Below, in pieces: positions 1-64,000 of a DNA stretch of 64,000 nt. The stretch is from Salinigranum marinum. GTDB taxonomy: Archaea > Halobacteriota > Halobacteria > Halobacteriales > Haloferacaceae. The notes under the pieces were generated by a model. It was not told the DNA's origin, did not search any database, and was given only the letters and a program-made list of their open reading frames with translations. Each line of letters opens with the position of its first letter. The first letter of the stretch is position 1. Both the position numbers and the translations under genes were made by a program. Where the stretch lies: positions 1,364,001-1,428,000 of the forward strand of contig NZ_CP100461.1 in the NCBI RefSeq assembly GCF_024228675.1, in the 5' to 3' direction.

Positions 1-1356
1 GACCCCTTCGACCGTGGGGTCGTCGACGAGGTTGACGCCGACCGCCTCGAACGTCCGCCAGGAGCCGTCGACGTGACGGGCGCGGTATTCGATCCTGGCC
101 TGTGCGCCGCAGCCGTCCGCGACGAGTTCCTCGAACGCCTCGCGGGTCGCCGTGCGGTCGTCGGGGTGGACCAACTCGAACGCGTCACGACCGACGAGGT
201 CGTCGGGGTCGTAACCGAGGACGCGCTCGGACGAGGGCGCACAGTAGGTCCGCGTTCCGTCGGGACCGAGCACCGTGATGAGGTCCCGGGAGTTCTCGAT
301 GAGCGCGCGGAACTCCGCCTCGGCGTGGCGACGCTCGGTGACGTCGCGCAGGACCAGCAGATGCCCCTGTTCGTACTCCCGCTGGCCGTCGAAGCGGCTC
401 GCCGTCGCCTCGAAGAAGCGCCGCTGACCCTCGCCGTCGATCACGAACTCCTCGCGGTCCGCCTCGCCGTCGACGAGTCGACGGAGCGACGGGCCGTACT
501 CGGGAACCTCCGACAGCGACTCGCCGAGGAGCGCTCCCTCGGCGGTGTCGAAGATCCGTCTGGCTCGGGGGTTCGTCTCGACCACCCGACCGCGGTCGTC
601 GACGACGACCACCCCGTCGCGGAGTTGCCCGACCACGGCGTCGCGGGCGATCGGGTTGATGTCGAACAGTTGGTGCCGGTAGAGCCCGACGAGTACGGTC
701 ACGGAGGAGACACCGAACGACACGGGCGTGAGCCCGACACCGCGCGTCGACCCTGGGGTGACCACGGTCGCGCCGAGGGCGGCGAGCGGGACGATCGAGG
801 CGACCAGGACGACGACGGTCTGCCGTCGGTAGAGTCGGCGCGAGCGCGTGAGCAGGTGGACCAGAACGGCGAGTCCGACGACCACGAGCACGAGGGAGTA
901 CACCGTGTGGAAGACGAGCAGCGGGCCAGTGACCGCCGACGTTAGCCGTGTCGTGACGGGCGTTCCGGCGGCGAACGAGAGCAGGTCGGCGCTCCCGTCG
1001 GAGAGCACGACCGCGACGACGACCGCGGGTTCGACCAGCGAGAGCGCGACGGTCGGGGGGGTGAGGAGGTCCTCGAACCCGGCGTACGAGAGGACGAAGA
1101 GGAACCAGAACGTCGCGAGCGGGGCAGCCCCGAGCCACACGACGCGGGCCCAAAACGACGACCCGTCGGCGGGGGCTAACAGGAGGTGAAAGCCGTACGC
1201 GGTCGCCCACACGGCGGCCGCGAGCGTAGCGGCGGCGAACGCCAGCGGGATCTGTTGGGTGTAGCTCCGGACGCGACCGAGGACCGCGATGGCCGTCGCT
1301 GCCGACACGACGCCCGCCGCGAACAGCGCGGCTGCGTACACCACGTCCGTGGTCAT
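1..1356 (-). CDS. Sensor histidine kinase with 7-TM input domain and PAS domains (3' end cut off by window)
   Basis: The frame opens with ATG at 1354-1356 and stays open to base 1, giving 452 codons without a stop, so the C-terminus lies outside the window. Residues 1 to about 225 form seven hydrophobic segments ending in LFDINPIARD, typical of the haloarchaeal 7-TM histidine-kinase N-terminal domain. A PAS domain follows (about 232-345, with GVVVVDDRGRVVETNPRARR) and then a second PAS domain (about 348 onward, LIENSRDLITVLGPDG). The kinase core is expected downstream but not seen. By family knowledge it is a membrane sensor phosphorylating a response regulator; the signal cannot be read from sequence. 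Confidence 0.85.
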   Translation of the reverse strand, partial: MTTDVVYAAALFAAGVVSAATAIAVLGRVRSYTQQIPLAFAAATLAAAVWATAYGFHLLLAPADGSSFWARVVWLGAAPLATFWFLFVLSYAGFEDLLTPPTVALSLVEPAVVVAVVLSDGSADLLSFAAGTPVTTRLTSAVTGPLLVFHTVYSLVLVVVGLAVLVHLLTRSRRLYRRQTVVVLVASIVPLAALGATVVTPGSTRGVGLTPVSFGVSSVTVLVGLYRHQLFDINPIARDAVVGQLRDGVVVVDDRGRVVETNPRARRIFDTAEGALLGESLSEVPEYGPSLRRLVDGEADREEFVIDGEGQRRFFEATASRFDGQREYEQGHLLVLRDVTERRHAEAEFRALIENSRDLITVLGPDGTRTYCAPSSERVLGYDPDDLVGRDAFELVHPDDRTATREAFEELVADGCGAQARIEYRARHVDGSWRTFEAVGVNLVDDPTVEGV

Positions 1357-1544
1357 GGTCTTCTCACGCTCATCCTGGCATGGTTCCCGTTCTGGCTGGC
1401 CGGTCGTCTGACTGCTACGGTGGTCACTCCTGACACAATTAAAAGGTCAGGCCCGGGTATCGCCTCTGATACCTGGAACCCGATCCGCACGGCCCGCAAG
1501 CGGTTCTCACGGGGTCTCGGCGTCCGCCCGGGGCGATCGGACGA

Positions 1545-2687
1545 TCAGAGCCCGAGCTGTCGGCCGAGGATGAGGTGCTGTATCTCCGAGGTCCCCTCGC
1601 CGATCTCCATCAGCTTCGCGTCGCGATAGAAGCGCTGTGGGGCGAAATCGGTCGTGTACCCGTAGCCGCCGAGGACCTGGACGGCGTCTTCGGCCACCTC
1701 ACGGGCGGCCTCGCTGGCGTCGAGTTTGGCGAGGGCGGACTCCGTCGTGACCCGCTCGCCGGCGTCGTACCGGACCGCGGCCTTGTGGGTCAGGAGCCGC
1801 GCCCGCTCGGTCTTGCGGTACATGTCGACCAGCGTGTCGCGAACGGCGTCGAACTTCGAGATCGGCTGGTCGAACTGTTCGCGCTGCCGAGCGTAGTCGC
1901 GCGCGGCGTCGTACGCGCCCTGTGCCAGTCCCACGGAGAGCGCCGCGATGGAGATCCGGCCGCCGTCGAGCGTCTTCATCGTCTGTTTCCACCCCTCGCC
2001 CTCCCCCCCGAGGAGCCGGTCCTCCGGGAGGCGACAGTCGTCGAACTGGATCTCACAGGTCGGCGAACAGTTGAGGCCCATCTTGTCCCAGACCGTGGTC
2101 ACCTCGAAGCCGTCGTCCTCCTCGGGCGAGACGATGAACGTCGAGATGCCGTCGTACCCCTCGGTCGCGTCGGTGACGGCCTTCACGAGGATCGAGCCCG
2201 CCACGTTCGCGTTGGTGATGAACTGCTTCGTCCCGTTCAACACCCACTCGTCGCCGTCTCTGACCGCCGTGGTGTCCATGTCGCTCGCGTCGGAGCCGCT
2301 TCCGGGCTCGGTGAGCGCCCACGCGCCGATGGTTTCGCCCTCGGCGAGCGGGCGGAGCCACCGTTCTTTCTGGGCGTCGGTGCCGAACAGTTCGATGGGT
2401 TTCGAGCCGAGCGAGACGTGGGCGGCGTACGAGAGCCCGATCCCCCCGGAGACGCGCCCGAGTTCCTCGGTGACCAGCGCGTACATCAACTGGTCGCCGC
2501 CGAGGCCGCCGTACGCCTTGTCGATCGGGACGCCCATCACGTCGAGACGCCCGAGTTCCTCGAACACCTCCCGCGGGAAGCGGTGTTCGTCCTCCAGTTC
2601 CTGGGCGATCGGGTCGATCTCCGCCTCGCAGAACTCCCGGACCTCGTCGCGAACCATCCGGTGTTCCGCGGGAACCTCGAAATTCAT
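1545..2687 (-). CDS. Acyl-CoA dehydrogenase
   Basis: The 380-residue product has the normal length of the FAD-dependent acyl-CoA dehydrogenase family, which makes trans-2-enoyl-CoA and passes electrons to ETF. The first family signature is visible as GAWALTEPGSGSD near the middle, and the C-terminus has the GGYGYT and RFYRDAK segments followed by EGTSEIQ, which carries the catalytic Glu position of medium-chain enzymes. I start at MNFEVPAEHRMV because the family begins there; the in-frame codons upstream to 2819 encode unrelated arginine-rich sequence. The acyl chain preference is not readable. It stands alone, with no beta-oxidation partner directly beside it. Confidence 0.93.
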   Translation of the reverse strand: MNFEVPAEHRMVRDEVREFCEAEIDPIAQELEDEHRFPREVFEELGRLDVMGVPIDKAYGGLGGDQLMYALVTEELGRVSGGIGLSYAAHVSLGSKPIELFGTDAQKERWLRPLAEGETIGAWALTEPGSGSDASDMDTTAVRDGDEWVLNGTKQFITNANVAGSILVKAVTDATEGYDGISTFIVSPEEDDGFEVTTVWDKMGLNCSPTCEIQFDDCRLPEDRLLGGEGEGWKQTMKTLDGGRISIAALSVGLAQGAYDAARDYARQREQFDQPISKFDAVRDTLVDMYRKTERARLLTHKAAVRYDAGERVTTESALAKLDASEAAREVAEDAVQVLGGYGYTTDFAPQRFYRDAKLMEIGEGTSEIQHLILGRQLGL

Positions 2688-2934
2688 GGGCAACGCTTGC
2701 CAGAGCGCGATGATAAAGTCAGCGCCGACCCGCGTCGCCCGGCGCGTGTCGTTCGACCGGTCTCGAGGCCCGTGTCGGACGGCGTCGCGACGATGATCGA
2801 TGTCGTCGAGGAAGCCCACAGGGTTCCGCGGAATCCGGGCGCGACGAAACGCCTCACACCTCCCCAGCGGGCGCTCGTTCGTTCCGGTCGCTCCCGCGTG
2901 CCGACATCGCGGGAGGCCGCCTGGGGCGTGTGCG

Positions 2935-3882
2935 CTACTCGGCCGCTCGCTCGGCCCGCAACTCCTCGGACAACTGTTCGGCCGCGCTCCTGACCGCCTG
3001 GTCCGACTGCGTCGCGGGCTCCCACCCGAGCGCCGACACTTTCTCGATCGACAGCCGCATCCGGGGGACGTCGCCGGTCCAGCCGCGGTCGCCGCCCGTG
3101 TACTCGTAGTCGGGGTCGAGCCCCATCACGTCGGCGACGATGTCGGCGATCCTCGTGACCGAGGTCGTCGTCCGGGTCCCGAGGTTGTACGTGTTGACGG
3201 GTTTCGAGGCGTGTTCGACGACGTGGCAGATGGCGTCGACGCAGTCTTCGACGTGGAGATACGACTTCTCCTGGCGGCCGTCGCCGAGGATCTCCAGCGT
3301 CTCGGGGTCGTCGAGGAGTTTCTCGATGAAGTCGGGGATGACGTTCCCCCGTTGCTTGGGCCCGACGATGTTGGCGAAGCGGAAGACGTAGGCGGTCATC
3401 CCGTAGGAGTGGCCGTAGGTGGAGACGAGCCCCTCGTCGGCGAGTTTGGAGGCACCGTAGACGGAGATCGGCTCGAGGGGAGCGTAGTCCTCGGGCGTCG
3501 GCATCGGTGCCTCTCCATAGACCGTCGACGACGAGGTGAAGGCGACGTGGTCGACGCCGACCTCGTCCATCCGTTCGAGGACGTTGTACGTCATCTCTGT
3601 GTTCTCCTCGAACAGCTGTCGAGGGTTGCCGTAGTTCGTATCGGTGTACGCCGCGAGGTGGAAGACCATATCGATGTCGGCGGTGATGGCGTCGGCGACG
3701 TCGCCCGGGTCGGTCATGTCGGTCTGAACGAACTCGACGCCGTCGGGGACGCGCTCGCCCGTGCCTTTCGAGAGGTCGTCCGCGACGACGACCTCGTTGT
3801 CGGCGGCGAGCCGTGCCGCCAGATGCGAGCCAACGAGCCCCGCACCGCCCGTGACGACGACGCGTCTGTCGGAGAGATCCAT
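2935..3882 (-). CDS. NAD-dependent sugar-nucleotide epimerase/dehydratase (extended SDR)
   Basis: The 315-residue protein begins with the Rossmann motif GGAGLVGSH, has the Ser-rich active-site strand TSSSTVYGE and the catalytic YxxxK as YGASK, as in UDP-glucose 4-epimerases and dTDP-glucose dehydratases. The start MDLSDRRVVVTG is used because the Rossmann fold begins at once; upstream in-frame sequence looks non-coding. The likely role is nucleotide-sugar supply for glycoprotein or polysaccharide synthesis, but no glycosyltransferase is adjacent (the nearest are near 41.7 kb), so the substrate is unknown. Confidence 0.9.
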   Translation of the reverse strand: MDLSDRRVVVTGGAGLVGSHLAARLAADNEVVVADDLSKGTGERVPDGVEFVQTDMTDPGDVADAITADIDMVFHLAAYTDTNYGNPRQLFEENTEMTYNVLERMDEVGVDHVAFTSSSTVYGEAPMPTPEDYAPLEPISVYGASKLADEGLVSTYGHSYGMTAYVFRFANIVGPKQRGNVIPDFIEKLLDDPETLEILGDGRQEKSYLHVEDCVDAICHVVEHASKPVNTYNLGTRTTTSVTRIADIVADVMGLDPDYEYTGGDRGWTGDVPRMRLSIEKVSALGWEPATQSDQAVRSAAEQLSEELRAERAAE

Positions 3883-4033
3883 GTCGTTTCCACGTCCCGA
3901 CCGACGGATAAGTGCGTTCTGATACCGGGAAGTGGTGCGTCCGCGCCGGCGGACGGGACGCGTGAGACGTCCGCGGTGGCGCTCGGAGGACGTCCACGGC
4001 GGCGACGGCGGAACTGTAATACGTGTGACTGGC

Positions 4034-4798
4034 ATGCAGTGTACTGTGACTGCGGAGCCGTCCCGACCGTCGTTCGCCGATCTCATCGCCGACGTCGAAG
4101 AGCGCCGCCGCACGATCACCGTCTACGCTCCGCGGCTTCCCGACACCCTGTTGTCGATCTTCGACACGCGACACGTGGCGCTCGAACACCGGCACCTGCC
4201 ACACGACGCCAGCGAGCCGTTCCTCACGGTCACCGAGGGGGATCGCTACCTGGGGAGCGTCGACCTGCCGGCGGTCTACGACTTCGAGCGGCCCGAGATC
4301 CACGACGTGGGTTCGTCGGACGTCGTCGAGGCGGCCTACCGGAAGCTCACCTCGCTGTTGCCCGACACCGTGTTCTCGTCGCTCAGCCGTCGCCAACTGC
4401 TCGCGGCCTCCCGGGAGATCGAAGACCGGGCCTGGCGGGTCGGCACCGGCCGCCTCGACGCCGGGTTTCAGTCGCTGTCGAAGCTGCGGACCCAGACGGA
4501 CGTTTACACCGCGCTCACCGAGCGCGGGCTCGACGTGCACCTCTATGGCGAGATCGAGGGAACGCCGCCGATGGTCCCGGAGGCGACGTTCCACACCGAC
4601 GGCGACGGCGACGAACTGGGGATGGTCTGGTTCATGGCGTACGACGGCGGGCGGACACCGGGACAGGCGTGTGGGCTCGTCGCCGAGGAGCGCACCGACG
4701 GGTTCACCGGGTTCTGGACGTACGACCCCGCGGTCGTCAAGCGGGTGTTCGCCAGCGCGTCGCGGTTCCCGGCGACGAACGAAAGCGAACTGCCTTGA
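4034..4798 (+). CDS. DICT-domain sensory protein
   Basis: The product is 254 residues from ATG at 4034; longer in-frame extension to 3932 is Arg-rich and unlikely. The first part (FADLIADVEERRRTITVYAP, PFLTVTEGDRYLGSVDL) and the C-terminal part (YTALTERGLDVHLYGE, ELGMVWFMAYDGG) match the layout of haloarchaeal DICT-domain proteins, a domain associated with signal transduction and often found next to light or redox sensors. There is no kinase or DNA-binding domain, so it would act through a partner. It lies immediately upstream of trm56 with a 23-bp gap but a functional link is not evident. Confidence 0.75.
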   Translation: MQCTVTAEPSRPSFADLIADVEERRRTITVYAPRLPDTLLSIFDTRHVALEHRHLPHDASEPFLTVTEGDRYLGSVDLPAVYDFERPEIHDVGSSDVVEAAYRKLTSLLPDTVFSSLSRRQLLAASREIEDRAWRVGTGRLDAGFQSLSKLRTQTDVYTALTERGLDVHLYGEIEGTPPMVPEATFHTDGDGDELGMVWFMAYDGGRTPGQACGLVAEERTDGFTGFWTYDPAVVKRVFASASRFPATNESELP

Positions 4799-4821
4799 GC
4801 GTCGACGGGCGACTGGCGGGT

Positions 4822-5367
4822 ATGCACGACGAACCCGCGGTCACGGTTCTCCGGCTCGGGCACCGCCCCGGGCGCGACGACCGGATGACCACGCACGTCG
4901 CCCTCACGGCTCGCGCGCTCGGAGCCGACCGGGCGTTGCTCGTCGGCGACACGTCACAGTCGAAAGCGACCGTCGAGGGGGTCACCGCCCGCTTCGGCGG
5001 CCCGTTCGAGGTCAGCGTCGTCGACGAGTGGCGGCCCGTCCTCCGGGAGTGGGGCGGACGCGTCGTCCACCTGACGATGTACGGCGAGCGCGTCCAGGAC
5101 GTCGAAACCGCGATCCGGGAGGCACACACCGACGAGCCCCTCCTCGTGGTCGTCGGGTCCCAGAAGGTCCCGTTCGAGGTGTACGACGCCGCCGACTGGA
5201 ACGTCGCCGTGACGAACCAGCCGCACTCGGAGGTCGCGGGGCTGGCGGTGTTCCTCGACCGCCTGTTCGAGGGCCGGGAACTGGAGCGGGAGTGGGCCGA
5301 CGCGGAGAAACGGGTGGTGCCGAAGTCGACCGGGAAGCGAGTGGTCGACGCGAGCGAGGAGCGCTGA
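4822..5367 (+). CDS. trm56: tRNA (cytidine(56)-2'-O)-methyltransferase (aTrm56)
   Basis: This 181-residue SPOUT-class protein matches archaeal aTrm56, which uses S-adenosylmethionine to 2'-O-methylate C56 in the tRNA T-loop. Visible family landmarks are VLRLGHRPGRDDRMTTHV at the N-terminus, HLTMYGE in the middle, LLVVVGSQKVPFEVYDAADW and VTNQPHSEVAGLAVFLDR, the knot region that binds the cofactor. ATG at 4822 fits the family start. The gene is followed after 39 bp by a small membrane gene and then tfe, a group of translation and transcription genes on one strand. Confidence 0.93.
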   Translation: MHDEPAVTVLRLGHRPGRDDRMTTHVALTARALGADRALLVGDTSQSKATVEGVTARFGGPFEVSVVDEWRPVLREWGGRVVHLTMYGERVQDVETAIREAHTDEPLLVVVGSQKVPFEVYDAADWNVAVTNQPHSEVAGLAVFLDRLFEGRELEREWADAEKRVVPKSTGKRVVDASEER

Positions 5368-5406
5368 ACCCCTACATATATCAGAAATACACGATGATTT
5401 CGGGGT

Positions 5407-5658
5407 ATGCCCGCAACGACCGGCGGTTCGCACGCGCTCTCGGCGTTCGCCACCCTCATCGTGGGAACGATGCTGTCGAAGTATCTCTGGTCGTACGCCC
5501 CCCCGCTCGGGGAGGCGTCGATCGCCGCGATCCGGCTCGTCAGGTCGGTCACTGGCGCGTCGGTCCCACTCAACGAACAGTTCGCCGGCACCGTCGTGGT
5601 GATGGTGTCGCTGTCGTTCGTGTGGGGGATCGTCTACCACTTCAGCCGGCACGGCTGA
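5407..5658 (+). CDS. Small two-helix membrane protein, unknown function
   Basis: The 83-residue protein has two hydrophobic segments, roughly residues 10-32 (LSAFATLIVGTMLSKYLWSY) and 58-79 (GTVVVMVSLSFVWGIVYHF), with a short loop between them. No catalytic motif or Cys pair is present. It sits between trm56 and tfe on the same strand. An AT-rich stretch (acatatatcagaaatac) lies about 30 bp upstream and could be its promoter. Confidence 0.7.
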   Translation: MPATTGGSHALSAFATLIVGTMLSKYLWSYAPPLGEASIAAIRLVRSVTGASVPLNEQFAGTVVVMVSLSFVWGIVYHFSRHG

Positions 5659-5710
5659 GCCGTGACGGTCCGCATCACACATCCGGAACTTTGAAACGAC
5701 TGAGCGGCGG

Positions 5711-5717
5711 AAAGGAG
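5711..5717 (+). promoter_or_regulatory. Shine-Dalgarno sequence of tfe
   Basis: The sequence aaaggag ends four bases before the ATG of tfe at 5722, a good match to the anti-SD of 16S rRNA. Most other first-in-operon starts in this window look leaderless, so tfe is probably translated from a leadered mRNA. This also fixes the tfe start. Confidence 0.7.
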
Positions 5718-5721
5718 ACCA

Positions 5722-6246
5722 ATGGCTTTTGAGGAGTTGCTGAACGATCCGGTCATCCAGAAGTACCTCCACGAACTGGTGGGACCGACGGGGATGCCGG
5801 TTGCGGCCGCACCGCCGGACGGGGAGGTGACCGACGAGGAACTCGCCGAGGAGCTCGGCCTCGAACTCAACGACGTTCGCCGGGCGCTTTTTATCCTCTA
5901 CGAGAACGACCTCGCCTCCTACCGCCGCGTGCGCGACGAGGACTCGGGGTGGCTCACGTACCTCTGGACGTTCGAGTACGAGAACGTCCCCGAGAACCTC
6001 GAAGAGGAGATGTACCGCCTCCTCGACGCGCTCGAAGACCGCGAGGAGTACGAACGCACCCACGAGTTCTACCTCTGTGAGGTCTGTTCGCTCCGGTTCG
6101 AGTTCGGCGAGGCGATGGACTTCGGCTTCGAGTGTCCCGAGTGTGGCTCCCCGCTCGAGTCGATGGAGAACGGGCGACTCGTCGAGGCGATGAACCGCCG
6201 CATCGAAGAGTTGAGAGACGAACTCAACGTCGACGTGACCGGCTGA
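5722..6246 (+). CDS. tfe: Transcription initiation factor E (TFE alpha)
   Basis: The 174-residue protein has the two-domain layout of archaeal TFE: an N-terminal winged helix (about 1-110, including EELAEELGLELNDVRRALF and LWTFEYENV) and a zinc ribbon with C119, C122, C138 and C141 (CEVC and CPEC), followed by a short helix. By family knowledge TFE joins the RNA polymerase-TBP-TFB complex and helps promoter opening. Its TGA overlaps the ATG of the next gene, so the two are translationally coupled. A Shine-Dalgarno sequence precedes the start. Confidence 0.97.
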   Translation: MAFEELLNDPVIQKYLHELVGPTGMPVAAAPPDGEVTDEELAEELGLELNDVRRALFILYENDLASYRRVRDEDSGWLTYLWTFEYENVPENLEEEMYRLLDALEDREEYERTHEFYLCEVCSLRFEFGEAMDFGFECPECGSPLESMENGRLVEAMNRRIEELRDELNVDVTG

Positions 6247-6917
6247 TGGTCGTCCTCGCAACCAAGTGTTACGTCGAGGGCGACGCGCGGTCGCGATCGC
6301 TCGACGGGATGCACTCGATGATCGAAGACGACCTCGGCGAGCTCTCGGTGGAGTGGACCGTCGGCGTCCGCGACGACGACTTCGTCTCGGTCACGGTCGA
6401 GGGCGACGACGCGACGGTCGCCCGAAACCTCCTCCGCGAGCGGTGGGGCGAGATCCCCACCGACGGTCGTCTCGCCGAGGGCGAGACCTACGTCGGCACA
6501 CTCGAATCGTGGGACGACGAGGGGTTCGTCCTCGACGCGGGCGTTCGGGTCCGGATCTCGGCGTCGGAACTCGGCCTCGGGGCGGGCACGCCGTCGCAGA
6601 TCCGAGACCGGTTCGGGCTCGTCCAGCACCTCCCGCTCACGTTCGTCTACGGCGAGCCCTCGCGGCTGGCCGACGCCGAGCGCGACCGCCTCTACGACTG
6701 GTCACGCGGGTCGGGACGCGTCAACGTGAACTCGACCACGCGCGGTGAAGCGCGGTCGACGGTCAACCGCGCGGGTCACGCACAGGACATCGTCACGGTC
6801 GAGCGGCTCGGCCTCCTCGAACAGAGCATCGTCTGCGCGGAGGGGACCGACCCGCCGGGGCTGTTGGCCAGCATCGGCGGCTACCTTCCCGCGGAATTGA
6901 AGTGCGTCATCCCCTAG
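6246..6917 (+). CDS. DUF2110 family protein
   Basis: The 223-residue protein starts at the ATG overlapping the tfe stop codon (ATGA). It resembles the archaeal DUF2110 family: an N-terminal alpha/beta part (MVVLATKCYVEGDARSRSLD), a middle part with a beta-barrel look (YVGTLESWDDEGFVLDAGV), and a C-terminal part with TVERLGLLEQSIVCAEGTDPPG and LPAELKCVIP. The function is not established. Coupling to tfe makes a role in transcription or RNA metabolism possible, but that is inference from position only. Confidence 0.88.
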   Translation: MVVLATKCYVEGDARSRSLDGMHSMIEDDLGELSVEWTVGVRDDDFVSVTVEGDDATVARNLLRERWGEIPTDGRLAEGETYVGTLESWDDEGFVLDAGVRVRISASELGLGAGTPSQIRDRFGLVQHLPLTFVYGEPSRLADAERDRLYDWSRGSGRVNVNSTTRGEARSTVNRAGHAQDIVTVERLGLLEQSIVCAEGTDPPGLLASIGGYLPAELKCVIP

Positions 6918-6933
6918 GTTCGACACCACCTCG

Positions 6934-7716
6934 ATGAACCGCCGCCATCTCCTCGCTCTCGTCGGTCTCGCCGTCCTCGCGCTCACCGCCGGCTGTTTCG
7001 GTCCCGGCGCGATCTCCAACGAGCAGCTGGACCAAGAGCCGGCCGAACCGTACCAGTGGGACACCGACCGCGACGTCCACATCACCATCCAGACCGATTC
7101 GTCGTTCCGCGGCGTCTACAACGTCTCGGGCACTGGCGACAGCATCGAGCTGTTCAGACGCGACGGCTTCGGCGGTCGCAACCCTCTGGACGTCCGCGCC
7201 GTCCGGTACCGCTACCCGAACGGGACGGTGATCTCGGGCTCGGAGCTCGGGGCGCAGGGTGGGGCGCTCAACCGCTCGCGCGAGACGGTCACGGTCAGCT
7301 TCCCCGACGACGCCGACGGAGGCCAACTCGCGTTCACCGCGGGGGCGACTCCGAAGCGGTTCAGCCTCCCGGTGTTCGTCGAGGGATCGTACGAGGTCGT
7401 GCTCCCGCCGAACCGCCGTGTCGACATCCCCGTCTTCGGCTCCGTGTCGCCGCGCGGGTCGACCGCCGAGACCATCGACGGACAGACGCACATCCGCTGG
7501 GCGGAGGTCACCGGACGAGGGGTCACCGTCCAGTACTACCTCCAGCGGGACATCCCGATCTTCGGTGCCATCGCCGCGGTCTCGCTCGTGATCGGCCTGG
7601 GCGGGGCGTTCTACTACAAACGCCAGATCGAGGAACTGCGCGAACTACGCGAGGAGATGGGGCTCGACGTGGACGTCGAGGAGAAGGACGACGGACCGCC
7701 GCCGGGGATGCGGTGA
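6934..7716 (+). CDS. DUF5803-type lipoprotein with C-terminal membrane anchor
   Basis: The 260-residue protein has an N-terminal signal with lipobox LTAGC (lipidated Cys21), an extracellular beta-rich middle, and one transmembrane helix near residues 208-228 (FGAIAAVSLVIGLGGAFYY) followed by a charged cytoplasmic tail (RQIEELRELREEMG). The layout fits the haloarchaeal DUF5803 family usually found after tfe and the DUF2110 gene. It starts 17 bp after the DUF2110 stop and is probably the last gene of the tfe transcription unit. Function unknown. Confidence 0.85.
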   Translation: MNRRHLLALVGLAVLALTAGCFGPGAISNEQLDQEPAEPYQWDTDRDVHITIQTDSSFRGVYNVSGTGDSIELFRRDGFGGRNPLDVRAVRYRYPNGTVISGSELGAQGGALNRSRETVTVSFPDDADGGQLAFTAGATPKRFSLPVFVEGSYEVVLPPNRRVDIPVFGSVSPRGSTAETIDGQTHIRWAEVTGRGVTVQYYLQRDIPIFGAIAAVSLVIGLGGAFYYKRQIEELRELREEMGLDVDVEEKDDGPPPGMR

Positions 7717-8165
7717 TCCGTTCGGCGGCGGCCCGCCCGGGACGGAAGCCGAGCGGGCGTCCCACGGCGACGACGGGAGGAACAGGAGAAGCCGAGCGCA
7801 GGCAGTCGGGGGCGACCTGCGCACTGCCGGCAGTGGGGGGGGAAGGGGGAAACCGGTCGGTCGGTAGCTTCTCCCACCTCGCTCCTGAGTGGGCGCTTTT
7901 TGTAAATCTTTGTGACATTTCGAGTGACAACACGGGTCGGAGCTGGCGGAACGGACCCCGTACCCTCGGCCCGGACCCGAATCGTGCGCCCTCGGCGGGC
8001 GGTTCCGGATTCACCAGACCGCTAACGTGTCACACCTTCACTCACAAAGTGTTTTCAACGCCGTGTTTCGTTTGTCGGGTATGTGGATCCTGGACACTCG
8101 GTTAGACGCTGGTCTGGTCGTGATGTGTCCCTCTCATCACGCCACCGCCGGACATCACCAGACCG
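7717..8165. other. 449-bp intergenic region between the tfe unit and the broken regulator gene
   Basis: No convincing gene is seen. The first half is GC-rich with repetitive G runs. The second half has AT-richer stretches (ctttttgtaaatctttgtgacatt near 7896-7919, and cacaaagtgttttcaacg near 8043-8060) that look like promoter or operator DNA. A 30-codon ATG frame at 8081-8173 runs into the start of the regulator pseudogene and has no recognisable product. Confidence 0.5.
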
Positions 8166-8515
8166 ATGACTAAATCCGATGCCGACACCCCGCGCGAGCA
8201 AGCAGTCGAACAGCTCACCGAACTCGGGTTGGGGCTGTACGCCGCCCGGACGTTCGTCGCGCTCACGGCCCTGTCGGGGGGACCGCCGTCGAGGTGAGCC
8301 ACACGGCCGACGTCCCCCGCACTCGCGTCTACGACGCCGCGGAGGAACTGGCCGACATGGACCTCGTCGACATCGAGAAGTCGACGCCACGGGAGTTCAC
8401 GCCGGTCGACAGCGACGAGGCCGCGGCGCGGTTCATCCAGGAGTACCAGAACCGCGTGGAGACGCTCAGGGCTGCGCTCTCGACGCTCGGGGACGGTCGG
8501 CCGCAGGTCGAGTGA
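8166..8515 (+). pseudogene. TrmB-like HTH regulator interrupted by a one-base frameshift
   Basis: From ATG at 8166 the frame encodes the first winged-helix part (TPREQAVEQLTELGLGLYAARTFVALTAL) and then stops at 8295-8297. The remainder of the same domain continues in the +1 frame (VSHTADVPRTRVYDAAEEL through GDGRPQVE, stop 8513-8515). The break lies in a run of six G at 8276-8281: one additional G would give a continuous protein of about 116 residues reading SGGTAVEVSHTADVPRTRVYD, the normal sequence logic of haloarchaeal TrmB-like regulators. Either a real deletion, a reversible slip in a homopolymer, or a sequencing error. If intact it would bind DNA as a small regulator; no target is evident. 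Confidence 0.8.
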
Positions 8516-8550
8516 CGTCGACACGACACCGCAACGGTCGACGCCGCGTG

Positions 8551-8560
8551 CTTTTTATCG
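8551..8560 (+). promoter_or_regulatory. TATA-like box of the CinA-like gene
   Basis: The AT-rich decamer ctttttatcg lies 20-29 bases before the ATG at 8580 in otherwise GC-rich DNA, the spacing expected for a leaderless haloarchaeal transcript. Confidence 0.6.
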
Positions 8561-8579
8561 TCGGGTTCGTACGCCGGGT

Positions 8580-9359
8580 ATGCGCGTAGCAGTCGTGACC
8601 GTCGGCGACGAACTCCTCGCGGGCGACACGGTGAACACGAACGCGACGTGGCTCTGCGAACGGCTCACCGATCGGGGGGTGACGGTCGAACGCGTCACGA
8701 CCGTTCCGGATCGGGTCGCCGACATCGCCCGCGTCGTCAACGAGTACCGCGCGGAGTACGACGCCGTCGTCGTCACCGGTGGGCTCGGCCCCACCCACGA
8801 CGACGTGACGATGGAGGCGGTCGCCGCCGCGTTCGGCCGGTCGGTCGTCCAGTCGGAGGAGGCGCTGGCGTGGCTCACGACGCACGGCGGGTACCAGGCG
8901 GCCGACCTCGTCGACGGGACGACCCACCTCCCGGAGGGGGCGCGGATGCTCCCGAACCGGGCGGGGGTCGCGCCGGGTGCGGTCGTCGAGTCGGTGTACG
9001 TTCTGCCGGGCGTCCCCGACGAGATGAAGGCGATGTTCGACGAAGTCGAAGGGGAGTTCGCGGGCGAGCGGAGCTACACCGCGGTGGTCGAGACGTCCGA
9101 CCCCGAGTCGTCGCTCATCCCCGCGATGGAGGCGGTGCAAGAACGGTTCGCGGTGACGGTCGGCTCGTACCCCGGGGAGTCCGTCCGGCTGAAGCTCTCG
9201 GGGGCGACCGAGGAGGCGGTTGAGTCGGCGGCCGGTTGGCTCCGCGAGCGAGTGACACCGATGGACGAGGAGGCGTCAGCGGCCGAGCGAGAGCAGCCAG
9301 GCGACGGTGACGAGAAGGCTCGCGATCAGAACGGCAGCGCCGGTCGCGCCGATCGGTAA
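8580..9359 (+). CDS. CinA-like molybdopterin-binding domain protein
   Basis: The 259-residue protein is the MoaB/Mog-like domain of the CinA family. It shows GDELLAGDTVNTNATWL near the start, VVVTGGLGPTHDDVTMEAVA for the ligand loop, and LPGVPDEMKAMF further on. The bacterial CinA C-terminal amidase domain is absent, as is usual in archaeal versions. Bacterial relatives act in pyridine-nucleotide salvage; the archaeal role is uncertain. The last 25 or so residues are hydrophilic and overlap a small convergent gene. An ATP-NAD kinase family gene follows, which would fit a nicotinamide-nucleotide theme. Confidence 0.85.
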   Translation: MRVAVVTVGDELLAGDTVNTNATWLCERLTDRGVTVERVTTVPDRVADIARVVNEYRAEYDAVVVTGGLGPTHDDVTMEAVAAAFGRSVVQSEEALAWLTTHGGYQAADLVDGTTHLPEGARMLPNRAGVAPGAVVESVYVLPGVPDEMKAMFDEVEGEFAGERSYTAVVETSDPESSLIPAMEAVQERFAVTVGSYPGESVRLKLSGATEEAVESAAGWLRERVTPMDEEASAAEREQPGDGDEKARDQNGSAGRADR

Positions 9360-9398
9360 CACCGCCCCCGCGGCCTCCTGAAGCACGATGGGGTTCAT
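9276..9398 (-). CDS. Possible 40-residue membrane protein overlapping the CinA-like gene
   Basis: From ATG at 9396-9398 this frame encodes MNPIVLQEAAGAVLPIGATG and then a strong single helix (AAVLIASLLVTVAWLLSLGR). It overlaps the 3' end of the CinA-like gene by 84 bp on the opposite strand, exactly where that protein becomes low-complexity and hydrophilic. The hydrophobic composition and clean start suggest a real small membrane protein, but no family is recognised and codon evidence alone is weak. Confidence 0.4.
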   Translation of the reverse strand: MNPIVLQEAAGAVLPIGATGAAVLIASLLVTVAWLLSLGR

Positions 9399-9496
9399 AC
9401 TCGAACGGACCTGCCCACCCCGCATAACCGTGGCGGTTCCGGCGACTGCGGGCGGCGAGACAGGGCGTTTTTGCCTGCCCCCACACAACACACGCT

Positions 9497-10564
9497 ATGC
9501 ACGTCGGCTTCGTCGTCAATCCCATCGCCGGACTGGGCGGCCGCGTCGGCCTGAAGGGAACCGATGGAAAGGTCGCCGAGGCGCGGGCCCGCGGCGCGGA
9601 GCCGCGCGCCCCAGACCGCGCCCGACGGTCGCTCGACGCCCTTGCGGCGCGTGTCCCCGACGCGACGGTGTCGACCTGGGGGGCACCGATGGGGGCCGAC
9701 CTGGCCCGGGCGGCCGGCTTCGAGCCGAGGGTAGTCGGCGCTCCCGAGAGGGAGACGTCGGCGGCCGACACGCGGCGAGCGGTGGCGGCGTTCGCGACGG
9801 CGGGCGTCGATCTCGTGCTGTTCGTCGGCGGTGACGGGACGGCGGCGGACGTCGCCGAGGCGCTGTCGGCGGCCGACGCCGGCTCCGACACGCCGATGCT
9901 TGGCGTCCCCGCCGGGGTGAAGGTGTACTCGTCGGTGTTTGCGGTTTCGCCCGAGGACGCCGCGGCGGTCGCCGCGACGTTCACTCGGACCGAAGAGCGC
10001 GAGGTGATGGACATCGACGAGGACGCCTACCGCGAGGGGGAGGTCCACCCCGAACTCCGCGCCGTCGCGTGGGTCCCGGTCGCTGAGAATCTCCAGTCGT
10101 CGAAACAGACCGGCGGCGGATCGGTCGAGACGCTCGCCGAGGGTGTCGCGGCCGACGTCCGCGGGGGGGTCACGTACGTCCTCGGGCCGGGGAGCACCCT
10201 CGGTGCGGTCAAACGCGCGCTCGGGTTCGAGGGGTCGCCCCTCGGCGTCGACGTCTGGCGCGACGGGGAGGTGATCGTCCGCGACGGCTCCGAAGCGGAG
10301 ATCCTCGCGTCGCTCGACGAGGAGAACGTCGTGGTCGTCTCGCCCATCGGCGGGCAGGGGTTCGTCTTCGGCCGCGGGAACCCACAGCTGTCGCCAGCGG
10401 TGATTCGGCGGTGTGACCTGCGGGTCGTCGCCTCGCGCGCGAAACTCGACGACATCGGTGTGCTCCGAGTCGACACCGACGACCCCGACCTCGACGCGGA
10501 GCTCCGTGGCTGGACCCGTGTTCGCGTCGGCCGCGTCGAACAGCGGATGATGGAGATCGTCTGA
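9497..10564 (+). CDS. ATP-NAD kinase family protein (NAD kinase/AcoX type)
   Basis: The 355-residue protein has the diacylglycerol/NAD-kinase fold landmarks: VNPIAGLGGRVGLKGTDG at the N-terminus, the nucleotide-binding GGDGT near residue 115 in VLFVGGDGTAADVAEAL, GVPAGVKVYSSVFAV, and GGQGFVFGRGNPQLSP near the C-terminus. It is longer than classical NAD kinase and fits the COG3199 branch common in haloarchaea. It probably phosphorylates NAD or a related substrate, but this branch is less well characterised. It lies after the CinA-like gene on the same strand with its own upstream gap of 137 bp. Confidence 0.85.
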   Translation: MHVGFVVNPIAGLGGRVGLKGTDGKVAEARARGAEPRAPDRARRSLDALAARVPDATVSTWGAPMGADLARAAGFEPRVVGAPERETSAADTRRAVAAFATAGVDLVLFVGGDGTAADVAEALSAADAGSDTPMLGVPAGVKVYSSVFAVSPEDAAAVAATFTRTEEREVMDIDEDAYREGEVHPELRAVAWVPVAENLQSSKQTGGGSVETLAEGVAADVRGGVTYVLGPGSTLGAVKRALGFEGSPLGVDVWRDGEVIVRDGSEAEILASLDEENVVVVSPIGGQGFVFGRGNPQLSPAVIRRCDLRVVASRAKLDDIGVLRVDTDDPDLDAELRGWTRVRVGRVEQRMMEIV

Positions 10565-10628
10565 GCTCCGGAAGCCGCCAATGACCGACCGGCTCGCCCC
10601 GACCGGAGGGGTACCTTTGATATTGTAA

Positions 10629-10657
10629 CTATATGATAACGTCATATGTCGATATAG
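10629..10657. promoter_or_regulatory. AT-rich inverted repeat upstream of the AbrB-PhoU gene
   Basis: In an AT-rich island (about 10610-10700) the outer arms ctatat and atatag face each other across 29 bp with an inner palindrome catatg. It lies 70-100 bp before the ATG at 10727. It could be a promoter with an operator; the gene's own product is a likely candidate regulator, but this is inference. Confidence 0.45.
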
Positions 10658-10726
10658 CAAAGAGAATTATGTTGTATTAGCTTCACATGGTGAAGATTAA
10701 GGTCATTGAAGGGGAACCAGGTGTAT

Positions 10727-11758
10727 ATGGAGACGCGGAAGGTCCAGCGACTCGGTCCGTCGACGCTGGCGATGACTCTGCCGGCCGAGTGGGCGAAGGA
10801 ACACGGTGTCGAGAAAGGAGACGAGGTGTCGTTACGGATGGGCGGGAAGGGCACACTGACGGTGCTCCCCGAGTCGGCGAACACGGAGGACTCGAAGGCG
10901 ATCATCCGGGCGGACGAACTGAACGCGAACGCGCTCGAACGCGCCATCGTCGCCCAGTACGTCCTCGGCCGACGCATCATCCACATCGAGAAGACCGAGG
11001 GGGCGCTCGACTCCGAACACATCAATGCCGTCTACAAGGCCGAGACACAGCTGATGGGGCTCGGCGTCATCGAGGAGACGCCCGAGCGAATCGCCATCCG
11101 GTGCTCGGTCGACCCCGAGGACTTCACGCTCGACAACCTCCTCGAACGGCTGGAGAACACGGGCAGTACGATGCGTGGCGAGGCGGTCAAGGCGCTCGCC
11201 CACGGTAACCCGGATCTCGCCCAGCGCGCGCTGAACCGCGAACGGCAGGCGAACAAGATCTTCGTCCTCCTCCTGCGACTGATCTTCACGGCGTACCAGA
11301 ACCCGAGCCTCGCCCGCGCCGTGGGACTCGAGGAGGGCTTCCCGCTCATCGGCTACCGGTCGGTAGCGAAGAACCTCGAACTCACGGCGGACAACGCCGA
11401 GGACATCGCCAACATCTGTCTCGACGCCGAGGACAACACGCTCGACGTCGACTCGGCGACGATGCGCCGCATCCGTGAGTTCACCGACCAGGTCGACGAG
11501 ATCACCGTGACGGCCGTCCGAGCGGTCGTCGATCGCGACTACGACCTCACCATCGAGGTGCGGGACCTGTTCCGCGATCTCAGGGACCGCGAGCGGGAGA
11601 TCCTCGACGACCTCCCAGAGATGGACAACCAGAAGCTGCTGCAGGTCCGCGAAGTGCTCGTCAGCCTCCAGCAGACCGCGCAGTACGCGATGCGGAACGC
11701 CGAAATCGCGGCCAACCTCGCGCTCAACGAGGAGTCCGAGCACGTCACGCTGATCTGA
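10727..11758 (+). CDS. AbrB/SpoVT-type DNA-binding domain fused to tandem PhoU domains
   Basis: The 343-residue protein starts with a SpoVT/AbrB swapped-hairpin domain (METRKVQRLGPSTLAMTLPAEWAK, EKGDEVSLRMGGKGTLTVLP; residues 1-50). Two helical PhoU-like repeats follow (about 115-215 and 225-325), with the acidic helical segments DNAEDIANICLDAEDN and LRDREREILDDLPEM. PhoU proteins sense phosphate-transporter state; haloarchaeal fusions with AbrB are thought to regulate transcription of phosphate genes. No pst transporter is adjacent, so the target is not visible. ATG 10727 is used because the AbrB domain begins directly; the seven codons before it are not conserved-looking. Confidence 0.88.
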   Translation: METRKVQRLGPSTLAMTLPAEWAKEHGVEKGDEVSLRMGGKGTLTVLPESANTEDSKAIIRADELNANALERAIVAQYVLGRRIIHIEKTEGALDSEHINAVYKAETQLMGLGVIEETPERIAIRCSVDPEDFTLDNLLERLENTGSTMRGEAVKALAHGNPDLAQRALNRERQANKIFVLLLRLIFTAYQNPSLARAVGLEEGFPLIGYRSVAKNLELTADNAEDIANICLDAEDNTLDVDSATMRRIREFTDQVDEITVTAVRAVVDRDYDLTIEVRDLFRDLRDREREILDDLPEMDNQKLLQVREVLVSLQQTAQYAMRNAEIAANLALNEESEHVTLI

Positions 11759-11761
11759 GAC

Positions 11762-12361
11762 CTACCCCAAGGGTGGGGCCGTTCGCGACGCCAACCGGAC
11801 GAAGAGGAGGAGTGACACGACGACGCCGGCCACCAGGTAGCTCCCGATCGCCGCGACGCCGGGACGGAGCAGTTCGGTCGCGCGATCCCCGTGGAGATCG
11901 ACGGCCGTCCGGAACGTGGAGACGCGGACGAAGAGGGCGAGTGCCGGCAGGAAAAACAGCAGCCCGGCCAGCAGGAGGCCGCCAGCGACCGACACCACGT
12001 CGGCGGGAACGCCGCCGATCACGCCGGTCTCGACCCCCCGGTGCCTGTGGACCCAGGCGACGAGGCGGAGCGTCGGGGCCGTCCAGAGCCACGCCGCGAG
12101 GACGCTACAGGTCAGGTGATACCCCACGACCCGGCGGAGCGGCGTCTCCACGCCGTAGGTCGGCATCGTCCACGGGGGGACGAACCCGACACCCCAGCGG
12201 GGCAGCAACGGAAGTGTGAGGAGCCCGCTCGCGATCCCGACGGGGAGCCAGAGCTGGACGTCCAACGCGGCGACGAGAAGCAGGTCCGGGCCCTCCAGCA
12301 CCAGCGCGAAGCCAAGGAACACCGCCACGAGGTGGAGGGCGCGGACGGCTCCGTCCCTCAT
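11762..12361 (-). CDS. Multi-helix membrane protein, unknown function
   Basis: The 199-residue protein has about five hydrophobic segments, for example LHLVAVFLGFALVLEG near the N-terminus, AGGLLLAGLLFFLPALALF in the middle and SYLVAGVVVSLLLFVRLA at the end. No domain is recognised. It ends three bases from the stop of the convergent AbrB-PhoU gene, so the two genes meet tail to tail. Confidence 0.65.
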   Translation of the reverse strand: MRDGAVRALHLVAVFLGFALVLEGPDLLLVAALDVQLWLPVGIASGLLTLPLLPRWGVGFVPPWTMPTYGVETPLRRVVGYHLTCSVLAAWLWTAPTLRLVAWVHRHRGVETGVIGGVPADVVSVAGGLLLAGLLFFLPALALFVRVSTFRTAVDLHGDRATELLRPGVAAIGSYLVAGVVVSLLLFVRLASRTAPPLG

Positions 12362-12603
12362 CGTACTCGTCCGGTGCCCACGCTCCGGGCGGCGTCACCA
12401 CTCGACGCGCCGGGGGCCGGCGACTGCGGTGAGCGCGCCCGACTCGACGCACGACCGTGCCGTGTCATCGGTTCACAGGTCACGGTACGGCCACCCGAGG
12501 TTTCACGCTTCCGGCGACGGAGACGGTGCCGGACGGCCCGACCCCGTTCCGTGTGTCGGCGACCGAGGGGGTCCCCCCGACGGCGCGGCCGGATCGGTCC
12601 GGT

Positions 12604-13827
12604 CTATCGGACAGGCGCGCGGGTCTCGCCGAGCAGTCCGCCGTCGTCGGTCGGCGTCGACTCCGGCTCCGGGGTCCGTGTCGCCTCGCCGCCGTTTAGC
12701 AGTCCGCCGTCGTCGGTCGGTGTCGGGACATCCGTCGTGGTCGGTGCCGGTGTCGCCGTCGGGACAGTCGTCGTGGTCGCCGTGGTGGTTCGTCCGTCGG
12801 GCACCGCCGTCTCGGTCGTCGTCACCCGGTCCGAGCCGGAGGTGGTCTCCGCCCCGCTCGCGGTCGCGGTCGACTCCGGTTTGGTCCCGAAGACGTCGGT
12901 CTCGACGGTCTTCGTGTACGTCAGCGCGGTCAGCGGTACCTCGATGGTGGTGGCCTGGAGGTCGAGGCGGGCGGCGAAGTCGATCTCGAGTTCGGAGACC
13001 TGGTTCCGTTCGACGTGCGTCACCCACCACTCGTCGAGGTTCTCGTTCCGGATCCGGGTCGTCGTTTCGATCGTCCGCGTCTCGCCGGGCGGGATCACGA
13101 CGCCGCCGTCTGTCGCTCCCTCGCCGAGGGTGACGTCGTTCATCGACACGTCGTAGCCCACCTCGGTCATCCCCACGGGGTACGGCTTCGGGTTGTAGAC
13201 GACGAACGCGAGGTCGAGTTCGGTCGTCTCCGTCGTCACCGCGCCCCACGACGCGCTCGTCTCGTTGACGTAGACGACGGGGTCGGTGACGAGCGGGGCG
13301 CTGGCGTTCACCGGCCGTGGCTCCGTCGAGTCGAACTCCGAGAGCAGGTCGGTCTCGACGGTGCGAGTGACCTGCGGGGCCCCGAACGGCGAGTCGACGG
13401 CCGAGGAGTGGACGGCCGCGTCGACCGTCAGCGTGGTGCGTTCGTCGTTGCGGACGTGGCTCACCCACCACGTCGGGATCCGGTCGTTCGCCAGGGTCGT
13501 CCGGAAGGGCAGCACCGACTGCCCGGGCGGGACCGACACGCCGGCCTTCGTCCCCTCCGCCATCCGGACCCCGTTCATCTCGACGGCGTAGTCGACGGTG
13601 AGGCCGCCGAGCGACGCGCCGACCGGGTTGGGGTTCGAGACGGTGAGGTTCGACTCGACGACGGTCGCGCTCTCGTTGACGCCGCCGAAGCGGTTCTCGA
13701 CGCCGGTGACGGTGGGCGAGCCGAGGATCCCGAGCGCGACGGCCGCACCGACCACGGCGACGAGAACGACCACGACACCCACGACCGTCCGTCGCGGCGA
13801 GTCCGACAGCGTCGAACGAACGTCCAT
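12604..13827 (-). CDS. LEA14/WHy-domain protein with N-terminal anchor and Thr-rich tail
   Basis: The 407-residue protein has one N-terminal transmembrane helix (about 14-36, VVGVVVVLVAVVGAAVALGI). Two similar LEA14-like (WHy) beta domains follow, about 40-165 and 190-310, each containing an NPNP or NPKP turn, a PPG(Q/E) segment and a TWWVSHV or EWWVTHV strand. Such domains occur in desiccation-related and archaeal surface proteins. A Thr/Pro/Ser-rich stalk (about 320-407) carries the block PTDDGGLL twice. The protein is probably held at the outer membrane face. ATG at 13825-13827 is chosen because upstream sequence is unrelated. Confidence 0.8.
   Translation of the reverse strand: MDVRSTLSDSPRRTVVGVVVVLVAVVGAAVALGILGSPTVTGVENRFGGVNESATVVESNLTVSNPNPVGASLGGLTVDYAVEMNGVRMAEGTKAGVSVPPGQSVLPFRTTLANDRIPTWWVSHVRNDERTTLTVDAAVHSSAVDSPFGAPQVTRTVETDLLSEFDSTEPRPVNASAPLVTDPVVYVNETSASWGAVTTETTELDLAFVVYNPKPYPVGMTEVGYDVSMNDVTLGEGATDGGVVIPPGETRTIETTTRIRNENLDEWWVTHVERNQVSELEIDFAARLDLQATTIEVPLTALTYTKTVETDVFGTKPESTATASGAETTSGSDRVTTTETAVPDGRTTTATTTTVPTATPAPTTTDVPTPTDDGGLLNGGEATRTPEPESTPTDDGGLLGETRAPVR
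12632..12720. repeat. Perfect 23-bp direct repeat inside the LEA14-like gene
   Basis: The 23-bp block beginning agcagtccgccgtcgtcggt occurs at 12632-12654 and 12698-12720, 66 bp apart, so the copies are in frame. They encode the repeated TPTDDGGLL segment of the C-terminal tail and look like a recent internal duplication. Confidence 0.9.
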
Positions 13828-13929
13828 GCCCGGAGTGGCCCAACGGTGTACAAAAATCCTCGTCTCTCGGGATCGAACGTGAGACGCGGTGTCGAATGAA
13901 CTAAGTACGCACTCGCGCTTCCCCGAAAC

Positions 13930-14109
13930 ATGGAATCTACGGTCAGCTCCGACAAGGGAATCGGCTTCGCAGTGGTACTCTCCCTCCTGACGCTCGTCGG
14001 TGCCGCAGTGATGCTCGCCGGTCCCGGACAGCTGACGAAGGCGTGGGGGTTCGCCCTGGCGATGGTGGCCGCGATGCTGGCGGTCGTCTTCACCCAGCTG
14101 TACTGGTAA
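13930..14109 (+). CDS. Small two-helix membrane protein
   Basis: ATG at 13930 begins a 59-residue protein with two hydrophobic helices, about residues 11-31 (IGFAVVLSLLTLVGAAVMLA) and 39-57 (WGFALAMVAAMLAVVFTQL), joined by a GPGQLTKA turn. It is divergent from the LEA14-like gene with a 102-bp gap that must hold both promoters. The hydrophobicity pattern and clean stop support a real gene of unknown function. Confidence 0.7.
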   Translation: MESTVSSDKGIGFAVVLSLLTLVGAAVMLAGPGQLTKAWGFALAMVAAMLAVVFTQLYW

Positions 14110-14181
14110 CACCTACGCCCTGTTCTCGGGATTGAGGTTCCACAAGTAACCGTTAAGAACGTCTGCGCCATAGCCTGAACG

Positions 14182-14406
14182 ATGACTGAATACACCGAGG
14201 AAGAGAAGCGGATTGTCGCGTACCTGCGAGAGAGTGTCTCGTGTGGGGAGCGGTATTTCCGTGCTAAGAACATCGCCGAGGCGATCGGCCTGTCGGCGAA
14301 ACAGGTCGGCGCGCGGCTCCCCACGCTCGCGGAGAAATCCGACGAGGTCGACATCGAAAAGTGGGGCCGCGCCCGGTCGACGACCTGGCGCGTGACGCCG
14401 TCCTGA
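14182..14406 (+). CDS. Small winged-helix-like protein (DUF7123-type)
   Basis: The 74-residue protein has the pattern of a compact winged helix: EEEKRIVAYLRESV, then ERYFRAKNIAEAIGLSAKQVGARLPTLA as the helix-turn-helix, then a wing (EVDIEKWGRARSTTWRV). It resembles a small haloarchaeal family of presumed DNA-binding proteins. A TATA-like stretch (taaccgttaagaa, about 14147-14159) lies about 27 bp upstream, suggesting a leaderless transcript. The target is unknown. Confidence 0.75.
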   Translation: MTEYTEEEKRIVAYLRESVSCGERYFRAKNIAEAIGLSAKQVGARLPTLAEKSDEVDIEKWGRARSTTWRVTPS

Positions 14407-14476
14407 GTCTCTTCCTCGGTTCCGTCCACTGGCTCTGTGCTCCGCTCTCTTCGTGCGGTCCCGGACGATTCCGCGC

Positions 14477-14485
14477 TTTTTTATC
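14477..14485 (+). promoter_or_regulatory. TATA-like box of the START-like/amidase pair
   Basis: The stretch ttttttatc lies 22-30 bases before the ATG at 14507 and stands out in GC-rich DNA, the usual position for a leaderless haloarchaeal promoter. Confidence 0.6.
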
Positions 14486-14506
14486 GGCTCGCACCGATCT
14501 ACTCGT

Positions 14507-14941
14507 ATGACAGTCCGTGTCCAGCGGACCTTCGAGTTCGACGCTCCGGGCGAGCGGGTCTGGGAGTTCATCTCCGACCCCGGCAAGCGTGCCGAGGCGA
14601 TCAGCGTCGTCGAACGGTTCGAGGTCGGCGAAAGCGGCGACCGGGCCACGTGGCACATCACGCTTCCCATCCCCGTCATCAGCCAGACGGCCGAGGTGGA
14701 GACGCGCGACGTCGTCGTCGACCCGCCACAGTACGTCAAGTTCGTCGGCAAGTCGCGGGTGATGCGCGTCACCGGCGAACACACCGTCGAGCGGGTCGAC
14801 GACTCGTCGTGTCGATTGGTCAATGAGTTCGTCGTCGACGGCCGGCTGCCGGGCGTCGAGCGCTTCTTCAAGAAGAACCTCGATCGCGAGCTCCGGAACC
14901 TCGAACGGGCGCTCCGGCGCGAGCTCGAACTCACGGCGTAG
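14507..14941 (+). CDS. SRPBCC (START-like) family protein
   Basis: The 144-residue protein matches the polyketide-cyclase/START-like fold: FEFDAPGERVWEFISDPGKRAEAI for the first strand and helices, DPPQYVKFVGKS and HTVERVDDSSCRLVNEFVVDG for the sheet, and a long C-terminal helix (KKNLDRELRNLERALRREL). Such proteins bind hydrophobic ligands or act as carbon-monoxide-dehydrogenase G-like factors. ATG at 14507 is chosen for the TATA box upstream and the fold start. Its stop codon is followed at once by the ATG of the nitrilase-family gene, so the pair is coupled. Confidence 0.82.
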   Translation: MTVRVQRTFEFDAPGERVWEFISDPGKRAEAISVVERFEVGESGDRATWHITLPIPVISQTAEVETRDVVVDPPQYVKFVGKSRVMRVTGEHTVERVDDSSCRLVNEFVVDGRLPGVERFFKKNLDRELRNLERALRRELELTA

Positions 14942-15751
14942 ATGCAGCTCACGCTCATCCAACTCGAACAACGGACCGGGGACGTCGCCGGGAACCACGA
15001 CCGCGCGACCGCCGCCATCGAGCGCGCCGCGGCCCGGGGTGCCGACCTCGTCGCCCTCCCGGAGCTGTGGAACGTCGGCTACTTCGCGTTCGAGTCGTAC
15101 GCCCGGGAGGCCGAGGGCGTCGAAGGCCCCACGCTGTCGGCGATGAGCGCCCTCGCCGACCGGCACGACGTCGGCCTCCTCGCGGGGAGCATCGTCGAGG
15201 ACCTCGCCGCGTCCGCCGACGCCGGCGTCGACGTGCCCGTCGACGAGGGCCTGGCCAACACCGCGGTCTTCTTCGACCGTGACGGCCGCCGCCGGGCGGT
15301 CTACCGGAAACACCACCTGTTCGGCTACGGCTCGGCCGAGACCCGACTCCTGACCCCCGGCGAACGCCTCCCGACCGTCGACTTCGAGGGGTTCACGATC
15401 GGCTTTACGACGTGTTACGACCTCCGTTTCCCCGAACTCTACCGCGAGTTGGCGGCGGCGGAGACGACGCTCGTCCTCGTGCCGAGCGCCTGGCCCTACC
15501 CCCGGGTCGAACACTGGCAACTGCTCCCGCGGGCCCGCGCCGTCGAGAACCTCGTCTACGTCGCGACGATCAACGGGGCCGCGGAGTTCGACGACGCGAC
15601 GCTCCTGGGGCGATCGACTATCTACGACCCGTGGGGGACGCTGCTGGCCAGCGCCGGCGACGAGCCCACGCTCGTCACCACCGAGGTGACGCCCGAGCGC
15701 GTCGACGAGATCCGCGAGGAGTTCCCGGCGTGGAACGACCGTCGTCGATGA
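14942..15751 (+). CDS. Carbon-nitrogen hydrolase (nitrilase superfamily amidase)
   Basis: The 269-residue protein has the full catalytic triad of the nitrilase superfamily: Glu41 in ALPELWNVGY, Lys123 in YRKHHLFGYG, and Cys158 in TTCYDLRFPELYRE. Family enzymes hydrolyse amides or nitriles through a thioester; the closest layout is the omega-amidase/Nit-type group. The substrate is not readable. The start codon directly abuts the stop of the START-like gene, and nothing follows on this strand for 439 bp. Confidence 0.92.
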   Translation: MQLTLIQLEQRTGDVAGNHDRATAAIERAAARGADLVALPELWNVGYFAFESYAREAEGVEGPTLSAMSALADRHDVGLLAGSIVEDLAASADAGVDVPVDEGLANTAVFFDRDGRRRAVYRKHHLFGYGSAETRLLTPGERLPTVDFEGFTIGFTTCYDLRFPELYRELAAAETTLVLVPSAWPYPRVEHWQLLPRARAVENLVYVATINGAAEFDDATLLGRSTIYDPWGTLLASAGDEPTLVTTEVTPERVDEIREEFPAWNDRRR

Positions 15752-16190
15752 CCGTTCACGTTCGCGGTCGAACACGTTCGACCCATCCGCAGTCGGTGGG
15801 TTTAACTCGCTGCTCCCCATAGCAGTATTCGCCAACGACCGACGCTTTTCTCGTCGAAGTTGGCACTCAACGAAAACACCGCGTCGACGCCGCAGTATCG
15901 GGGTCTACTGTGGCACTTCCCGGAACGTTCGGCCTGCCCCTGAGCCCGGCAGGGGTGCGCCTTCGCCTCCGGTTCACTCCACCGTGCCTCCCGTTTTGAC
16001 CGTCTCTCGCCTCCGGAGCAGCCGGTAGTCGACGCTTCACTCGCCGACACGGCGAACTCACTGTCCGCGTCGTCCGTACCCTCGGCTCACGCGCTACCGC
16101 ACCTCGACACGGGAACGAACGAGAGCGACCACGTCGACCCGTTCGACGGGACGCATCTGTCATCTGTCCTCAGTCGTCAGTCGTCAGTCG
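15752..16190. other. 439-bp intergenic region between convergent genes
   Basis: No coding frame looks real on either strand. The interval separates the convergent amidase and aldehyde dehydrogenase genes. It contains a short imperfect hairpin (gcccctg and caggggt around an agcccgg loop, near 15937-15957) that could act in termination, and ends in the heptamer repeat array described separately. Confidence 0.5.
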
Positions 16191-16198
16191 TCAGTCGT
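16171..16198. repeat. Four tandem copies of the heptamer cagtcgt
   Basis: The unit cagtcgt repeats exactly four times and runs across the stop codon (16191-16193) of the aldehyde dehydrogenase gene into its last codons. It may have arisen by slippage. Confidence 0.9.
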
Positions 16199-17717
16199 CT
16201 TTCGTCTTGATGTCCGCCGACAGCCCCTGGGCCATCTGGATGTCCTTCGAGTTGTTGAGCGTCCAGGCCGTCCGCTCGGTGACGGCCTCGATGACCTCTC
16301 TCGCGCTGGGGTAGCCGTTGCCGGACTTCTTCACGCCGCCGAACGGCAACTGGACCTCCGCGCCGATGCAGGGGAGGTTGCCGTAGGCGAGGCCGACCTC
16401 GGCGTTGTCGCGGTAGTAGTTGATCTGGCGGTAGTCCTCGGAGATGATCGCGCCGGCGAGGCCGTAGTCGGTGTCGTTGTGGATCTCGACGGCCTCCTCG
16501 ACCCCGCCCGAGTATTCGAGGAGGGCGACGTGCGGCCCGAACACCTCCTCGTGGGTACAGCGCAGGTCCTCGTGCGCGTCGGCCTCGTAGACGAACGGGC
16601 CGACCCAGTGGCCCTCGGCGTGGCCGTCCGGGATCTCCTCGGGGTCGAGTTCGGTCCGGTCGACGAGGACGTTCACGTCCTCGCGCTTCGCGAGGTCGTT
16701 GTACTTCGTGACCTTCTCCTTGTGGGCGGCCTCGATGAGCGGTCCCATGAACGTCTCTTCCTGCAGCGGGTCGCCCACGGCGACGTCTTTCGCCACGTCG
16801 ACGAACCGCTCTTTGAACTTGTCGTACACGTCCTCGTGGATCATGAGTCGTTCGGAGGAGACACAGCGCTGGCCCGTCGTCTTGAACGAACTCATCACCG
16901 CGGAGTGGACGGCCACGTCGAGATCGGCCTGCTCGGTGACGACGATGCCGTTCTTCCCGCCCATCTCACACGCGGCGAGTTTGCCGGGCTCGCCGCCGAC
17001 CTTCGAGGCGACCTCGTGGCCCACCTCCGCGCTCCCGGTGAACAGCACGCTGTCGACGCGGGCGTCGTCGACGATCGTCGCACCGGCGTCGCCGAACCCC
17101 TGAACCATGTTGAACACGCCGTCGGGGATGCCCGTCGCGTCGAACATCTCCGCGATGATCTGCCCGCACCACGGTGTCTGCTCGGCGGGTTTCCAGACGA
17201 CCGTGTTCCCCTCGACGAGCGCGACGGCCATGTGCCAGAAGGGGATCGCGACGGGGAAGTTCCACGGCGTGATACAGCCGACGACGCCGCGGGGCTTGCG
17301 GCGCATGTACGCGTCCTTGCTCGGGATCTCCGAGGGGACGACGTCGCCGTGGGGGTGGCGGGCGTTGCCCGCGGCCCACTCCACCATGTGGAACGCCTCG
17401 ATCACGTCCGCCTTCCCCTCCGAGATCTCCTTGCCGCACTCCTTCGTGACGATCTCGCCCAGTTCGTCGGTGCGTTCGCGGAGCTCGTGGTAGATCTCCC
17501 AGAGGTACTCCGCACGGTCGATGTACGAGAGATCGCGCCACTCGGCGAACGTCTCGTCGGCGGCAGCGAGCGCGGCGTCGACGTCGTCTTCGGTCCCCCG
17601 CCTGAACGTCGCGAGCGTCTCACCGGTCGCCGGGTTCTCGCTCTCGAACGTCTCCGTGCCCGTGCCGTCGACCCACTCGCCGTCGATGTAGTGCGTGTAG
17701 ACGTCGTCTGTCGTCAT
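16191..17717 (-). CDS. Aldehyde dehydrogenase, probably 1-pyrroline-5-carboxylate dehydrogenase
   Basis: The 508-residue product has the aldehyde dehydrogenase landmarks: WNFPVAIPFWHMA and WKPAEQTPW for the NAD site, GQRCVSSERL with catalytic Cys285, EEVFGPHVALL near the C-terminus and PFGGVKKSGNG. The family oxidises aldehydes to acids with NAD(P). Position beside proline dehydrogenase and a shared regulator suggests that it performs the second step of proline breakdown (P5C/glutamate semialdehyde to glutamate), but other aldehydes are possible. ATG at 17715-17717 matches the TATA-like box upstream; the alternative five codons earlier lacks support. Confidence 0.87.
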   Translation of the reverse strand: MTTDDVYTHYIDGEWVDGTGTETFESENPATGETLATFRRGTEDDVDAALAAADETFAEWRDLSYIDRAEYLWEIYHELRERTDELGEIVTKECGKEISEGKADVIEAFHMVEWAAGNARHPHGDVVPSEIPSKDAYMRRKPRGVVGCITPWNFPVAIPFWHMAVALVEGNTVVWKPAEQTPWCGQIIAEMFDATGIPDGVFNMVQGFGDAGATIVDDARVDSVLFTGSAEVGHEVASKVGGEPGKLAACEMGGKNGIVVTEQADLDVAVHSAVMSSFKTTGQRCVSSERLMIHEDVYDKFKERFVDVAKDVAVGDPLQEETFMGPLIEAAHKEKVTKYNDLAKREDVNVLVDRTELDPEEIPDGHAEGHWVGPFVYEADAHEDLRCTHEEVFGPHVALLEYSGGVEEAVEIHNDTDYGLAGAIISEDYRQINYYRDNAEVGLAYGNLPCIGAEVQLPFGGVKKSGNGYPSAREVIEAVTERTAWTLNNSKDIQMAQGLSADIKTKDD

Positions 17718-17741
17718 GATTGGTGGGACGAGCATTTCGGA

Positions 17742-17748
17742 CTAATAT
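17742..17748 (-). promoter_or_regulatory. TATA-like box of the aldehyde dehydrogenase gene
   Basis: On the minus strand the stretch gatattagt is centred about 28 bases before the ATG at 17717, fitting a leaderless promoter. The 197-bp divergent interval to the regulator at 17915 could hold operators for both genes. Confidence 0.55.
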
Positions 17749-17914
17749 CCGCAACCGTCCATGGAAGGGTCGCCCGGGTGACGCCGTCGCTAGCGACACG
17801 GGAGCATCGGCCGTTCGAGTGTCTCTCGGTCCCCGACATAGCCGGTCGCACGACCGACTGTTCGGACGAGACGGGTATGGTAAGCCTCAACATAGAGGAG
17901 CGTCAACGGCGGGT

Positions 17915-18631
17915 ATGAGCAGCGAAACGGCTGGCGGGGGGACGCGGCTGACACTCGACCTCTGGCATCCGAACTGCTGGGCACTGGAGGCGACGTCGGA
18001 GTACCCCGGCGGCATCCTCGCCCACGCGATCTACGACGCGCCGACGGCGGCGGGCGAGACGGTCAACGGTCTGTTCACGGTCTACGGCGACTCAAGCGCG
18101 GAGGTCGAGACACTGCTCGACCACATCCGCGGTTCACGACTCACCGGCGAAGTCCAGGAGCTCAAAGCGCGATTCGGCCGGTCGAGCCGGAGCATCTCGC
18201 CGGGGAACGCCGCGCGGGAGTTCTTCTTGGAGTACGACCCACAGGACATGATCTGCCCGAAGCTCGTCCGACAGGGGTTCGTCCACAGTGCCCCCTGTCG
18301 AATCGAGGGTGGCCGGGAGTACTGGCAGGTCGTCTACGCGGGCGAGCGCGAGCGCATCGAACCGAAGCTCGACGTCATCCGCGATGAGGAGGAAGCCGAC
18401 ATCGACGTCGCCCGAATCGCCTCGTCGGGCTCGCCGGACTCCGAGCGCGAGCGACGCCTCGACACGCTCACCCCGAGCCAGCGCGAGGTGTTCGACCTCG
18501 CGCGCGATCGAGGATACTACGAGTGGCCCCGTGGCGTTTCGACGCGTGACCTCGCCGACGAGCTCGACGTTTCGAAGACGACGCTACTGGAACACCTCCG
18601 AAAAGCCGAGGCGAAACTGCTCGACCCCTGA
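17915..18631 (+). CDS. HTH-bat type (HTH-10) transcriptional regulator
   Basis: The 238-residue protein ends with the bacterio-opsin-activator type HTH: LTPSQREVFDLARDRGYYEWPR, then STRDLADELDVSKTTLLEHLRKAEAKLL (about 185-238). The N-terminal 170 residues are a ligand-sensing domain starting RLTLDLWHPNCWALEATSEYP. ATG at 17915 gives the usual family length. It lies between the aldehyde dehydrogenase gene (divergent) and the proline dehydrogenase gene (convergent), so by context it is the likely regulator of proline catabolism; the inducer is inferred, not seen. Confidence 0.88.
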   Translation: MSSETAGGGTRLTLDLWHPNCWALEATSEYPGGILAHAIYDAPTAAGETVNGLFTVYGDSSAEVETLLDHIRGSRLTGEVQELKARFGRSSRSISPGNAAREFFLEYDPQDMICPKLVRQGFVHSAPCRIEGGREYWQVVYAGERERIEPKLDVIRDEEEADIDVARIASSGSPDSERERRLDTLTPSQREVFDLARDRGYYEWPRGVSTRDLADELDVSKTTLLEHLRKAEAKLLDP

Positions 18632-18701
18632 GAGCTGTCCGTTCCCGTCGTGGGCCGCTCCAATCAAGCGGTAGGAGTCACTGGAGACGCCGAAACCGAC
18701 C

Positions 18702-19538
18702 CTAGTTCCCGACGACAGCACGAAGCGCGAACAGCGCGTTCTCCTTGCGTTCGCGAACCCGCCGGTAGAAGTACGAGAACCACTTCGAGCCGTAGGGGAT
18801 GTACTGCCACACCTCGTACTCCTCGGTGAGCTCGAACTGGGCGCTCTCGCGGACGCCCATGAGCATCTGAATCTCGAAGTCGGTGCCGTAGTCGTCGTAC
18901 AGTTCCTTGGCGTGTTCGATCATCGCCGGGTCGTGGCTGCCGACGGCGACGCCACCTTCGAACTCGCGGAACATGAGTTCGAGATACTCCTTGTAGGCGC
19001 GGTCGACCTCGCTCTTCCGTTTGTAGGCGATTTCCTTCGGCTCGTCGTACGCGCCCTTGACGAGGCGTACCTTCCCTGGGAGGGGTGCCAGTCGCTCGAG
19101 GTCGTCACCCGTGCGTTTGAGGTTCGCCTGGATGCAGACCCCGACCATCCCGTCCGTCTCGCGTGTGAGTCGCTCGTACGCGTCGAGCGTCACGTCCGTC
19201 GTCGTGTGGTCTTCCATGTCAATCCAGACGAACACACCTTTCTCCGAGGCGTGGTCGACGATGCGCGCGATGTTCTCCTCGAACACCTGGTTGGAGACGT
19301 CGAGCCCGATCTGTGAGGGCTTGACCGAGACGCAGGCGTTGAGCCCCGCCTCGTCGATGTCGGTGACGAGATCGATGTAGGCGTCGGCGTCCCCGTCCGC
19401 CGGGGGTCGTTCCTCGTAATGCTCTCCGAGGAGATTGAGAATCGCTTTGACGCCCCCGTCGTTGAGCTCCTCGACGTGGTCGAGCGCCTCGTCGGGACCT
19501 TCCCCGGCCACGAAGTTGCTGGCGATTGGCGGGATCAT
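18702..19538 (-). CDS. Proline dehydrogenase
   Basis: The 278-residue protein fits the monofunctional FAD-dependent proline dehydrogenase family: a TIM barrel with NACVSVKPSQIGLD, FVWIDMEDH, GVCIQANLKRT, KVRLVKGAYDEP and the closing segment EVWQYIPYGSKWFSYFYRRVRER. These match the family motifs for FAD and substrate binding. It oxidises proline to 1-pyrroline-5-carboxylate. A minus-strand ctttagcg element about 27 bp upstream of the ATG at 19538 is a possible promoter. It shares its upstream region with the divergent amino-acid importer operon. Confidence 0.92.
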   Translation of the reverse strand: MIPPIASNFVAGEGPDEALDHVEELNDGGVKAILNLLGEHYEERPPADGDADAYIDLVTDIDEAGLNACVSVKPSQIGLDVSNQVFEENIARIVDHASEKGVFVWIDMEDHTTTDVTLDAYERLTRETDGMVGVCIQANLKRTGDDLERLAPLPGKVRLVKGAYDEPKEIAYKRKSEVDRAYKEYLELMFREFEGGVAVGSHDPAMIEHAKELYDDYGTDFEIQMLMGVRESAQFELTEEYEVWQYIPYGSKWFSYFYRRVRERKENALFALRAVVGN

Positions 19539-19677
19539 ACCACGCCGTACGGGTGGTTTACGCTAAAGGGGTGGCCCTACCATACAATTCGCGACCGAAA
19601 CGTGAGAAAATAAAATAGTGAGGTGTCGAGCCGGTCTCAGTTACCACGAGCGAACAGCCAGCCCCGACCATGGACGG

Positions 19678-19690
19678 TTTTATCTATATA
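19678..19690 (+). promoter_or_regulatory. TATA-like box of the amino-acid importer operon
   Basis: The stretch ttttatctatata lies 15-27 bases before the ATG at 19705 and is a strong archaeal TATA-like match. It supports 19705 over the later ATGs at 19723 and 19738, though those remain possible. Confidence 0.55.
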
Positions 19691-19704
19691 CAGTAGGTGT
19701 CGAT

Positions 19705-21072
19705 ATGACGAGACAGCCGCATATGAAACCGAATCGCATGCAGAACTGGACGCGTAGAGATCTTGTCAAACTCTCCGGCCTCGTTGGCCTCACCGGCCTC
19801 GCCGGGTGTGCAGGAACCACCGACGACGGGGGAAGCGACGGCGGCGACGAGAGCAGTGGGGACAGTGGTAGCGATGGCGGCTCCAACGACGGGGGGTCGG
19901 CGGAGACCGAAGCCGAAACCGAGGCCGAGACCGAGAGCAGCGGTTCCGAGAGCGGTCCCTACACCATCGGGATGGTCGACTCGCTGACCGGGTCGCTGTC
20001 GGCGTTCGGTGAACGCAACCAGCGCGGGAAGGACCTCGCACTGGAGGCGGTCAACGCCGTCGGCATCGACGGCCGGGAACTGGCCATCACCGTCGAGGAC
20101 TCCGAGAGCCAGCCACAGGGCGGTGTCTCTGCGGCCCAGAAGCTGGTCAACCAGGACGAAGTGCCGTTCCTCATCGGCGCGGTGGGTTCGGGTGTCTCGC
20201 TCGCCATCTACGAGTCCGTTATCCAGGGGACTGACGTGGTCCAACTGAGCCAGAACTCCACGGGGCTGAGCCTCACGGACTTCCCCGGCCTGCTGCGGAT
20301 GTCGCCGACCGGGCGTACCCAGTCGATCGCCCTGTCGAACATCATCTCCGAGGACGGCTACGACTCGGTCGCGCTCACGTACGTCAACAACGACTACGGG
20401 CAGAGCCTGGCCGACGCTTTCGTCGACGCGTTCGAGGGCGACATCACCTACAACAATCCACACGACCAGGAACAGCAGTCGTACTCCAGCGTGGTCTCCG
20501 AGATGAACAGCGCCGACGCCGACGCCTGGCTGTTCATCACCTACCAGGCTGAGTTCGCGACGATGGTCAACGAGGCGTTCTCGTCAGGCTACGACGATGC
20601 CCAGTTCTACGGAGCCGACTCCGTCTCAGGTGACAACGTCCTCGAAAACACGCCGGAGGGCAGCATCGACGGCATGAAGATCGTCGTGCCGTCGGCGCCC
20701 GTCGAGAGGGAGAACTACCAGCAGTTCGCCGCGGAGTTCGAGGACGCGTACGGCGAGGCACCGACCTCGTGGTCGGCGTACGCCTACGACTGCGTCATCA
20801 ACGCGGCACTGGCCATCCAGGCCGCCGACGAGTTCACCGGCGCGGCCCTCCAAGAGACGGTCCGCGAGGTGTCGCGGCCGGAGGGTGAACAGGTCACTTC
20901 CTTCGAAGCTGCCAGTCAGATCCTGTCCGACGGCGGTGGTCCGAGCGATGTCGACTACCAGGGGGTCAGCGGTCCCATCAACTTCGACGAGGCCGGCGAC
21001 CCCGTGGGCTTCCTGCAGATTCAGACGGTCCAAGACCACGAGTACGTCGGCACCGGCTTCATCGAGTCCTGA
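19705..21072 (+). CDS. Branched-chain amino-acid type ABC transporter substrate-binding lipoprotein
   Basis: The 455-residue protein has a Tat signal (twin Arg in TRRDLVKLSGLVGLTGLAGC) and a lipobox Cys35, then a Gly/Ser/Glu/Thr linker to about residue 85. The mature domain is a periplasmic-binding-protein type I fold (IGMVDSLTGSLSAFGERNQRG, VPFLIGAVGSGVSLAIYES, YVNNDYGQSLADAFV), as in LivJ/UrtA proteins. It captures an amino acid or amide outside the cell and hands it to the permeases encoded next. Substrate unknown; nearness to proline dehydrogenase makes an amino acid plausible. Confidence 0.92.
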   Translation: MTRQPHMKPNRMQNWTRRDLVKLSGLVGLTGLAGCAGTTDDGGSDGGDESSGDSGSDGGSNDGGSAETEAETEAETESSGSESGPYTIGMVDSLTGSLSAFGERNQRGKDLALEAVNAVGIDGRELAITVEDSESQPQGGVSAAQKLVNQDEVPFLIGAVGSGVSLAIYESVIQGTDVVQLSQNSTGLSLTDFPGLLRMSPTGRTQSIALSNIISEDGYDSVALTYVNNDYGQSLADAFVDAFEGDITYNNPHDQEQQSYSSVVSEMNSADADAWLFITYQAEFATMVNEAFSSGYDDAQFYGADSVSGDNVLENTPEGSIDGMKIVVPSAPVERENYQQFAAEFEDAYGEAPTSWSAYAYDCVINAALAIQAADEFTGAALQETVREVSRPEGEQVTSFEAASQILSDGGGPSDVDYQGVSGPINFDEAGDPVGFLQIQTVQDHEYVGTGFIES

Positions 21073-21079
21073 CCGGGTC

Positions 21080-22021
21080 ATGGTAGTCGACTACCTCGCA
21101 AGCGGTCTCGTGTTCAGCAGCATCATCGTCTTGGGGAGCATCGGGCTCTCGCTGATATACAGCATCGCGAACTTCGCGAACTTCGCCCACGGCGACACGA
21201 TGACTGTCGGCGCCTACACCGCGCTCGTCACGTTCGGGGCCACCGGGGGCCTCGGCGCTGGCCTCCTCGGCCTGCCGCTCGGGTTCTTCCTTGCGCTGGT
21301 GGTCGGCATCGTCGCAGCGGCCGTCGTGGCTGTCCTCACGGAGAAGGTGGTCTACGACGGTATGGACGCCGGCTCTATCGAGCTGCTCATCACGTCCATC
21401 GGAATCGCGTTCATCTACCGTGCCATAATCCAGATGGGCTTCGGCGCGGACTTCACGCGCTACGACGTCCAGACGCTGCGGCCCATCGAGGCGCTGTTGC
21501 CCTACGGCATCCGCGTCACACAACACGACGTGGCCATCGTCGTCTCGGCGTTCATCCTCGTCGGGGGGCTGCACACGCTGCTGCAGTACAGCGATCTGGG
21601 CCGCAAAATGCGAGCGATGGCGGACAACCCCGACCTCGCGCGCGTCAGCGGTATCCGAACCGACCGGGTGAAGCTCTGGACGTGGATCATCGGCGCCGGT
21701 CTCGCCGGCGCCGGCGGGGTGTTCTTGGGGCTGTACAACCAGCTCTCGCCACGCATGGGGTTCAACCTGCTCCTGCTCATCTTCGCTGCCGTCATCCTCG
21801 GCGGCATCGGGTCGGTATACGGGGCGATGCTCGGCGGGTTCCTCATCGGGATGATAAACCAGTTGACGCCCGTGCTCGGGCAGCTGGGCGAACTCCTGCC
21901 GCTCGTGCCGGACACGTTCGCCATCCCAATCGGCATTGAGTACGCGAACGCCATCGCGTTCGTCATCATGGTCGCGGTCCTGCTCGTCAGGCCGCGCGGT
22001 ATCGCCGGGGAGGGGGCCTGA
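21080..22021 (+). CDS. livH: Branched-chain amino-acid ABC transporter permease LivH
   Basis: The 313-residue integral membrane protein begins at ATG 21080, seven bases after the binding-protein stop. It has the LivH landmarks GLSLIYSIANFANFAHGD near the N-terminus and RAMADNPDLARVSGIRTDRV, the cytoplasmic loop that contacts the ATPases, with GGIGSVYGAMLGG near the C-terminus. It forms the membrane pore with LivM. Confidence 0.92.
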   Translation: MVVDYLASGLVFSSIIVLGSIGLSLIYSIANFANFAHGDTMTVGAYTALVTFGATGGLGAGLLGLPLGFFLALVVGIVAAAVVAVLTEKVVYDGMDAGSIELLITSIGIAFIYRAIIQMGFGADFTRYDVQTLRPIEALLPYGIRVTQHDVAIVVSAFILVGGLHTLLQYSDLGRKMRAMADNPDLARVSGIRTDRVKLWTWIIGAGLAGAGGVFLGLYNQLSPRMGFNLLLLIFAAVILGGIGSVYGAMLGGFLIGMINQLTPVLGQLGELLPLVPDTFAIPIGIEYANAIAFVIMVAVLLVRPRGIAGEGA

Positions 22022-22022
22022 A

Positions 22023-23201
22023 ATGGGGGCCCTCACCGACCCGCGGGGGTACTGGGGAGACCTCACGACCCCCGAACGCGGGGTCGTCGGCGCCATCACC
22101 GTCTTCGCCGTCCTCCTCGTGCTGGGCCTGCTCACCGGGGTGCTCGCACCCGCGTACTTCCTCTATCTCGTCGGCCTCGCGGGGATGTACGCGTTGCTCT
22201 CGTTCGGCCTGAACTCCCAGTGGGGGTTCACCGGGCTCATCAACTTCAGCGTGGCCGCCTTCTTCGGACTCGGCGCCTACGGCACCGCGCTGATGAGCGC
22301 CAGTTCGTCGCCGATTGCCGGGCAGTTCCTGCCCATCTTCGGGTTGGTCGCCGCGCTGGTGCTGGCTGCGATACTGGCCGTCGCCATCGGCATCCCGACC
22401 CTGCGCCTGCGAGCGGACTACCTCGCAATCGCCTCGCTCGGCCTCGCCGAAGTGGTCCGGCTTATCGTCCTCAACGAACGTGAGGTGACCAATGGGAGCG
22501 CCGGTGTCCGTGGTATCCCGACGTTCTTCGAGGGGTGGCCGGTGCTCGAAACCCTGCCACAGCAACTGCCGGGAATCTTCATTCAGCCACTCCCCGGGAC
22601 GCGCCTCGTCTTCGAAGAGCCGTTCTGGAGCGCGCTGTTGAACGTGGCGGTCGTCGTCACGTTCGTCGCCGGGAGTTACGCCATCCTCCGGCGGGCACAT
22701 CGCTCGCCGTGGGGTCGCGTCCTCCGGACCATCCGAGGGGACGAGGACCTCGCGCGTGCACTCGGCAAGCACACCTACGGCTTCAAGATGCAGTCGTTCG
22801 TCCTCGGGAGCCTCATCATGGCGCTCGCAGGGGTGTTCTACGCGCACCTGAACCTCTACGTCAGCCCGAGCGACCTCGACCCAGTGACCACGTTCTACGT
22901 CTGGGTTGCCGTCATCCTCGGCGGCAGCGGATCGAACCGCGGTGCGCTGTTTGGCGGTATCGTCATCGTCACCATCCGCGAGGGGACGCGCTTTCTCAAC
23001 GGCTTCGAGTGGATCCCGGTCGACGTGGCGCCACTCCGCATCCTCCTGATCGGCGTCCTCATCGTGGTGCTGATGCGCTACCGACCGCAGGGAATCCTCC
23101 CGCCACAACGGGAACTCATCTGGCCGAGCGTCGTCGACGAGGCACCCGACCAGCCGACATCTGGCGTCCGCGAAGCCAGGATGGGAGGGAACGATGACTG
23201 A
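22023..23201 (+). CDS. livM: Branched-chain amino-acid ABC transporter permease LivM
   Basis: The 392-residue membrane protein starts two bases after the LivH stop. LivM landmarks are LSFGLNSQWGFTGLINFSVAAF, TLRLRADYLAIASLGLAEVVRL and TIRGDEDLARALGKHTYGFK for the ATPase-contact loop, then VAVILGGSGSNRGALFGG. It overlaps the next gene by 8 bp, so the operon is translationally coupled. Confidence 0.92.
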   Translation: MGALTDPRGYWGDLTTPERGVVGAITVFAVLLVLGLLTGVLAPAYFLYLVGLAGMYALLSFGLNSQWGFTGLINFSVAAFFGLGAYGTALMSASSSPIAGQFLPIFGLVAALVLAAILAVAIGIPTLRLRADYLAIASLGLAEVVRLIVLNEREVTNGSAGVRGIPTFFEGWPVLETLPQQLPGIFIQPLPGTRLVFEEPFWSALLNVAVVVTFVAGSYAILRRAHRSPWGRVLRTIRGDEDLARALGKHTYGFKMQSFVLGSLIMALAGVFYAHLNLYVSPSDLDPVTTFYVWVAVILGGSGSNRGALFGGIVIVTIREGTRFLNGFEWIPVDVAPLRILLIGVLIVVLMRYRPQGILPPQRELIWPSVVDEAPDQPTSGVREARMGGNDD

Positions 23202-24039
23202 CGCCGACACGGCGGTCGCCGGCGACCGTGAGGAGGCGACGACGGAGGCCGTTCAGTCCGGCCAAGACGGTGGTCGCGACCTCGTCCTCGAAGTCGACGG
23301 CCTCCGGAAATCTTTCGGGGCGCTGACCGCAACCGACGACGCCTCGTTCTCGGTCGAACGCGGCACCATCACGGGTCTCATCGGCCCGAACGGTGCCGGG
23401 AAATCGACCCTGTTCAACCTCGTCTCGGGCTTCTACAAGCCAGACGCCGGGTCGGTCACGGTCAACGGCGTCGACGTGACGGGGATGGAGCCGTACGAGG
23501 TCGCCGACTACGGCCTCATCCGTACGTTCCAGACCCCGCGCAAACTCGAGGGGATGACCGTTCGGGAGGCGATGCTCGTCGGGCCCCGAAACCAGCCCGG
23601 TGAGTCCTTCCGGAACCTGTTTCTCAACCCGAGCGCGGTCGAGGAACGCGAGCGGGCGAACCTCGAGCAGGCAGAACGCATCCTCGAGGAGTTTGAAATC
23701 GACCACCTCGCGACCCAGCCAGCGACCAAAATCTCAGGAGGGCAAATGAAACTGGTCGAACTCGCCCGCGCGATGCTGGCCGAACCGGAACTGCTCCTGC
23801 TCGACGAACCCGCCGCCGGGGTGAACCCGACGCTGCGGAACAAACTCGCCGAGCAGATCCGCCGCCTCAACGAGCAGGGCACCACGTTCCTGCTCATCGA
23901 ACACGACATGGAGTTCGTGATGAAACTCGCCGACCCGGTCATCGTCCTCGACCAGGGCAGTGTGCTGATGGAGGGCTCTCCCGGGGAGGTCCAGAGCGAC
24001 GACCGTGTCATCGACGCCTACCTCGGAGGGAGCCCATGA
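23194..24039 (+). CDS. livG: Branched-chain amino-acid ABC transporter ATPase LivG
   Basis: The 281-residue ABC ATPase has Walker A GPNGAGKS, the signature ISGGQMKLVELARAM, Walker B LLLLDEPAAGV and the switch IEHDMEFV. The LivG-type insert TFQTPRKLEGMTVREAML is present. It carries an acidic N-terminal extension of about 28 residues before the ABC domain. It overlaps livM by 8 bp and livF by 4 bp. Confidence 0.93.
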   Translation: MTDADTAVAGDREEATTEAVQSGQDGGRDLVLEVDGLRKSFGALTATDDASFSVERGTITGLIGPNGAGKSTLFNLVSGFYKPDAGSVTVNGVDVTGMEPYEVADYGLIRTFQTPRKLEGMTVREAMLVGPRNQPGESFRNLFLNPSAVEERERANLEQAERILEEFEIDHLATQPATKISGGQMKLVELARAMLAEPELLLLDEPAAGVNPTLRNKLAEQIRRLNEQGTTFLLIEHDMEFVMKLADPVIVLDQGSVLMEGSPGEVQSDDRVIDAYLGGSP

Positions 24040-24746
24040 GCGACCACGTCCTCGAACTGGCGAACGTTGACAGCGGCTACGGCGAGGTGCAGGTGCTCGA
24101 CGACCTCTCCTTGCACTTGGACGCCGGTGAGATCGTCTGTCTCATCGGTCCGAACGGGGCCGGCAAGTCGACCGTGCTGAAGACCGCCTTCGGGATGCTG
24201 ACGCCGTGGACCGGGTCGGTCAGCTACCACGGTGACGAAATCGGCGGGATGGCCCCCGAAGATATTGTCCGCGAGGGCATCGGCTTCGTCCCACAGACCG
24301 ACAACGTGTTCGGGTCGCTGACCATCGAGGAGAACCTCCGGATGGGCGGCGTCGCCCGGAAGTCGGGGCTCGATGACGTCATCGATCGCCTCTACGAACG
24401 GTTCCCGCTCCTCGACGAGAAGCGGGCGGCCAAGGCACGGACACTCTCGGGGGGCCAACGGCAGGTGCTGGCGTTCGCCCGTGCCCTGGTGATGGAACCC
24501 GACGTGTTGCTCATCGACGAGCCATCGGCCGGGCTGGCACCCAACACGGCCGACGAGGTGTTCGGCCACGTGACGGCCGTCAACGAACTCGACACGGCGA
24601 TCCTCATGGTCGAACAGAACGCGAAGAAAGGGCTCGGCATCTCCGACCGGGGCTACGTCCTCGACCAGGGGACCGTCGCCTACGAGGACGAGGCCGGACA
24701 GCTGCTCGACAACCCCGAGGTGTCTCGGCTCTACCTCGGCGGCTGA
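24036..24746 (+). CDS. livF: Branched-chain amino-acid ABC transporter ATPase LivF
   Basis: The 236-residue ABC ATPase has Walker A GPNGAGKST, LivF-type FVPQTDNVFGSLTIEENL, signature LSGGQRQVLAFARAL and Walker B LLIDEPSAGL. Its ATG overlaps the livG stop (ATGA). With livG it energises import through LivH/LivM. It is the last gene of the operon; the next gene has its own 67-bp leader. Confidence 0.93.
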   Translation: MSDHVLELANVDSGYGEVQVLDDLSLHLDAGEIVCLIGPNGAGKSTVLKTAFGMLTPWTGSVSYHGDEIGGMAPEDIVREGIGFVPQTDNVFGSLTIEENLRMGGVARKSGLDDVIDRLYERFPLLDEKRAAKARTLSGGQRQVLAFARALVMEPDVLLIDEPSAGLAPNTADEVFGHVTAVNELDTAILMVEQNAKKGLGISDRGYVLDQGTVAYEDEAGQLLDNPEVSRLYLGG

Positions 24747-24813
24747 TCCGCGTCGTCGGGGTCGAACGGGGATCGGCGGCAACTCCTTATTCCGCGGTCG
24801 CCTTCCGACAGGT

Positions 24814-25170
24814 ATGAACGAGGACGACACACCGGCCCCGCCGGGGCTGCGTCGCGCGCGCCGCGTCGCGACGCTGCTCGACGACGCCGTCACGGTTCCG
24901 GGGACGAACACCAGCGTCGGACTGGACCCGCTCGTCGGCCTGATCCCCGTCTCGGGAACCGTAACCAGCGCGGCGATCGCGCTATCGATCGTCGCGGAGG
25001 CGATCCGCAGCGGCGTGCCGCGCGGCGTCGTCGCCCGGATGCTACTCAATGTCGCCGTCGACGTCGTCGTCGGCTCGATCCCGGTCATCGGCAGCGTCTT
25101 CGACGTGTTCTGGAAGGCGAACCGCCGGAACGTCCGGCTGTTCGAGCGGGCGGTCGCCGAACGCGTCTGA
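24814..25170 (+). CDS. DUF4112 family membrane protein
   Basis: The 118-residue protein fits DUF4112: RARRVATLLDDAVTVPGTN, then GLDPLVGLIPVSGTVTSAAIALSIVAEAI and a second hydrophobic segment VDVVVGSIPVIGSVFDVFWKANRRNVRLF. Two to three membrane-associated helices are likely. The function of the family is not established. An AT-richer stretch (actccttattccg) about 28 bp before the start could be the promoter. Confidence 0.85.
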   Translation: MNEDDTPAPPGLRRARRVATLLDDAVTVPGTNTSVGLDPLVGLIPVSGTVTSAAIALSIVAEAIRSGVPRGVVARMLLNVAVDVVVGSIPVIGSVFDVFWKANRRNVRLFERAVAERV

Positions 25171-25237
25171 CGGCCGTGGGCGGTCGATCGACTCGTCGGT
25201 GTCACGTCCCGATCCCCGACCGCCGCGTCCCGACCGA

Positions 25238-26035
25238 CTACGAGGCGCGTCTCTCGATCTCGCCTTTCAGCCGCGCCGCATCGAAGTCGTGATCCGGGCG
25301 GATGTTGACGAAGTCGAGGAACTCCAGGGCGGCGACGAGGTCCCCCAGGGAGTACGCAGAACGTGCGGCCTCGACCGCCGCGCGGGCCCCGATGAGCGGT
25401 TCGAGCGCCGCCAGCGCGCAGGCGAGGTCGTACGAGCGCGCGTCGGCGGCGGCGTCGGCGCGGACCCGCGTCGCGTCGATGAAGTAGAGTTCGTCGTCGA
25501 GAATGAGCACGTTCTCCGCGCGGAGGTCGCCGTGTGCGAGTCCGTCGTCGTGCATGACGCGGAGGGCGGCGAACAGATCCGGCGCGAGCGCGGCCTCGCT
25601 CTCGCGGTCCAGCTGATCGAGCGCGCGGAACTGGGGCAGATACTCGAGGACGACGACGCCGAGGTCGTCGATCTGGAGCGCCTCGATCGGTTCGGGGGCG
25701 TTCAACCCCAGCTCACGGATGCGACGCGTCGCCTCCAGTTCGTGTTCGGCCATCTCGTACGGCGTACCGAAATGCTCGAAAAAGCCCTCCGTCCCCGAGG
25801 AGAACGCGCCGAGGTTCCGGCCGGTCGTGATGAGCGCGTGGACGAGCGAGTTCTGCCGGGAGATCACCTTCACGAACAGCTCCTCGTCGAGCACGATCGG
25901 CGTCGACAGCCAGTTGTCGGCGTCGAGAAACCGAACGTACACCTCGTCGCGGCCGTACCGGGTCTGGAGGCTCCTGACGACCCGTTCGAGCCGTGCCCAG
26001 TCGAGTCGTCCACGGACGAGGCGACGCAGTTCCAC
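25238..26035 (-). CDS. RIO/Bud32-like small protein kinase
   Basis: The 265-residue protein has a compact atypical kinase core: candidate ATP-lysine Lys56 (LFVKVISR), helix Glu98, the catalytic loop HGDLRAENVLIL with Asp170 and Asn175, and the metal-binding Asp187 in FIDATR. This order matches RIO-like kinases. The first 40 residues may be a separate helical domain. Substrate is unknown. Archaeal Rio proteins act in ribosome maturation, but this gene lacks the classical Rio1/Rio2 flanking domains, so the role is open. Confidence 0.82.
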   Translation of the reverse strand: MELRRLVRGRLDWARLERVVRSLQTRYGRDEVYVRFLDADNWLSTPIVLDEELFVKVISRQNSLVHALITTGRNLGAFSSGTEGFFEHFGTPYEMAEHELEATRRIRELGLNAPEPIEALQIDDLGVVVLEYLPQFRALDQLDRESEAALAPDLFAALRVMHDDGLAHGDLRAENVLILDDELYFIDATRVRADAAADARSYDLACALAALEPLIGARAAVEAARSAYSLGDLVAALEFLDFVNIRPDHDFDAARLKGEIERRAS

Positions 26036-26543
26036 GCTCCGGTCGTTTGCGGTGGAGACTCATAAGTTCGCGGGCGAGACGGAATCGGACTCCCCGTCCT
26101 CCGAGGTGCTGGTCCGGGCGAGTGAGGAAACGGGTGCGTTGTGGGTGACCGTGGATCGGTCGCCGGCGCTTCGAGGCGTCTCTCCCTCCGCCAGCCGGTC
26201 GCGGGGGCCGACCACTCGTGCCACACCTGCCTCGCGTGATTCGCCCCTGCGCGGAGTCGCGTTCCCCGGGAGGGGTGGCGTCACCGGACCCGCGCCAGGC
26301 GGTCGGCGCACGGGAGCGAGGAGAGCGGGGCGCTTGCGCCGCGAGAAGGCGAACGGCGGAGCCGTGACCCCCGCGAGCGACCGGAGCGAACGAGCGCCCG
26401 GGAGGAAAGACACAGAGGGACTCTCCGTCTTGGTGTCCGTGCCGGGCTCCAGTCACGACGGCCGCTCACGGAGAAACGGACGAACGCGACGAACGACCAC
26501 CGGGAACGCGGGAGCTTTTACTGCCCACCCCCTCACTCCAGCC
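26036..26543. other. 508-bp intergenic region with hairpin-rich sequence
   Basis: It lies between divergent genes, so both promoters are here. No convincing coding frame is present. The part 26220-26420 is rich in short inverted repeats such as ggcgcttgcgcc and carries the segment cgagcgaccggagcgaacga, whose reverse complement closely resembles the segment near 63470-63496 in the structured element at the window end. The composition suggests a family of haloarchaeal palindromic intergenic elements. Confidence 0.5.
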
Positions 26544-27347
26544 GTGCAGGTCGTTGGCTACGACACCCCCTCGGCGACGCTCCTCGTGAGCCGCGACCAC
26601 GGCCGCGGCGACGAGCGTGATGGGCCGGCTCCCGACGGCAACGTCGACTCGATCGCGCTCGATCCGGGTACGACGCTCTCGTGGTCGCTGGGCGAGCGCC
26701 ACTGCGCCGGCGCGGTGTACGGCCACGGGGCCGACGAGGGGCCGGAGCACGTCGCCTGTGACGCGCCCGAGGCACCGTACTGTCCCGCCCACACCTCGAC
26801 GTGGGTCTGTGCGCGCTGTACCGGGACCTGTCTCAAGGACGAGATGGACTGCTACGACGACCACGCCGTCTATCTCGCGGGGTTCGCCCCCGATTCGTTC
26901 AAGGTGGGCGTGACGAAGCTGTGGCGGCTCGAAACGCGACTGCGGGAGCAGGGCGCAGACCGGGGTGCGCACCTCTACACGGTCTCCAGTGGGCGGATCG
27001 CCCGCGAACTCGAAGCCGAGATCGCGACCGACCTCTCCGACTTCGTCCGCGTCGACACCAAGCGCGCGGGGCTCGGCTCGCGGATCGACGCGGACGCGTG
27101 GGAGCGCCTGCTCGACGGCTTCGACGTCCTGGACCGCTACGAGTTCGACTACGGCCTCGAGCTGACGGAACGGCCGGTCGCCGAGACCATTGCGACCGGC
27201 ACCGTCCGCGGGACGAAAGGCCGGCTCCTGGTGCTCGATCACGCCGGCAGCACCTACGCGGTAGACCTCCGCGACCTCGTCGGCTACGAACTCGCCGACG
27301 GCGGGACCGAACGCGACCTCCAGTCGAGCCTGGGCGCGTTCGGGTAG
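26544..27347 (+). CDS. DUF2797 family cysteine-rich protein
   Basis: The product is 267 residues from GTG at 26544 (VQVVGYDTPSATLLV), the point where family-like sequence begins. It holds a cysteine-rich cluster (residues about 55-115: HCAGAVYG, ACDAPEAPYC, VCARCTGTC, DCYDDH) likely to bind zinc, followed by YLAGFAPDSFKVGVTKLWRL, which resembles a GIY-YIG-like core. The DUF2797 family has no established function. No ATG lies near the conserved start, so a GTG start is likely. Confidence 0.82.
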   Translation: MQVVGYDTPSATLLVSRDHGRGDERDGPAPDGNVDSIALDPGTTLSWSLGERHCAGAVYGHGADEGPEHVACDAPEAPYCPAHTSTWVCARCTGTCLKDEMDCYDDHAVYLAGFAPDSFKVGVTKLWRLETRLREQGADRGAHLYTVSSGRIARELEAEIATDLSDFVRVDTKRAGLGSRIDADAWERLLDGFDVLDRYEFDYGLELTERPVAETIATGTVRGTKGRLLVLDHAGSTYAVDLRDLVGYELADGGTERDLQSSLGAFG

Positions 27348-27436
27348 CGTGATCGGCGGACGTGGACCAGGTCAGCCCGTACCACGCGGCGGGTGATGTG
27401 TGTGGATATTTACGCCCGGGTCGGTGACTGCTGGGT

Positions 27437-27631
27437 ATGGGCTTCGGTAGCTACGACGAATCCGAGCAGGAACGCCAGCAACAGAGCGGTCACGACGACG
27501 AGGACGAAGACGGCATCAACGTCCACGAACACGACCACGACGGGTCGGTCAGCGTCGAATCGGACGTCTCGACGGACGACCTCGTGGGGCGGCTCGGCGA
27601 GATGCGCGACGACGCCGAAGACGACGACTGA
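27437..27631 (+). CDS. Small acidic conserved protein (DUF5786-type)
   Basis: The 64-residue protein starts MGFGSYDESEQERQQQ and is very acidic (many Asp/Glu, with an HEHDHDG segment), ending in STDDLVGRLGEMRDD, a short amphipathic helix. It matches the layout of the haloarchaeal DUF5786 small-protein family. A TATA-like tatttacg lies about 27 bp upstream. The function is unknown. Confidence 0.75.
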   Translation: MGFGSYDESEQERQQQSGHDDEDEDGINVHEHDHDGSVSVESDVSTDDLVGRLGEMRDDAEDDD

Positions 27632-27673
27632 CCGCGCGGCCGACGCGACCGGCGGCGGGCGTGACCGCCCGGC

Positions 27674-29317
27674 TCAGCCGTTCAGTTCGACCCGGACCTC
27701 GTTCTCGGTGACGTGGAGGAACTGGATGAACTCCTCGCCGTCGACGGTGTCGTACCAGAGGACGCCTGACGAGGCGCTCTCGTCGATGCGGTTGTTGCTG
27801 TTTCCGGGTCCGCCCTCGACCGTGAGGTCGAAGTCTGGCCCCATCCGCGAGAAGTAGTGGTCGACGAGGAAGCCGACTTCCTCGGTGTCGCCGTCGTCCT
27901 CTTCGTAGTCGTCGGACGGGTCCGCCGCGTGCTGGTCGAACGTCAGCTCTTCGGGGACGTCTCCGTCTCCGATGTCGCTGCCGAAGTGCCACTTGCTCCC
28001 GCTGCTCGGGACGCTGAAGTCCCCGTACGTCATCGGTTCGTCGTCAGTCAGATCGACTTCGAGCGTCGGAACCGAATCGCTACAGTCGACCCTGAGCAGA
28101 TCCTGAGACGTGTCTTCGGGGTCGACGGTCGTCTCCCACTCCTCGTTCGGTGCCGAGCTGTTGTGCCGATAGTAGATGGAGACGCTGATGTCGTTGTTGA
28201 AACTGCCGCTCTTGCACCGGCCGTTCGACGCGAAGTGGATCTCGAACTGCTGTCCGTTCGGACCCTGGTCGTACAGCGACCAGTGGAGCTGTTGGAACTG
28301 GTTGTTGTTCTTGTCCTCCGGCGCGAGCGAGAGGTCGAACGTGGTGACGTTGTGCTGCTGTTTGACGCTCGGCACGCCGAGCGAATTGCCGACCGAGGGC
28401 ATGTCGAACGCGCCCGGCGCGCCCGCGAGCGTCCGGAGTTCGATCGACGCCGTCTGTGCCGCGTGGTCGACCGTCAGGTCGCCCTCGGTCCGTTCGGCGA
28501 AGTACGACGCCCAGCCCTGGTAGTGTTCGCTGTGGACCGTGACGACGACGGTCCCGTTCTTCACGGGGTTGTCGTAGGCGTTCCCGTTGGGGTAGGTCGT
28601 CGTCTCGTTTGGGTAGACCCGGTTCGCGTCGGACCCCGCGGTGGTCGGGGTGACCTCGGCCGCGATGCGGCCCGAGGCGCTCCCCGAGCCGGCGACGCGG
28701 ACGAGCGGCATCGTCAGCGTCTGGTCGCGGTAGTGGAACTCGGGCGGCGAGACCATCACGGTCCCGTTGTCCTGGGTGCGCCAGACGCCGCCGCCCTGGT
28801 AGGCGATGACGGTGTCGCCGGCCGTGTATCGGACCGAGCCGAGCGACCGGTTGAGGATCTCGACCGGTGGGGGGTTGCTATCGGTGTAGTTCACGTGCTC
28901 GACGCGAATCCAGCCGGTGTCGTCGTCGACCTCGTAGCTCCCCTCGCCGCTGCCGCTCAGCATCACCCGCTGGCTGTCGGCCTCGCCGAGCGCCGTCATC
29001 GCCCCCCGGGAGTCCAACAGCGTCATCGCGTGCTCGGTCCGCTGGAGATCCGCCGAGTCCTGCGTGTCCGTCAGCGCCGTCCCGCCGAGGGCGACGACGG
29101 CCGTGACGCCGATCGTCGCGACCGCGAGCATGAGCGCGACGCCGATCGTCGTCGACTGGCCGCTCCGATCGCGGACCAGTCGGTAGAGCCACGGCGGCCG
29201 CGGCGGGCTGGCGGCCCCACGCGCCGAGCCCGGTCTGTGCGCTCGTCGCCGTCCCGGTCGTCGGTCGGTCCCCTCGGAACGCGTCTCGTCCGTCTCGGTG
29301 TGTGTGTCGTCGTGCAT
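27674..29317 (-). CDS. Large type IV pilin-like secreted protein (last gene of pilus-like operon)
   Basis: The 547-residue protein has a basic leader (to about residue 45), then RSGQSTTIGVALMLAVATIG and a hydrophobic helix, the class III-like signal of archaeal pilins cleaved by PibD and N-methylated-pilin-like in layout. The remaining 480 residues are extracellular, rich in N-glycosylation sequons (NYT, NRS, NGT, NET, NVT, NSS) with only two Cys (CKSGS and RVDCSD) that could pair. It resembles a haloarchaeal family linked to PilB/PilC loci. A GTG at 29324-29326, overlapping the previous stop codon, is an alternative start three codons earlier. It is probably a surface subunit or adhesin. Confidence 0.72.
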   Translation of the reverse strand: MHDDTHTETDETRSEGTDRRPGRRRAHRPGSARGAASPPRPPWLYRLVRDRSGQSTTIGVALMLAVATIGVTAVVALGGTALTDTQDSADLQRTEHAMTLLDSRGAMTALGEADSQRVMLSGSGEGSYEVDDDTGWIRVEHVNYTDSNPPPVEILNRSLGSVRYTAGDTVIAYQGGGVWRTQDNGTVMVSPPEFHYRDQTLTMPLVRVAGSGSASGRIAAEVTPTTAGSDANRVYPNETTTYPNGNAYDNPVKNGTVVVTVHSEHYQGWASYFAERTEGDLTVDHAAQTASIELRTLAGAPGAFDMPSVGNSLGVPSVKQQHNVTTFDLSLAPEDKNNNQFQQLHWSLYDQGPNGQQFEIHFASNGRCKSGSFNNDISVSIYYRHNSSAPNEEWETTVDPEDTSQDLLRVDCSDSVPTLEVDLTDDEPMTYGDFSVPSSGSKWHFGSDIGDGDVPEELTFDQHAADPSDDYEEDDGDTEEVGFLVDHYFSRMGPDFDLTVEGGPGNSNNRIDESASSGVLWYDTVDGEEFIQFLHVTENEVRVELNG

Positions 29318-29322
29318 GTCTA

Positions 29323-30078
29323 TCACTCGAAGGTGATGTCGACGAGCGTCTCCTGGATGTACACCCGCTCGACGCCGGTGAGGCGACAGGAGACAGTGTC
29401 TCCATAGATGGTGCAGGAGGCGTCCGACCGACCCAGTTCGCGCTTCCAGACCGCCGGCCGCGGCGAGGTGACGTTCACCATCACGTCCGCCTGCGCATCG
29501 GGCCGTGCCGTCTCGACCCTGAAGCTCTCACGCTGACCGCCCGGGCGCCTCGCGCGAACGAGCACCGTCGTCGTCCCGCCGACGGAGGCCGTCTCTCCAC
29601 CCTGGCGCGTCGTCACGACCGGGAGCAGGACCCGGCTCTGGTTGAGGATGAACTCGGAGTGCCGGACGACCACCGCCCCGCCGGCGTCCTCACGGAAGAT
29701 GGCTCCGTTGACGTAGACGATCCGCCCGTCGGCCGTCTCGTAGACGATCGGTTCGACGTCGAACCGGTAGCTGTCCGTGGCCCCCGACGCGTTCGTCACG
29801 GAGACGTTCACCCGCGTCGGCTCGACCATCCGGAGCTGGGCGTCGGCGACTTTGACCTCCGTGGCACGGCTCGGCGCGCCCCGTCGGACCATGTCGTCGA
29901 AGTTGTCGCCCATCACGTCGAACGCCCGCTCGGCGTTGTTGAGTCGCTCGAAGTCGCGGGTGTCCTGCAGGCCACCGTAGCCGAGCGTGAACGTGAGGCC
30001 GACGATGGACAGCACCAGCGCGAAGATGAACACGAAGCCGAGAGTGTCGCTGACGGCCCGGTCCGACTCACGGCTCAC
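29323..30078 (-). CDS. Type IV pilin-like protein, DRAVSDTLGF leader
   Basis: The 251-residue protein begins at a GTG that overlaps the previous stop codon (GTGA). The N-terminus SRESDRAVSDTLGFVFIFAL plus the following hydrophobic run is the archaeal pilin-type signal. The rest is a beta-rich extracellular domain with sequons NVS, NAS, NQS, NVT and one Cys pair (SCTIYGDTVSC). No enzymatic motif. By position it is a structural or minor pilin of the pilus-like operon. Confidence 0.72.
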   Translation of the reverse strand: MSRESDRAVSDTLGFVFIFALVLSIVGLTFTLGYGGLQDTRDFERLNNAERAFDVMGDNFDDMVRRGAPSRATEVKVADAQLRMVEPTRVNVSVTNASGATDSYRFDVEPIVYETADGRIVYVNGAIFREDAGGAVVVRHSEFILNQSRVLLPVVTTRQGGETASVGGTTTVLVRARRPGGQRESFRVETARPDAQADVMVNVTSPRPAVWKRELGRSDASCTIYGDTVSCRLTGVERVYIQETLVDITFE

Positions 30079-30578
30079 GCGTCTCGCACCTCCAGATCTC
30101 CCCCAATGGAGACGACGACGAGCTCGCCCCCCTCGACCGAGCCGAGACGCACCGGCGTGTTCGTCACCAGTCGGAGCGTCACCGAGACGTCCACCGACGC
30201 CGCTGAGAGGGAGATGCGGTAGACGGTGTCCCCGGGGACCGCCCCGTCCTCGATCGCGATGATGTAGGCCGAACTCCCCACGCGGCGCGGGAGCGTCGAC
30301 TTGACCCGGACCTGACCGTCGACCGCGGAGGCGAGGCGGTCCGCGCCCTCGACGTCCGCGACGAGCGTCTCCCCGACGACCTCCAGTTCGGACCGGATGA
30401 CCTCCTCGCGCTGTCCCTCGACGAACCCACCGGCCGCGAGCATCAGCCCCGAGATCAGGATGCTCGCGATGGCGAGCGAGAGCACGTAGCCCAGCGCCGT
30501 GGAGACGGCGCGGTCGTCGACGCGAAGCCCCGCGAACGAGCCCCGACGAGCCCGGCCGGGTGGTCGGAGCCGGCTCAT
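30075..30578 (-). CDS. Small type IV pilin-like protein
   Basis: The 167-residue protein starts at an ATG overlapping the previous stop codon (ATGA). Residues about 20-52 (VDDRAVSTALGYVLSLAIAS, ILISGLMLAAGGF) are a pilin-type signal and helix, followed by a short beta domain (about 60-167) without Cys. It overlaps the next gene by 4 bp. It is the smallest of the six pilin-like proteins and could be a repeating or minor subunit. Confidence 0.72.
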   Translation of the reverse strand: MSRLRPPGRARRGSFAGLRVDDRAVSTALGYVLSLAIASILISGLMLAAGGFVEGQREEVIRSELEVVGETLVADVEGADRLASAVDGQVRVKSTLPRRVGSSAYIIAIEDGAVPGDTVYRISLSAASVDVSVTLRLVTNTPVRLGSVEGGELVVVSIGGDLEVRDA

Positions 30579-31615
30579 CAGAGCTCCTCCGGTGCGAGAC
30601 GGATCGTCGCCCGGTAGTAGACGTCCGTGCTCTCGTACGTGATCGTGACCGTGGCGTCGTACACCACGGCCGTGATGAAGGGCGATCCCTGGCTCGGCCC
30701 TGTGCCGTCGTTGTCGTAGAAGTTCGTAAAGCCCGACCCGGAACTAACCGTGAGTTCGTACGTGCCGCCCGCGTGGTCGGCGTTGACGAAGCTGACGTCG
30801 CTGTCCTCGACGTTCGCGTCGCCGCCGAGGGCAACCGTCTCCAGTGCCGGGCACGCCGTCCCGTTGACGCTCCCGTTCGAGACGTCGATCGCCGCCGGGG
30901 AACTCCCCGGACGCGTGCACTCCCCGACGAATCCGGTGTCGTTGACGACGGCCACGCTCACGTCGTCGCCGCCCGTGTCGATGTCGTCGTAGACGTACAG
31001 CTTCCAGGTGTCGGTCGAGTTGTCGAGTTCGACCCGGAACGGATCGTTGGCGAGCGCCGAGTCGTTCGACGCGACGACCGAGCCGTGAGCCACGGTGAAC
31101 CGCACGTCACGAACGTCGATACCGGTAGCGAGGGTCCAGTCGGCCGCGCCCGACCGGTTCGTGAACGCCCGCGAGGCGTTCGACTGTTCGATCCGGGTTC
31201 CGTGTTCGGTCGCGTCGACCGACACCGACGCCACGCGGGCGTGGCGCGCGGCGTGGAGCCCCGTGCCGTTGCTCCAGTCGCCGACACTCCCGACGTACCA
31301 GTCCGAGACGGTGGGGTAGCCGTAATCCTTCGCCGGGTCACCGGTGTTGTTCGCGTTCTCGCGGCGTAACAACTCCCGCGCCGACTCCTCGGCGGTCGCG
31401 CGGTAGCCGATCGACGGGTCGGTGCCTGGGTCGGTGTTCCGCGTCGCCAGGTTCTCGGTGTAGATGGCCGTGTTCAACAGGAGCGCGAGCCCCACGAACA
31501 GCACGGCCAGCGTCAGCGCGGCGACGAGGAACAGTTGGCCGCGGTCGTCCCGGCCGCGGTCGGAGCGACAGCGTGACCGTCGCCGGGGCCGCGGCGGGGG
31601 CGTCACATCCGCCAT
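30578..31615 (-). CDS. Pilin-like protein with RGQLFLVAAL signal and sequon-rich ectodomain
   Basis: The 345-residue protein has an Arg-rich start, then DDRGQLFLVAALTLAVLF and VGLALLLNT, a single helix of pilin-like type. The ectodomain holds many sequons (NNT, NGT, NAS, NRS, NDS, NST, NDT, NGS) and two Cys (ECTRPG and TACPAL). It overlaps the preceding gene by 13 bp and the next by 1 bp, a sign of tight translational coupling. No known enzymatic motif. Confidence 0.72.
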   Translation of the reverse strand: MADVTPPPRPRRRSRCRSDRGRDDRGQLFLVAALTLAVLFVGLALLLNTAIYTENLATRNTDPGTDPSIGYRATAEESARELLRRENANNTGDPAKDYGYPTVSDWYVGSVGDWSNGTGLHAARHARVASVSVDATEHGTRIEQSNASRAFTNRSGAADWTLATGIDVRDVRFTVAHGSVVASNDSALANDPFRVELDNSTDTWKLYVYDDIDTGGDDVSVAVVNDTGFVGECTRPGSSPAAIDVSNGSVNGTACPALETVALGGDANVEDSDVSFVNADHAGGTYELTVSSGSGFTNFYDNDGTGPSQGSPFITAVVYDATVTITYESTDVYYRATIRLAPEEL

Positions 31616-32220
31616 ACGACCACCTCCACCTCCACCACGCTGTACAGCGGGCCACGGGACTGGTCCGCGGCGTAGAACGTCGTCGAGTCGGTGAGCGTGT
31701 GGGTCGTCCGCGTTCCGTCGGCCGCGTAGAGAACGTCGTCGTCGTACAGCGTGACGCGCCACCGCGCGGAGATCGCGTTGTCGCTGGGGCCGCCCATGCG
31801 GACGACGGTCTCCCGCCGGATCGTCCGTTCGCTCGTCGGGTAGTGGACGTAGAGGTTGAACGCGATCCCCCGGTCGAGGAACGTGTCGTCGAGCGTCTCG
31901 CCGAGCGCCGTCGGCGGGCCGCCAGAGACGTACGCCCCGTCGAACGTGTTGCCGTGGAACCGGCCGCTCGAGTTGTTCACGAAGAGGAGCGTCGGCTTCA
32001 GGCTCTCGTTCTCCGCGGCCGCGGCGAGGACGCCCGTCGCGACCGCCTCCTGCTGGTTCTCGATGTGCTGGCTCGAGGTCGAGGCGGTCAGCGGGGTCAC
32101 GGCCGTCACCTGCAGGGCGAAGACGATGCTCGCGAGCAGGATCGTTGCCGCGACGAACGCCTCCAAGGTGTGTGCCTGCCCGCGTGTCGATCTGCCGAGC
32201 GTCCATTCCGTCTTCCCCAT
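31603..32220 (-). CDS. Pilin-like protein with RGQAHTLEAF signal
   Basis: The 205-residue protein starts at MGKTEWTLG, then STRGQAHTLEAFVAATILLA, a class III-like signal with Gly before the cleavage point and a Glu a few residues after, as in type IV pilins. The ectodomain contains SSQHIENQQEAVATGVLAA, resembling the membrane-proximal helix of pilins, and no Cys. It follows the previous gene after 4 bp. Confidence 0.72.
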   Translation of the reverse strand: MGKTEWTLGRSTRGQAHTLEAFVAATILLASIVFALQVTAVTPLTASTSSQHIENQQEAVATGVLAAAAENESLKPTLLFVNNSSGRFHGNTFDGAYVSGGPPTALGETLDDTFLDRGIAFNLYVHYPTSERTIRRETVVRMGGPSDNAISARWRVTLYDDDVLYAADGTRTTHTLTDSTTFYAADQSRGPLYSVVEVEVVVWRM

Positions 32221-32224
32221 CGGT

Positions 32225-32743
32225 TCACCACACCCTGACGTACAGTTCGTACGATTCGCCCCGGTAGAGCACGCGCCGCTGGGCGGTGATGACGTCACTC
32301 GCACCCGCCCGCGAGTCGCCGACGCTGCCTTCGACCGTGCCGCCCGGGTCGACGAGTGTCACGTTGAGGTTGGTGTCGTCGGGGACCCCGAGCATCGGGT
32401 TCGGGTGGTCGCCGAGGCTCCCGTCGGTCGGATCCGGACAGCCCGGCGGCGGCGCGGTCGCGGCGAAGAAGGCGGTCGTACACGTCTCGTTGAGCACGTA
32501 CGGCTCGGCCGGGTCGCCGAGGACGTCGGTCGCCAGTCGGTTGGCGGCGCGGTCGGCGACGAGCGGATCCGACTGGCTAGTCGCGAACGGCTGGAACATC
32601 ACGGGGACGAAAGTGAAGACGAACGCGACCGTCAGGAGGAACAGCGTCGCTCCGACGGCGAAGTCGATCGTGGTCTGTCCCCTGTCCCGCCCGGTCGCCG
32701 ACCGCCAGTCGCTCCCGGGCCGCGGTGGCCGCCGCGCCCGCAT
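32225..32743 (-). CDS. Pilin-like protein with RGQTTIDFAVG signal
   Basis: The 172-residue protein has a basic leader and GRDRGQTTIDFAVGATLFLL with Asp at +5 from the predicted cut after Gly, a close match to the prepilin-peptidase recognition pattern. The ectodomain is short with two Cys (NETCTTAFF and PPGCPDP) that could form one disulfide. Its ATG overlaps the last base of the pilC-like stop codon. It is the first of the six pilin-like genes behind the motor genes. Confidence 0.75.
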   Translation of the reverse strand: MRARRPPRPGSDWRSATGRDRGQTTIDFAVGATLFLLTVAFVFTFVPVMFQPFATSQSDPLVADRAANRLATDVLGDPAEPYVLNETCTTAFFAATAPPPGCPDPTDGSLGDHPNPMLGVPDDTNLNVTLVDPGGTVEGSVGDSRAGASDVITAQRRVLYRGESYELYVRVW

Positions 32744-34770
32744 CAGCCGACCACCGTCCAGGTTGCGAGCGCGACCGTCATCAGGACGACGACGAACTTG
32801 ACGCCCGAGCGGAGGTCTGCGCTCCGGATGTAGCCGCTGATGAAGCCCGACAGGATCGCCTGCAGCGTGACGCCGTGGAAGAACAACAGCGACAGCTGGT
32901 TGGGGTCGATGCCGCCGCTGAACGAACTCGCGCCGCCACCGCCGCCGCTACCGGCCTGCTGGGTGAGCCCGGCCATCACGTCGAGGAACTGTGTCTTCAG
33001 GATGGCCATCACGGCCAGCAGCGTGAAGTACGTCATGAGGATGATGGCGACCTGCATCCTAGTTCTCGACTTGCGCTCGCGGTCGATGTCGTCCTGGTTC
33101 TCCGAGGCCTGTGCCGCCGTGGTGAGCACCTCGGTGATCTGCGACGAGGCCTCCTGAGCCTTCGAGATGAGCTTCACCGTGCGGGCCAGCCGCGGGATGT
33201 GGTACTTGTTGTTGAACTCGACGAGCGCACCGCGGAGGCTCATCCCGTAGTTGACCTTCGCGTACATCACGTCGAACTCGTCGGCTAGCTGTCCGGACGA
33301 GGTCCCGGCGACCGTCCGGATCGATTCGAGCAGGGTCTGTCCGGTGTCGTTCGCCGAGGAGAGTTTCCGGAGGTTGTCGGAGAGCTTCCCGATGATCGAG
33401 GCGCGTCGACGGAGGTTCCACTCGTAAAACACCGTGAGCGGGACCGCGACGATGTACACCGGGAGGTAGAGCCAGATGAACGTCCCCCAAACCGGCCGGG
33501 CGACCATCCCGTCCCAGCTGGTCGGGGCGACGCCCATGACGGCGGCGACGACGACCAACACGAGTCCCACGGGGACTGTAAGCGCCAGCGTGTACATCGG
33601 ATTGTCCCGGAGGAAGACGTGTGGGGCGGTGGCGATCTGCATCGTCTTGTGCGTCCCCTCGCGGGTTTTGATCCGCGAGAAGAGCGCGAACTCGCCGACG
33701 AAGCGCTCGACGAGGCCCAAATGAAAGAGGCCTTCGTTCTGCTGGTCGTCGAGGCGATCCGCCCCGTCGGCCGGCACCAGGTAGCCGTCGCCCGGTTCGT
33801 CCTGTTTGACCGTCGAGACGAGCACGAGAAAGCCCACGCCGGTCAGCGGGATGAGCACGTAGACGGTACCGAAAAGCAGCATGTCCTGTGCCTCGCCCAG
33901 CATCGACATGATGACCAGGATGATGATCAACAGGAGGGGGAACAGCGAGAGCGTCATGTACATCTCGCCGAACAGTTCGAGCGTCTCCAGCGTCATCTCC
34001 TGTTCCTGCTTCGCCGTCCGGAGGTGCTTTTCCTTCTTGTCGGAGAGGAACTGCTGCATGTCCCCGCCGGAGTTGACGATCGACAGCATGTCGGTGAGAA
34101 ACTGCGAGAGGTCGTCGCTGGGTGTCGTCAGCGCCTGCTGGCGGATCGCGTTCCGGTAGTCCGTCCCGAAGTACTCGGTCTCCTGGACGATGCTCTGGAA
34201 CTCTTTTGCGACCTCGCCGTACGTGTCCTCCGCGCGGGCCATCGCCTCTAAGATCTCGAGTTGGTTCAGCCCGCCGACCGACAGCGCGTACATGAACGAC
34301 ACCGAGTCCGCGAGCAGCATGTTGATCTGCCGCTTGCGCGCCGACGCCCGCGAGTACGGCATGGCGATGAGCGTCCCGAAGCCTGCCCCGAAGCCGATGC
34401 TGCCGAAGACGACTCCCATCACGCCGATCGCCGCCGGAATGGCGATGCTCTCGAGAGTCGCCGCCGTCGACTCGTCCCCGACCGGGATCCCGAGGCTGAC
34501 GGTCTCTTGGGTCAGGACACCGAACTGCACCAGTCCGAAGCCGGCGAGCGTCCCGAGGATCCACAGGGTCAGCCCGAGCAACACGCCGACGGCGAGCGCC
34601 CGGGAGATGTACAGTTCGACGTTCTCGCCCATCCGCGCCTGTTCGAGTCGCTCCTCGACGTCGCTCACGAAGTCGCTGTTCTCGTCGAACAGGAACTGGA
34701 ACAGCGGGTAGAACGCGTCGCCGAGCGCGTCGGTGCTGCCGTCGAGACTGCTGCTCGATTCCAGACTCAT
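32743..34770 (-). CDS. PilC/TadC-like type II/IV secretion platform protein
   Basis: The 675-residue integral membrane protein has two T2SSF (PilC/TadB/TadC) domains, about residues 150-290 and 460-610. The first is marked by the cytoplasmic helices SVSFMYALSVGGLNQLEILE and the second by LRKLSSANDTGQTLLESIRT, each followed by hydrophobic pairs; about eight to nine transmembrane segments are likely. As in archaella and archaeal pili it anchors the assembly ATPase at the membrane. It starts 3 bases after the stop of the ATPase gene, so the two are co-transcribed. Confidence 0.9.
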   Translation of the reverse strand: MSLESSSSLDGSTDALGDAFYPLFQFLFDENSDFVSDVEERLEQARMGENVELYISRALAVGVLLGLTLWILGTLAGFGLVQFGVLTQETVSLGIPVGDESTAATLESIAIPAAIGVMGVVFGSIGFGAGFGTLIAMPYSRASARKRQINMLLADSVSFMYALSVGGLNQLEILEAMARAEDTYGEVAKEFQSIVQETEYFGTDYRNAIRQQALTTPSDDLSQFLTDMLSIVNSGGDMQQFLSDKKEKHLRTAKQEQEMTLETLELFGEMYMTLSLFPLLLIIILVIMSMLGEAQDMLLFGTVYVLIPLTGVGFLVLVSTVKQDEPGDGYLVPADGADRLDDQQNEGLFHLGLVERFVGEFALFSRIKTREGTHKTMQIATAPHVFLRDNPMYTLALTVPVGLVLVVVAAVMGVAPTSWDGMVARPVWGTFIWLYLPVYIVAVPLTVFYEWNLRRRASIIGKLSDNLRKLSSANDTGQTLLESIRTVAGTSSGQLADEFDVMYAKVNYGMSLRGALVEFNNKYHIPRLARTVKLISKAQEASSQITEVLTTAAQASENQDDIDRERKSRTRMQVAIILMTYFTLLAVMAILKTQFLDVMAGLTQQAGSGGGGGASSFSGGIDPNQLSLLFFHGVTLQAILSGFISGYIRSADLRSGVKFVVVLMTVALATWTVVG

Positions 34771-34773
34771 CGC

Positions 34774-37437
34774 TCACTCCCCCTCGGAGCCGTCGAAGCC
34801 GAAGCCGAAGCCGCCGGCGTCGTCGCCGTCGCCCTCGCGCCGCTGGTCGCCCTCGCGTTCCCCGCCGGAGCCGCCGAGCGCCTCCTCGAACGCGTCGGCC
34901 GCCCCCGCCTTCCCGGTCGTCTCGTCTGTCGGATCCGACGGGTCGGCGCTCACATCGGCGACGGGCTCCATGTCGGCGAGCGCGCTCGCGACGTCGGCGT
35001 CCTCGCTCCCGCGGAACTCGGGGAGCAACGACTCCTCGGCGCGTTCGAGGAGCCGCTCGGCCAGTGCGGCCGTCTCCCCGTCGGGGGAGGGACGCGGCAC
35101 CATCGCCTCCTTCTCGGGTTCGATGTTGATGTGAACCGACTCCATTTCCCGGAGGTCTTCGAGCGACTGCCTGAGCCGGTCGTCGGCGATGAGCGCGAGG
35201 ATGGTCTCTTGATCGTTGATAAAGGCCTGGAACGTCGCCGCGACCTCGGCGTAGGTGTTGAGGCCACGGTCGATGAGGTACGCGAGGACGACCTGTCGCT
35301 TGAACAGCTCCCGGTCGAGTTTGTCCGCGGTCCACCCGCGGTCGAACATGATCTCCTCGAGCGTGTTCGAGTTCCCCATCTTGAGGAACTCGTCCGTCTC
35401 CGCCTGCCACTGGTAGACGTCCTGGACGTTGATCTCGTCGTTCTCGGCGTCGTAGTGGTTGATCTCGGTCAGCGACTTGTTCCGGCGGACCTTGTTGCCA
35501 CCCACGCGGGTGGAGGTCTGGATCGACACCAGATCCAGCGCCGTGAACATCGTCTTCGAGACGTTGATCGGCTCGGTCGTAAAGCGCTTGAGCACCTCGC
35601 CCACGGAGTCGGCGTGGAACGTGGTGTAGGTGGTGTGCCCCGTCGACATGACCTGGAAGAGCGTCCGGCCCTCTTCACCACGGATCTCGCCCATCACGAT
35701 GTAGTCGGGTCGCTGGCGGAGCGCGGCTTCCAGCAGGGCGAACTCGTCGACGTCGCCGCCGTCGTCCTCGGCGAACGACGGTCTCGTAACGGAGGCGATC
35801 CAGTTGCGCTGGGGGAGTTCGACCTCGCGGGTGTCCTCGATCGAGACGATCTTCGAGTTCGAGGGGATGAAAAGCGACACCGCGTTCAGCGAGGTGGTCT
35901 TTCCCGACGCCGTACCGCCGGCGAAGATGAGCGACTTGTGGTTCTCGATGCAGAGCCAGAGGAAGGCCATCTCGTCGAGCGAGAACGTGTTCCAGTTGAT
36001 CAGGTCGATGGGCGTGAAGGGAACGTCCTTGAACTGCCGGATCGTGTAGTTCGTCCCGTGGTCCGAGACCTCCCGGCCGAGGGTGAGCTGGGCCCGAGAG
36101 CCGTCGGGCAGGGTGGCGTCGACCTGCGGCCGCCGTTTGGAGATGCCCTTGCCCGAGCGCTGGGCGAGTTTCACCACGAAGTCGTCCAGCTCCTCACGGC
36201 CGTGGTAGACGTTGGAGATGATCTGCTCGTAGTCGGAGTGGTAGACGAAGACGGGCGAGTGGTAGCCGTCGCAGGAGATGTCCTCCACGTTGATGTCGTG
36301 TTTGATCCCGTCGATGCGCTCGTATCCCGTGAAATCCCGGCGGAGGTAGTACAGCAGTTTCTCCACCTGGTACTCGTTGAGCGTCTTCGCGTCCTCGGCG
36401 AGCACGGCGGGTTCGGGCCGCGCCTCGATGCCGTCGAGGCTGCCGACCCCGAGCGCGGTCGACGTCGAGGCGGGTTCGGGATCGTCACCGAGTCCGAGCA
36501 GGTTCGCGAGCGGGGCCAGCGGGCCGCGCTGGATGAAGCCACCGTCCTTGCCGGCACTGGCCGCGGTCGGCGCGGTGAACAGGTCGTACCGTTCGAGGAG
36601 GTTCAAGGTCTCCGCCTCGATGACCTGTCGTCGTTCCTCGAGATCGGCGGCGATGACGTCGTCGTCGGAGTACTTGATCGCGGTTCGGAGCTTCCCGGTG
36701 AGGAAGTCGACGAGGTCGTCCTCGATCCGGTTTCTGTGCGGCTGGACCACGTAGTACTTCTTCTCGTTCTCCTTGGTCGAGTGGAAGATGACGACGAACG
36801 AGTAGGGCTTGTTGACCCAGTAGCGTTCGACCTCCCGGAAGTGCGTCTTCTTCGCGAGCGGGACGGACTTCTCCAGGTCGTACCGTGTCACGATCGTCGA
36901 GTGACCCTCGTCGGTCCGGAAGAAGGCGTCCTCGTCGAAGTCGTCCTGCACGCTCACGGTCCGCTGGTCGACCACCTCCGCGAGTTCGGCACCGCGGTCC
37001 CCCGCGTGGCCGATCACGGACTCGATCTCGGCGGGATCGAAGCCCAAGGCGTCGTCGAGGCGCTCTCTCGGGTGGTCGGCGGCGAACTCCTCCTCGCCGT
37101 ACCAGTCCTTGGCGACGGGTGGGTTCTCGGGATCCAGATACGCGCCGATCCGGTCGTTCAGCCGCTCTGCGTCGGCCGCGGCGCCTGCCACCCGGTCGGC
37201 CGTCTCGGTCGGGTGAAAGCCGAGGTCGGCAACTGCGGCGTCCTCACCCTCGATCGAGTCCCAGTCGATACCCCCGTCGTCGTGTCGCGTCTCGGCGGCG
37301 GCGTCGGCGTCGTCCGCTCCACCGTAGTCGGCGAGGTACTGCTCCCACGTGTACTCGCCGACGGTCGCCCCCACCGACCGCGACGGCGCTGACTCGGACC
37401 GCGTCTCGCCGGTCGGATCAGCGTCGTCGATAGCCAT
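34774..37437 (-). CDS. PilB/TadA-like type II/IV secretion ATPase
   Basis: The 887-residue protein has an acidic N-terminus, a long N1-type region (about 90-480, including KKYYVVQPHRNRIEDDL and DGYHSPVFVYHSDYEQI) and a RecA-like ATPase core. The core shows Walker A GGTASGKTTS (near residue 512), the Asp box SIEDTREVELPQ, Walker B DYIVMGEIRGEEG and the His box MSTGHTTYTTFHADS. A Gly/Asp-rich tail of about 70 residues ends the protein. It powers assembly of the pilus-like structure. First gene of the eight-gene operon. Confidence 0.94.
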   Translation of the reverse strand: MAIDDADPTGETRSESAPSRSVGATVGEYTWEQYLADYGGADDADAAAETRHDDGGIDWDSIEGEDAAVADLGFHPTETADRVAGAAADAERLNDRIGAYLDPENPPVAKDWYGEEEFAADHPRERLDDALGFDPAEIESVIGHAGDRGAELAEVVDQRTVSVQDDFDEDAFFRTDEGHSTIVTRYDLEKSVPLAKKTHFREVERYWVNKPYSFVVIFHSTKENEKKYYVVQPHRNRIEDDLVDFLTGKLRTAIKYSDDDVIAADLEERRQVIEAETLNLLERYDLFTAPTAASAGKDGGFIQRGPLAPLANLLGLGDDPEPASTSTALGVGSLDGIEARPEPAVLAEDAKTLNEYQVEKLLYYLRRDFTGYERIDGIKHDINVEDISCDGYHSPVFVYHSDYEQIISNVYHGREELDDFVVKLAQRSGKGISKRRPQVDATLPDGSRAQLTLGREVSDHGTNYTIRQFKDVPFTPIDLINWNTFSLDEMAFLWLCIENHKSLIFAGGTASGKTTSLNAVSLFIPSNSKIVSIEDTREVELPQRNWIASVTRPSFAEDDGGDVDEFALLEAALRQRPDYIVMGEIRGEEGRTLFQVMSTGHTTYTTFHADSVGEVLKRFTTEPINVSKTMFTALDLVSIQTSTRVGGNKVRRNKSLTEINHYDAENDEINVQDVYQWQAETDEFLKMGNSNTLEEIMFDRGWTADKLDRELFKRQVVLAYLIDRGLNTYAEVAATFQAFINDQETILALIADDRLRQSLEDLREMESVHINIEPEKEAMVPRPSPDGETAALAERLLERAEESLLPEFRGSEDADVASALADMEPVADVSADPSDPTDETTGKAGAADAFEEALGGSGGEREGDQRREGDGDDAGGFGFGFDGSEGE

Positions 37438-37832
37438 TGTAGTCGCTCACGATTCTCTCCATCAAAAAGTCTTCTCCGACTGGTATCGTCGATCTACTAG
37501 AAAACATGTCGTACAAAATCGGTATACTGCACCTACTTTTCCTCTTTAACATACGAAATTTTATAGTAAACTCGATCTGACTCGCCGGTTTAGATTATTG
37601 ATTCTGATATCTTCGATGAGGGGCACGAGGTATATGTGCCGTTCAAATACTCCTTATCAGGGGGCGGATCTGCGAGCCGACCACGTCGAGGTTCAGTGAG
37701 TCGACCGTGACAGCGATCCGATCGCACGGGACAACGTCATCTAGGGGAGGTGGGGGTCGGAGAACGACGTTGATCGCGTGACAGCTCGAGCCACGCCGGT
37801 ACTCGCCTGACTCGAGGCGGAAAGAGGGTGGC
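37438..37832. other. AT-rich leader region upstream of the pilus-like operon
   Basis: No gene is seen. Bases about 37450-37660 are markedly AT-rich compared with the rest of the window (for example tttcctctttaacatacg, aaattttatagtaaactc, tagattattgattctgat). This must hold the promoter of the pilB-like gene on the minus strand and may bind regulators. The base composition also fits foreign or decayed DNA next to a tRNA gene. Confidence 0.6.
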
Positions 37833-37853
37833 GGGCGTGGCGGGACTCGAACC
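37833..37853 (-). repeat. Copy of the 3' end of tRNA-Arg(CCT), possible att remnant
   Basis: The 21 bases gggcgtggcgggactcgaac plus c match the 3' end of the tRNA-Arg gene at 38058-38078 with one difference (actcgaacc for attcgaacc). The other tRNA arms are missing. Such 3'-end copies usually mark one border of an element that integrated into the tRNA gene. The enclosed interval is only about 200 bp, so any element has been lost or reduced. Confidence 0.6.
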
Positions 37854-37963
37854 ACGGTCGGACGTGCTCACTCCGCTGCGCGCCACCTCCTGATTGGACT
37901 CCCGTGCCCCGTGCCGGCGGCTCACTGACGTTCGCTCCTCGTATTCGTCGCAGAACGGGTGTG

Positions 37964-37998
37964 ACGGGACTCCCGCAAGCGGCGGGACTCCCGCAAGC
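37964..37998. repeat. Two tandem copies of a self-complementary 17-mer
   Basis: The unit cgggactcccgcaagc occurs twice at an 18-base period between the tRNA gene and its 3'-end copy. Each unit holds a tight inverted repeat (gcggga/ctcccgc). It could be a residue of the lost element. Confidence 0.75.
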
Positions 37999-38056
37999 GA
38001 AGCGAGTGGGCGTACGCCACGGCCGTTTTCCTGCGAGCGACAGCGAGCGGTGAAAA

Positions 38057-38129
38057 CGGGCGTGGCGGGATTCGAACCCGCGATCGAGAGGTTAGGAACC
38101 TCTCGCCCTGTCCACTAGGCCACACGCCC
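38057..38129 (-). tRNA. tRNA-Arg (anticodon CCT)
   Basis: The minus strand folds as a full cloverleaf: acceptor stem GGGCGTG with CACGCCC and a G discriminator, D-arm GCC..GGC, anticodon stem AGAGG/CCTCT around the loop TTCCTAA (anticodon CCT), and T-arm GCGGG-TTCGAAT-CCCGC. No intron and no encoded CCA. It decodes AGG arginine codons, rare in this GC-rich genome. A partial copy of its 3' end lies about 220 bp away. Confidence 0.96.
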
Positions 38130-38201
38130 TGCCCGAGGTATCGAAGCTGCCGACTAAAAGCTGACTGTCGGGTACGGGCGGAGCTGAGGAGGAGCGTACC
38201 G

Positions 38202-38489
38202 TTAGCTACTGGACGCGGAGTCGGCGTCGGTCTCCGTTTCTTCGAGTTCCTGCTCCTTCTCGCGCTTGCGCGCCTGGAACTCCTCTTCGTCCTCGTCCGG
38301 CTGCTGCTCCATCTCCTTCAGTTCCTCTTCGATCTCCTGGCGGCCCCGCTGGAACTCGCCCATCGCCTGCCCGGTCGATCGCGCGAGTTTGGGGATCTTG
38401 TTGGCCCCGAACAGCAGGACGAGCACGAACAGCACGATAAGCAGCTCCGGCCCGCCCGGCAGCCCCGGGAACAGTATGACATCGAACAT
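38202..38489 (-). CDS. tatA: Twin-arginine translocase subunit TatA/TatE
   Basis: The 95-residue protein has the TatA layout: a short N-terminal membrane helix (GGPELLIVLFVLVLLFGANK), the FGxxK-type hinge IPKLARSTGQAMGEF, an amphipathic helix, and a charged acidic tail rich in Glu. TatA forms the pore for folded proteins; haloarchaea export most secreted proteins this way, including those with twin-Arg signals in this window. No tatC is nearby. Confidence 0.92.
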   Translation of the reverse strand: MFDVILFPGLPGGPELLIVLFVLVLLFGANKIPKLARSTGQAMGEFQRGRQEIEEELKEMEQQPDEDEEEFQARKREKEQELEETETDADSASSS

Positions 38490-38585
38490 CGCTATCTCAG
38501 CTTAACCAAGTGGCAATTATAGGCTTTTTGCTCCCACGGCTGCCGCGAGCGCAAGCGGTAAACGGTCAGTACACCCAACACGAGT

Positions 38586-39065
38586 ATGGTCAACGTAGGC
38601 GACGCTGCCCCCGACTTCACGGCACCGCTTGCTACCGGCTCGGTCGAGTCGTTCACCCTCTCCGAACACCTCGACGAGGCACCGCTCGTGCTCGCGTTCT
38701 TCCCCGCCGCGTTCACGGGGACCTGCACGACGGAGCTGTCGACGTTCCAGGAGCAGCTGGCCGATTTCGAGGCGATCGGTGCGAACATCTACGGCATCAG
38801 CATCGACTCTCCCTTTACGCTCAACGAGTTCCGCGAGCAGAACGGCATCGAGTTCCCGCTCATCAGCGACACCAACCGTGAGCTCATCGAGCTGTACGAC
38901 GCCTCGATGGACTTCGCCGACCTCGGCGTCTACGACGTCGCGAAACGCTCCGTGTTCGTCGTCGACGCCGACGGCGTGATCACGTACGTCTGGCAGTCGG
39001 ACGACCCGGGCGTCGAACCCGACTACGAGGCCGTCGAGGCGGCCGCCGCGGCCGCCTCGGACTGA
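38586..39065 (+). CDS. Peroxiredoxin (AhpC/TSA family)
   Basis: The 159-residue protein has the thioredoxin-fold peroxiredoxin core, VNVGDAAPDFTAP and VLAFFPAAFTGTCTTELSTF with peroxidatic Cys47. It is the only cysteine in the protein, so this is a 1-Cys type or uses an external thiol. It reduces peroxides. Divergent from tatA with a 96-bp shared promoter region. Confidence 0.92.
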   Translation: MVNVGDAAPDFTAPLATGSVESFTLSEHLDEAPLVLAFFPAAFTGTCTTELSTFQEQLADFEAIGANIYGISIDSPFTLNEFREQNGIEFPLISDTNRELIELYDASMDFADLGVYDVAKRSVFVVDADGVITYVWQSDDPGVEPDYEAVEAAAAAASD

Positions 39066-39116
39066 GTCGCGCCGTCGCGACCTGGTGCGGCCCACGCCGC
39101 ACACGCATCCGTCGAG

Positions 39117-39123
39117 TTTTTTT
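39117..39123 (+). promoter_or_regulatory. T-tract between peroxiredoxin and HD genes
   Basis: Seven T in a row lie 52 bases after the peroxiredoxin stop and 24-30 bases before the ATG at 39147. It could terminate the first transcript, act as the TATA-like element of the second, or both; the sequence alone does not decide. Confidence 0.45.
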
Positions 39124-39146
39124 CGTCCGGGATCGTTGCCGGTACG

Positions 39147-39950
39147 ATGAGTGATGTCGACGCCGCTCGCGAGTACGCACCGGACGACGACCACGCCTTT
39201 CCGGACGAGCGGCTCAACGAGATCCTCCCATACCTCCTCGACGACCCCGAGGTCACGACGCTGCTGGAGGCGCAGAACGTCAACGCAGTCACCCGGAAAG
39301 GGTACAACGACCACGGACCGAAACACATCTCGATCGTCCGCAACCGGGCGCTCCAGCTGTACGACCTCCTGAAGCGCGGCGGCTGTGAGTTCAACGGGGC
39401 CGTCCAGCAGGGGCTCGGGGAGGCCGACGAAGCGGTCATCATCGCGTTTGCCGCGACGCTCCACGACATCGGCCACATCGTCCACCGCGACGAACACGCC
39501 TACTACTCCATCCCGCTCGCATCGGACATCCTCGACCGCCTCCTCCCCCAGTTTTACGACACGGCGAACGCCGTCCGCGTGAAGGCCGAGACGCTCCACG
39601 CCATCCTCTGTCATCACACCGAGGAGACGCCGCTGACGAAGGAAGCCGGCGTCATCCGCGTCGCGGACGCGCTCGACATGGAGCGTGGCCGGTCGCGCAT
39701 CCCCTACGAGAAGGGCGGCCGCGGCATCAACACCCTCTCGTCGCAGGCCATCACGGACGTCCACCTCAGGGAGGGCGACGGCGTCCCCGTCCAGGTCGAG
39801 ATCGAGATGGTCAACGCCGCCGGCGTCTACCAGGTCGACAACCTCCTGAAGGCCAAGCTCAGCGAGTCGATGCTCGAAGACGAGATCCGCATCGTCGCCG
39901 TCAACACCAAGTCCGACGACTCGACACTGGTCGAACGGATCGAACTGTAA
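39147..39950 (+). CDS. HD-domain phosphohydrolase
   Basis: The 267-residue protein has an HD metal-binding domain: HGPKHISIVRNRALQLYDLL for the first histidine, ATLHDIGHIVHRDEH with the HD pair, and LHAILCHHTEE for the third position. This set fits HD phosphohydrolases acting on nucleotides or phosphorylated metabolites. The C-terminal third (VQVEIEMVNAAGVYQVDNLL) is a separate domain of unknown role. Substrate unknown. Confidence 0.88.
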   Translation: MSDVDAAREYAPDDDHAFPDERLNEILPYLLDDPEVTTLLEAQNVNAVTRKGYNDHGPKHISIVRNRALQLYDLLKRGGCEFNGAVQQGLGEADEAVIIAFAATLHDIGHIVHRDEHAYYSIPLASDILDRLLPQFYDTANAVRVKAETLHAILCHHTEETPLTKEAGVIRVADALDMERGRSRIPYEKGGRGINTLSSQAITDVHLREGDGVPVQVEIEMVNAAGVYQVDNLLKAKLSESMLEDEIRIVAVNTKSDDSTLVERIEL

Positions 39951-39994
39951 AAAAGCACGTCGCCGGTCGCTGCGTCCGCGGGCGACGAGGCGGC

Positions 39995-40897
39995 TCAGTC
40001 GTCGGCCGGGGTGGCGATCGAGTCGAGCCCCTCGACCGAGAGCGCGCCGTGCAGCGTCCGGTTCGGGTACGGGATGTTGATCCCCTCGGCGTCGAACCGA
40101 TCCTTGACGTTCGTGACGTACTCCCCGCGGGTCTTCACGAAGTCGGCGCGGCTCGGGTTGTCGATCCACACCCGGGACTGAAGCACGACAGAGGAGTCGC
40201 CCAGCTCCGTCAGGCGAACCGACGGGCCGGGGTCTTCCATGATCCCCTCGTGGCTCTCGGCTTCCTCCATGATGATCTCGGTCGCCTTCGGGATGTCGTC
40301 GTCGTAGCCGATGCCGAACGGCACCTTCAGCCGGAGTTTGTCCTTCGCGACCGGGTTCTTCACCACGCCGTCGGTGAGCGCGGAGTTCGGCACGGTCAGG
40401 AGTTCGTTGTCGAACGTGCGTACCCGGGAGACGCGGAACGAGATGTCCTCGACGATCCCCGACTGCCCGTCCCACTCGATCCAGTCGCCGATCTTGAACG
40501 GCTTGTCGGTGAAGATGAAGACGCCCGAGACGAAGTTCTTGATCACGTCCTGCATCGCGAAGCCGATGGCGAGCGTCGCCGCGGCGGCGATCGTCGCCAG
40601 GGACGTGAGGAAGTTGCCGTAGCCCGCGAAGCCGAACGCCACCGCGATGGCGATGAAGACGACGAGCACGCCGGCGATCTTCTTCAGCGGCTTGATCGCG
40701 TGCTCTTCGAGCCCCCGTGCGGTGAACACGCGGTCGAGCACCGGGAAGAGGATCGCCCGCCCGACGATGTAGACGACGACGAACGCCACGACGAACGAGA
40801 CGACGCCGCCGATGGTGCCGGCGTACGGAACGCCGTTCTGCGCGAGGAACCGTCCGATGAAGCCGCCACTGGTCTGTAACGCCACTCCCGGACTCAT
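39995..40897 (-). CDS. Small-conductance mechanosensitive channel (MscS family)
   Basis: The 300-residue protein has three transmembrane segments, the third carrying the Gly/Ala-rich pore helix ATIAAAATLAIGFAMQDVIKNF, followed by the beta domain (FIFTDKPFKIGDWIEW, GIVEDISFRVSRVRTFDNE, TVPNSAL). It opens on membrane tension to release solutes during hypo-osmotic shock. Its ATG overlaps the stop codon of the upstream YhbY-like gene. Confidence 0.93.
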   Translation of the reverse strand: MSPGVALQTSGGFIGRFLAQNGVPYAGTIGGVVSFVVAFVVVYIVGRAILFPVLDRVFTARGLEEHAIKPLKKIAGVLVVFIAIAVAFGFAGYGNFLTSLATIAAAATLAIGFAMQDVIKNFVSGVFIFTDKPFKIGDWIEWDGQSGIVEDISFRVSRVRTFDNELLTVPNSALTDGVVKNPVAKDKLRLKVPFGIGYDDDIPKATEIIMEEAESHEGIMEDPGPSVRLTELGDSSVVLQSRVWIDNPSRADFVKTRGEYVTNVKDRFDAEGINIPYPNRTLHGALSVEGLDSIATPADD

Positions 40898-41142
40898 CGG
40901 ACCATCACCGCCGTGTGGCCGCGCGTCTCGAACAGTTCGGCGCCGACCCGTTCGGCGAGCTCAGCGGCGAGTCCCTCGGTGGTCGTCCCGCCCCGTGCCG
41001 ACCGGAGGAACTTCACCTTCACCAGATCGCGCTCACGTAGCTGGTCCCCGAGTTCGTCGACCACCGCCTCGATACCGCTCTTGCCGACCCAGACGGTCAC
41101 ATCCAGGTCGTGTGCCCGATTTCGTAACTCCTGCGCACACAT
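40894..41142 (-). CDS. YhbY/CRS1-YhbY RNA-binding protein
   Basis: The 82-residue protein is a compact CRM domain: LRNRAHDLDVTVWVGKSGIEAVVDELGDQL, a GKxG-type loop as in ribosome-assembly factor YhbY, and KVKFLRSARGG. It likely binds rRNA during ribosome maturation. ATG at 41140-41142 is chosen because the upstream in-frame sequence is low-complexity. The stop overlaps the mscS start by four bases; the next upstream gene encodes the RNase P subunit Rpp21. Confidence 0.9.
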   Translation of the reverse strand: MCAQELRNRAHDLDVTVWVGKSGIEAVVDELGDQLRERDLVKVKFLRSARGGTTTEGLAAELAERVGAELFETRGHTAVMVR

Positions 41143-41248
41143 TTCGTCCCTTATTCGGACGCACCTCTTTTGTATTTTGGCTTTAATATCGTGTACTTTG
41201 CTTGGAAATTCATGCAGCCTCGCTCCCGGGCCGCTCCCGCGGACCGTC

Positions 41249-41524
41249 TCACTTGTAGGGGTATCGTGTGAGTTCGCCACAGTCGCAGGCGACGACGACC
41301 CGTCCCGACTGGAGACGGACCCGCGCGTTGACGCCCGGGCGGAGATACGCGTCACACCGGTCGCAGGTGAACCGGCGGAAGTGTCGAGGGAGCCGAAGGC
41401 GGTGGCGCTCTGCGATCCGTCGGGCCAGCCGGACGTACTCGCGGGCCCGGTCGTCCTCGCCGGCACGCGTCGCCTCGCGGGCGAGCGCCTCCAGCCGGTC
41501 GATGCGCTCCTCGGGAATACTCAT
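41249..41524 (-). CDS. rnp4: Ribonuclease P protein component Rpp21 (Rnp4)
   Basis: The 91-residue protein has the N-terminal helical pair (ERIDRLEALAREATRAGED, YVRLARRIAERHRLRLP) and a zinc ribbon with Cys54, Cys57, Cys80 and Cys82 (FTCDRCDAYLRPG, VVACDCGE). This is the archaeal RNase P Rpp21 layout; it helps the RNA subunit cleave pre-tRNA 5' leaders. It is in the same direction as the YhbY gene, separated by 106 AT-richer bases that may hold a promoter. Confidence 0.93.
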   Translation of the reverse strand: MSIPEERIDRLEALAREATRAGEDDRAREYVRLARRIAERHRLRLPRHFRRFTCDRCDAYLRPGVNARVRLQSGRVVVACDCGELTRYPYK

Positions 41525-41655
41525 ACGCCCTGATGGATCATGGCCGGAAAAAGTCGTTCCGAAGCCGGAGCCGGCGCGACGGCTATCGAAGGAGGCCGGC
41601 GGCCGATCCGAACGGAAGCGACAGCGTGAAGCCACTCAGTCGAGAGGGGCCGTCC

Positions 41656-42720
41656 GTGCGGGTCCTCAACTACCTCGAACTCGAGTCCCGGCTCGACCGG
41701 AGCGGGATCGGGACGGCGGCCGATCAGCAGCGGGCCGCCCTCCGGACGACGGACGTCGACGTCCTCACGTGCCCGTGGAGAGGCGATTCGCCCGTCGCCG
41801 CCGCCGAGTACGCCCTCCGCGGGCGCGGCGCCGTTCGTGAGTACGACATCGCCCACTGCAACCTCATCGGCCCGGGGACGCTCGCCGTCGCCCGCCACGC
41901 CAGGCGGACGGGGACGCCGCTGGTGCTTCACGCACACGTCACCCGCGAGGACTTCGCCGAGTCCTTTCGCGGATCGACGTACGTCGCCCGTCCTCTCGGG
42001 CGGTATCTCCGCTGGTTCTACTCGCAGGCCGACCTCGTGCTCTGTCCGAGCGACTACACGAAGCGCCTGCTGGAGTCGTACCCGGTCGACGCGCCCGTTC
42101 GGTCGATGACGAACGGCGTCGACCTCGACTCGCTCGCCGGCTTCGACTCCCTGCGGGAGACGTACCGCGAACGGTTCCAGCTGGAGGGGATGGTCGTCTT
42201 CGCCGTGGGCAACGTCTTCGAGCGGAAGGGGTTGACGGCCTTTTGCGAACTCGCCCAGGAGACCGGCTACGAGTTCGCGTGGTTCGGCCCGTACGACACG
42301 GGGCCGCACGCCTCCGCGACCGTCCGCCGGTGGGTCGAGAACCCACCCGAGAACGTGACGTTCACCGGCTGGGTCGACGACAAACGCGGCGCGTTCGGAG
42401 CCGGCGACGTCTATCTCTTCCCGACGAAGAACGAGAACCAGGGGATCGCGGTGCTGGAGGCGATGGCCTGCGGGAAGCCCTGCGTGCTGCGGCGGATCCC
42501 GGTGTTCGAGGAGTTCTACACCGACGGCCACGACTGTCTCATGTGCGACTCTCGCGCGGAGTTCCGCGCGGCGCTCCAGCGACTGCACGACGACCCTGAC
42601 CTCCGCCGTCGGCTCGGCGAGAACGCCCGCGGGACGGCCGCCGAGCACTCTCTCGATCGAGTCGGCGAACGGCTCGTCGAGACGTACGAGGACGTGCTGG
42701 ACGGACGGGTCCGCGACTGA
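41656..42720 (+). CDS. GT4-family glycosyltransferase
   Basis: The 354-residue protein has the GT-B fold: RLDRSGIGTAADQQRAAL near the N-terminus and the donor-site segment FPTKNENQGIAVLEAMACGKPCVL with the EX7E motif. GTG at 41656 (VRVLNYLELES) is where family-like sequence begins; a GTG ten codons earlier is possible. Together with the next gene it forms a pair of similar transferases. It may glycosylate archaeal diether lipids or surface polymers; the acceptor is not readable. Confidence 0.87.
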   Translation: MRVLNYLELESRLDRSGIGTAADQQRAALRTTDVDVLTCPWRGDSPVAAAEYALRGRGAVREYDIAHCNLIGPGTLAVARHARRTGTPLVLHAHVTREDFAESFRGSTYVARPLGRYLRWFYSQADLVLCPSDYTKRLLESYPVDAPVRSMTNGVDLDSLAGFDSLRETYRERFQLEGMVVFAVGNVFERKGLTAFCELAQETGYEFAWFGPYDTGPHASATVRRWVENPPENVTFTGWVDDKRGAFGAGDVYLFPTKNENQGIAVLEAMACGKPCVLRRIPVFEEFYTDGHDCLMCDSRAEFRAALQRLHDDPDLRRRLGENARGTAAEHSLDRVGERLVETYEDVLDGRVRD

Positions 42721-42855
42721 GAGCGGCTCAGGGGACTCACGCAGGGAGAGACGAGACGATCACAGGGTATCCTCGTGGGTCGGCTCAGCGAACGACGCCC
42801 GACGCCGTCACGGAGTCGGAAGCGCTTAACCCCCGTGTCGTGAACAGTTCTTTCC

Positions 42856-43989
42856 ATGGACGGAGCGTCGGTCGTCGCCTTCACCGACACCTACCTGCCG
42901 ACGGTCAACGGTGTCACCTACACGATCAAGACGTGGCGCGAGCGGTGGGAGCGCCGCGGCGGGCGGATGGACGTGGTCTACCCCGACGCGGCCGCCCACG
43001 AGCCGGCGACCGGTGAACACCCCGTCCGCTCGGTGGCGTTCCCGTTCTACGATGGCTTCCGCGTGAGCGTGCCGCGCGTCCCACGCGAGGTCAGACGCGC
43101 CGATCTCGACGTGGTCCACGCGCACACGCCGTTCGGCCTCGGGCTCTCGGCGCTCCGGCTCGCGTCCCGGCGTGACCGCCCGTTCGTCGCCTCGTACCAC
43201 ACCCCCACGGCGGAGTACGCCGACTACCTGACCTCGAACGCCCGGCTCGAATCCGGGCTCGAACGGCTCAGCACGCGCTACGAGCGGTGGTTCCTCTCCC
43301 ACGCCGACGCCGTCATCGTCCCGAGCGCCGAGACCCGCGATCGCCTCGCCGACCTCGGCGTCGACAGCGAGGTCACCGTCGTCCAGAACGGTGTCGACAT
43401 CGACCGGTTCGCTCCCGTCGACGGGACCGCGTTCCGCGAGCGCCACGACCTCTCCGGCACCCTCGTCGGCTACACCGGCCGGCACGGTTTCGAGAAACGG
43501 CTCCCCGACGTCGTCCGTGCGGTCGCGGGCATGGACGAGGAACTCACGGTCGTCTTCGGCGGCGACGGCCCCGCCAGGGAGTCCGTCGAACGAGCGGCCC
43601 GCAAGCACGGCATCGACGCCCGCTTTTTCGGCTTTCTCCCCAGGGAGGAACTCCCAGCGTTTTACAGCGCGCTCGACGTGTTCGCCTTTCCGAGCCCGGT
43701 CGAGACGCAGGGACTCGTCGCGCTCGAAGCCATCGCCTGCGGGACACCCGTCGTCGGCGTCCGCGAGGGCGCACTCCGGGATACGATCGACGACGGTGTC
43801 ACCGGTTATCACTACGAACCGGGTGATATCGACGGCTTCCGCGACGGCATCCGGCGGGCGATCGCCACCCGCGAGACGCTCCGGGAGAACTGCCTGGCAC
43901 GTCGCGAGCCGATCAGCGTTGAACGCGCCGTCGACGACCTCACGGCCGTCTACGATCGGGTCCGCCGCGCTCTCGCGCCGCGCGCCTGA
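42856..43989 (+). CDS. GT4-family glycosyltransferase
   Basis: The 377-residue protein is a second GT-B enzyme: TYLPTVNGVTYTIKTWRERW, DVVHAHTPFGLGL for the acceptor domain, and FPSPVETQGLVALEAIACGTPVV with the EX7E donor motif. Layout resembles lipid glycosyltransferases such as diacylglycerol glucosyltransferases. It is encoded 135 bp after the first glycosyltransferase, on the same strand. A synthesis role for glycolipids is a reasonable guess, not proven here. Confidence 0.88.
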   Translation: MDGASVVAFTDTYLPTVNGVTYTIKTWRERWERRGGRMDVVYPDAAAHEPATGEHPVRSVAFPFYDGFRVSVPRVPREVRRADLDVVHAHTPFGLGLSALRLASRRDRPFVASYHTPTAEYADYLTSNARLESGLERLSTRYERWFLSHADAVIVPSAETRDRLADLGVDSEVTVVQNGVDIDRFAPVDGTAFRERHDLSGTLVGYTGRHGFEKRLPDVVRAVAGMDEELTVVFGGDGPARESVERAARKHGIDARFFGFLPREELPAFYSALDVFAFPSPVETQGLVALEAIACGTPVVGVREGALRDTIDDGVTGYHYEPGDIDGFRDGIRRAIATRETLRENCLARREPISVERAVDDLTAVYDRVRRALAPRA

Positions 43990-44025
43990 CCCGAGAATCG
44001 AACCGGTCGAACCGGTCGAACCCAG

Positions 44026-44475
44026 TTAGTCGTCTTCCAGCGCGTCGCCGATACGCTGGAGCTGTCGGGTGATGTCGCGGACCTCGTCGCGGAGCTGTCG
44101 GACCTCGCGGACGAGTTCCTCGTTGCCGGCGCTCTCCTCGCGGCCGCGTTCGGGACCGCCCATTCCGGGCGGACCGCCACCCATGCCGCCCGGCCCGCCG
44201 CCGCCCATCATGCCGGACATCATCTGTGCGAAGGGATTCCCGCCGCCCATGCCGCCCGGTCCGCCCTCGCCGCCCATCATCTCCTCGGGACCGGGACGCT
44301 CGCCATCCTCGCGCTCTTTCTCGCGGCGCTCGCGGATCTCCTCGACGCGCTCGCGGAACGACTTCTCCTCCCCCTCGGCGTCGCCGTCGCTCTCGGCCGT
44401 GCCCTCGTCGGCCGCTCCGGCGTCGGTCGGTTCCTGCGCGTCTTCGACCTCGTCTGTGGCGTCGTCGTCTGCCAT
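44026..44475 (-). CDS. Acidic protein with a Gly/Met/Pro-rich centre and C-terminal coiled coil
   Basis: The 149-residue protein has an acidic N-terminus, a charged helix (about 38-60, RERVEEIRERREKERE), a low-complexity segment rich in Gly, Met and Pro (about 66-107, with repeats of GGMGGG), and a C-terminal coiled coil (about 118-146, ELVREVRQLRDEVRDITRQL). No known family. It resembles chaperone tails in composition only. Function unknown; the coiled coil suggests oligomerisation. Confidence 0.65.
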   Translation of the reverse strand: MADDDATDEVEDAQEPTDAGAADEGTAESDGDAEGEEKSFRERVEEIRERREKEREDGERPGPEEMMGGEGGPGGMGGGNPFAQMMSGMMGGGGPGGMGGGPPGMGGPERGREESAGNEELVREVRQLRDEVRDITRQLQRIGDALEDD

Positions 44476-44589
44476 GGTCCCCGGTTCGCCGTCACGACCG
44501 AAAGGGTTGTTGGTCTCCCGAGGGGCCCGCTCTCACAGCGTGCCCCCGCCGACGATCGTCGGCCCCGTCGGCCCCGTCGGCCCCGCTCG

Positions 44590-44742
44590 TCAGTCGATCC
44601 GCATCGCCAGCCCTCTGATCCGGTCGGCCTCGGCGGGGTTGTCGCGGTCGGCCTCCTGGTCGGCCAGCGCTCGGAGCGCCTCCAGGATCTTCTGTTTCTC
44701 CTGTGGCGTCACCTCGATGTCGATGGTGTACGGTCCGGCCAT
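44590..44742 (-). CDS. Small helical protein of 50 residues
   Basis: From ATG at 44740-44742 the frame encodes MAGPYTIDIEVTPQEKQKIL and then two helices (EALRALADQEADRDNPAEADRI). The composition and clean helix-turn-helix look support a real small protein. The stop codon adjoins a three-copy 9-bp repeat (about 44561-44585). Function unknown. Confidence 0.6.
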   Translation of the reverse strand: MAGPYTIDIEVTPQEKQKILEALRALADQEADRDNPAEADRIRGLAMRID

Positions 44743-44935
44743 ACGCCGTTGCCTACCCACCGGACGGGCAAAACTCCACAGGCCAGTCTGGGGGCCGAGG
44801 ACCACCCGGCGGCGTCGGAGGCGAGATTCGGTCCGAATTTGGGTGAGAACTCGGAAAGCACTCTTTTGTCCCTCGGTTGTCCCCGGAGTCGGGGAGAGTG
44901 GAGCGAGACAATGACGCACCAGATCGGAGGATCGC

Positions 44936-45085
44936 ATGGCGGCCTGTGACCACTGCGGGCAGCACGTCTCCGACCGGTTCGCCCGCGTCTTCGCGGACGA
45001 GCTGGGCCGGATACACGCCTGCACGAACTGTGCGCCGAACGAGGGGATCGCGGAGGTCGCCCGACGGCGCGCGCGAGGGGCGTAG
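44936..45085 (+). CDS. Small zinc-finger protein (DUF7563-type)
   Basis: ATG at 44936 begins a 49-residue protein with two Cys pairs (CDHC at residues 4-7 and CTNC at 29-32), the core of a four-Cys zinc finger, and a C-terminal Arg-rich helix (IAEVARRRARG). It fits a small haloarchaeal zinc-finger family. Likely nucleic-acid or protein contact; exact role unknown. Confidence 0.78.
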   Translation: MAACDHCGQHVSDRFARVFADELGRIHACTNCAPNEGIAEVARRRARGA

Positions 45086-45136
45086 CGTCCGCCCGAAACG
45101 GACCATTTAGGCCTCTCGCGTCCCGACCGATGGACA

Positions 45137-46078
45137 ATGAGTGCGACTCCGAGCGAGGTCTCCCGGACGAAAGCGTGGGTGATGGCCGCCCGGCCACAGA
45201 CGTTGCCGGCGGCCGCCGCACCCGTCGTCGTCGGGACCGGCCTCGCGATCCACGACGGCGTCTTCGCCGCCCTGCCCGCACTGTTCGCCCTCGTCGGCGC
45301 GGCGCTCATCCAGGTGGCGACCAACTTCGCGAACGACTACTACGACGCCGTCCAGGGGGCCGACACTGAGGCGAGGGAGGGATTCACGCGCGTGACCGCG
45401 TCGGGGCTCATCTCCGCACCCGAGGTCAAACGCGCGATGTACCTCACGTTCCTCGCGAGCGTCCTCGTCGGCACCTACCTCGTCTCCGTCGGCGGCGTCC
45501 CCATCCTCGTCGTCGGTCTCCTCAGCGTCGCCTCGGGCATCGCCTACACGGGCGGGCCCTATCCGCTCGGCTACCACGGCCTCGGCGACGTGTTCGTCTT
45601 CGTCTTCTTCGGCGTCGTCGCCGTCACCGGCACGTACTACGTCCAGGCCGCCGCGGTGCTGTCCGGCGCGTTCCCCCTCGGCGTTCCGCCCGGGACGATC
45701 ACCACCGCGGCCCTCGTCGCGTCGCTCCCGATCGCGGCGGTGTCGACGAACATCCTCGTCGTCAACAACCTCCGGGACAGAGAGGAGGACGCCCGGACCG
45801 GCAAACGGACGCTCGTCGTCCGGTTCGGCTCCCGGTTCGGCCGCGCGGAGTACGTCGCGCTGTTCGCGCTCGCGTACGCCGTCCCCCCGTACCTGCTCTC
45901 GCTGCCCGGCTTCGAACTCCCCGTGTTGCTCCCGCTGCTGTCGCTCCCCCTCGCCGTCGCCGTCACGCGGACGGTTCTCACCGAGTCCTCGGGGGGCGCG
46001 CTGAACCCCGCGCTCGAACAGACCGGCAAGACGCTCGCGCTGTACGCCGTCCTCGCGGCGGTCGGGTTCGCGCTGTGA
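45137..46078 (+). CDS. menA: 1,4-dihydroxy-2-naphthoate polyprenyltransferase (MenA)
   Basis: The 313-residue membrane protein of the UbiA family has the first Asp-rich motif NDYYD (residues 66-70) and the second region NILVVNNLRDREEDARTGKRT. It attaches a prenyl chain to 1,4-dihydroxy-2-naphthoate, giving demethylmenaquinone. A TATA-like cattta lies about 29 bp upstream. menC follows 40 bp downstream on the same strand, confirming a menaquinone pair. Confidence 0.9.
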   Translation: MSATPSEVSRTKAWVMAARPQTLPAAAAPVVVGTGLAIHDGVFAALPALFALVGAALIQVATNFANDYYDAVQGADTEAREGFTRVTASGLISAPEVKRAMYLTFLASVLVGTYLVSVGGVPILVVGLLSVASGIAYTGGPYPLGYHGLGDVFVFVFFGVVAVTGTYYVQAAAVLSGAFPLGVPPGTITTAALVASLPIAAVSTNILVVNNLRDREEDARTGKRTLVVRFGSRFGRAEYVALFALAYAVPPYLLSLPGFELPVLLPLLSLPLAVAVTRTVLTESSGGALNPALEQTGKTLALYAVLAAVGFAL

Positions 46079-46118
46079 CGGGCGTCGAAGACGAGGGCGC
46101 GTGGGACGGCCCGGACCG

Positions 46119-47162
46119 ATGACCGTCGACGTTTCCCCGTTCGACCTCCCGCTCCGGACGTCACTGTCGACCGCCCGGGGGCCGATCGACCGCCGCCGCG
46201 GCTTCGTCCTCAGAGGCACTGTCGACGGCAGCGAGGGCGTCGGCGAGGCCACCCCCCTGCCCGGCTGGACCGAGTCCGTCGACGACTGTCGCCGCGCGCT
46301 CGAACTCGTCGACGACCCCGGGGCGGCGCTCGGAACCGGGATCCTCGACGACGCCCCCGCCGCCCGTCACGCCGTCTCGCTCGCGCTGTTCGACGCCCGC
46401 GCCCGCGCCGCCGGCGAGTCGCTCGCGCGGTTTCTCGGCGGGGCGAGCGCGACGGTCGCCGAGCGCGTGCCGGTCAACGCGACTGTCGGGAGCGCGAGTG
46501 TACAGGAGACGGCCGACGCCGTCCGCGATGCCGCCGCGGTGGGCCACGACTGTGTGAAGATGAAGGTCGGCGTCGACGCCGTCGATCGGGACATCGAACG
46601 GCTCGTCGCCGCCCGCGAGGCGGCACCGAGGGTCGACCTCCGGGCAGACGCCAACGGCGCGTGGACGCGGGGCGAAGCCGAGCGGTTCGCCGACGCGATC
46701 GCCGACCACGGGCTCTCGCTCGACTACCTCGAACAGCCGCTCTCTTCGGAGGCCCTCGCCGGACACGCTGCGTTGCGTGCGGAGACCGACCTCCGCATCG
46801 CCCTCGACGAGACGCTCGCTTCCGTCTCAGTCGACGCCGTGCTGTCGACGGGGGCCGCGGACGTTCTCGTTCTGAAGCCGATGGCGATGGGCGGGCCGGA
46901 CCGAACGCTGGCCGTCGCCGAACGGGCTGCCGAGGCGGGTGTCGACAGCGTCGTGACGACGACGATCGACGCGGTGGTCGCACGGACGGCCGCGCTCCAC
47001 ATCGCCGCGACGCTCGGCGACCCGCCGGCCTGTGGGCTGGCGACGGCCGACCTGCTGGCGCGCGACCTCGCACCCGACCCCGCGCCGGTCGAGGCGGGTC
47101 GGATGACGGTCCCGGGCGGACCGGGAACCGCCGGCGACGCGTTTGCGACGCTCGACACCTGA
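46119..47162 (+). CDS. menC: o-Succinylbenzoate synthase (MenC, enolase superfamily)
   Basis: The 347-residue protein has the enolase-superfamily barrel: KMKVGVDAVDRD with the catalytic Lys pair region, RADANGAWTRGEA for the first metal Asp, DYLEQPLSS for the second metal ligand and LDETLASV for the third. It converts SHCHC to o-succinylbenzoate in menaquinone synthesis. The start MTVDVSPFDLPL at 46119 gives the family length. With menA it forms a small menaquinone operon; other men genes are outside the window. Confidence 0.88.
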   Translation: MTVDVSPFDLPLRTSLSTARGPIDRRRGFVLRGTVDGSEGVGEATPLPGWTESVDDCRRALELVDDPGAALGTGILDDAPAARHAVSLALFDARARAAGESLARFLGGASATVAERVPVNATVGSASVQETADAVRDAAAVGHDCVKMKVGVDAVDRDIERLVAAREAAPRVDLRADANGAWTRGEAERFADAIADHGLSLDYLEQPLSSEALAGHAALRAETDLRIALDETLASVSVDAVLSTGAADVLVLKPMAMGGPDRTLAVAERAAEAGVDSVVTTTIDAVVARTAALHIAATLGDPPACGLATADLLARDLAPDPAPVEAGRMTVPGGPGTAGDAFATLDT

Positions 47163-47170
47163 CTGACGAA

Positions 47171-47677
47171 TCAGCCGTCGACGACGTCCACGACGCCTTT
47201 CATCCCGACAGCCTGGTGCGGCACGCAGAGGTACCGCACGACGCCCGGTTCGTCGAACGTCCGCTCGAACGTCGTCCCCGCCGTCGTCGCGAGTTCGGAC
47301 TCGAACGCGCGGCGCTCCTCCGCGACGTTGTGTTGCCCGCCCTGCCCGGTCCACTCCCACACGACCGTCGTCCCCGTCGTCACGCGGACCGCGGGTGGGT
47401 CGAAGAACAGCCCGTTGCCCGCGCCGACGGCGACGGTGACGCTGTCGTCGCCCGTGCGGTCCGCGACCGAGCCGTCGTAGTTCGGCACGTCCGAGAGCCA
47501 GTCGTCGTACGCGGCGGTCGACGAGTCGCCCCCGCCAGCGTTGCCGTCGCCGTCGGATCCGTCGGTTCCGCCACCACTCTCGCCGCCGCCGGAACAGCCG
47601 GCGACGACCGCGATGCCGAGTGCCGCGCCCGTCCGGAGCACCCGACGCCGGGTCGCCGACTCCGTTCGCTCGTTCAT
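47171..47677 (-). CDS. Halocyanin-like blue copper lipoprotein
   Basis: The 168-residue protein has a Tat-like signal (TRRRVLRTG) and lipobox Cys28 (VAGC), a Gly/Ser/Asp linker, then a cupredoxin domain. The copper ligands are His116 (GQHNV) and the C-terminal loop CVPHQAVGMKG with Cys151, His154 and Met159. It carries electrons at the outer membrane face. It is convergent with menC, nine bases away. Confidence 0.92.
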   Translation of the reverse strand: MNERTESATRRRVLRTGAALGIAVVAGCSGGGESGGGTDGSDGDGNAGGGDSSTAAYDDWLSDVPNYDGSVADRTGDDSVTVAVGAGNGLFFDPPAVRVTTGTTVVWEWTGQGGQHNVAEERRAFESELATTAGTTFERTFDEPGVVRYLCVPHQAVGMKGVVDVVDG

Positions 47678-47724
47678 ACACGGATCTCGACACGCGGTCG
47701 TCTTATGCGAAGCGTTTCCGCCGC

Positions 47725-48090
47725 TCAGTCGAGCGCGGTCGCCCGCCGCTCCACGAGGAGGTGTCGGTGACACAGGTAGAGCCCGCTGACGGGCGGAAAA
47801 AAGAGCGCGACCGCCGTGTACGCCCATTTTACCGGGCCGACCTCGACGCCGTCGACGCCGAGCGCCCGGGTGTCCTGGAGGAGCGCCGCGGCCGCCAGTG
47901 GGGCGAACACCAGCGTGGCGAGGCTCCTGACCGTCACCCAGACGAACGTCCCCTCCGAGAGGAGCCGCCAGTCGACGACTGCGAGGGCGACCCACACGAC
48001 CGCGCTCGCGGCGAGCACGGCGAGCCACGGGCCGGTCTCGTCGGCGTCCTCGGTGTCGTCGGGGTGGAGAACGGGGTCGGAGTCGAACAC
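47725..48090 (-). CDS. Three-helix membrane protein
   Basis: The 121-residue protein has three hydrophobic segments (LAVLAASAVVWVALAVVDW, SLATLVFAPLAAAALLQ, AYTAVALFFPPVSGLYLC) after an acidic N-terminus. The short loop LCHRHLLVERRA ends the protein. No family recognised with confidence. It lies 47 bp upstream of the halocyanin gene and might be co-transcribed with it. Confidence 0.65.
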   Translation of the reverse strand: MFDSDPVLHPDDTEDADETGPWLAVLAASAVVWVALAVVDWRLLSEGTFVWVTVRSLATLVFAPLAAAALLQDTRALGVDGVEVGPVKWAYTAVALFFPPVSGLYLCHRHLLVERRATALD

Positions 48091-48177
48091 AATCGACGGT
48101 AGGTGTGAGCGTGTTTGAACCGTTCGGCCGTCGGTGTTCTTCGCTGTCGCCCACGGTGACGACGGCGGTGGGGGCCG

Positions 48178-48507
48178 TTACGACGACGTCGGTAGTCGGT
48201 CCCAGAGCGAGGGGAGGTCCTCGATCCGGGCCCAGCCCGCGGCCTCGGGAACGTCCTCGTCGACGACGGTGATCTCCTCGAAGTACTCCTCCAGAACTGC
48301 GCGCTCCATCGCCAGCGGCGGCGAGCAGTAGTCCTCCTCGACCCAGACCGCCTCGCCCGTCTCGGGGTCGAACTTCGCGTCGGTGAGCGAGCGAGTCATG
48401 GCCGCGCCGAACGGCTCCATCGCCTCGATCTCCCCGCCGTCGAGGCGGTCGCGCAGTTCCGTCAGCCGGGCCTCCTTCAGCCGTGCACGGACGAATCGGT
48501 AGGCCAT
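48178..48507 (-). CDS. Conserved-looking 109-residue protein, unknown function
   Basis: From ATG at 48505-48507 the frame encodes a mostly helical, acidic protein (YRFVRARLKEARLTELRDRL, VEEDYCSPPLAMERAVLEEYF, ITVVDEDVPEAAGWARIEDL). The single Cys is in DYCSPP. Composition matches the proteome and the reading frame is clean, but no family is recognised. Unusually long upstream in-frame sequence to 49356 overlaps ThuA antisense and is rejected. Confidence 0.65.
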   Translation of the reverse strand: MAYRFVRARLKEARLTELRDRLDGGEIEAMEPFGAAMTRSLTDAKFDPETGEAVWVEEDYCSPPLAMERAVLEEYFEEITVVDEDVPEAAGWARIEDLPSLWDRLPTSS

Positions 48508-48612
48508 TGTGAGGGCTTCGTCGGGGAGAAAAATAAGACATGAGGTGGGCCGAGGTCGGCCGTCCGAGCGCCCACACGGCACGTTCATCACTCCCGGGGA
48601 CGACGCCCCGAT

Positions 48613-49350
48613 ATGACCACCTCCCCGACGGTCACCGTCTGGAACGAGTACCGACACGAGCGCGACTCGGACGCCGTCGCCGAGGTGTACCCCGACGGCA
48701 TCCACGCGGCGATCGCCGCCGGACTGGCCGACCACGGCATCGAGGCGCGGACGGCGACGCTCGACGAACCCGACCACGGCCTCACGCCCGACGTCCTCGA
48801 CGACACGGACGTCCTCACGTGGTGGGGCCACCGCGCCCACGACGAGGTGCGTGACGACGTGGTCGAGCGGGTCTGCGACCGCGTCCGCGATGGCATGGGG
48901 CTGGTCGTCCTGCACTCGGGGCACTACGCCAAACCCTTCCGACGGCTCATGGGTACCTCCTGCGCGCTGAAGTGGCGCGAGGCCGGCGAGCGCGAACGGT
49001 TGTGGACCGTCGAGCCAGGCCACCCGATCGCCGCCGGCGTCGACGAGTCGATCGTCGTCCCGCGCGCGGAGATGTACGGCGAGCGATTCGACGTCCCCGC
49101 GCCCGACGAACTCGTCTTTCTCTCGTGGTTCGAGGGCGGCGAGGTCTTTCGAAGTGGCTGCTGCTACACGAGGGGCAAGGGACGGATCTTCTACTTCCGG
49201 CCGGGCCACGAGACGTATCCCATCTACTACCAGGAGGAGATCAGGCGCGTGCTCGCCAACGCCGTCGACTGGGCCGCGCCGACGGGAGGACCGACGCCGC
49301 GGTTCGAGCCGTCGGAGCCCGTCGAGGGGCTCGGCGGCGAGCACGACTGA
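48613..49350 (+). CDS. ThuA-domain protein
   Basis: The 245-residue protein has the ThuA-like fold (glutamine-amidotransferase-like): [11 protein letters not shown] at the start, [28 protein letters not shown], and [20 protein letters not shown]. ThuA proteins act in trehalose or other sugar use in bacteria, and haloarchaeal forms are uncharacterised. It converges on the nucleoside hydrolase gene. Metal-binding His residues are present but the catalytic role is unclear. Confidence 0.87.
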
Positions 49351-49362
49351 CGCCACGGCCGC

Positions 49363-50322
49363 TCACAACGGGGTTTCGGGCGGCTCCCCGGCGAGCGTCG
49401 CGAACACCATCTCCGTGAACAGGTCGGCGTCGACCGACTCGACGACGGTCGCGTTCGCCGGCTCGTCGAGGACGCCATTCACGTCGACGAGGCTGTACCC
49501 CCGCGTGAGCCCCTCGCGCTCGTCGACGTCGACGTGGTATCTCCCCTGAGAGTCGACGATCTCGGGTGCGAGCAGACACGCCGCCGCGAGCGAGTCGGGG
49601 AGCGTCACGCCGTCGGTCCCGTTCTCCTCCCGGGAGAACGCCCGGTGGTGTGCGGTGATCGTCTCGAAGAAGTCGGCGTACGGGGTGTCGACGCCGTCGA
49701 GGCGAGCGAAGTCGTCGGCGTCGAAGGAGCCGTCTCTGAGGGTCAGGCCCCAGTCGACGAGCGTCACGTCGAACTCGCCGAGGACGCGCTTTGCGGCGTC
49801 GGGGTCGACCCAGAAGTTGTACTCCGCCGCGGGGGTGTCGTTGCCGAGACAGCCGACCGCTCCGCCCATGACGACTACCTCGTCGAGCAGGTCGGGGAGG
49901 GCGGGTTCGCGGGCGACCGCGAGCGCGACGTTCGTCAGCGGACCGATACACAGAAGCGAGAGCTCGCCCGGCGCGGCGCGAGCGCGGTCGACGATGGCGT
50001 CGACGGCGTGGTCGTCGGCAGACGGGATGCCCGTCTCGGGGAAGAGATCGCCGCCGAGGCCGCCCTCGCCGTGGACGTGGTCGGCGTGTTCCCACTCTTT
50101 CAGTAGCGGCGACCGCGCTCCCTCGTACACCGGAACGTCGCGCCGGTCGAGCAGGTCCAGCGTGTACTTCGCGTTCTCGACCTCGTACTCGAACTCCACG
50201 TTGCCGGCGACGACGGTGACGGCCTCGACCGTCAGCCGCTCGGACAGGAGCGACGTCACGAGCGCCTGCGTGTCGTCGCCCGCGGTGTCCGTGTCGACGA
50301 TGACTCGTCTCTGATCGTCCAT
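49363..50322 (-). CDS. Inosine-uridine type nucleoside hydrolase
   Basis: The 319-residue protein has the calcium-binding DTDTAGDD (Asp10, Asp12, Asp16, Asp17), the segment ELSLLCIGPLTNVALAVARE and NFWVDPDAAKRVL with the metal Asp. It hydrolyses ribonucleosides to base and ribose. A ribokinase-like gene lies 386 bp away on the other strand, which would trap the ribose. Confidence 0.92.
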   Translation of the reverse strand: MDDQRRVIVDTDTAGDDTQALVTSLLSERLTVEAVTVVAGNVEFEYEVENAKYTLDLLDRRDVPVYEGARSPLLKEWEHADHVHGEGGLGGDLFPETGIPSADDHAVDAIVDRARAAPGELSLLCIGPLTNVALAVAREPALPDLLDEVVVMGGAVGCLGNDTPAAEYNFWVDPDAAKRVLGEFDVTLVDWGLTLRDGSFDADDFARLDGVDTPYADFFETITAHHRAFSREENGTDGVTLPDSLAAACLLAPEIVDSQGRYHVDVDEREGLTRGYSLVDVNGVLDEPANATVVESVDADLFTEMVFATLAGEPPETPL

Positions 50323-50446
50323 CGGTGGACTCTCTCCCGTGGAGTCTCAAAGCCTCTGCGTCACACGGTGACGTCGTTGTTCGTCGTTCGTGTACGACCC
50401 GCGAGCCCCCCGAACGACTATGTGATCTCGGCGACGACCCGGGTGC

Positions 50447-50632
50447 ATGAGCGATGACGACCCGCTCGCCGGTCGGGGATCGATCGAACCGACTCCGGGA
50501 ACGACGGCGACGATGGCGTGCGGCACCTGTGGGGCGACGTTCCCCCGGCGCGAGGCGGCGACCCCCGAGAAGGGGACGCTCGCGTGCCCGGCGTGTGGCT
50601 CCACCTCGGTCACGGACACCGTCGAACGCTGA
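50447..50632 (+). CDS. Small zinc-ribbon protein
   Basis: The 61-residue protein has two CxxC knuckles, CGTC (Cys25, Cys28) and CPAC (Cys47, Cys50), forming a zinc ribbon, with an acidic N-terminus. The ribbon is similar to those of archaeal transcription or RNA factors but is too short to assign. It lies between the nucleoside hydrolase and the ribokinase-like gene. Confidence 0.75.
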   Translation: MSDDDPLAGRGSIEPTPGTTATMACGTCGATFPRREAATPEKGTLACPACGSTSVTDTVER

Positions 50633-50707
50633 CGTGCGGTGCGGGCGGACTGGGGGGACGGACGCGTATCCCAACAGCCATCTACCAGGGAGCCACCAGA
50701 CGAGTGT

Positions 50708-51637
50708 ATGTACGACGTGGTGAGTCTCGGGAGCGTCAACGTCGACCACGTAGGCTACCTCAGTGACGACGCGATCGCGGCGCTCGAGCGGCGGTACGAC
50801 TGGCTGCCGAAGCCCGGTGAGACGGTCGCCGTCTCGTCCGTCCCGGCGGCGCTCCGGGACCGACTGACCGAGGTCTCGCTCGGGGGAAAAGGCGCGAACC
50901 AGGCGGTCGCCGCGGCTCGGGCGGGTGCCGACACGGCGTTTCTGGGCGCGGTCGGCGACGACGACGAGGAGTACGGCGTCCGTCCCGGGATCCGGGCTCA
51001 CGGCGTCGACGTCACGGCCGTCGAGCGCGTCGACGGGCCGACGGGGTCGGCGTACATCGTCGTCGACGAGACCGCCGAGAACCGCATCGCGATCCTCGCG
51101 GGCGCGAACGCCGCCGTCGACCACGACTACGTCCGCGGCCGGATCGACACCGTCCGCGACGCCGGCTGTCTCCTCTTGCAGAACGAGATCCCGACCGACG
51201 GCGTCCGCTGGCTGCTCGACCGACTCGACGACGAACCCGACCCGCCGACGGTGGTCCTCAACCCCGCCCCGGCGGCGGGCGCGGGGGAACTCGTGGGACA
51301 CGACGGCGTCGACGTCGTCGTCGTCAACGCGAGCGAGTACGTCCGGCTGGAGGAGCCGTTGTCGACGTTCGCGGGGACGCTCGTCGTCACCCGCGGCTCG
51401 GATCTCGTGAGCGTTGGTGGGCCGGAGTCGTTCGAGGTCGCCCCGCCGGCGGCCGACGCCGTAGACACGACGGGCGCGGGCGACGTGTTCACGGGCTATC
51501 TCGCCGCGACGCTCGCGCCCGGGAGCGACCTCCGCACGGCGGTCGAGCGCGCGGTGACCGCCGCGGCGCTCTCGACGGAGGTCGCGGGCGTCCACTCGGC
51601 GATCCCCGACGCGACGACGGTCGACGCGCGTCGGTGA
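50708..51637 (+). CDS. Ribokinase-like PfkB-family sugar kinase
   Basis: The 309-residue protein has the PfkB signatures: SLGGKGANQAVAAARAGADT (residues about 58-77) and the catalytic DTTGAGDVFTGYLAA near residue 262-276. Layout and the GGKGANQA motif are closest to ribokinase, which phosphorylates ribose. ATG at 50708 is the family start. With the nearby nucleoside hydrolase a role in nucleoside-ribose salvage is likely. Confidence 0.89.
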   Translation: MYDVVSLGSVNVDHVGYLSDDAIAALERRYDWLPKPGETVAVSSVPAALRDRLTEVSLGGKGANQAVAAARAGADTAFLGAVGDDDEEYGVRPGIRAHGVDVTAVERVDGPTGSAYIVVDETAENRIAILAGANAAVDHDYVRGRIDTVRDAGCLLLQNEIPTDGVRWLLDRLDDEPDPPTVVLNPAPAAGAGELVGHDGVDVVVVNASEYVRLEEPLSTFAGTLVVTRGSDLVSVGGPESFEVAPPAADAVDTTGAGDVFTGYLAATLAPGSDLRTAVERAVTAAALSTEVAGVHSAIPDATTVDARR

Positions 51638-51734
51638 GCGCGGCGGGACGGGGGAGTCCACCGACGGCGTCGTGGACGCCGGCGACGGCTGGGCGAGGCG
51701 GTGCGTCTAAGCCCGTCGGCTCCCAGGCACCGAT

Positions 51735-51845
51735 ATGGCAGAAGCCACCAGGGGACAGAAACGGCTGATGATCGGCCTGTTCGTCTTCGCGATCCTCATG
51801 ACGGTTCTGGGGATTGCGGTGATCTGGGTCCTCTCCGGCGTGTAG
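51735..51845 (+). CDS. 36-residue single-helix membrane protein
   Basis: ATG at 51735 encodes a basic start (AEATRGQKR) and one strong helix (LMIGLFVFAILMTVLGIAVI, then WVLSGV). Its stop codon at 51843-51845 abuts the stop of the convergent gene. The sequence looks like a real small membrane protein; no function is known. Confidence 0.6.
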   Translation: MAEATRGQKRLMIGLFVFAILMTVLGIAVIWVLSGV

Positions 51846-52688
51846 CTACGCGTCGTCGGGCGTGAACGTCCGACCCTCCTCGGCGTCGGCCCGCATCCGG
51901 CGGAGGGCGGCGGCGGCGTTGCTCGCGTCGTAGCCGAACAGGACGTCGCTCCCGTACGCCGCGGCGACCTCGGTCGCGTGGACGAGGTCGTCGACGTCGA
52001 CGTTCACCGCGTACAGCTCGATCGAGACGTCGACGTCGGGGTCGGCGAGCCGTGTCTCGAACCCTTTGGCGATCGTCTCCAGCCAGTACGTCGTCCCGTA
52101 GTGGGTGTCGTACAGCGGGACGACGAACTCGTCGACGTGCTCCGAGAGGGCGTCGATGTCGAGCCCCGCGCGTTCGTACAGGTGACCGGGGTACGGATCG
52201 GGGTACAGCGTGAGATACGTGCGCCCCGGGACCCGGGAGGCGGCGTCGGCCACGAAGTCGGTGATGACCGACGCGCGCCAGTCGAACCAGTCGTCGTGTG
52301 AGTTCCGATCGAAGAGCCGCTCACAGCGCTCGCAGTGACAGAACTCCGCGCGCGGGAAGCCGACGTCGTCGAGGCGGACGTCGTCGTTCTCGGCGGCGCA
52401 GTCGTCGACGATTTCGAGCAGGCCCTCGCGGTAGCGCTCGTTCGTCGGGCAGACGTACGCCCAGTCGAAGTAGGTCCGGTCGCGGGTCGCCAGCCGGCCC
52501 TCGTCGTCGACGGGGACGAGGTCGGGATTCTCGTCGGCCGCAGCGTTGTCGCCGAAACACGAGATCATGTTCACCGCGTTCGGCAACGGCGCGGCCGCTC
52601 GTCCCGTGACGTCTTTGACCTCGTAAAACCCGAGGTCGAAGTCGCTCCACTCGACTTCCTCCGCGTTCCGCGTGACGACACCGTACAT
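51846..52688 (-). CDS. Putative TIM-barrel (glycoside-hydrolase-like) protein with a Cys-His cluster
   Basis: The 280-residue protein starts MYGVVTRNAEEVEWSDFDLG. It reads like a TIM barrel of the glycoside-hydrolase type: YFDWAYVCPTNERYREGLLE, VRLDDVGFPRAEFCHCERCERLF, WRASVITDFVADAASRVPGRT, LTLYPDPYPGHLYERAGLD and EFVVPLYDTHYGTTYWLETI. The FCHCERCERLF motif (three Cys and a His) could bind a metal, as seen in some uncharacterised hydrolase-like families. Substrate and activity are unknown; family assignment is by fold-like pattern only. Confidence 0.62.
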   Translation of the reverse strand: MYGVVTRNAEEVEWSDFDLGFYEVKDVTGRAAAPLPNAVNMISCFGDNAAADENPDLVPVDDEGRLATRDRTYFDWAYVCPTNERYREGLLEIVDDCAAENDDVRLDDVGFPRAEFCHCERCERLFDRNSHDDWFDWRASVITDFVADAASRVPGRTYLTLYPDPYPGHLYERAGLDIDALSEHVDEFVVPLYDTHYGTTYWLETIAKGFETRLADPDVDVSIELYAVNVDVDDLVHATEVAAAYGSDVLFGYDASNAAAALRRMRADAEEGRTFTPDDA

Positions 52689-52770
52689 ACGTCCGGAACG
52701 GCCCGGCGCGGGGTAACGGTTTGTGTTCGAGTCCGGCCGTTCGGGGCGGTGCTCGGCGGGAGGGAGGCCG

Positions 52771-52872
52771 TTACTCGGTCGGGACCTCGACGGTGTCTCC
52801 ACCCGAGGAGACCATGACGTAGACGATTGCGACGAGCGCGACGACGAGGACCAGTTTGGCTTTCCCGGACAT
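52771..52872 (-). CDS. 33-residue single-helix membrane protein
   Basis: From ATG at 52870-52872 the frame encodes MSGKAKLVLVVALVAIVYVM followed by VSSGGDTVEVPTE: a short basic start, one helix and an acidic tail. It is 59 bp downstream of pyrI on the same strand. Too short for family search by eye, but the signal is clear. Confidence 0.6.
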   Translation of the reverse strand: MSGKAKLVLVVALVAIVYVMVSSGGDTVEVPTE

Positions 52873-52931
52873 GGACGGTAGTTATCCGAGGACGTACAAA
52901 TCGGTTTCGCCCGTTCGAGGGCGAAACGGGA

Positions 52932-53393
52932 TCAGGAGGCGTCGATGTGGTCGGCGAACGACTCGCGGACGAACGTCCCGCAGTACTCACACCGGAGCTC
53001 CTCCCCCAGGACGGCGAACTTCGAGTCGACGGGCTCGTTCGCGTTCGTGATGCAGTTGTGGTTCGGACACGAGAGCACGCCGACGACGCGGTCCGGTCGT
53101 TCGACGCGGTTCTTCTCGACCACCTCGTAGCCGCGGACGATGTTGATCGTCGCCTCGGGCGCGATGAGCGAGAGGACGTCGACCTCCGAGGGGCTCAGCT
53201 CTCGATCTTCGACCTTCAGGATGTCCTTGCGGCCGAGCCTGCCGGAGGGCACGTTCATCCCGACCGAGACGGACTCGCCGGCGGAGCCGTCGATGCCGAG
53301 GATGGCGAGGACGTTCAGCGCCTGCCCCGCGGCGACGTGGTCGATGACGGTGCCGTTGCGGATCTTCGAGACGCGGAGTTCGTGGTCGCTCAT
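52932..53393 (-). CDS. pyrI: Aspartate carbamoyltransferase regulatory subunit
   Basis: The 153-residue protein has the nucleotide-binding domain ([20 protein letters not shown]) and a C-terminal zinc domain with Cys109, Cys114, Cys135 and Cys138 (SCPNHNC, RCEYC). By family knowledge it binds CTP/ATP and regulates the catalytic subunit. Its ATG overlaps the pyrB stop codon (ATGA). Confidence 0.95.
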
Positions 53394-54301
53394 GGTGAAT
53401 CGAGAAGGGTGTCGAGCAGCGCCATGCGCACCGGGACGCCGTTGTGCGACTGTTCGAAGTAGTTCGCGTACGCCGTCTCGTCGACGGCCGGGTCGATCTC
53501 GTCGACCCGCGGGAGCGGGTGCATCACCGTCAGCGACTCCTTCGCCTCGGCCAGCGTCGATAGGTCGATCTGGTACTCGCCGGCGACCGCGCGGTACTCG
53601 CGCTCGTCGGGGAAGCGCTCGCGCTGGATCCGCGTGACGTACAGCACGTCGAGTTCGGGGAGGATCCCCGCCAACTCCTCGTGTTCGCTGACCTCCGCGC
53701 CCGCCTCGCGGAGGTCGTACCGGACGCTCTGGGGGAGTCGCAGGGAGGCCGGCGAGACGAAGTGCTGGCGCACGTCGAAGTTGGTGAGCGCCATCGACAG
53801 CGAGTGGACCGTCCGGCCGTACTTCAGGTCGCCCATGACCCCGACGGTGATGTCGTCGAGCCCCGCGTTCTCGCGGATCGTGTAGAGGTCGAGGAGGGTC
53901 TGGGAGGGGTGCTGTCCGGCCCCGTCGCCGGCGTTGACGAGCGGGACGTCGACGAACTCCGAGGCCATCTGCGCCGATCCCTCCGAGGGGTGGCGGAGGA
54001 CGAGCGCGTCGGCGTACCCCTCGATAACCCGCACGGTGTCGGCGAGCGACTCACCCTTCTTCACCGAGGAGGACTCGACCGAACCCATGTCGATCGTCTC
54101 CCCGCCGAGGCGCTTCATCGCCGTGTCGAAGCTCATCTTCGTCCGCGTGCTCGGCTCGAAGAAACAGAGCGCGAGCACCGTCCCGGCGTGACGCTCGCGG
54201 ACCGCCGCCGGATCGGCGTCGATCTCGGCGGCGCGGTCCAACACCGCCTCGACGTCGGCTCGCGACAGTTGCGCGGCGGAGATGAGGTGGTCGTGACGCA
54301 T
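53390..54301 (-). CDS. pyrB: Aspartate carbamoyltransferase catalytic subunit
   Basis: The 303-residue protein has [20 protein letters not shown] for carbamoyl-phosphate binding, [12 protein letters not shown] and [11 protein letters not shown] of the active site. It condenses carbamoyl phosphate and aspartate in pyrimidine synthesis. The overlap with pyrI is the standard archaeal pyrBI arrangement. Confidence 0.96.
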
Positions 54302-54413
54302 CAGTGTACCCCGGACGGGGCAACGTCTTGAATCTCTCGGGAGCGCGTCCGTAGACGATGCACAGCGACGTGTGCAGATTACGACGCCGCGGACGAACGC
54401 GACGCGTGACGGG

Positions 54414-55670
54414 TCAGGGCCAACTGCCCGCCCCGCCGAACGCGTCCGCGACGCGCTGGACCGCGACGACGTACGCCGCGGTCCGGAAGTTCGGCAGATC
54501 CCGCGTCTCGTAGGCGTCGACCAACCGGTCGAACGCGCCGACGATGACCCGCTCGAGTTCGTCGTTGACGCGCTCTTCGGTCCAGGCGAACCGCTGGCGG
54601 TTCTGGACCCACTCGAAGTACGAGACGGTGACGCCGCCGGCGTTGGCGAGGATGTCCGGGACGACCGTCACGTCCGTCTCGGTGAGGACGTCGTCGGCGT
54701 CGGGCGTGACGGGACCGTTCGCTGCCTCGACGACGACGTCGGCCTCGACCCGTTCGGCGAGGTCGGCGTCGATCGCGTTCTCCAGCGCCGCCGGCACCAG
54801 GAGATCGACGTCCATCGTGAGGAGGTCCTCGTTCGAGAACTCCTCGGTGGCGTCGGCGTAGCCTGTTACCGCCCCCGTCTCGCGCTTGTGCCCCTTGACC
54901 GCGCGGGTGTCCAGCCCCGCGGAGTCGAACACCGCGCCCGAGGAGTCGGAGACGGCGACGACGGTCGCGCCGGCGTCCTCGATGAGTTTGGCGGCCACCG
55001 ACCCCGCGTTCCCGTACCCCTGGATCGCGACCGTCGCCCCCTCCATCTCCTTGTCGAGGTAGTCGAACGCCTCGCGGGCGGCGAGCATCACCGACCGGCC
55101 GGTGGCCTCGACGCGACCCGCGCTCCCGCCGTTGTCGATCGACTTCCCCGTGATGACGCCCGGGGCCGTCGTGTTCTCCAGTTTCTCGTACGTGTCCTTG
55201 ATCCAGTTCATCTCCTGCTGGCCGGTGTTGACGTCCGGTGCGGGGATGTCCTTGTCCGGCCCGATGAGCGGTCGAAGCTCCGTCGCGAACGCCCGGGTGA
55301 CGCGTTCTAACTCCGCCTCCGAGTACTTCCGGGGGTCGATCACGATCCCGCCCTTGCCGCCCCCGTACGGGATGTCGACGACGGCGCACTTGTACACCAT
55401 CCACCCGGATAGCGCCTTCACCTCGTCGCGGCTCACGTTCGGGTGGTAGCGGATGCCGCCCTTGTACGGCCCCCGGTCACCGTTGAACTGCGAGCGGAAC
55501 CCGCGGAACGATTCGAGAGAGCCGTCGTCCATCTCGACCGAGAGCGTCACCTCGAGGACGCGCTCGGGGGATTTCAGCCGAGTCACCACGTCGCCCGGCA
55601 CGTCGAGGAAGGCGGCCGCATCGTCGATCTGTTCCTGGAGACTCTCGAACGGGTTCGCCTCGTCAGGCAT
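54414..55670 (-). CDS. gdh: Glutamate dehydrogenase
   Basis: The 418-residue protein has the GDH core: [40 protein letters not shown] with the catalytic Lys region, [13 protein letters not shown] and the Rossmann motif [15 protein letters not shown]. It links 2-oxoglutarate and ammonia to glutamate. ATG at 55668-55670 is fixed by the TATA-like box about 29 bases upstream; an open frame continues 1.3 kb further upstream but is antisense to CitE-like and MaoC-side sequence and is not coding. Confidence 0.95.
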
Positions 55671-55693
55671 GGTCGAATCACCAGCGGGAGCGA

Positions 55694-55700
55694 GAATAAG
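55694..55700 (-). promoter_or_regulatory. TATA-like box of gdh
   Basis: On the minus strand cttattctc lies 25-30 bases before the gdh start, in otherwise GC-rich DNA. This fits a leaderless promoter. Confidence 0.6.
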
Positions 55701-55741
55701 TGTGCCGGAGTATGTATCATGGGGGTGACCTAGTATCTCTA

Positions 55742-56581
55742 CTAGGACTCCGTGTCCGCCGCCCGAGCGCGTTCGAGAACCCGCTCGGCCTGGGCGACGA
55801 GCGGGGCGTCGATCATCTCGCCGTCGACGCTGAAGACGCCGCGACCGGCCGCCTCGGCGTCGTCCCTGGCCGCGAGGACGCGCCGGGCCCACGCGACGCG
55901 GTCGGTGTCGGGCGTGAACGACTCGTTGATGATCCCGACCTGCCGGGGGTGGATGGCGAGTTTCCCGTCGTAGCCCAGTCGGACCGTCGTGGCCGTGTCG
56001 TCGCGGAGCGCCTCGTCGTCCTCGTAGTCGGTGACGAGGGTGTCGATAGCGTCGACGCCGGCGGCCCGGGCGGCGACGAGCACGCGCTGACGGGCGTACA
56101 GCACCTCGGTTCCCTCCTCGGTGCGGGTCGCACCGATCGAGGCGGCGAAGTCCTCCGCCCCGAAGACCAGCGCGTCGACCGCGTCGGCGCTGGCGACGGT
56201 CGCGGCGTTCAACACGCCGGTCGCCGTCTCGACGAGCGCGAACAACGGGAGCGATCGGTCGTGGCTCTCGAGCACGTCCACCACGTCGACCACGTCGTCG
56301 AGTGACGCGACTTTCGGGACGACGAGGGCGTCGAGGCGCGCGTCGGGAGACAGCGCGTCGAGGTCGGCCGCGACGTCGCCGACCCGGACGGCGACCTCGC
56401 AGTCGGGGTCGAACGCCGGGTCGGCGAGCACGTCGCGGACCGCCCTCCGCGCCTCGGCTTTTCGCGGCGGGGCGACGGCGTCTTCGAGGTCGAAGACGAT
56501 GGTGTCGGCACCGCTCCGGGGTGCCTTGCGCATCAGTTCCGGGCGGTCGCCGGGCGAGAAGAGGACGCTTCGGCGTGGCAT
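55742..56581 (-). CDS. CitE-like HpcH/HpaI-family CoA-ester lyase
   Basis: The 279-residue TIM-barrel protein has [38 protein letters not shown] with the metal Glu/Asp pair, [17 protein letters not shown] and [12 protein letters not shown]. The family cleaves or forms malyl-, methylmalyl- or citramalyl-CoA. Haloarchaeal members take part in acetate or glyoxylate-linked pathways, but the exact substrate here is not readable. It is divergent from the MaoC-like hydratase gene. Confidence 0.88.
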
Positions 56582-56669
56582 GTCGGAGCGAAGGGCCGAC
56601 ACGTGCAAGAAGGTTGGTTTCGTCGGCAGTGGCACCCAGGCTTTTGTCCCCCTCGGCCGACCACGCGCC

Positions 56670-57131
56670 ATGGCCGGCCGCTACTACGAGGAGTTCACGG
56701 AGGGCGAGCGAATCGAACATCAGAACCGCCGAACGATCTCGGAGGCGGACAACCAGCGCTTCTGCGACATGACGATGAACCAGCAGCCGCTGCATCTCGA
56801 CCGGGAGTTCGCCGCGGACACCGAGTTCGGCGAGCGCCTGGTCAACGGCCTCTACACCATGAGCCTCGCGGTCGGGCTGACGATCCCCGAAACCACGGAC
56901 GGAACGATCGTCGCGAACCTCTCGTACGACGATGTCTCTCATCCTGCGCCCGTGTTCCACGGCGACACGATCCGAGCCGTGTCGACCGTCACCGAAAAGA
57001 GGGAGACGTCCGATGGCGAGCGAGGCGTCGTGACGATGCACGTCGAGGTGTTCGATCAGGACGACGCGCTGGTCTGTTCGTTCGACCGAACGGTGTTGTC
57101 GCTGAAACGCCCCGAAGTGACGGAGAGCTGA
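56670..57131 (+). CDS. MaoC-family hot-dog (R)-enoyl-CoA hydratase-like protein
   Basis: The 153-residue hot-dog protein has [20 protein letters not shown], then [21 protein letters not shown] with the Asp/His-type hydratase motif region and [20 protein letters not shown]. Family members hydrate enoyl-CoA thioesters. The mesaconyl-CoA hydratase of the methylaspartate cycle is a longer, double-domain relative, so this gene is more likely a general (R)-specific hydratase. It is divergent from the CitE-like gene across 88 bp. Confidence 0.87.
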
Positions 57132-57143
57132 CGCCGGACCGTC

Positions 57144-57506
57144 TCAGACCTGGAGGATGAGCGTCGCGTTGATCGCCGAGGCGACGAGCCACGGGAGCGC
57201 GACACCGATCGGGACGACGGTTCGGTACTGCCGAGGGAGCGCTGTCCAGGCGACGAGCGCCATCGTCATCACGCTGCCTTTCAACAGGACCATCGCTTCG
57301 ATCACGCCGAGCATCGAGAAGAACGACCGCGCGATCGGGTTCCCCTCCTGGAGACCGAGGCCGAGGCCGTAGTACGTCAGGACGACGTCGAGGACGAGAG
57401 CGACGACGGCGATCCCCCAGAGCCACGCGTCCGTCGAACGGGAGCCGACCCCGACGAGGGTCGGCGAGTCGGTAGCGTCGGCCGAGGAGAACTGGATGCG
57501 CGACAT
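57144..57506 (-). CDS. DUF5658-type membrane protein
   Basis: The 120-residue protein has three to four hydrophobic segments (LWGIAVVALVLDVVLTYYGL, AMVLLKGSVMTMALVAW, VPIGVALPWLVASAINATL) with the loop GLGLQEGNPIARSFF, as in a haloarchaeal family annotated DUF5658. Function unknown. Two perfect palindromes lie just upstream (57562-57614) and may regulate it. Confidence 0.7.
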   Translation of the reverse strand: MSRIQFSSADATDSPTLVGVGSRSTDAWLWGIAVVALVLDVVLTYYGLGLGLQEGNPIARSFFSMLGVIEAMVLLKGSVMTMALVAWTALPRQYRTVVPIGVALPWLVASAINATLILQV

Positions 57507-57561
57507 TAGGAGTGGCTGCTCTACTCAACAGGGGTATGGTACATCAGTATCCGCAACCTAC

Positions 57562-57614
57562 CGGTTCGAACCGAGCCCGTAACGAGCCCTTACGCGATCG
57601 CTAAATCACGTAAG
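57562..57614. promoter_or_regulatory. Two inverted repeats upstream of the DUF5658-type gene
   Basis: A perfect 12-bp palindrome cggttcgaaccg lies at 57562-57573, and a second inverted repeat with arms cttacg/cgtaag spans 57589-57614 around an AT-richer centre. They lie between the carboxylase gene end and the start at 57506 and could be operators or a terminator. Confidence 0.5.
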
Positions 57615-57652
57615 CAGTCGTTATGCCCCCCACAACGGGTGCATGAGACGCC

Positions 57653-59389
57653 TCAGAGCACGGTGCCGTGTTTCTTCTCCGGCAAGGACTTCTCGACGTC
57701 CTCGTAGAAGGCGAAGCGGGCGGCGAGTTCCGCCCGGAGATCCGACGGCGGGACCACTTCGTCGACGACCACTTCGCTCGCCATGCGGTGGACGGCGATG
57801 TCGCGCCGGTACTCCTCGCGGAGTTCGCGTTCGCGGGCCGCGCGCTCGTCGTCGTCCTCGATGTCGTCGAGCTTGTTCCGGTAGACGGCGTTGATCGCCG
57901 CCTCGGGACCCATGATCCCGATCTCTCCCGACGGAAGCCCGATGACGCTCTCGGGGTCGTACGCCGGGCCGCCCATCGCGTAGATCCCCGCCCCGTACGC
58001 CTTGCGGACGACCACCGTCTGTTTCGGCACCGTGGCGGAGGAGGTGGCGTAGATGAACTTCTTCCCCTGTTCGAGGATACCCTCCTTCTCGACCGCCGAC
58101 CCGGCCATGAACCCTGGCGTGTCACACAGGTAGAGGAGGGGGATCTCGTAGGCGTCGCAGGTCCAGATGAACTCCGCCGCCTTCGACGCCGAGTCAGGGA
58201 AGATCGCCCCCGACCGCTGCGTGGGCTGGTTGGCGACGACGCCGACGGGCCGACCGTCGATCCGGGCGAACGCGGTGACGATCTCCGAGCCGTACTCCGG
58301 GCGGAGTTCGAGGAGCGACTCCGCGTCGACGACCCGGTCGAGCAGGTCGTGCACGTCGTACGGCTTCGTGGGCGACCCGGGGATGAGTTCGTCGATCCCC
58401 TCGGGGGAGTACGTCGGGGGTGTCGGGTCCGACTGAGGTGGGCGCTCCCCGGCGTGGTCGGGCAGATACGTGATCAGCTGTGCGACGAGTTCCCGGGCGT
58501 GCTCCTCGTCGCGCGCGACGAGGTCCGCACTCCCGGAGTGACGGGCGTGAACCGCCGGGCCGCCCAGGTCGTCCATCGAGATCTCCTCGCCCGTGACCAT
58601 CTCGACCATTCTGGGAGACGCGATCGCCATCGCCGACATCCCCTCGACCATGACCGTGAAGTCCGCGAACATTGGGGTGTACGCCGCCCCGGCGATACAC
58701 GGGCCGTAGAGCACACAGATCTGCGGGACCCTCCCCGACAGCATCGAGTGGTTGTAGTAGTACTTGCCGATCCCCTCCCGATTGGCGAAGAAGCCGGTCT
58801 GTTCGTCGATCCGGCCCCCCGACGAGTCCATCAGGTACAGCACGGGCCGCCCGCTCTTGAGTGCGCGCTGTTGCATCCGGAGGAACTTCTCCACCCCGCG
58901 GCGGGCCATCGACCCGGCCTTCACCGTGAAGTCGTTGGCCATGAAGTGGACGTCCCGGCCCTCGAACTCCGCCGCGCCGGTGAGCAGACCGTCGGCCGGG
59001 AGTCGACTGTCCGGGTCGGCCTCCGCGACCTCGGGCGAGTTCGGGTGCCACGCGTCGAAGTTGGCGAACCGACCGTCCTCGAACGTCGGCTCGCCGAACC
59101 AGCGTTCGAGACGGTCGCGGACGAACAGCTTTCCCTGATCGGCCAGCCGGTCGCGGTACTTCTGGGGGCCGCCCTCGTAGATGTCGGCGAGTTCCTCCCG
59201 GAGGCGTTCTTCGCGCTCCGTGGGACCGAGGTCGTCCTCGAGTGGATACGCTCGCTCGGGAGGGTCGGCGCTGGCGACGACGTCGCCGTCAGCGACGACC
59301 TCCACGGCGTCGCCGAGATGTTCGGCGAGGGCGGTGGCGATGGCGTGGGCCTCCTCCGTCGTGGCCCCCTCCCCGATGCGGACCTTCAT
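57653..59389 (-). CDS. Acyl-CoA (propionyl-CoA type) carboxylase carboxyltransferase with extra N-terminal module
   Basis: The 578-residue protein is a carboxyltransferase beta subunit: GRDVHFMANDFTVKAGSMAR, LYLMDSSGGRIDEQTGFFAN, YGPCIAGAAYTPMFADF, PLLYLCDTPGFMAGSAVEKE and YGAGIYAMGGPAYDPE. It transfers CO2 from carboxybiotin to acyl-CoA, making methylmalonyl-CoA or malonyl-CoA. Residues 1-45 (MKVRIGEGATTEEAHAIATA, then LAEHLGDAVEVV) are an added module resembling the small epsilon-type subunit of actinobacterial acyl-CoA carboxylases. No biotin-carboxylase subunit is encoded within the window. The start at 59387-59389 fits the module. Confidence 0.9.
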   Translation of the reverse strand: MKVRIGEGATTEEAHAIATALAEHLGDAVEVVADGDVVASADPPERAYPLEDDLGPTEREERLREELADIYEGGPQKYRDRLADQGKLFVRDRLERWFGEPTFEDGRFANFDAWHPNSPEVAEADPDSRLPADGLLTGAAEFEGRDVHFMANDFTVKAGSMARRGVEKFLRMQQRALKSGRPVLYLMDSSGGRIDEQTGFFANREGIGKYYYNHSMLSGRVPQICVLYGPCIAGAAYTPMFADFTVMVEGMSAMAIASPRMVEMVTGEEISMDDLGGPAVHARHSGSADLVARDEEHARELVAQLITYLPDHAGERPPQSDPTPPTYSPEGIDELIPGSPTKPYDVHDLLDRVVDAESLLELRPEYGSEIVTAFARIDGRPVGVVANQPTQRSGAIFPDSASKAAEFIWTCDAYEIPLLYLCDTPGFMAGSAVEKEGILEQGKKFIYATSSATVPKQTVVVRKAYGAGIYAMGGPAYDPESVIGLPSGEIGIMGPEAAINAVYRNKLDDIEDDDERAARERELREEYRRDIAVHRMASEVVVDEVVPPSDLRAELAARFAFYEDVEKSLPEKKHGTVL

Positions 59390-59466
59390 GCTACGACCTG
59401 TGCCGGGTGGCGGGAAAAGTGGTGGTGGTGGTCGCGATCGGGCGCGTGGCGGCGTCGCCCGGGCGC

Positions 59467-60051
59467 TCACCTGGTCGAAGCGGTCTCGATCTCCCGCGAG
59501 AGGCGTGCGGCGGCCGACTCGACGTCGTCCGTGTTCTCGACGAGCGCGATAGGCGCGCCGACCGACGTCGCGTAGGCGAACGCCGCTGTCCGGCTCATCG
59601 ACTGCTGGAACTCGATGCCGAGCCGGTCGTCCACGCGGTACGACCGATAGTCGCTGCCGGTCCGCCGATCCCGGATGACGTCGGGATCGGCCTCAACGAG
59701 GACGAACGCGTTGGGGTCGACCTCGGTCAGCACTTCGGGCGGGAGCCCCGGGACGAACCCCGCCGCGGTGGTGACGACGAGGTGCGTGTTGAGAACGACG
59801 TGCGTCTCGGGCTCGGAGGCGATGGCGGCGACGTACTCACCCATCAGGCGCTGGAGGCGGCGGAGTTCGCGGGGTCGCAGGTCGGCAAGGTCGTCGCGGC
59901 CGGAGACGTCGAACCCGCTGCCGAGCGCCTCCTCCAGCAACACGTCGCCCGTGTTCAACAGTTCGTACTGCTCGTCGAGCGACGCGACCGCGGCCTCTGT
60001 CACGCGCGAACTACCCACCCCGGGGACGCCCGAGACGACGGTCACGCTCAT
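59467..60051 (-). CDS. adkA: Archaeal-type adenylate kinase
   Basis: The 194-residue protein matches the archaeal adenylate kinase family: P-loop SGVPGVGSSRV (residues 7-17), HVVLNTHLVVTTAAGFVPGL and ADPDVIRDRR. The Walker Lys is replaced by Ser, which is normal in this archaeal family. It interconverts AMP, ADP and ATP. The start ATG overlaps the stop of the upstream small gene (ATGA), so the two are coupled. Confidence 0.92.
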   Translation of the reverse strand: MSVTVVSGVPGVGSSRVTEAAVASLDEQYELLNTGDVLLEEALGSGFDVSGRDDLADLRPRELRRLQRLMGEYVAAIASEPETHVVLNTHLVVTTAAGFVPGLPPEVLTEVDPNAFVLVEADPDVIRDRRTGSDYRSYRVDDRLGIEFQQSMSRTAAFAYATSVGAPIALVENTDDVESAAARLSREIETASTR

Positions 60052-60335
60052 CAGAAGTGCACCTCCTCGGTCTCGATCCCGCCCTGTGCCCCGCGGTCGT
60101 CGTAGTGTTTGCGACCGATGTACTGGTCGCCGACGTTCGCGAACACCGTGTCGAACAGTTCGTCCGGACTCCCGAACGAGGGCTCGTCGGTCCGCCGGAG
60201 CACCTCCTCGATGGTCTCGGGATCCCCGTACGGCGCGTCGAGTTCGGTCTTCCCGACTGCGTCGAGGACGCGCTCGCGGTCGGCCGGGAACGACAACGTG
60301 CGTGCGAACAGGTTTCGCGTCTCTGCGAGGCGCAT
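60051..60335 (-). CDS. DUF5789-type small protein
   Basis: The 94-residue protein has the compact helical layout of a haloarchaeal DUF5789-like family: MRLAETRNLFARTLSFPADR, ERVLDAVGKTELDAPYGDPE and SPDELFDTVFANVGDQYIGR. Function unknown. It is the first gene of the pair with adkA, overlapping by one base. A related role in nucleotide balance is pure inference. Confidence 0.8.
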   Translation of the reverse strand: MRLAETRNLFARTLSFPADRERVLDAVGKTELDAPYGDPETIEEVLRRTDEPSFGSPDELFDTVFANVGDQYIGRKHYDDRGAQGGIETEEVHF

Positions 60336-60408
60336 ACTGTCACTCGGGAACCAGCATTATTAAACGTGTGGAACGCCGTCAAATACTGTTTTGTTCGCGT
60401 GTGCCGAG

Positions 60409-61281
60409 ATGTCGGTCATGCGAACGCTCCTGACGGGTGCCCACGGGACGGTCGGCACCGCCCTCACCGGCCACCTCGGCGACGTCGACCTCACCCTCTT
60501 CGACCGGCGGCAGGTCGACCAGACCACGGAGTGGCACGGCGACGGCCCACATCCGCACGCCGATCGGGCGGCGATCGCCGGGGACGTCGCCGACGCCGAG
60601 GCGGTTCGAGCGGCCGTCGAGGGTCACGACGCCGTCGTCCACCTCGCCGGCTATCCGCGGACCGACGGCACCTGGGAGGAGGTATTGAAGAACAACGTCG
60701 TCGGCACCCGAACCGTCCTCGACGCGGCGGTCGCCGCGGGCGTCGAACGGGTCGTCTTCGCCTCGTCGAACCACGTCGTCGGGATGTACGAACGCGAGCA
60801 CGCACCCGGGATCTACCACGGGACCGACCTCGAAGTGGACCACACGGTCCCCTACCGCCCCGACTCGCCGTACGGCTCGTCGAAAGCCGCCTGTGAGGTG
60901 TTCGGCCGGGAGTACGCCGAGAACCGCGGGCTCCGGTTTTACGCCGTCCGTATCGGGAGCGTCCGGCCCCCGGCGTACGATCATCCGTACGGGGACGCCG
61001 AACGCGGCGTCGACGAGGGGCGGTGGAGCCGCGGGAGCGACGCCTACCGCGAACAGGCGGCCCGGATGAAGGCGACCTGGCTGTCTCGGCGCGACTGTGC
61101 GGCCCTGTTCGACTGCTGTCTCCGGGATTCGAGCGTGGGGTACGACGTCTTCTACGGCGTCAGCGACAACGAGCGACGGTGGTTCGATCTCGACCACGCC
61201 CGCGATGTCGTCGGCTACGACCCACGGGACGACGGCGAGCGGTGGGACGGGCCACCGGCCGCGCGCGGGTCGACCGAGTAG
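60409..61281 (+). CDS. Extended SDR resembling archaeal NAD-dependent glucose-6-phosphate dehydrogenase (Azf)
   Basis: The 290-residue protein has GAHGTVGTALTGHLGD (Rossmann), VVHLAGYPRTDGTWEEVLKN, FASSNHVVGMYER and the catalytic YGSSK. This pattern strongly resembles Azf (archaeal zwischenferment), an NAD-dependent glucose-6-phosphate dehydrogenase, and also uronate dehydrogenases. The next gene, convergent and 18 bases away, is fructose-1,6-bisphosphatase, which fits sugar-phosphate metabolism. Substrate needs proof. Confidence 0.82.
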   Translation: MSVMRTLLTGAHGTVGTALTGHLGDVDLTLFDRRQVDQTTEWHGDGPHPHADRAAIAGDVADAEAVRAAVEGHDAVVHLAGYPRTDGTWEEVLKNNVVGTRTVLDAAVAAGVERVVFASSNHVVGMYEREHAPGIYHGTDLEVDHTVPYRPDSPYGSSKAACEVFGREYAENRGLRFYAVRIGSVRPPAYDHPYGDAERGVDEGRWSRGSDAYREQAARMKATWLSRRDCAALFDCCLRDSSVGYDVFYGVSDNERRWFDLDHARDVVGYDPRDDGERWDGPPAARGSTE

Positions 61282-61299
61282 CCGAGCGGCGCCGAGCGC

Positions 61300-62175
61300 C
61301 TACTCGCTCGACTCGTCCAGCGTCGACTCGAGTTTCTCGATGAGACCGGGGTTCCCCAGGTGGACCGGCACGCGGGCGTGGATGTCGTCGGTCTTCACCA
61401 CGTCGAGGATCGACTGCGAGCCGTCGGAGGAGGCTCCCCCGGCGGTCTCGATGATGTACGCGCAGGGGTACCCCTCGTACTGGAGCCTGAGCTTCCCCTC
61501 GGGTGCGTTCGTGAACGCGGGGTACGAGAAGATGCCGCCGTACGTCATCACCTGGTTGACGTCGCCGATCATCGCCCCGCCGTACCGGAGCTTCATCGAG
61601 GAATCCTGTTCGACCTCGCGGGCGAACTCGGTGAAGTCGTCGAACCACTCGGGGACCCGCCCGCCGAAGCCGTAGACGGACGGGTTCTCGGGGAGCCGGA
61701 CGTCCTCGGTGACGAGGTTGCGGACGCCGTTGTCGACGAGGTACTCGTCGACCTGGCCGTCGACCGCACACATCATCGTTGCTACCGGCCCGAAGAGGAC
61801 GTACGCCGCGCCGACGAGGTCGTCGCCGGTCGCCGGCAGGGGTGCGTCGTAGATGCCGACGATCGTCCCCATCGTGTTGTTCGGCTTGAGGTTCGAGGAG
61901 CCGTCGAGCGGATCCACGGTGACCGAAAAGCCCTCGCCGACGTCGTCGACATCCTCGCGCTCCTCGCTCGCGTACTCGCCGACGCTGTCGAGTCCGCCCA
62001 GCCGGGCCTGGAGGAGGTCGTCCGCGAACACGTCCGCGGCCATCTGTTTCTCGCCGCTCGGGTTCTCCGACCCGCTCTTCAGCCGCCGACTCGGGAGGCC
62101 GGCACGGATCTCCGGGGACGCCTCGGCGACCGTCTCGAAGATTTCCTCGACGCCCGCACGGGTCTTGCCGTCCAT
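61300..62175 (-). CDS. fbp: Class I fructose-1,6-bisphosphatase
   Basis: The 291-residue protein has the metal-binding DPLDGSSN motif (Asp88 to Asn95), [10 protein letters not shown] near residue 67, and [20 protein letters not shown] for substrate contacts. It removes a phosphate from fructose-1,6-bisphosphate in gluconeogenesis. ATG at 62173-62175 gives the family length. It is convergent with the Azf-like gene. Confidence 0.93.
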
Positions 62176-62457
62176 CTCAGACCACCCGCCCCGAGCGGCA
62201 CACGCGTCGTCGACTCTCGATACCCCTGGCCGTCGGGTGTGCGTCCCGACCCGCCGTTCGGACGCCCTCTGAGTACATCCCCTGTCACTGGGGCAACAGC
62301 ACATATAGTTCTGTGGGGAACGCCAACGGGGAGCGGGGTCGCTCGGGCGCGTCGCCCTCGCGGTCGGGCGACCACGGGGGCCGCGAGTGGTCACCGGCGG
62401 TGACCGTCAGTTTCCCCCGACGCCAGCCTTACGTCACCCCCGACAGGAGTGAGACGT

Positions 62458-63318
62458 ATGCGTACTCTCGAAGACATCGACACGGTCGGCGTCGTCGGCG
62501 CGGGAACGATGGGCAACGGCATCGCACAGGTCGCCGCCGTCGCCGGCTACGACGTCGTCATGCGCGACATCGAGACGGGGTTCGTCGAGAACGGGCTCGA
62601 CAGCATCGACGACTCGCTCTCGCGGCTCGTTCGCAAGGAGAAGCTCTCCGAGAGCGAAGCCGACGCGGCCCGCGACCGCATCACGGGTACCACGGCGTTC
62701 GACGACCTCGCCGCGACCGACTTCGTCGTCGAGGCGGCCGTCGAGAACATGGACGTCAAGCAGGATATCTTCGCAGACCTCGACGACCTCCTCACCGAGG
62801 ACGTCGCGCTGGCGACGAACACCTCGACGCTCTCGATCACCTCCATCGCGGCGGCAACAGAGCGCCCCGAACACGTCGTCGGTCTGCACTTCATGAACCC
62901 CGTCCCGGTGATGAAAGGCGTCGAGGTCGTCCGGGGCGAGTTGACCGACGACGCGGTCGTCGACCTCGCACACCGCTTCGCGGAGAGCCTGGAGAAAGAG
63001 ACGTGGGAGTCCGACGACAAGCCCGGCTTCGTCACCAACCGGATCCTGATGCCGTGGCTCAACGAGGGCATCCGCGCGTACGACGAGGGCGTCGCCTCGA
63101 AGGAGGACATAGACAGGGGAATGACGCTCGGGACGAACGTCCCGATGGGGCCGTTGACCCTCGCCGACCACATCGGGCTCGACATCTGTCTGCACGCCTC
63201 CGAGACGCTGTACGAGGAGCTGGGCGACCGCTACAAGCCGGCGTACCTGCTGAAGCGGAAAGTCGAGGCGGGCGAGCTGGGCAAGAAGACGGGCAGCGGC
63301 TTCTACGACTACGAATGA
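62458..63318 (+). CDS. 3-Hydroxyacyl-CoA dehydrogenase
   Basis: The 286-residue protein has the Rossmann motif GAGTMGNGIAQ (residues 14-24), NTSTLSITSI and HFMNPVPVMKGVEVV with catalytic His144. It oxidises L-3-hydroxyacyl-CoA with NAD, in fatty-acid or butyrate-type pathways. ATG at 62458 is chosen over a GTG three codons earlier because the family begins near here. It lies alone, without hydratase or thiolase. Confidence 0.93.
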   Translation: MRTLEDIDTVGVVGAGTMGNGIAQVAAVAGYDVVMRDIETGFVENGLDSIDDSLSRLVRKEKLSESEADAARDRITGTTAFDDLAATDFVVEAAVENMDVKQDIFADLDDLLTEDVALATNTSTLSITSIAAATERPEHVVGLHFMNPVPVMKGVEVVRGELTDDAVVDLAHRFAESLEKETWESDDKPGFVTNRILMPWLNEGIRAYDEGVASKEDIDRGMTLGTNVPMGPLTLADHIGLDICLHASETLYEELGDRYKPAYLLKRKVEAGELGKKTGSGFYDYE

Positions 63319-63385
63319 CATCCTCCTCGCGGTAAACGGCGGGACTCTCTCCTTGAGTCAGGCAGTGTCGAGCGTTCGCGTACGG

Positions 63386-63426
63386 CGACGCGACAGCGAA
63401 CGCAACGACGACGCGACAGCGAACGC
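63386..63426. repeat. Two direct copies of an 18-mer, 23-bp period
   Basis: The 18-mer cgacgcgacagcgaacgc occurs at 63386-63403 and 63409-63426 in the intergenic DNA after the hydroxyacyl-CoA dehydrogenase gene. Confidence 0.8.
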
Positions 63427-63454
63427 GAACGGTCGCCAGGGCGGTGTGACCTCG

Positions 63455-63659
63455 CCCTCCCCAGCCGACTCGTTCGCTCCCTTCGGTCGCTCACTCGCCC
63501 CTCGCGCGTCGGGTCGCGGCTCCAGCCGCGACCGTCACGCGCCACCGCACCGCCTCCGCTTGTGGCGCGGGTGGCGCGTGGGAGCGAGCGACCAGCGGGA
63601 GCGAGCGAACGCGCGAGGGCCGGCTCGCGCTGTATGCGCGAGCCAGCGGCTGGGGAGGG
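63455..63659. repeat. 205-bp structured element: nested perfect inverted repeats
   Basis: The outer arms ccctccccagccg (63455-63467) and cggctggggaggg (63647-63659) are perfect complements. Inside are three further perfect stems: gtcgcggct/agccgcgac (63513-63532, two-base loop), cacgcgccacc/ggtggcgcgtg (63536-63546 with 63570-63580) and ggctcgcgc/gcgcgagcc (63622-63644, five-base loop). No coding potential is seen. It could be a MITE-like element, a structured RNA, or a protein-binding array. Confidence 0.75.
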
Positions 63660-64000
63660 ACGCGGCTGCGGGTCACCGCTCTGGCACTCCCGGGGTCCGG
63701 TCGGTCACCGATCCACTCACCGAAGCGTCTGTCAGACAACGGATGGACGAACTCGCAGACCGTAGTGGTTCTTCTTATCGTGAGCCGACTCGGGATGAGA
63801 TGAGTCGGGTCCGTGAGCGATTCGCGACGCGTATGCAACGAATCCGAAACCAACCGCCGCTCGCGGGGTTACCGAAACCGTCTATTCACGTAAAACCCGT
63901 CTGCTCACGTCTCCGTCTCGCGTTCCTGTCTTCGTTCCGGACCCAGTTCTCGCTCCAACGCGCTCTCGTGAGCGCGTGCCGCCGCATGAATTATTACGCT
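63660..64000. other. Window-end region without a convincing gene
   Basis: A frame from ATG at 63743 stays open to the edge (about 86 codons), starting MDELADRSGSSYREPTRDEM; it resembles no family and turns Arg/Ser-rich after about residue 50, so it is not called. The sequence gttcttcttatcgtgag (about 63766-63782) looks promoter-like. A gene starting just outside the window cannot be excluded. Confidence 0.4.

Follow-up and report, generated by a model that had tools for sequence, protein, structure and literature searches.

The tRNA-Arg(CCT) locus of Salinigranum marinum

The window analysed here is the whole 64,000 nt stretch of Salinigranum marinum DNA (GCF_024228675.1, contig NZ_CP100461.1, positions 1,364,001-1,428,000 of the forward strand), and all window coordinates below are counted from its first letter. 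The only tRNA gene that ARAGORN finds in it is tRNA-Arg(CCT), on the minus strand at 38057-38129 (Rfam tRNA, 68.5 bits). As a sequence-only reading of this DNA had reported, the 3' end of the gene is copied nearby in direct orientation. The last 22 nt of the tRNA align with an echo at 37832-37853 (minus strand) with 21 of 22 positions identical and a start-to-start spacing of 225 nt. A search of the 4.9 Mb genome with the 22-nt tail pattern (up to 3 mismatches) returned four sites, namely the tRNA, the echo and two unrelated sites with 3 mismatches each, and the reversed control pattern returned none. A chance origin of the copy is ruled out by the 21/22 identity together with its being the only near-copy in the genome. 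A tRNA pseudogene was also rejected as the main reading, since only the tail and T-arm are held in common and Rfam finds one tRNA.

The DNA from the tRNA to the far end of the echo is organized as a series of hairpins, all on the minus strand. Immediately 3' of the tRNA the predicted fold gives a first spacer hairpin (X, 38023-38056), which recurs at the equal position and with similar letters 3' of the att copy of an integrated element in a congener (see below). It is followed by a type-B unit (37956-38022; fold z of -2.0 against shuffled sequences), a hairpin whose final 13 nt (37956-37968) repeat the tRNA tail. The repeat that the sequence-only reading had placed between tRNA and copy is present as an exact 17-18 nt tandem duplication at 37965-37999, and is read here as a slip duplication of 18 nt inside this second hairpin unit. 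Type-B units with species-specific tails are also found in relatives; they fall outside the covariance model described below and were judged by eye. A second, degenerate spacer region (X, 37929-37955) leads to a type-A unit (37832-37906), composed of an inverted T-arm, a hairpin interior and the direct tail echo. The type-A unit is matched by the covariance model at 37840-37907 (49.2 bits, 150 nt behind the tRNA, same strand). It is called decayed because its fold is no better than that of shuffled sequences (z of -0.06, compared with a mean of -1.94 for the set). No ORF of 80 or more amino acids lies between the echo and the tRNA (37854-38056).

Beyond the echo, and outside the unit, an AT-rich region (37438-37640) lies directly upstream of pilB, which starts at 37437. 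The low GC content is real (0.47 over the 300 bp from 37450 to 37750), but its interpretation as an island is rejected: it is the region upstream of pilB, and the equivalent place is AT-rich by eye in the other three congeners as well. The genus was sampled by four genomes, the window's own included (G000-G003), and in all four pilB-pilC occupies the same place, as does the tatA/peroxiredoxin side of the tRNA. The start of pilB is also visible behind tRNA-Arg(CCT) in three genomes of other genera (G112, G067, G019). The pilus operon, which had been suspected of being brought in or rearranged by an element, thus did not arrive with one and was rejected as its cargo. The AT-rich stretch and the operon are old neighbours of this tRNA.

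Tail-echo units behind tRNA genes

Units of the same anatomy are found behind many tRNA genes. A tail-echo unit spans ~70-130 bp. It opens with a spacer hairpin and an inverted copy of the T-arm of the tRNA in front of it, continues with a hairpin interior that varies between units, and closes with the tail of that tRNA repeated in direct orientation from GGTTC to the last base; such units may stand in tandem. The window's genome carries them also behind Gly, Met, Lys, Val, Ser and Asp tRNAs, each with the tail of that tRNA. Type-A hairpins were searched for with a covariance model (R1) for which 26 units were aligned and 24 sequences used, the window unit not being among them; the model is built on the T-arm and includes at most a few bases of the 14-nt tail that is compared with the tRNAs below.

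Within the four congeners R1 gives 99 hits, 80 of which follow a tRNA on its own strand at a distance of 29-260 nt, and a unit is present at 63 of the 185 tRNAs listed. The remaining 19 hits consist of six antisense twins of palindromes, two that overlap a tRNA and 11 far from any listed tRNA. All four opposite-strand hits near tRNAs are antisense twins, and no adjacent unit lies on the opposite strand. Among the far hits, four adjoin tRNA-Pro(CGG) or an intron-bearing tRNA-Trp that are missing from the tRNA list and six lie behind a detached tRNA 3' end, so that the idea of genuinely dispersed units was dropped. The one unexplained hit (G003:C1:1081905-1081960, L230) has neither a tRNA nor a detached tRNA end.

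The linkage to tRNAs extends to four genomes from four other families, in which at least 110 of 135 R1 hits (seven antisense twins left out) follow a tRNA of their own strand at no more than 700 nt, judged against 150 of their 197 tRNAs. Against the same 150 tRNAs no hit lies on the opposite strand, and 25 of the 135 are without a listed tRNA.

We are highly confident that the window copy is one of these units, with an R1 match inside the 29-260 nt range and a tail that is that of the local tRNA at 21 of 22 positions.

Distribution and turnover

At an E-value of 1e-4, R1 gives hits in 115 of 116 genomes of the haloarchaeal class, covering all 46 genera and nine families. Across the phylum 25 of 157 genomes have hits, all of them from the window's order; among 20 listed of the 132 genomes without hits, one belongs to the window's family and 19 to other parts of the phylum. 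The longest tandem array among the matches listed is a row of five hits spaced ~110 bp apart (G099:C1:2656893-2657411). Presence at individual tRNAs is patchy even within the genus: counted by isoacceptor, units occur in all four congeners for eight and in one to three of them for 21.

The surroundings of tRNA-Arg(CCT) itself were compared in 44 genomes, comprising 40 of 148 family genomes searched in which the match spanned the tRNA and tatA, the three further congeners and the window. Copies of the tail with up to 4 mismatches occur in 22 of the 44 (25 copies, mostly within 204 nt behind the tRNA, including the att copy in G003, with two of the stretches ending at contig ends), and reverse-complement and reversed control patterns gave no copy in the same stretches. 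These copies mostly carry the species' own variant of the tail and sit in tandem units with hairpins. Degenerate tail copies are present behind this tRNA in all four congeners, several of them in G001 and G002, which carry no element there. To a large extent this is the conservation among relatives that the sequence-only reading had said would mark the copy as an old feature.

Local tails and shared interiors

The two parts of a unit have different affinities. When the tails of the 80 adjacent units are compared with the last 14 nt of tRNAs (35 isoacceptor labels), the unit's own tRNA is strictly the best match in 69, tied in 6 and worse in 5. Mismatches average 1.25 with the own tRNA and 5.34 after shuffling, the lowest of 1000 shuffles being 4.59. 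The inverted T-arm likewise follows the local tRNA (mean of 1.99 mismatches versus 2.72; lowest of 500 shuffles 2.51), whereas the acceptor part of the inverted arm is hardly local (4.15 versus 4.37, a value as low being reached in 7 of 1000 shuffles). A single extra base, mostly C (TTCA-C-AATCC), is present in the T-loop copy of 18 of the 80 units, at different tRNAs, and by eye is absent from the inverted arm in the cases compared.

The interiors, in contrast to the tails, are shared across tRNA genes. The nearest relative of an interior belongs to another tRNA in 61 of 80 units and to the same tRNA in 19, the latter above the 4 % expected; interiors differ at orthologous tRNAs and are common to non-orthologous ones. 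One interior pattern of ~35 nt was found in 11 stretches of named genomes, from Halobellus, Halonotius, Haloferax, Halomarina, Halogeometricum, Halegenticoccus and Halalkalirubrum. In 10 of the 11 the unit lies 48-123 nt behind a tRNA and ends, by eye, in the local tail or a close variant; these tRNAs are of eight kinds (Val, Gly, Asp, Met, Arg(CCT), Ser, Arg(TCG) and Leu). The remaining locus, in Haloferax marinum, has its nearest tRNA at 2,124 nt and a poorly fitting tail. The sole stretch common to nearly all tRNA tails seen is GGTTCRA.

Integrated elements at the same tRNA genes

The idea that tRNA-Arg(CCT) serves as an integration site, put forward in the sequence-only reading, holds for one congener. 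In G003 a 42 bp exact copy of the 3' part of the tRNA lies 6.2 kb downstream of it, and the element in between (L021:9958-16130) encodes an intact integrase (Phage_integrase, PF00589) and a large NosD/CBM6 protein. It also contains a second, broken integrase frame, which over half its length shares 54 % identity with the first. The intact and broken frames lie at the two ends of the element, suggesting two successive integrations. Only two relatives of the G003 integrase, at 34-35 % identity, were found among the viral contigs. No element is present at this tRNA in G001, G002 or the window, so that the site is occupied in one of four congeners; absence of occupied sites anywhere, which had been named as grounds for giving up the integration account, was not what we found. 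The comparison of occupied and unoccupied states nonetheless speaks against the window copy as a scar: an older, equivalent copy of the tail persists in G003 beyond the element's own att repeat, alongside the degenerate copies in the unoccupied genomes.

Detached tRNA 3' ends with units were found for Arg-CCT (G003), Thr-CGT (G002), Ala-CGC (G002 and G003; 13-15 nt, read by eye), His-GTG (the window's own genome) and a Trp tail (G002), and upstream tRNA genes were confirmed for His, Thr and both Ala cases. The detached ends indicate that incoming elements insert themselves between a tRNA and its unit, which is thereby moved off. At tRNA-Ala(CGC) islands of 17 and 26 kb (L237 and L238, in G002 and G003) are present at the same gene with a short att of 13-15 nt. 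A related integrase gene lies near the distal end of both, scoring below the curated Pfam cut-off and matching the G003 integrase strongly by tblastn. Outside the window, 37 kb of the S. marinum genome (C1:2763040-2800393; L235, L236) separate tRNA-His(GTG) from a detached His tail with a displaced unit. This stretch is likely an integrated island, and Pfam gave no integrase in the four end ORFs tried. Several islands thus show that the tRNA itself is where integrases act, and that the units can be displaced from it as a result.

Origin of the tail-echo units

An explanation has to account for the position of the units behind tRNAs, their local tails, their shared interiors, their patchy presence and their displacement by islands, all of which are observed. 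Our preferred explanation is that the window echo probably forms the 3' end of a hairpin unit that is linked to its tRNA and has decayed, one member of a class-wide repeat set, together with a way of joining new tRNAs. Under this proposal hairpin cassettes would move or be copied between tRNA loci and join at the T-loop motif GGTTCRA, after which the new unit would be completed with the tail of the local tRNA. Both arms might be completed or corrected from that tRNA, and recombination between tail echoes could expand, delete and homogenise units. Taken by itself, the mechanism, in which interiors spread via GGTTCRA and both arms are made to fit the local tRNA, is something we infer and hold tentatively, as plausible and still short of probable. 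Mobility rests on the shared interiors and the patchiness, because no insertion with an otherwise identical empty site was caught. Presence varies among the four congeners, which yielded no clean pair of a filled site and an empty site with a single tail. No protein able to move the units was identified, and gene conversion with correction of the palindrome could account for both arms without any movement. The barely local acceptor part of the inverted arm and the decay of the window's own unit count against the preferred explanation as well.

Alternatively, the units might function as RNA, the hairpins lying in a putative pre-tRNA trailer and being selected, for instance, for protecting the transcript, ending it or processing it, or for pairing with the T-arm as an alternative partner, with selection keeping the tail echo complementary to the local tRNA. 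Several features are consistent with this. Every adjacent unit is on the tRNA strand, and the 80 units fold better than shuffled sequences (mean z of -1.94, compared with -0.06 for control stretches from the same regions). The sense hairpin is more stable than the antisense in 67 of 80, and G-U pairs outnumber A-C pairs by 60 to 28. The fold and the G-U asymmetry are hints in the sequences that point to RNA; however, 20 of the 60 G-U pairs are at one position, where shared ancestry may account for them, and purine richness of the sense strand by itself favours G-U, so that strand composition and common descent could be the source of RNA-like signals. Nor is such a function easily squared with a unit at only 63 of 185 tRNAs, with presence that varies between congeners for 21 of 29 isoacceptors or with interiors that differ at orthologous tRNAs and are common to non-orthologous ones; we regard it as a rather doubtful, though serious, alternative. 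A purely local origin, in which slippage or template switching at the T-arm creates the units, gene conversion keeps the copies alike and nothing moves between loci, would draw on the palindromic nature of the T-arm itself, on tandem arrays such as that in G099 and on the 18 nt slip duplication within the window's type-B unit. It is unlikely given that the ~35 nt interior stands at full length behind eight kinds of tRNA in different genera and that 61 of 80 interiors are closest to one at another tRNA.

Two further readings assign the tail copy to an insertion event. Target-site duplication by a transposon or MITE inserting at tRNA tails has the merit that a duplicated target follows the local tRNA automatically, as the tail does. 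It leaves the match of the inverted T-arm to the local tRNA and the spacer hairpin at the start of each unit unexplained, no transposase was linked to the units (with no systematic search), and we give it very little credence. Hardly any is left for the account of the sequence-only reading, a decayed integration site with the window copy as distal att of a small or lost element, which as applied to this copy is largely refuted. The orientation and position of the copy do fit, the occupied tRNA of G003 with its 42 bp att is a real precedent, and the passages of PMC3119063 considered here describe haloarchaeal prophages in which part of a tRNA (22 and 43 bp) is duplicated. The equivalent copy outside the G003 att and the several copies in the unoccupied G001 and G002, however, speak against it. 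A like arrangement follows the tRNAs of 29 isoacceptors, what repeats between tRNA and copy is itself a hairpin unit, the 22-mer core has no match in the viral contigs scanned, and neither an integrase nor an ORF of 80 or more amino acids lies between the window copies.

Relation to known repeats and fragments

The closest parallel in anatomy is found in Escherichia coli K-12, where the 178 bp repeats of the tyrT/tyrV locus correspond to the Rfam family RF00391 (RtT; rttR, tpr), a unit that to our knowledge is confined to that tRNA locus. Copies of the tail lie at +157, +335 and +513 behind tyrV, with 3 of 22 positions mismatched and the last 19 nt exact (extent by eye). Within each unit the tail echo ATCCTTCCCC stands, by eye, opposite an inverted arm GGGGAAGGAT, and Rfam gives four RtT matches at the locus. 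The haloarchaeal units are similarly placed in tandem behind a tRNA, each ending in the tRNA tail and with an inverted arm facing the echo. They differ from the 178 bp RtT unit in size, and their set spans many tRNAs in nearly every genome of the class searched. In the window region Rfam does not find RtT even with the E-value relaxed to 5, and the units of six haloarchaeal loci match neither RtT nor any other non-tRNA family; besides tRNAs, the only Rfam match in these six loci is a ribosomal protein leader away from the unit (L217, 778-880). Judged from sequence, the haloarchaeal units share the anatomy of E. coli tyrT/RtT, show no kinship to it in sequence and are not placed in that family.

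With elements that integrate at tRNA 3' ends by tyrosine recombinases the units have in common that the 3' end of the tRNA recurs downstream in the same direction. In the real or likely integration cases of these genomes (Arg-CCT, Ala-CGC, Thr-CGT and His-GTG) the copies bound kilobases, and an integrase is present in three of five cases (Thr-CGT standing outside that check). The copies of tail-echo units, in contrast, bound a hairpin of ~70-130 bp, repeat in tandem and enclose interiors common to different tRNAs. The units also resemble the tRNA gene fragments of PMC9897764 in being partial tRNA sequences in prokaryotic genomes. In the passages considered, that study traces the fragments in its 20 Thermococcaceae genomes to elements that have integrated and, in one case, to CRISPR, and describes no arrays of hairpin units behind tRNAs. 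Nor are tail-echo units described in the corresponding passages of PMC8371274, PMC3119063 and PMC7714728. No description was found in the literature searched, which is weak evidence with subscription journals mostly outside the search.

Implications

Copies of tRNA 3' ends are routinely read as att scars that vanished elements have left. Many of the short ones in haloarchaea may instead be tail-echo units, so that caution is due when islands or prophages are called from them. In the other direction, several units without a tRNA nearby served here as markers for where an integrated island ends on its distal side.

It is also conceivable, though we would not expect it, that the class carries a minimal, gene-less mobile repeat, a hairpin cassette of ~35 nt that joins any tRNA at the universal T-loop motif, has both its sides completed from the local tRNA and so bears the tail of its host tRNA in every copy; if this is true, E. 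coli would have come by the same device at tyrT either independently or from a very ancient source. The set of units opens the long-known tyrT oddity to comparison, since nearly all genomes of one class offer many units, and it raises the testable question of how a repeat spreads between tRNA genes and yet bears the local tail.
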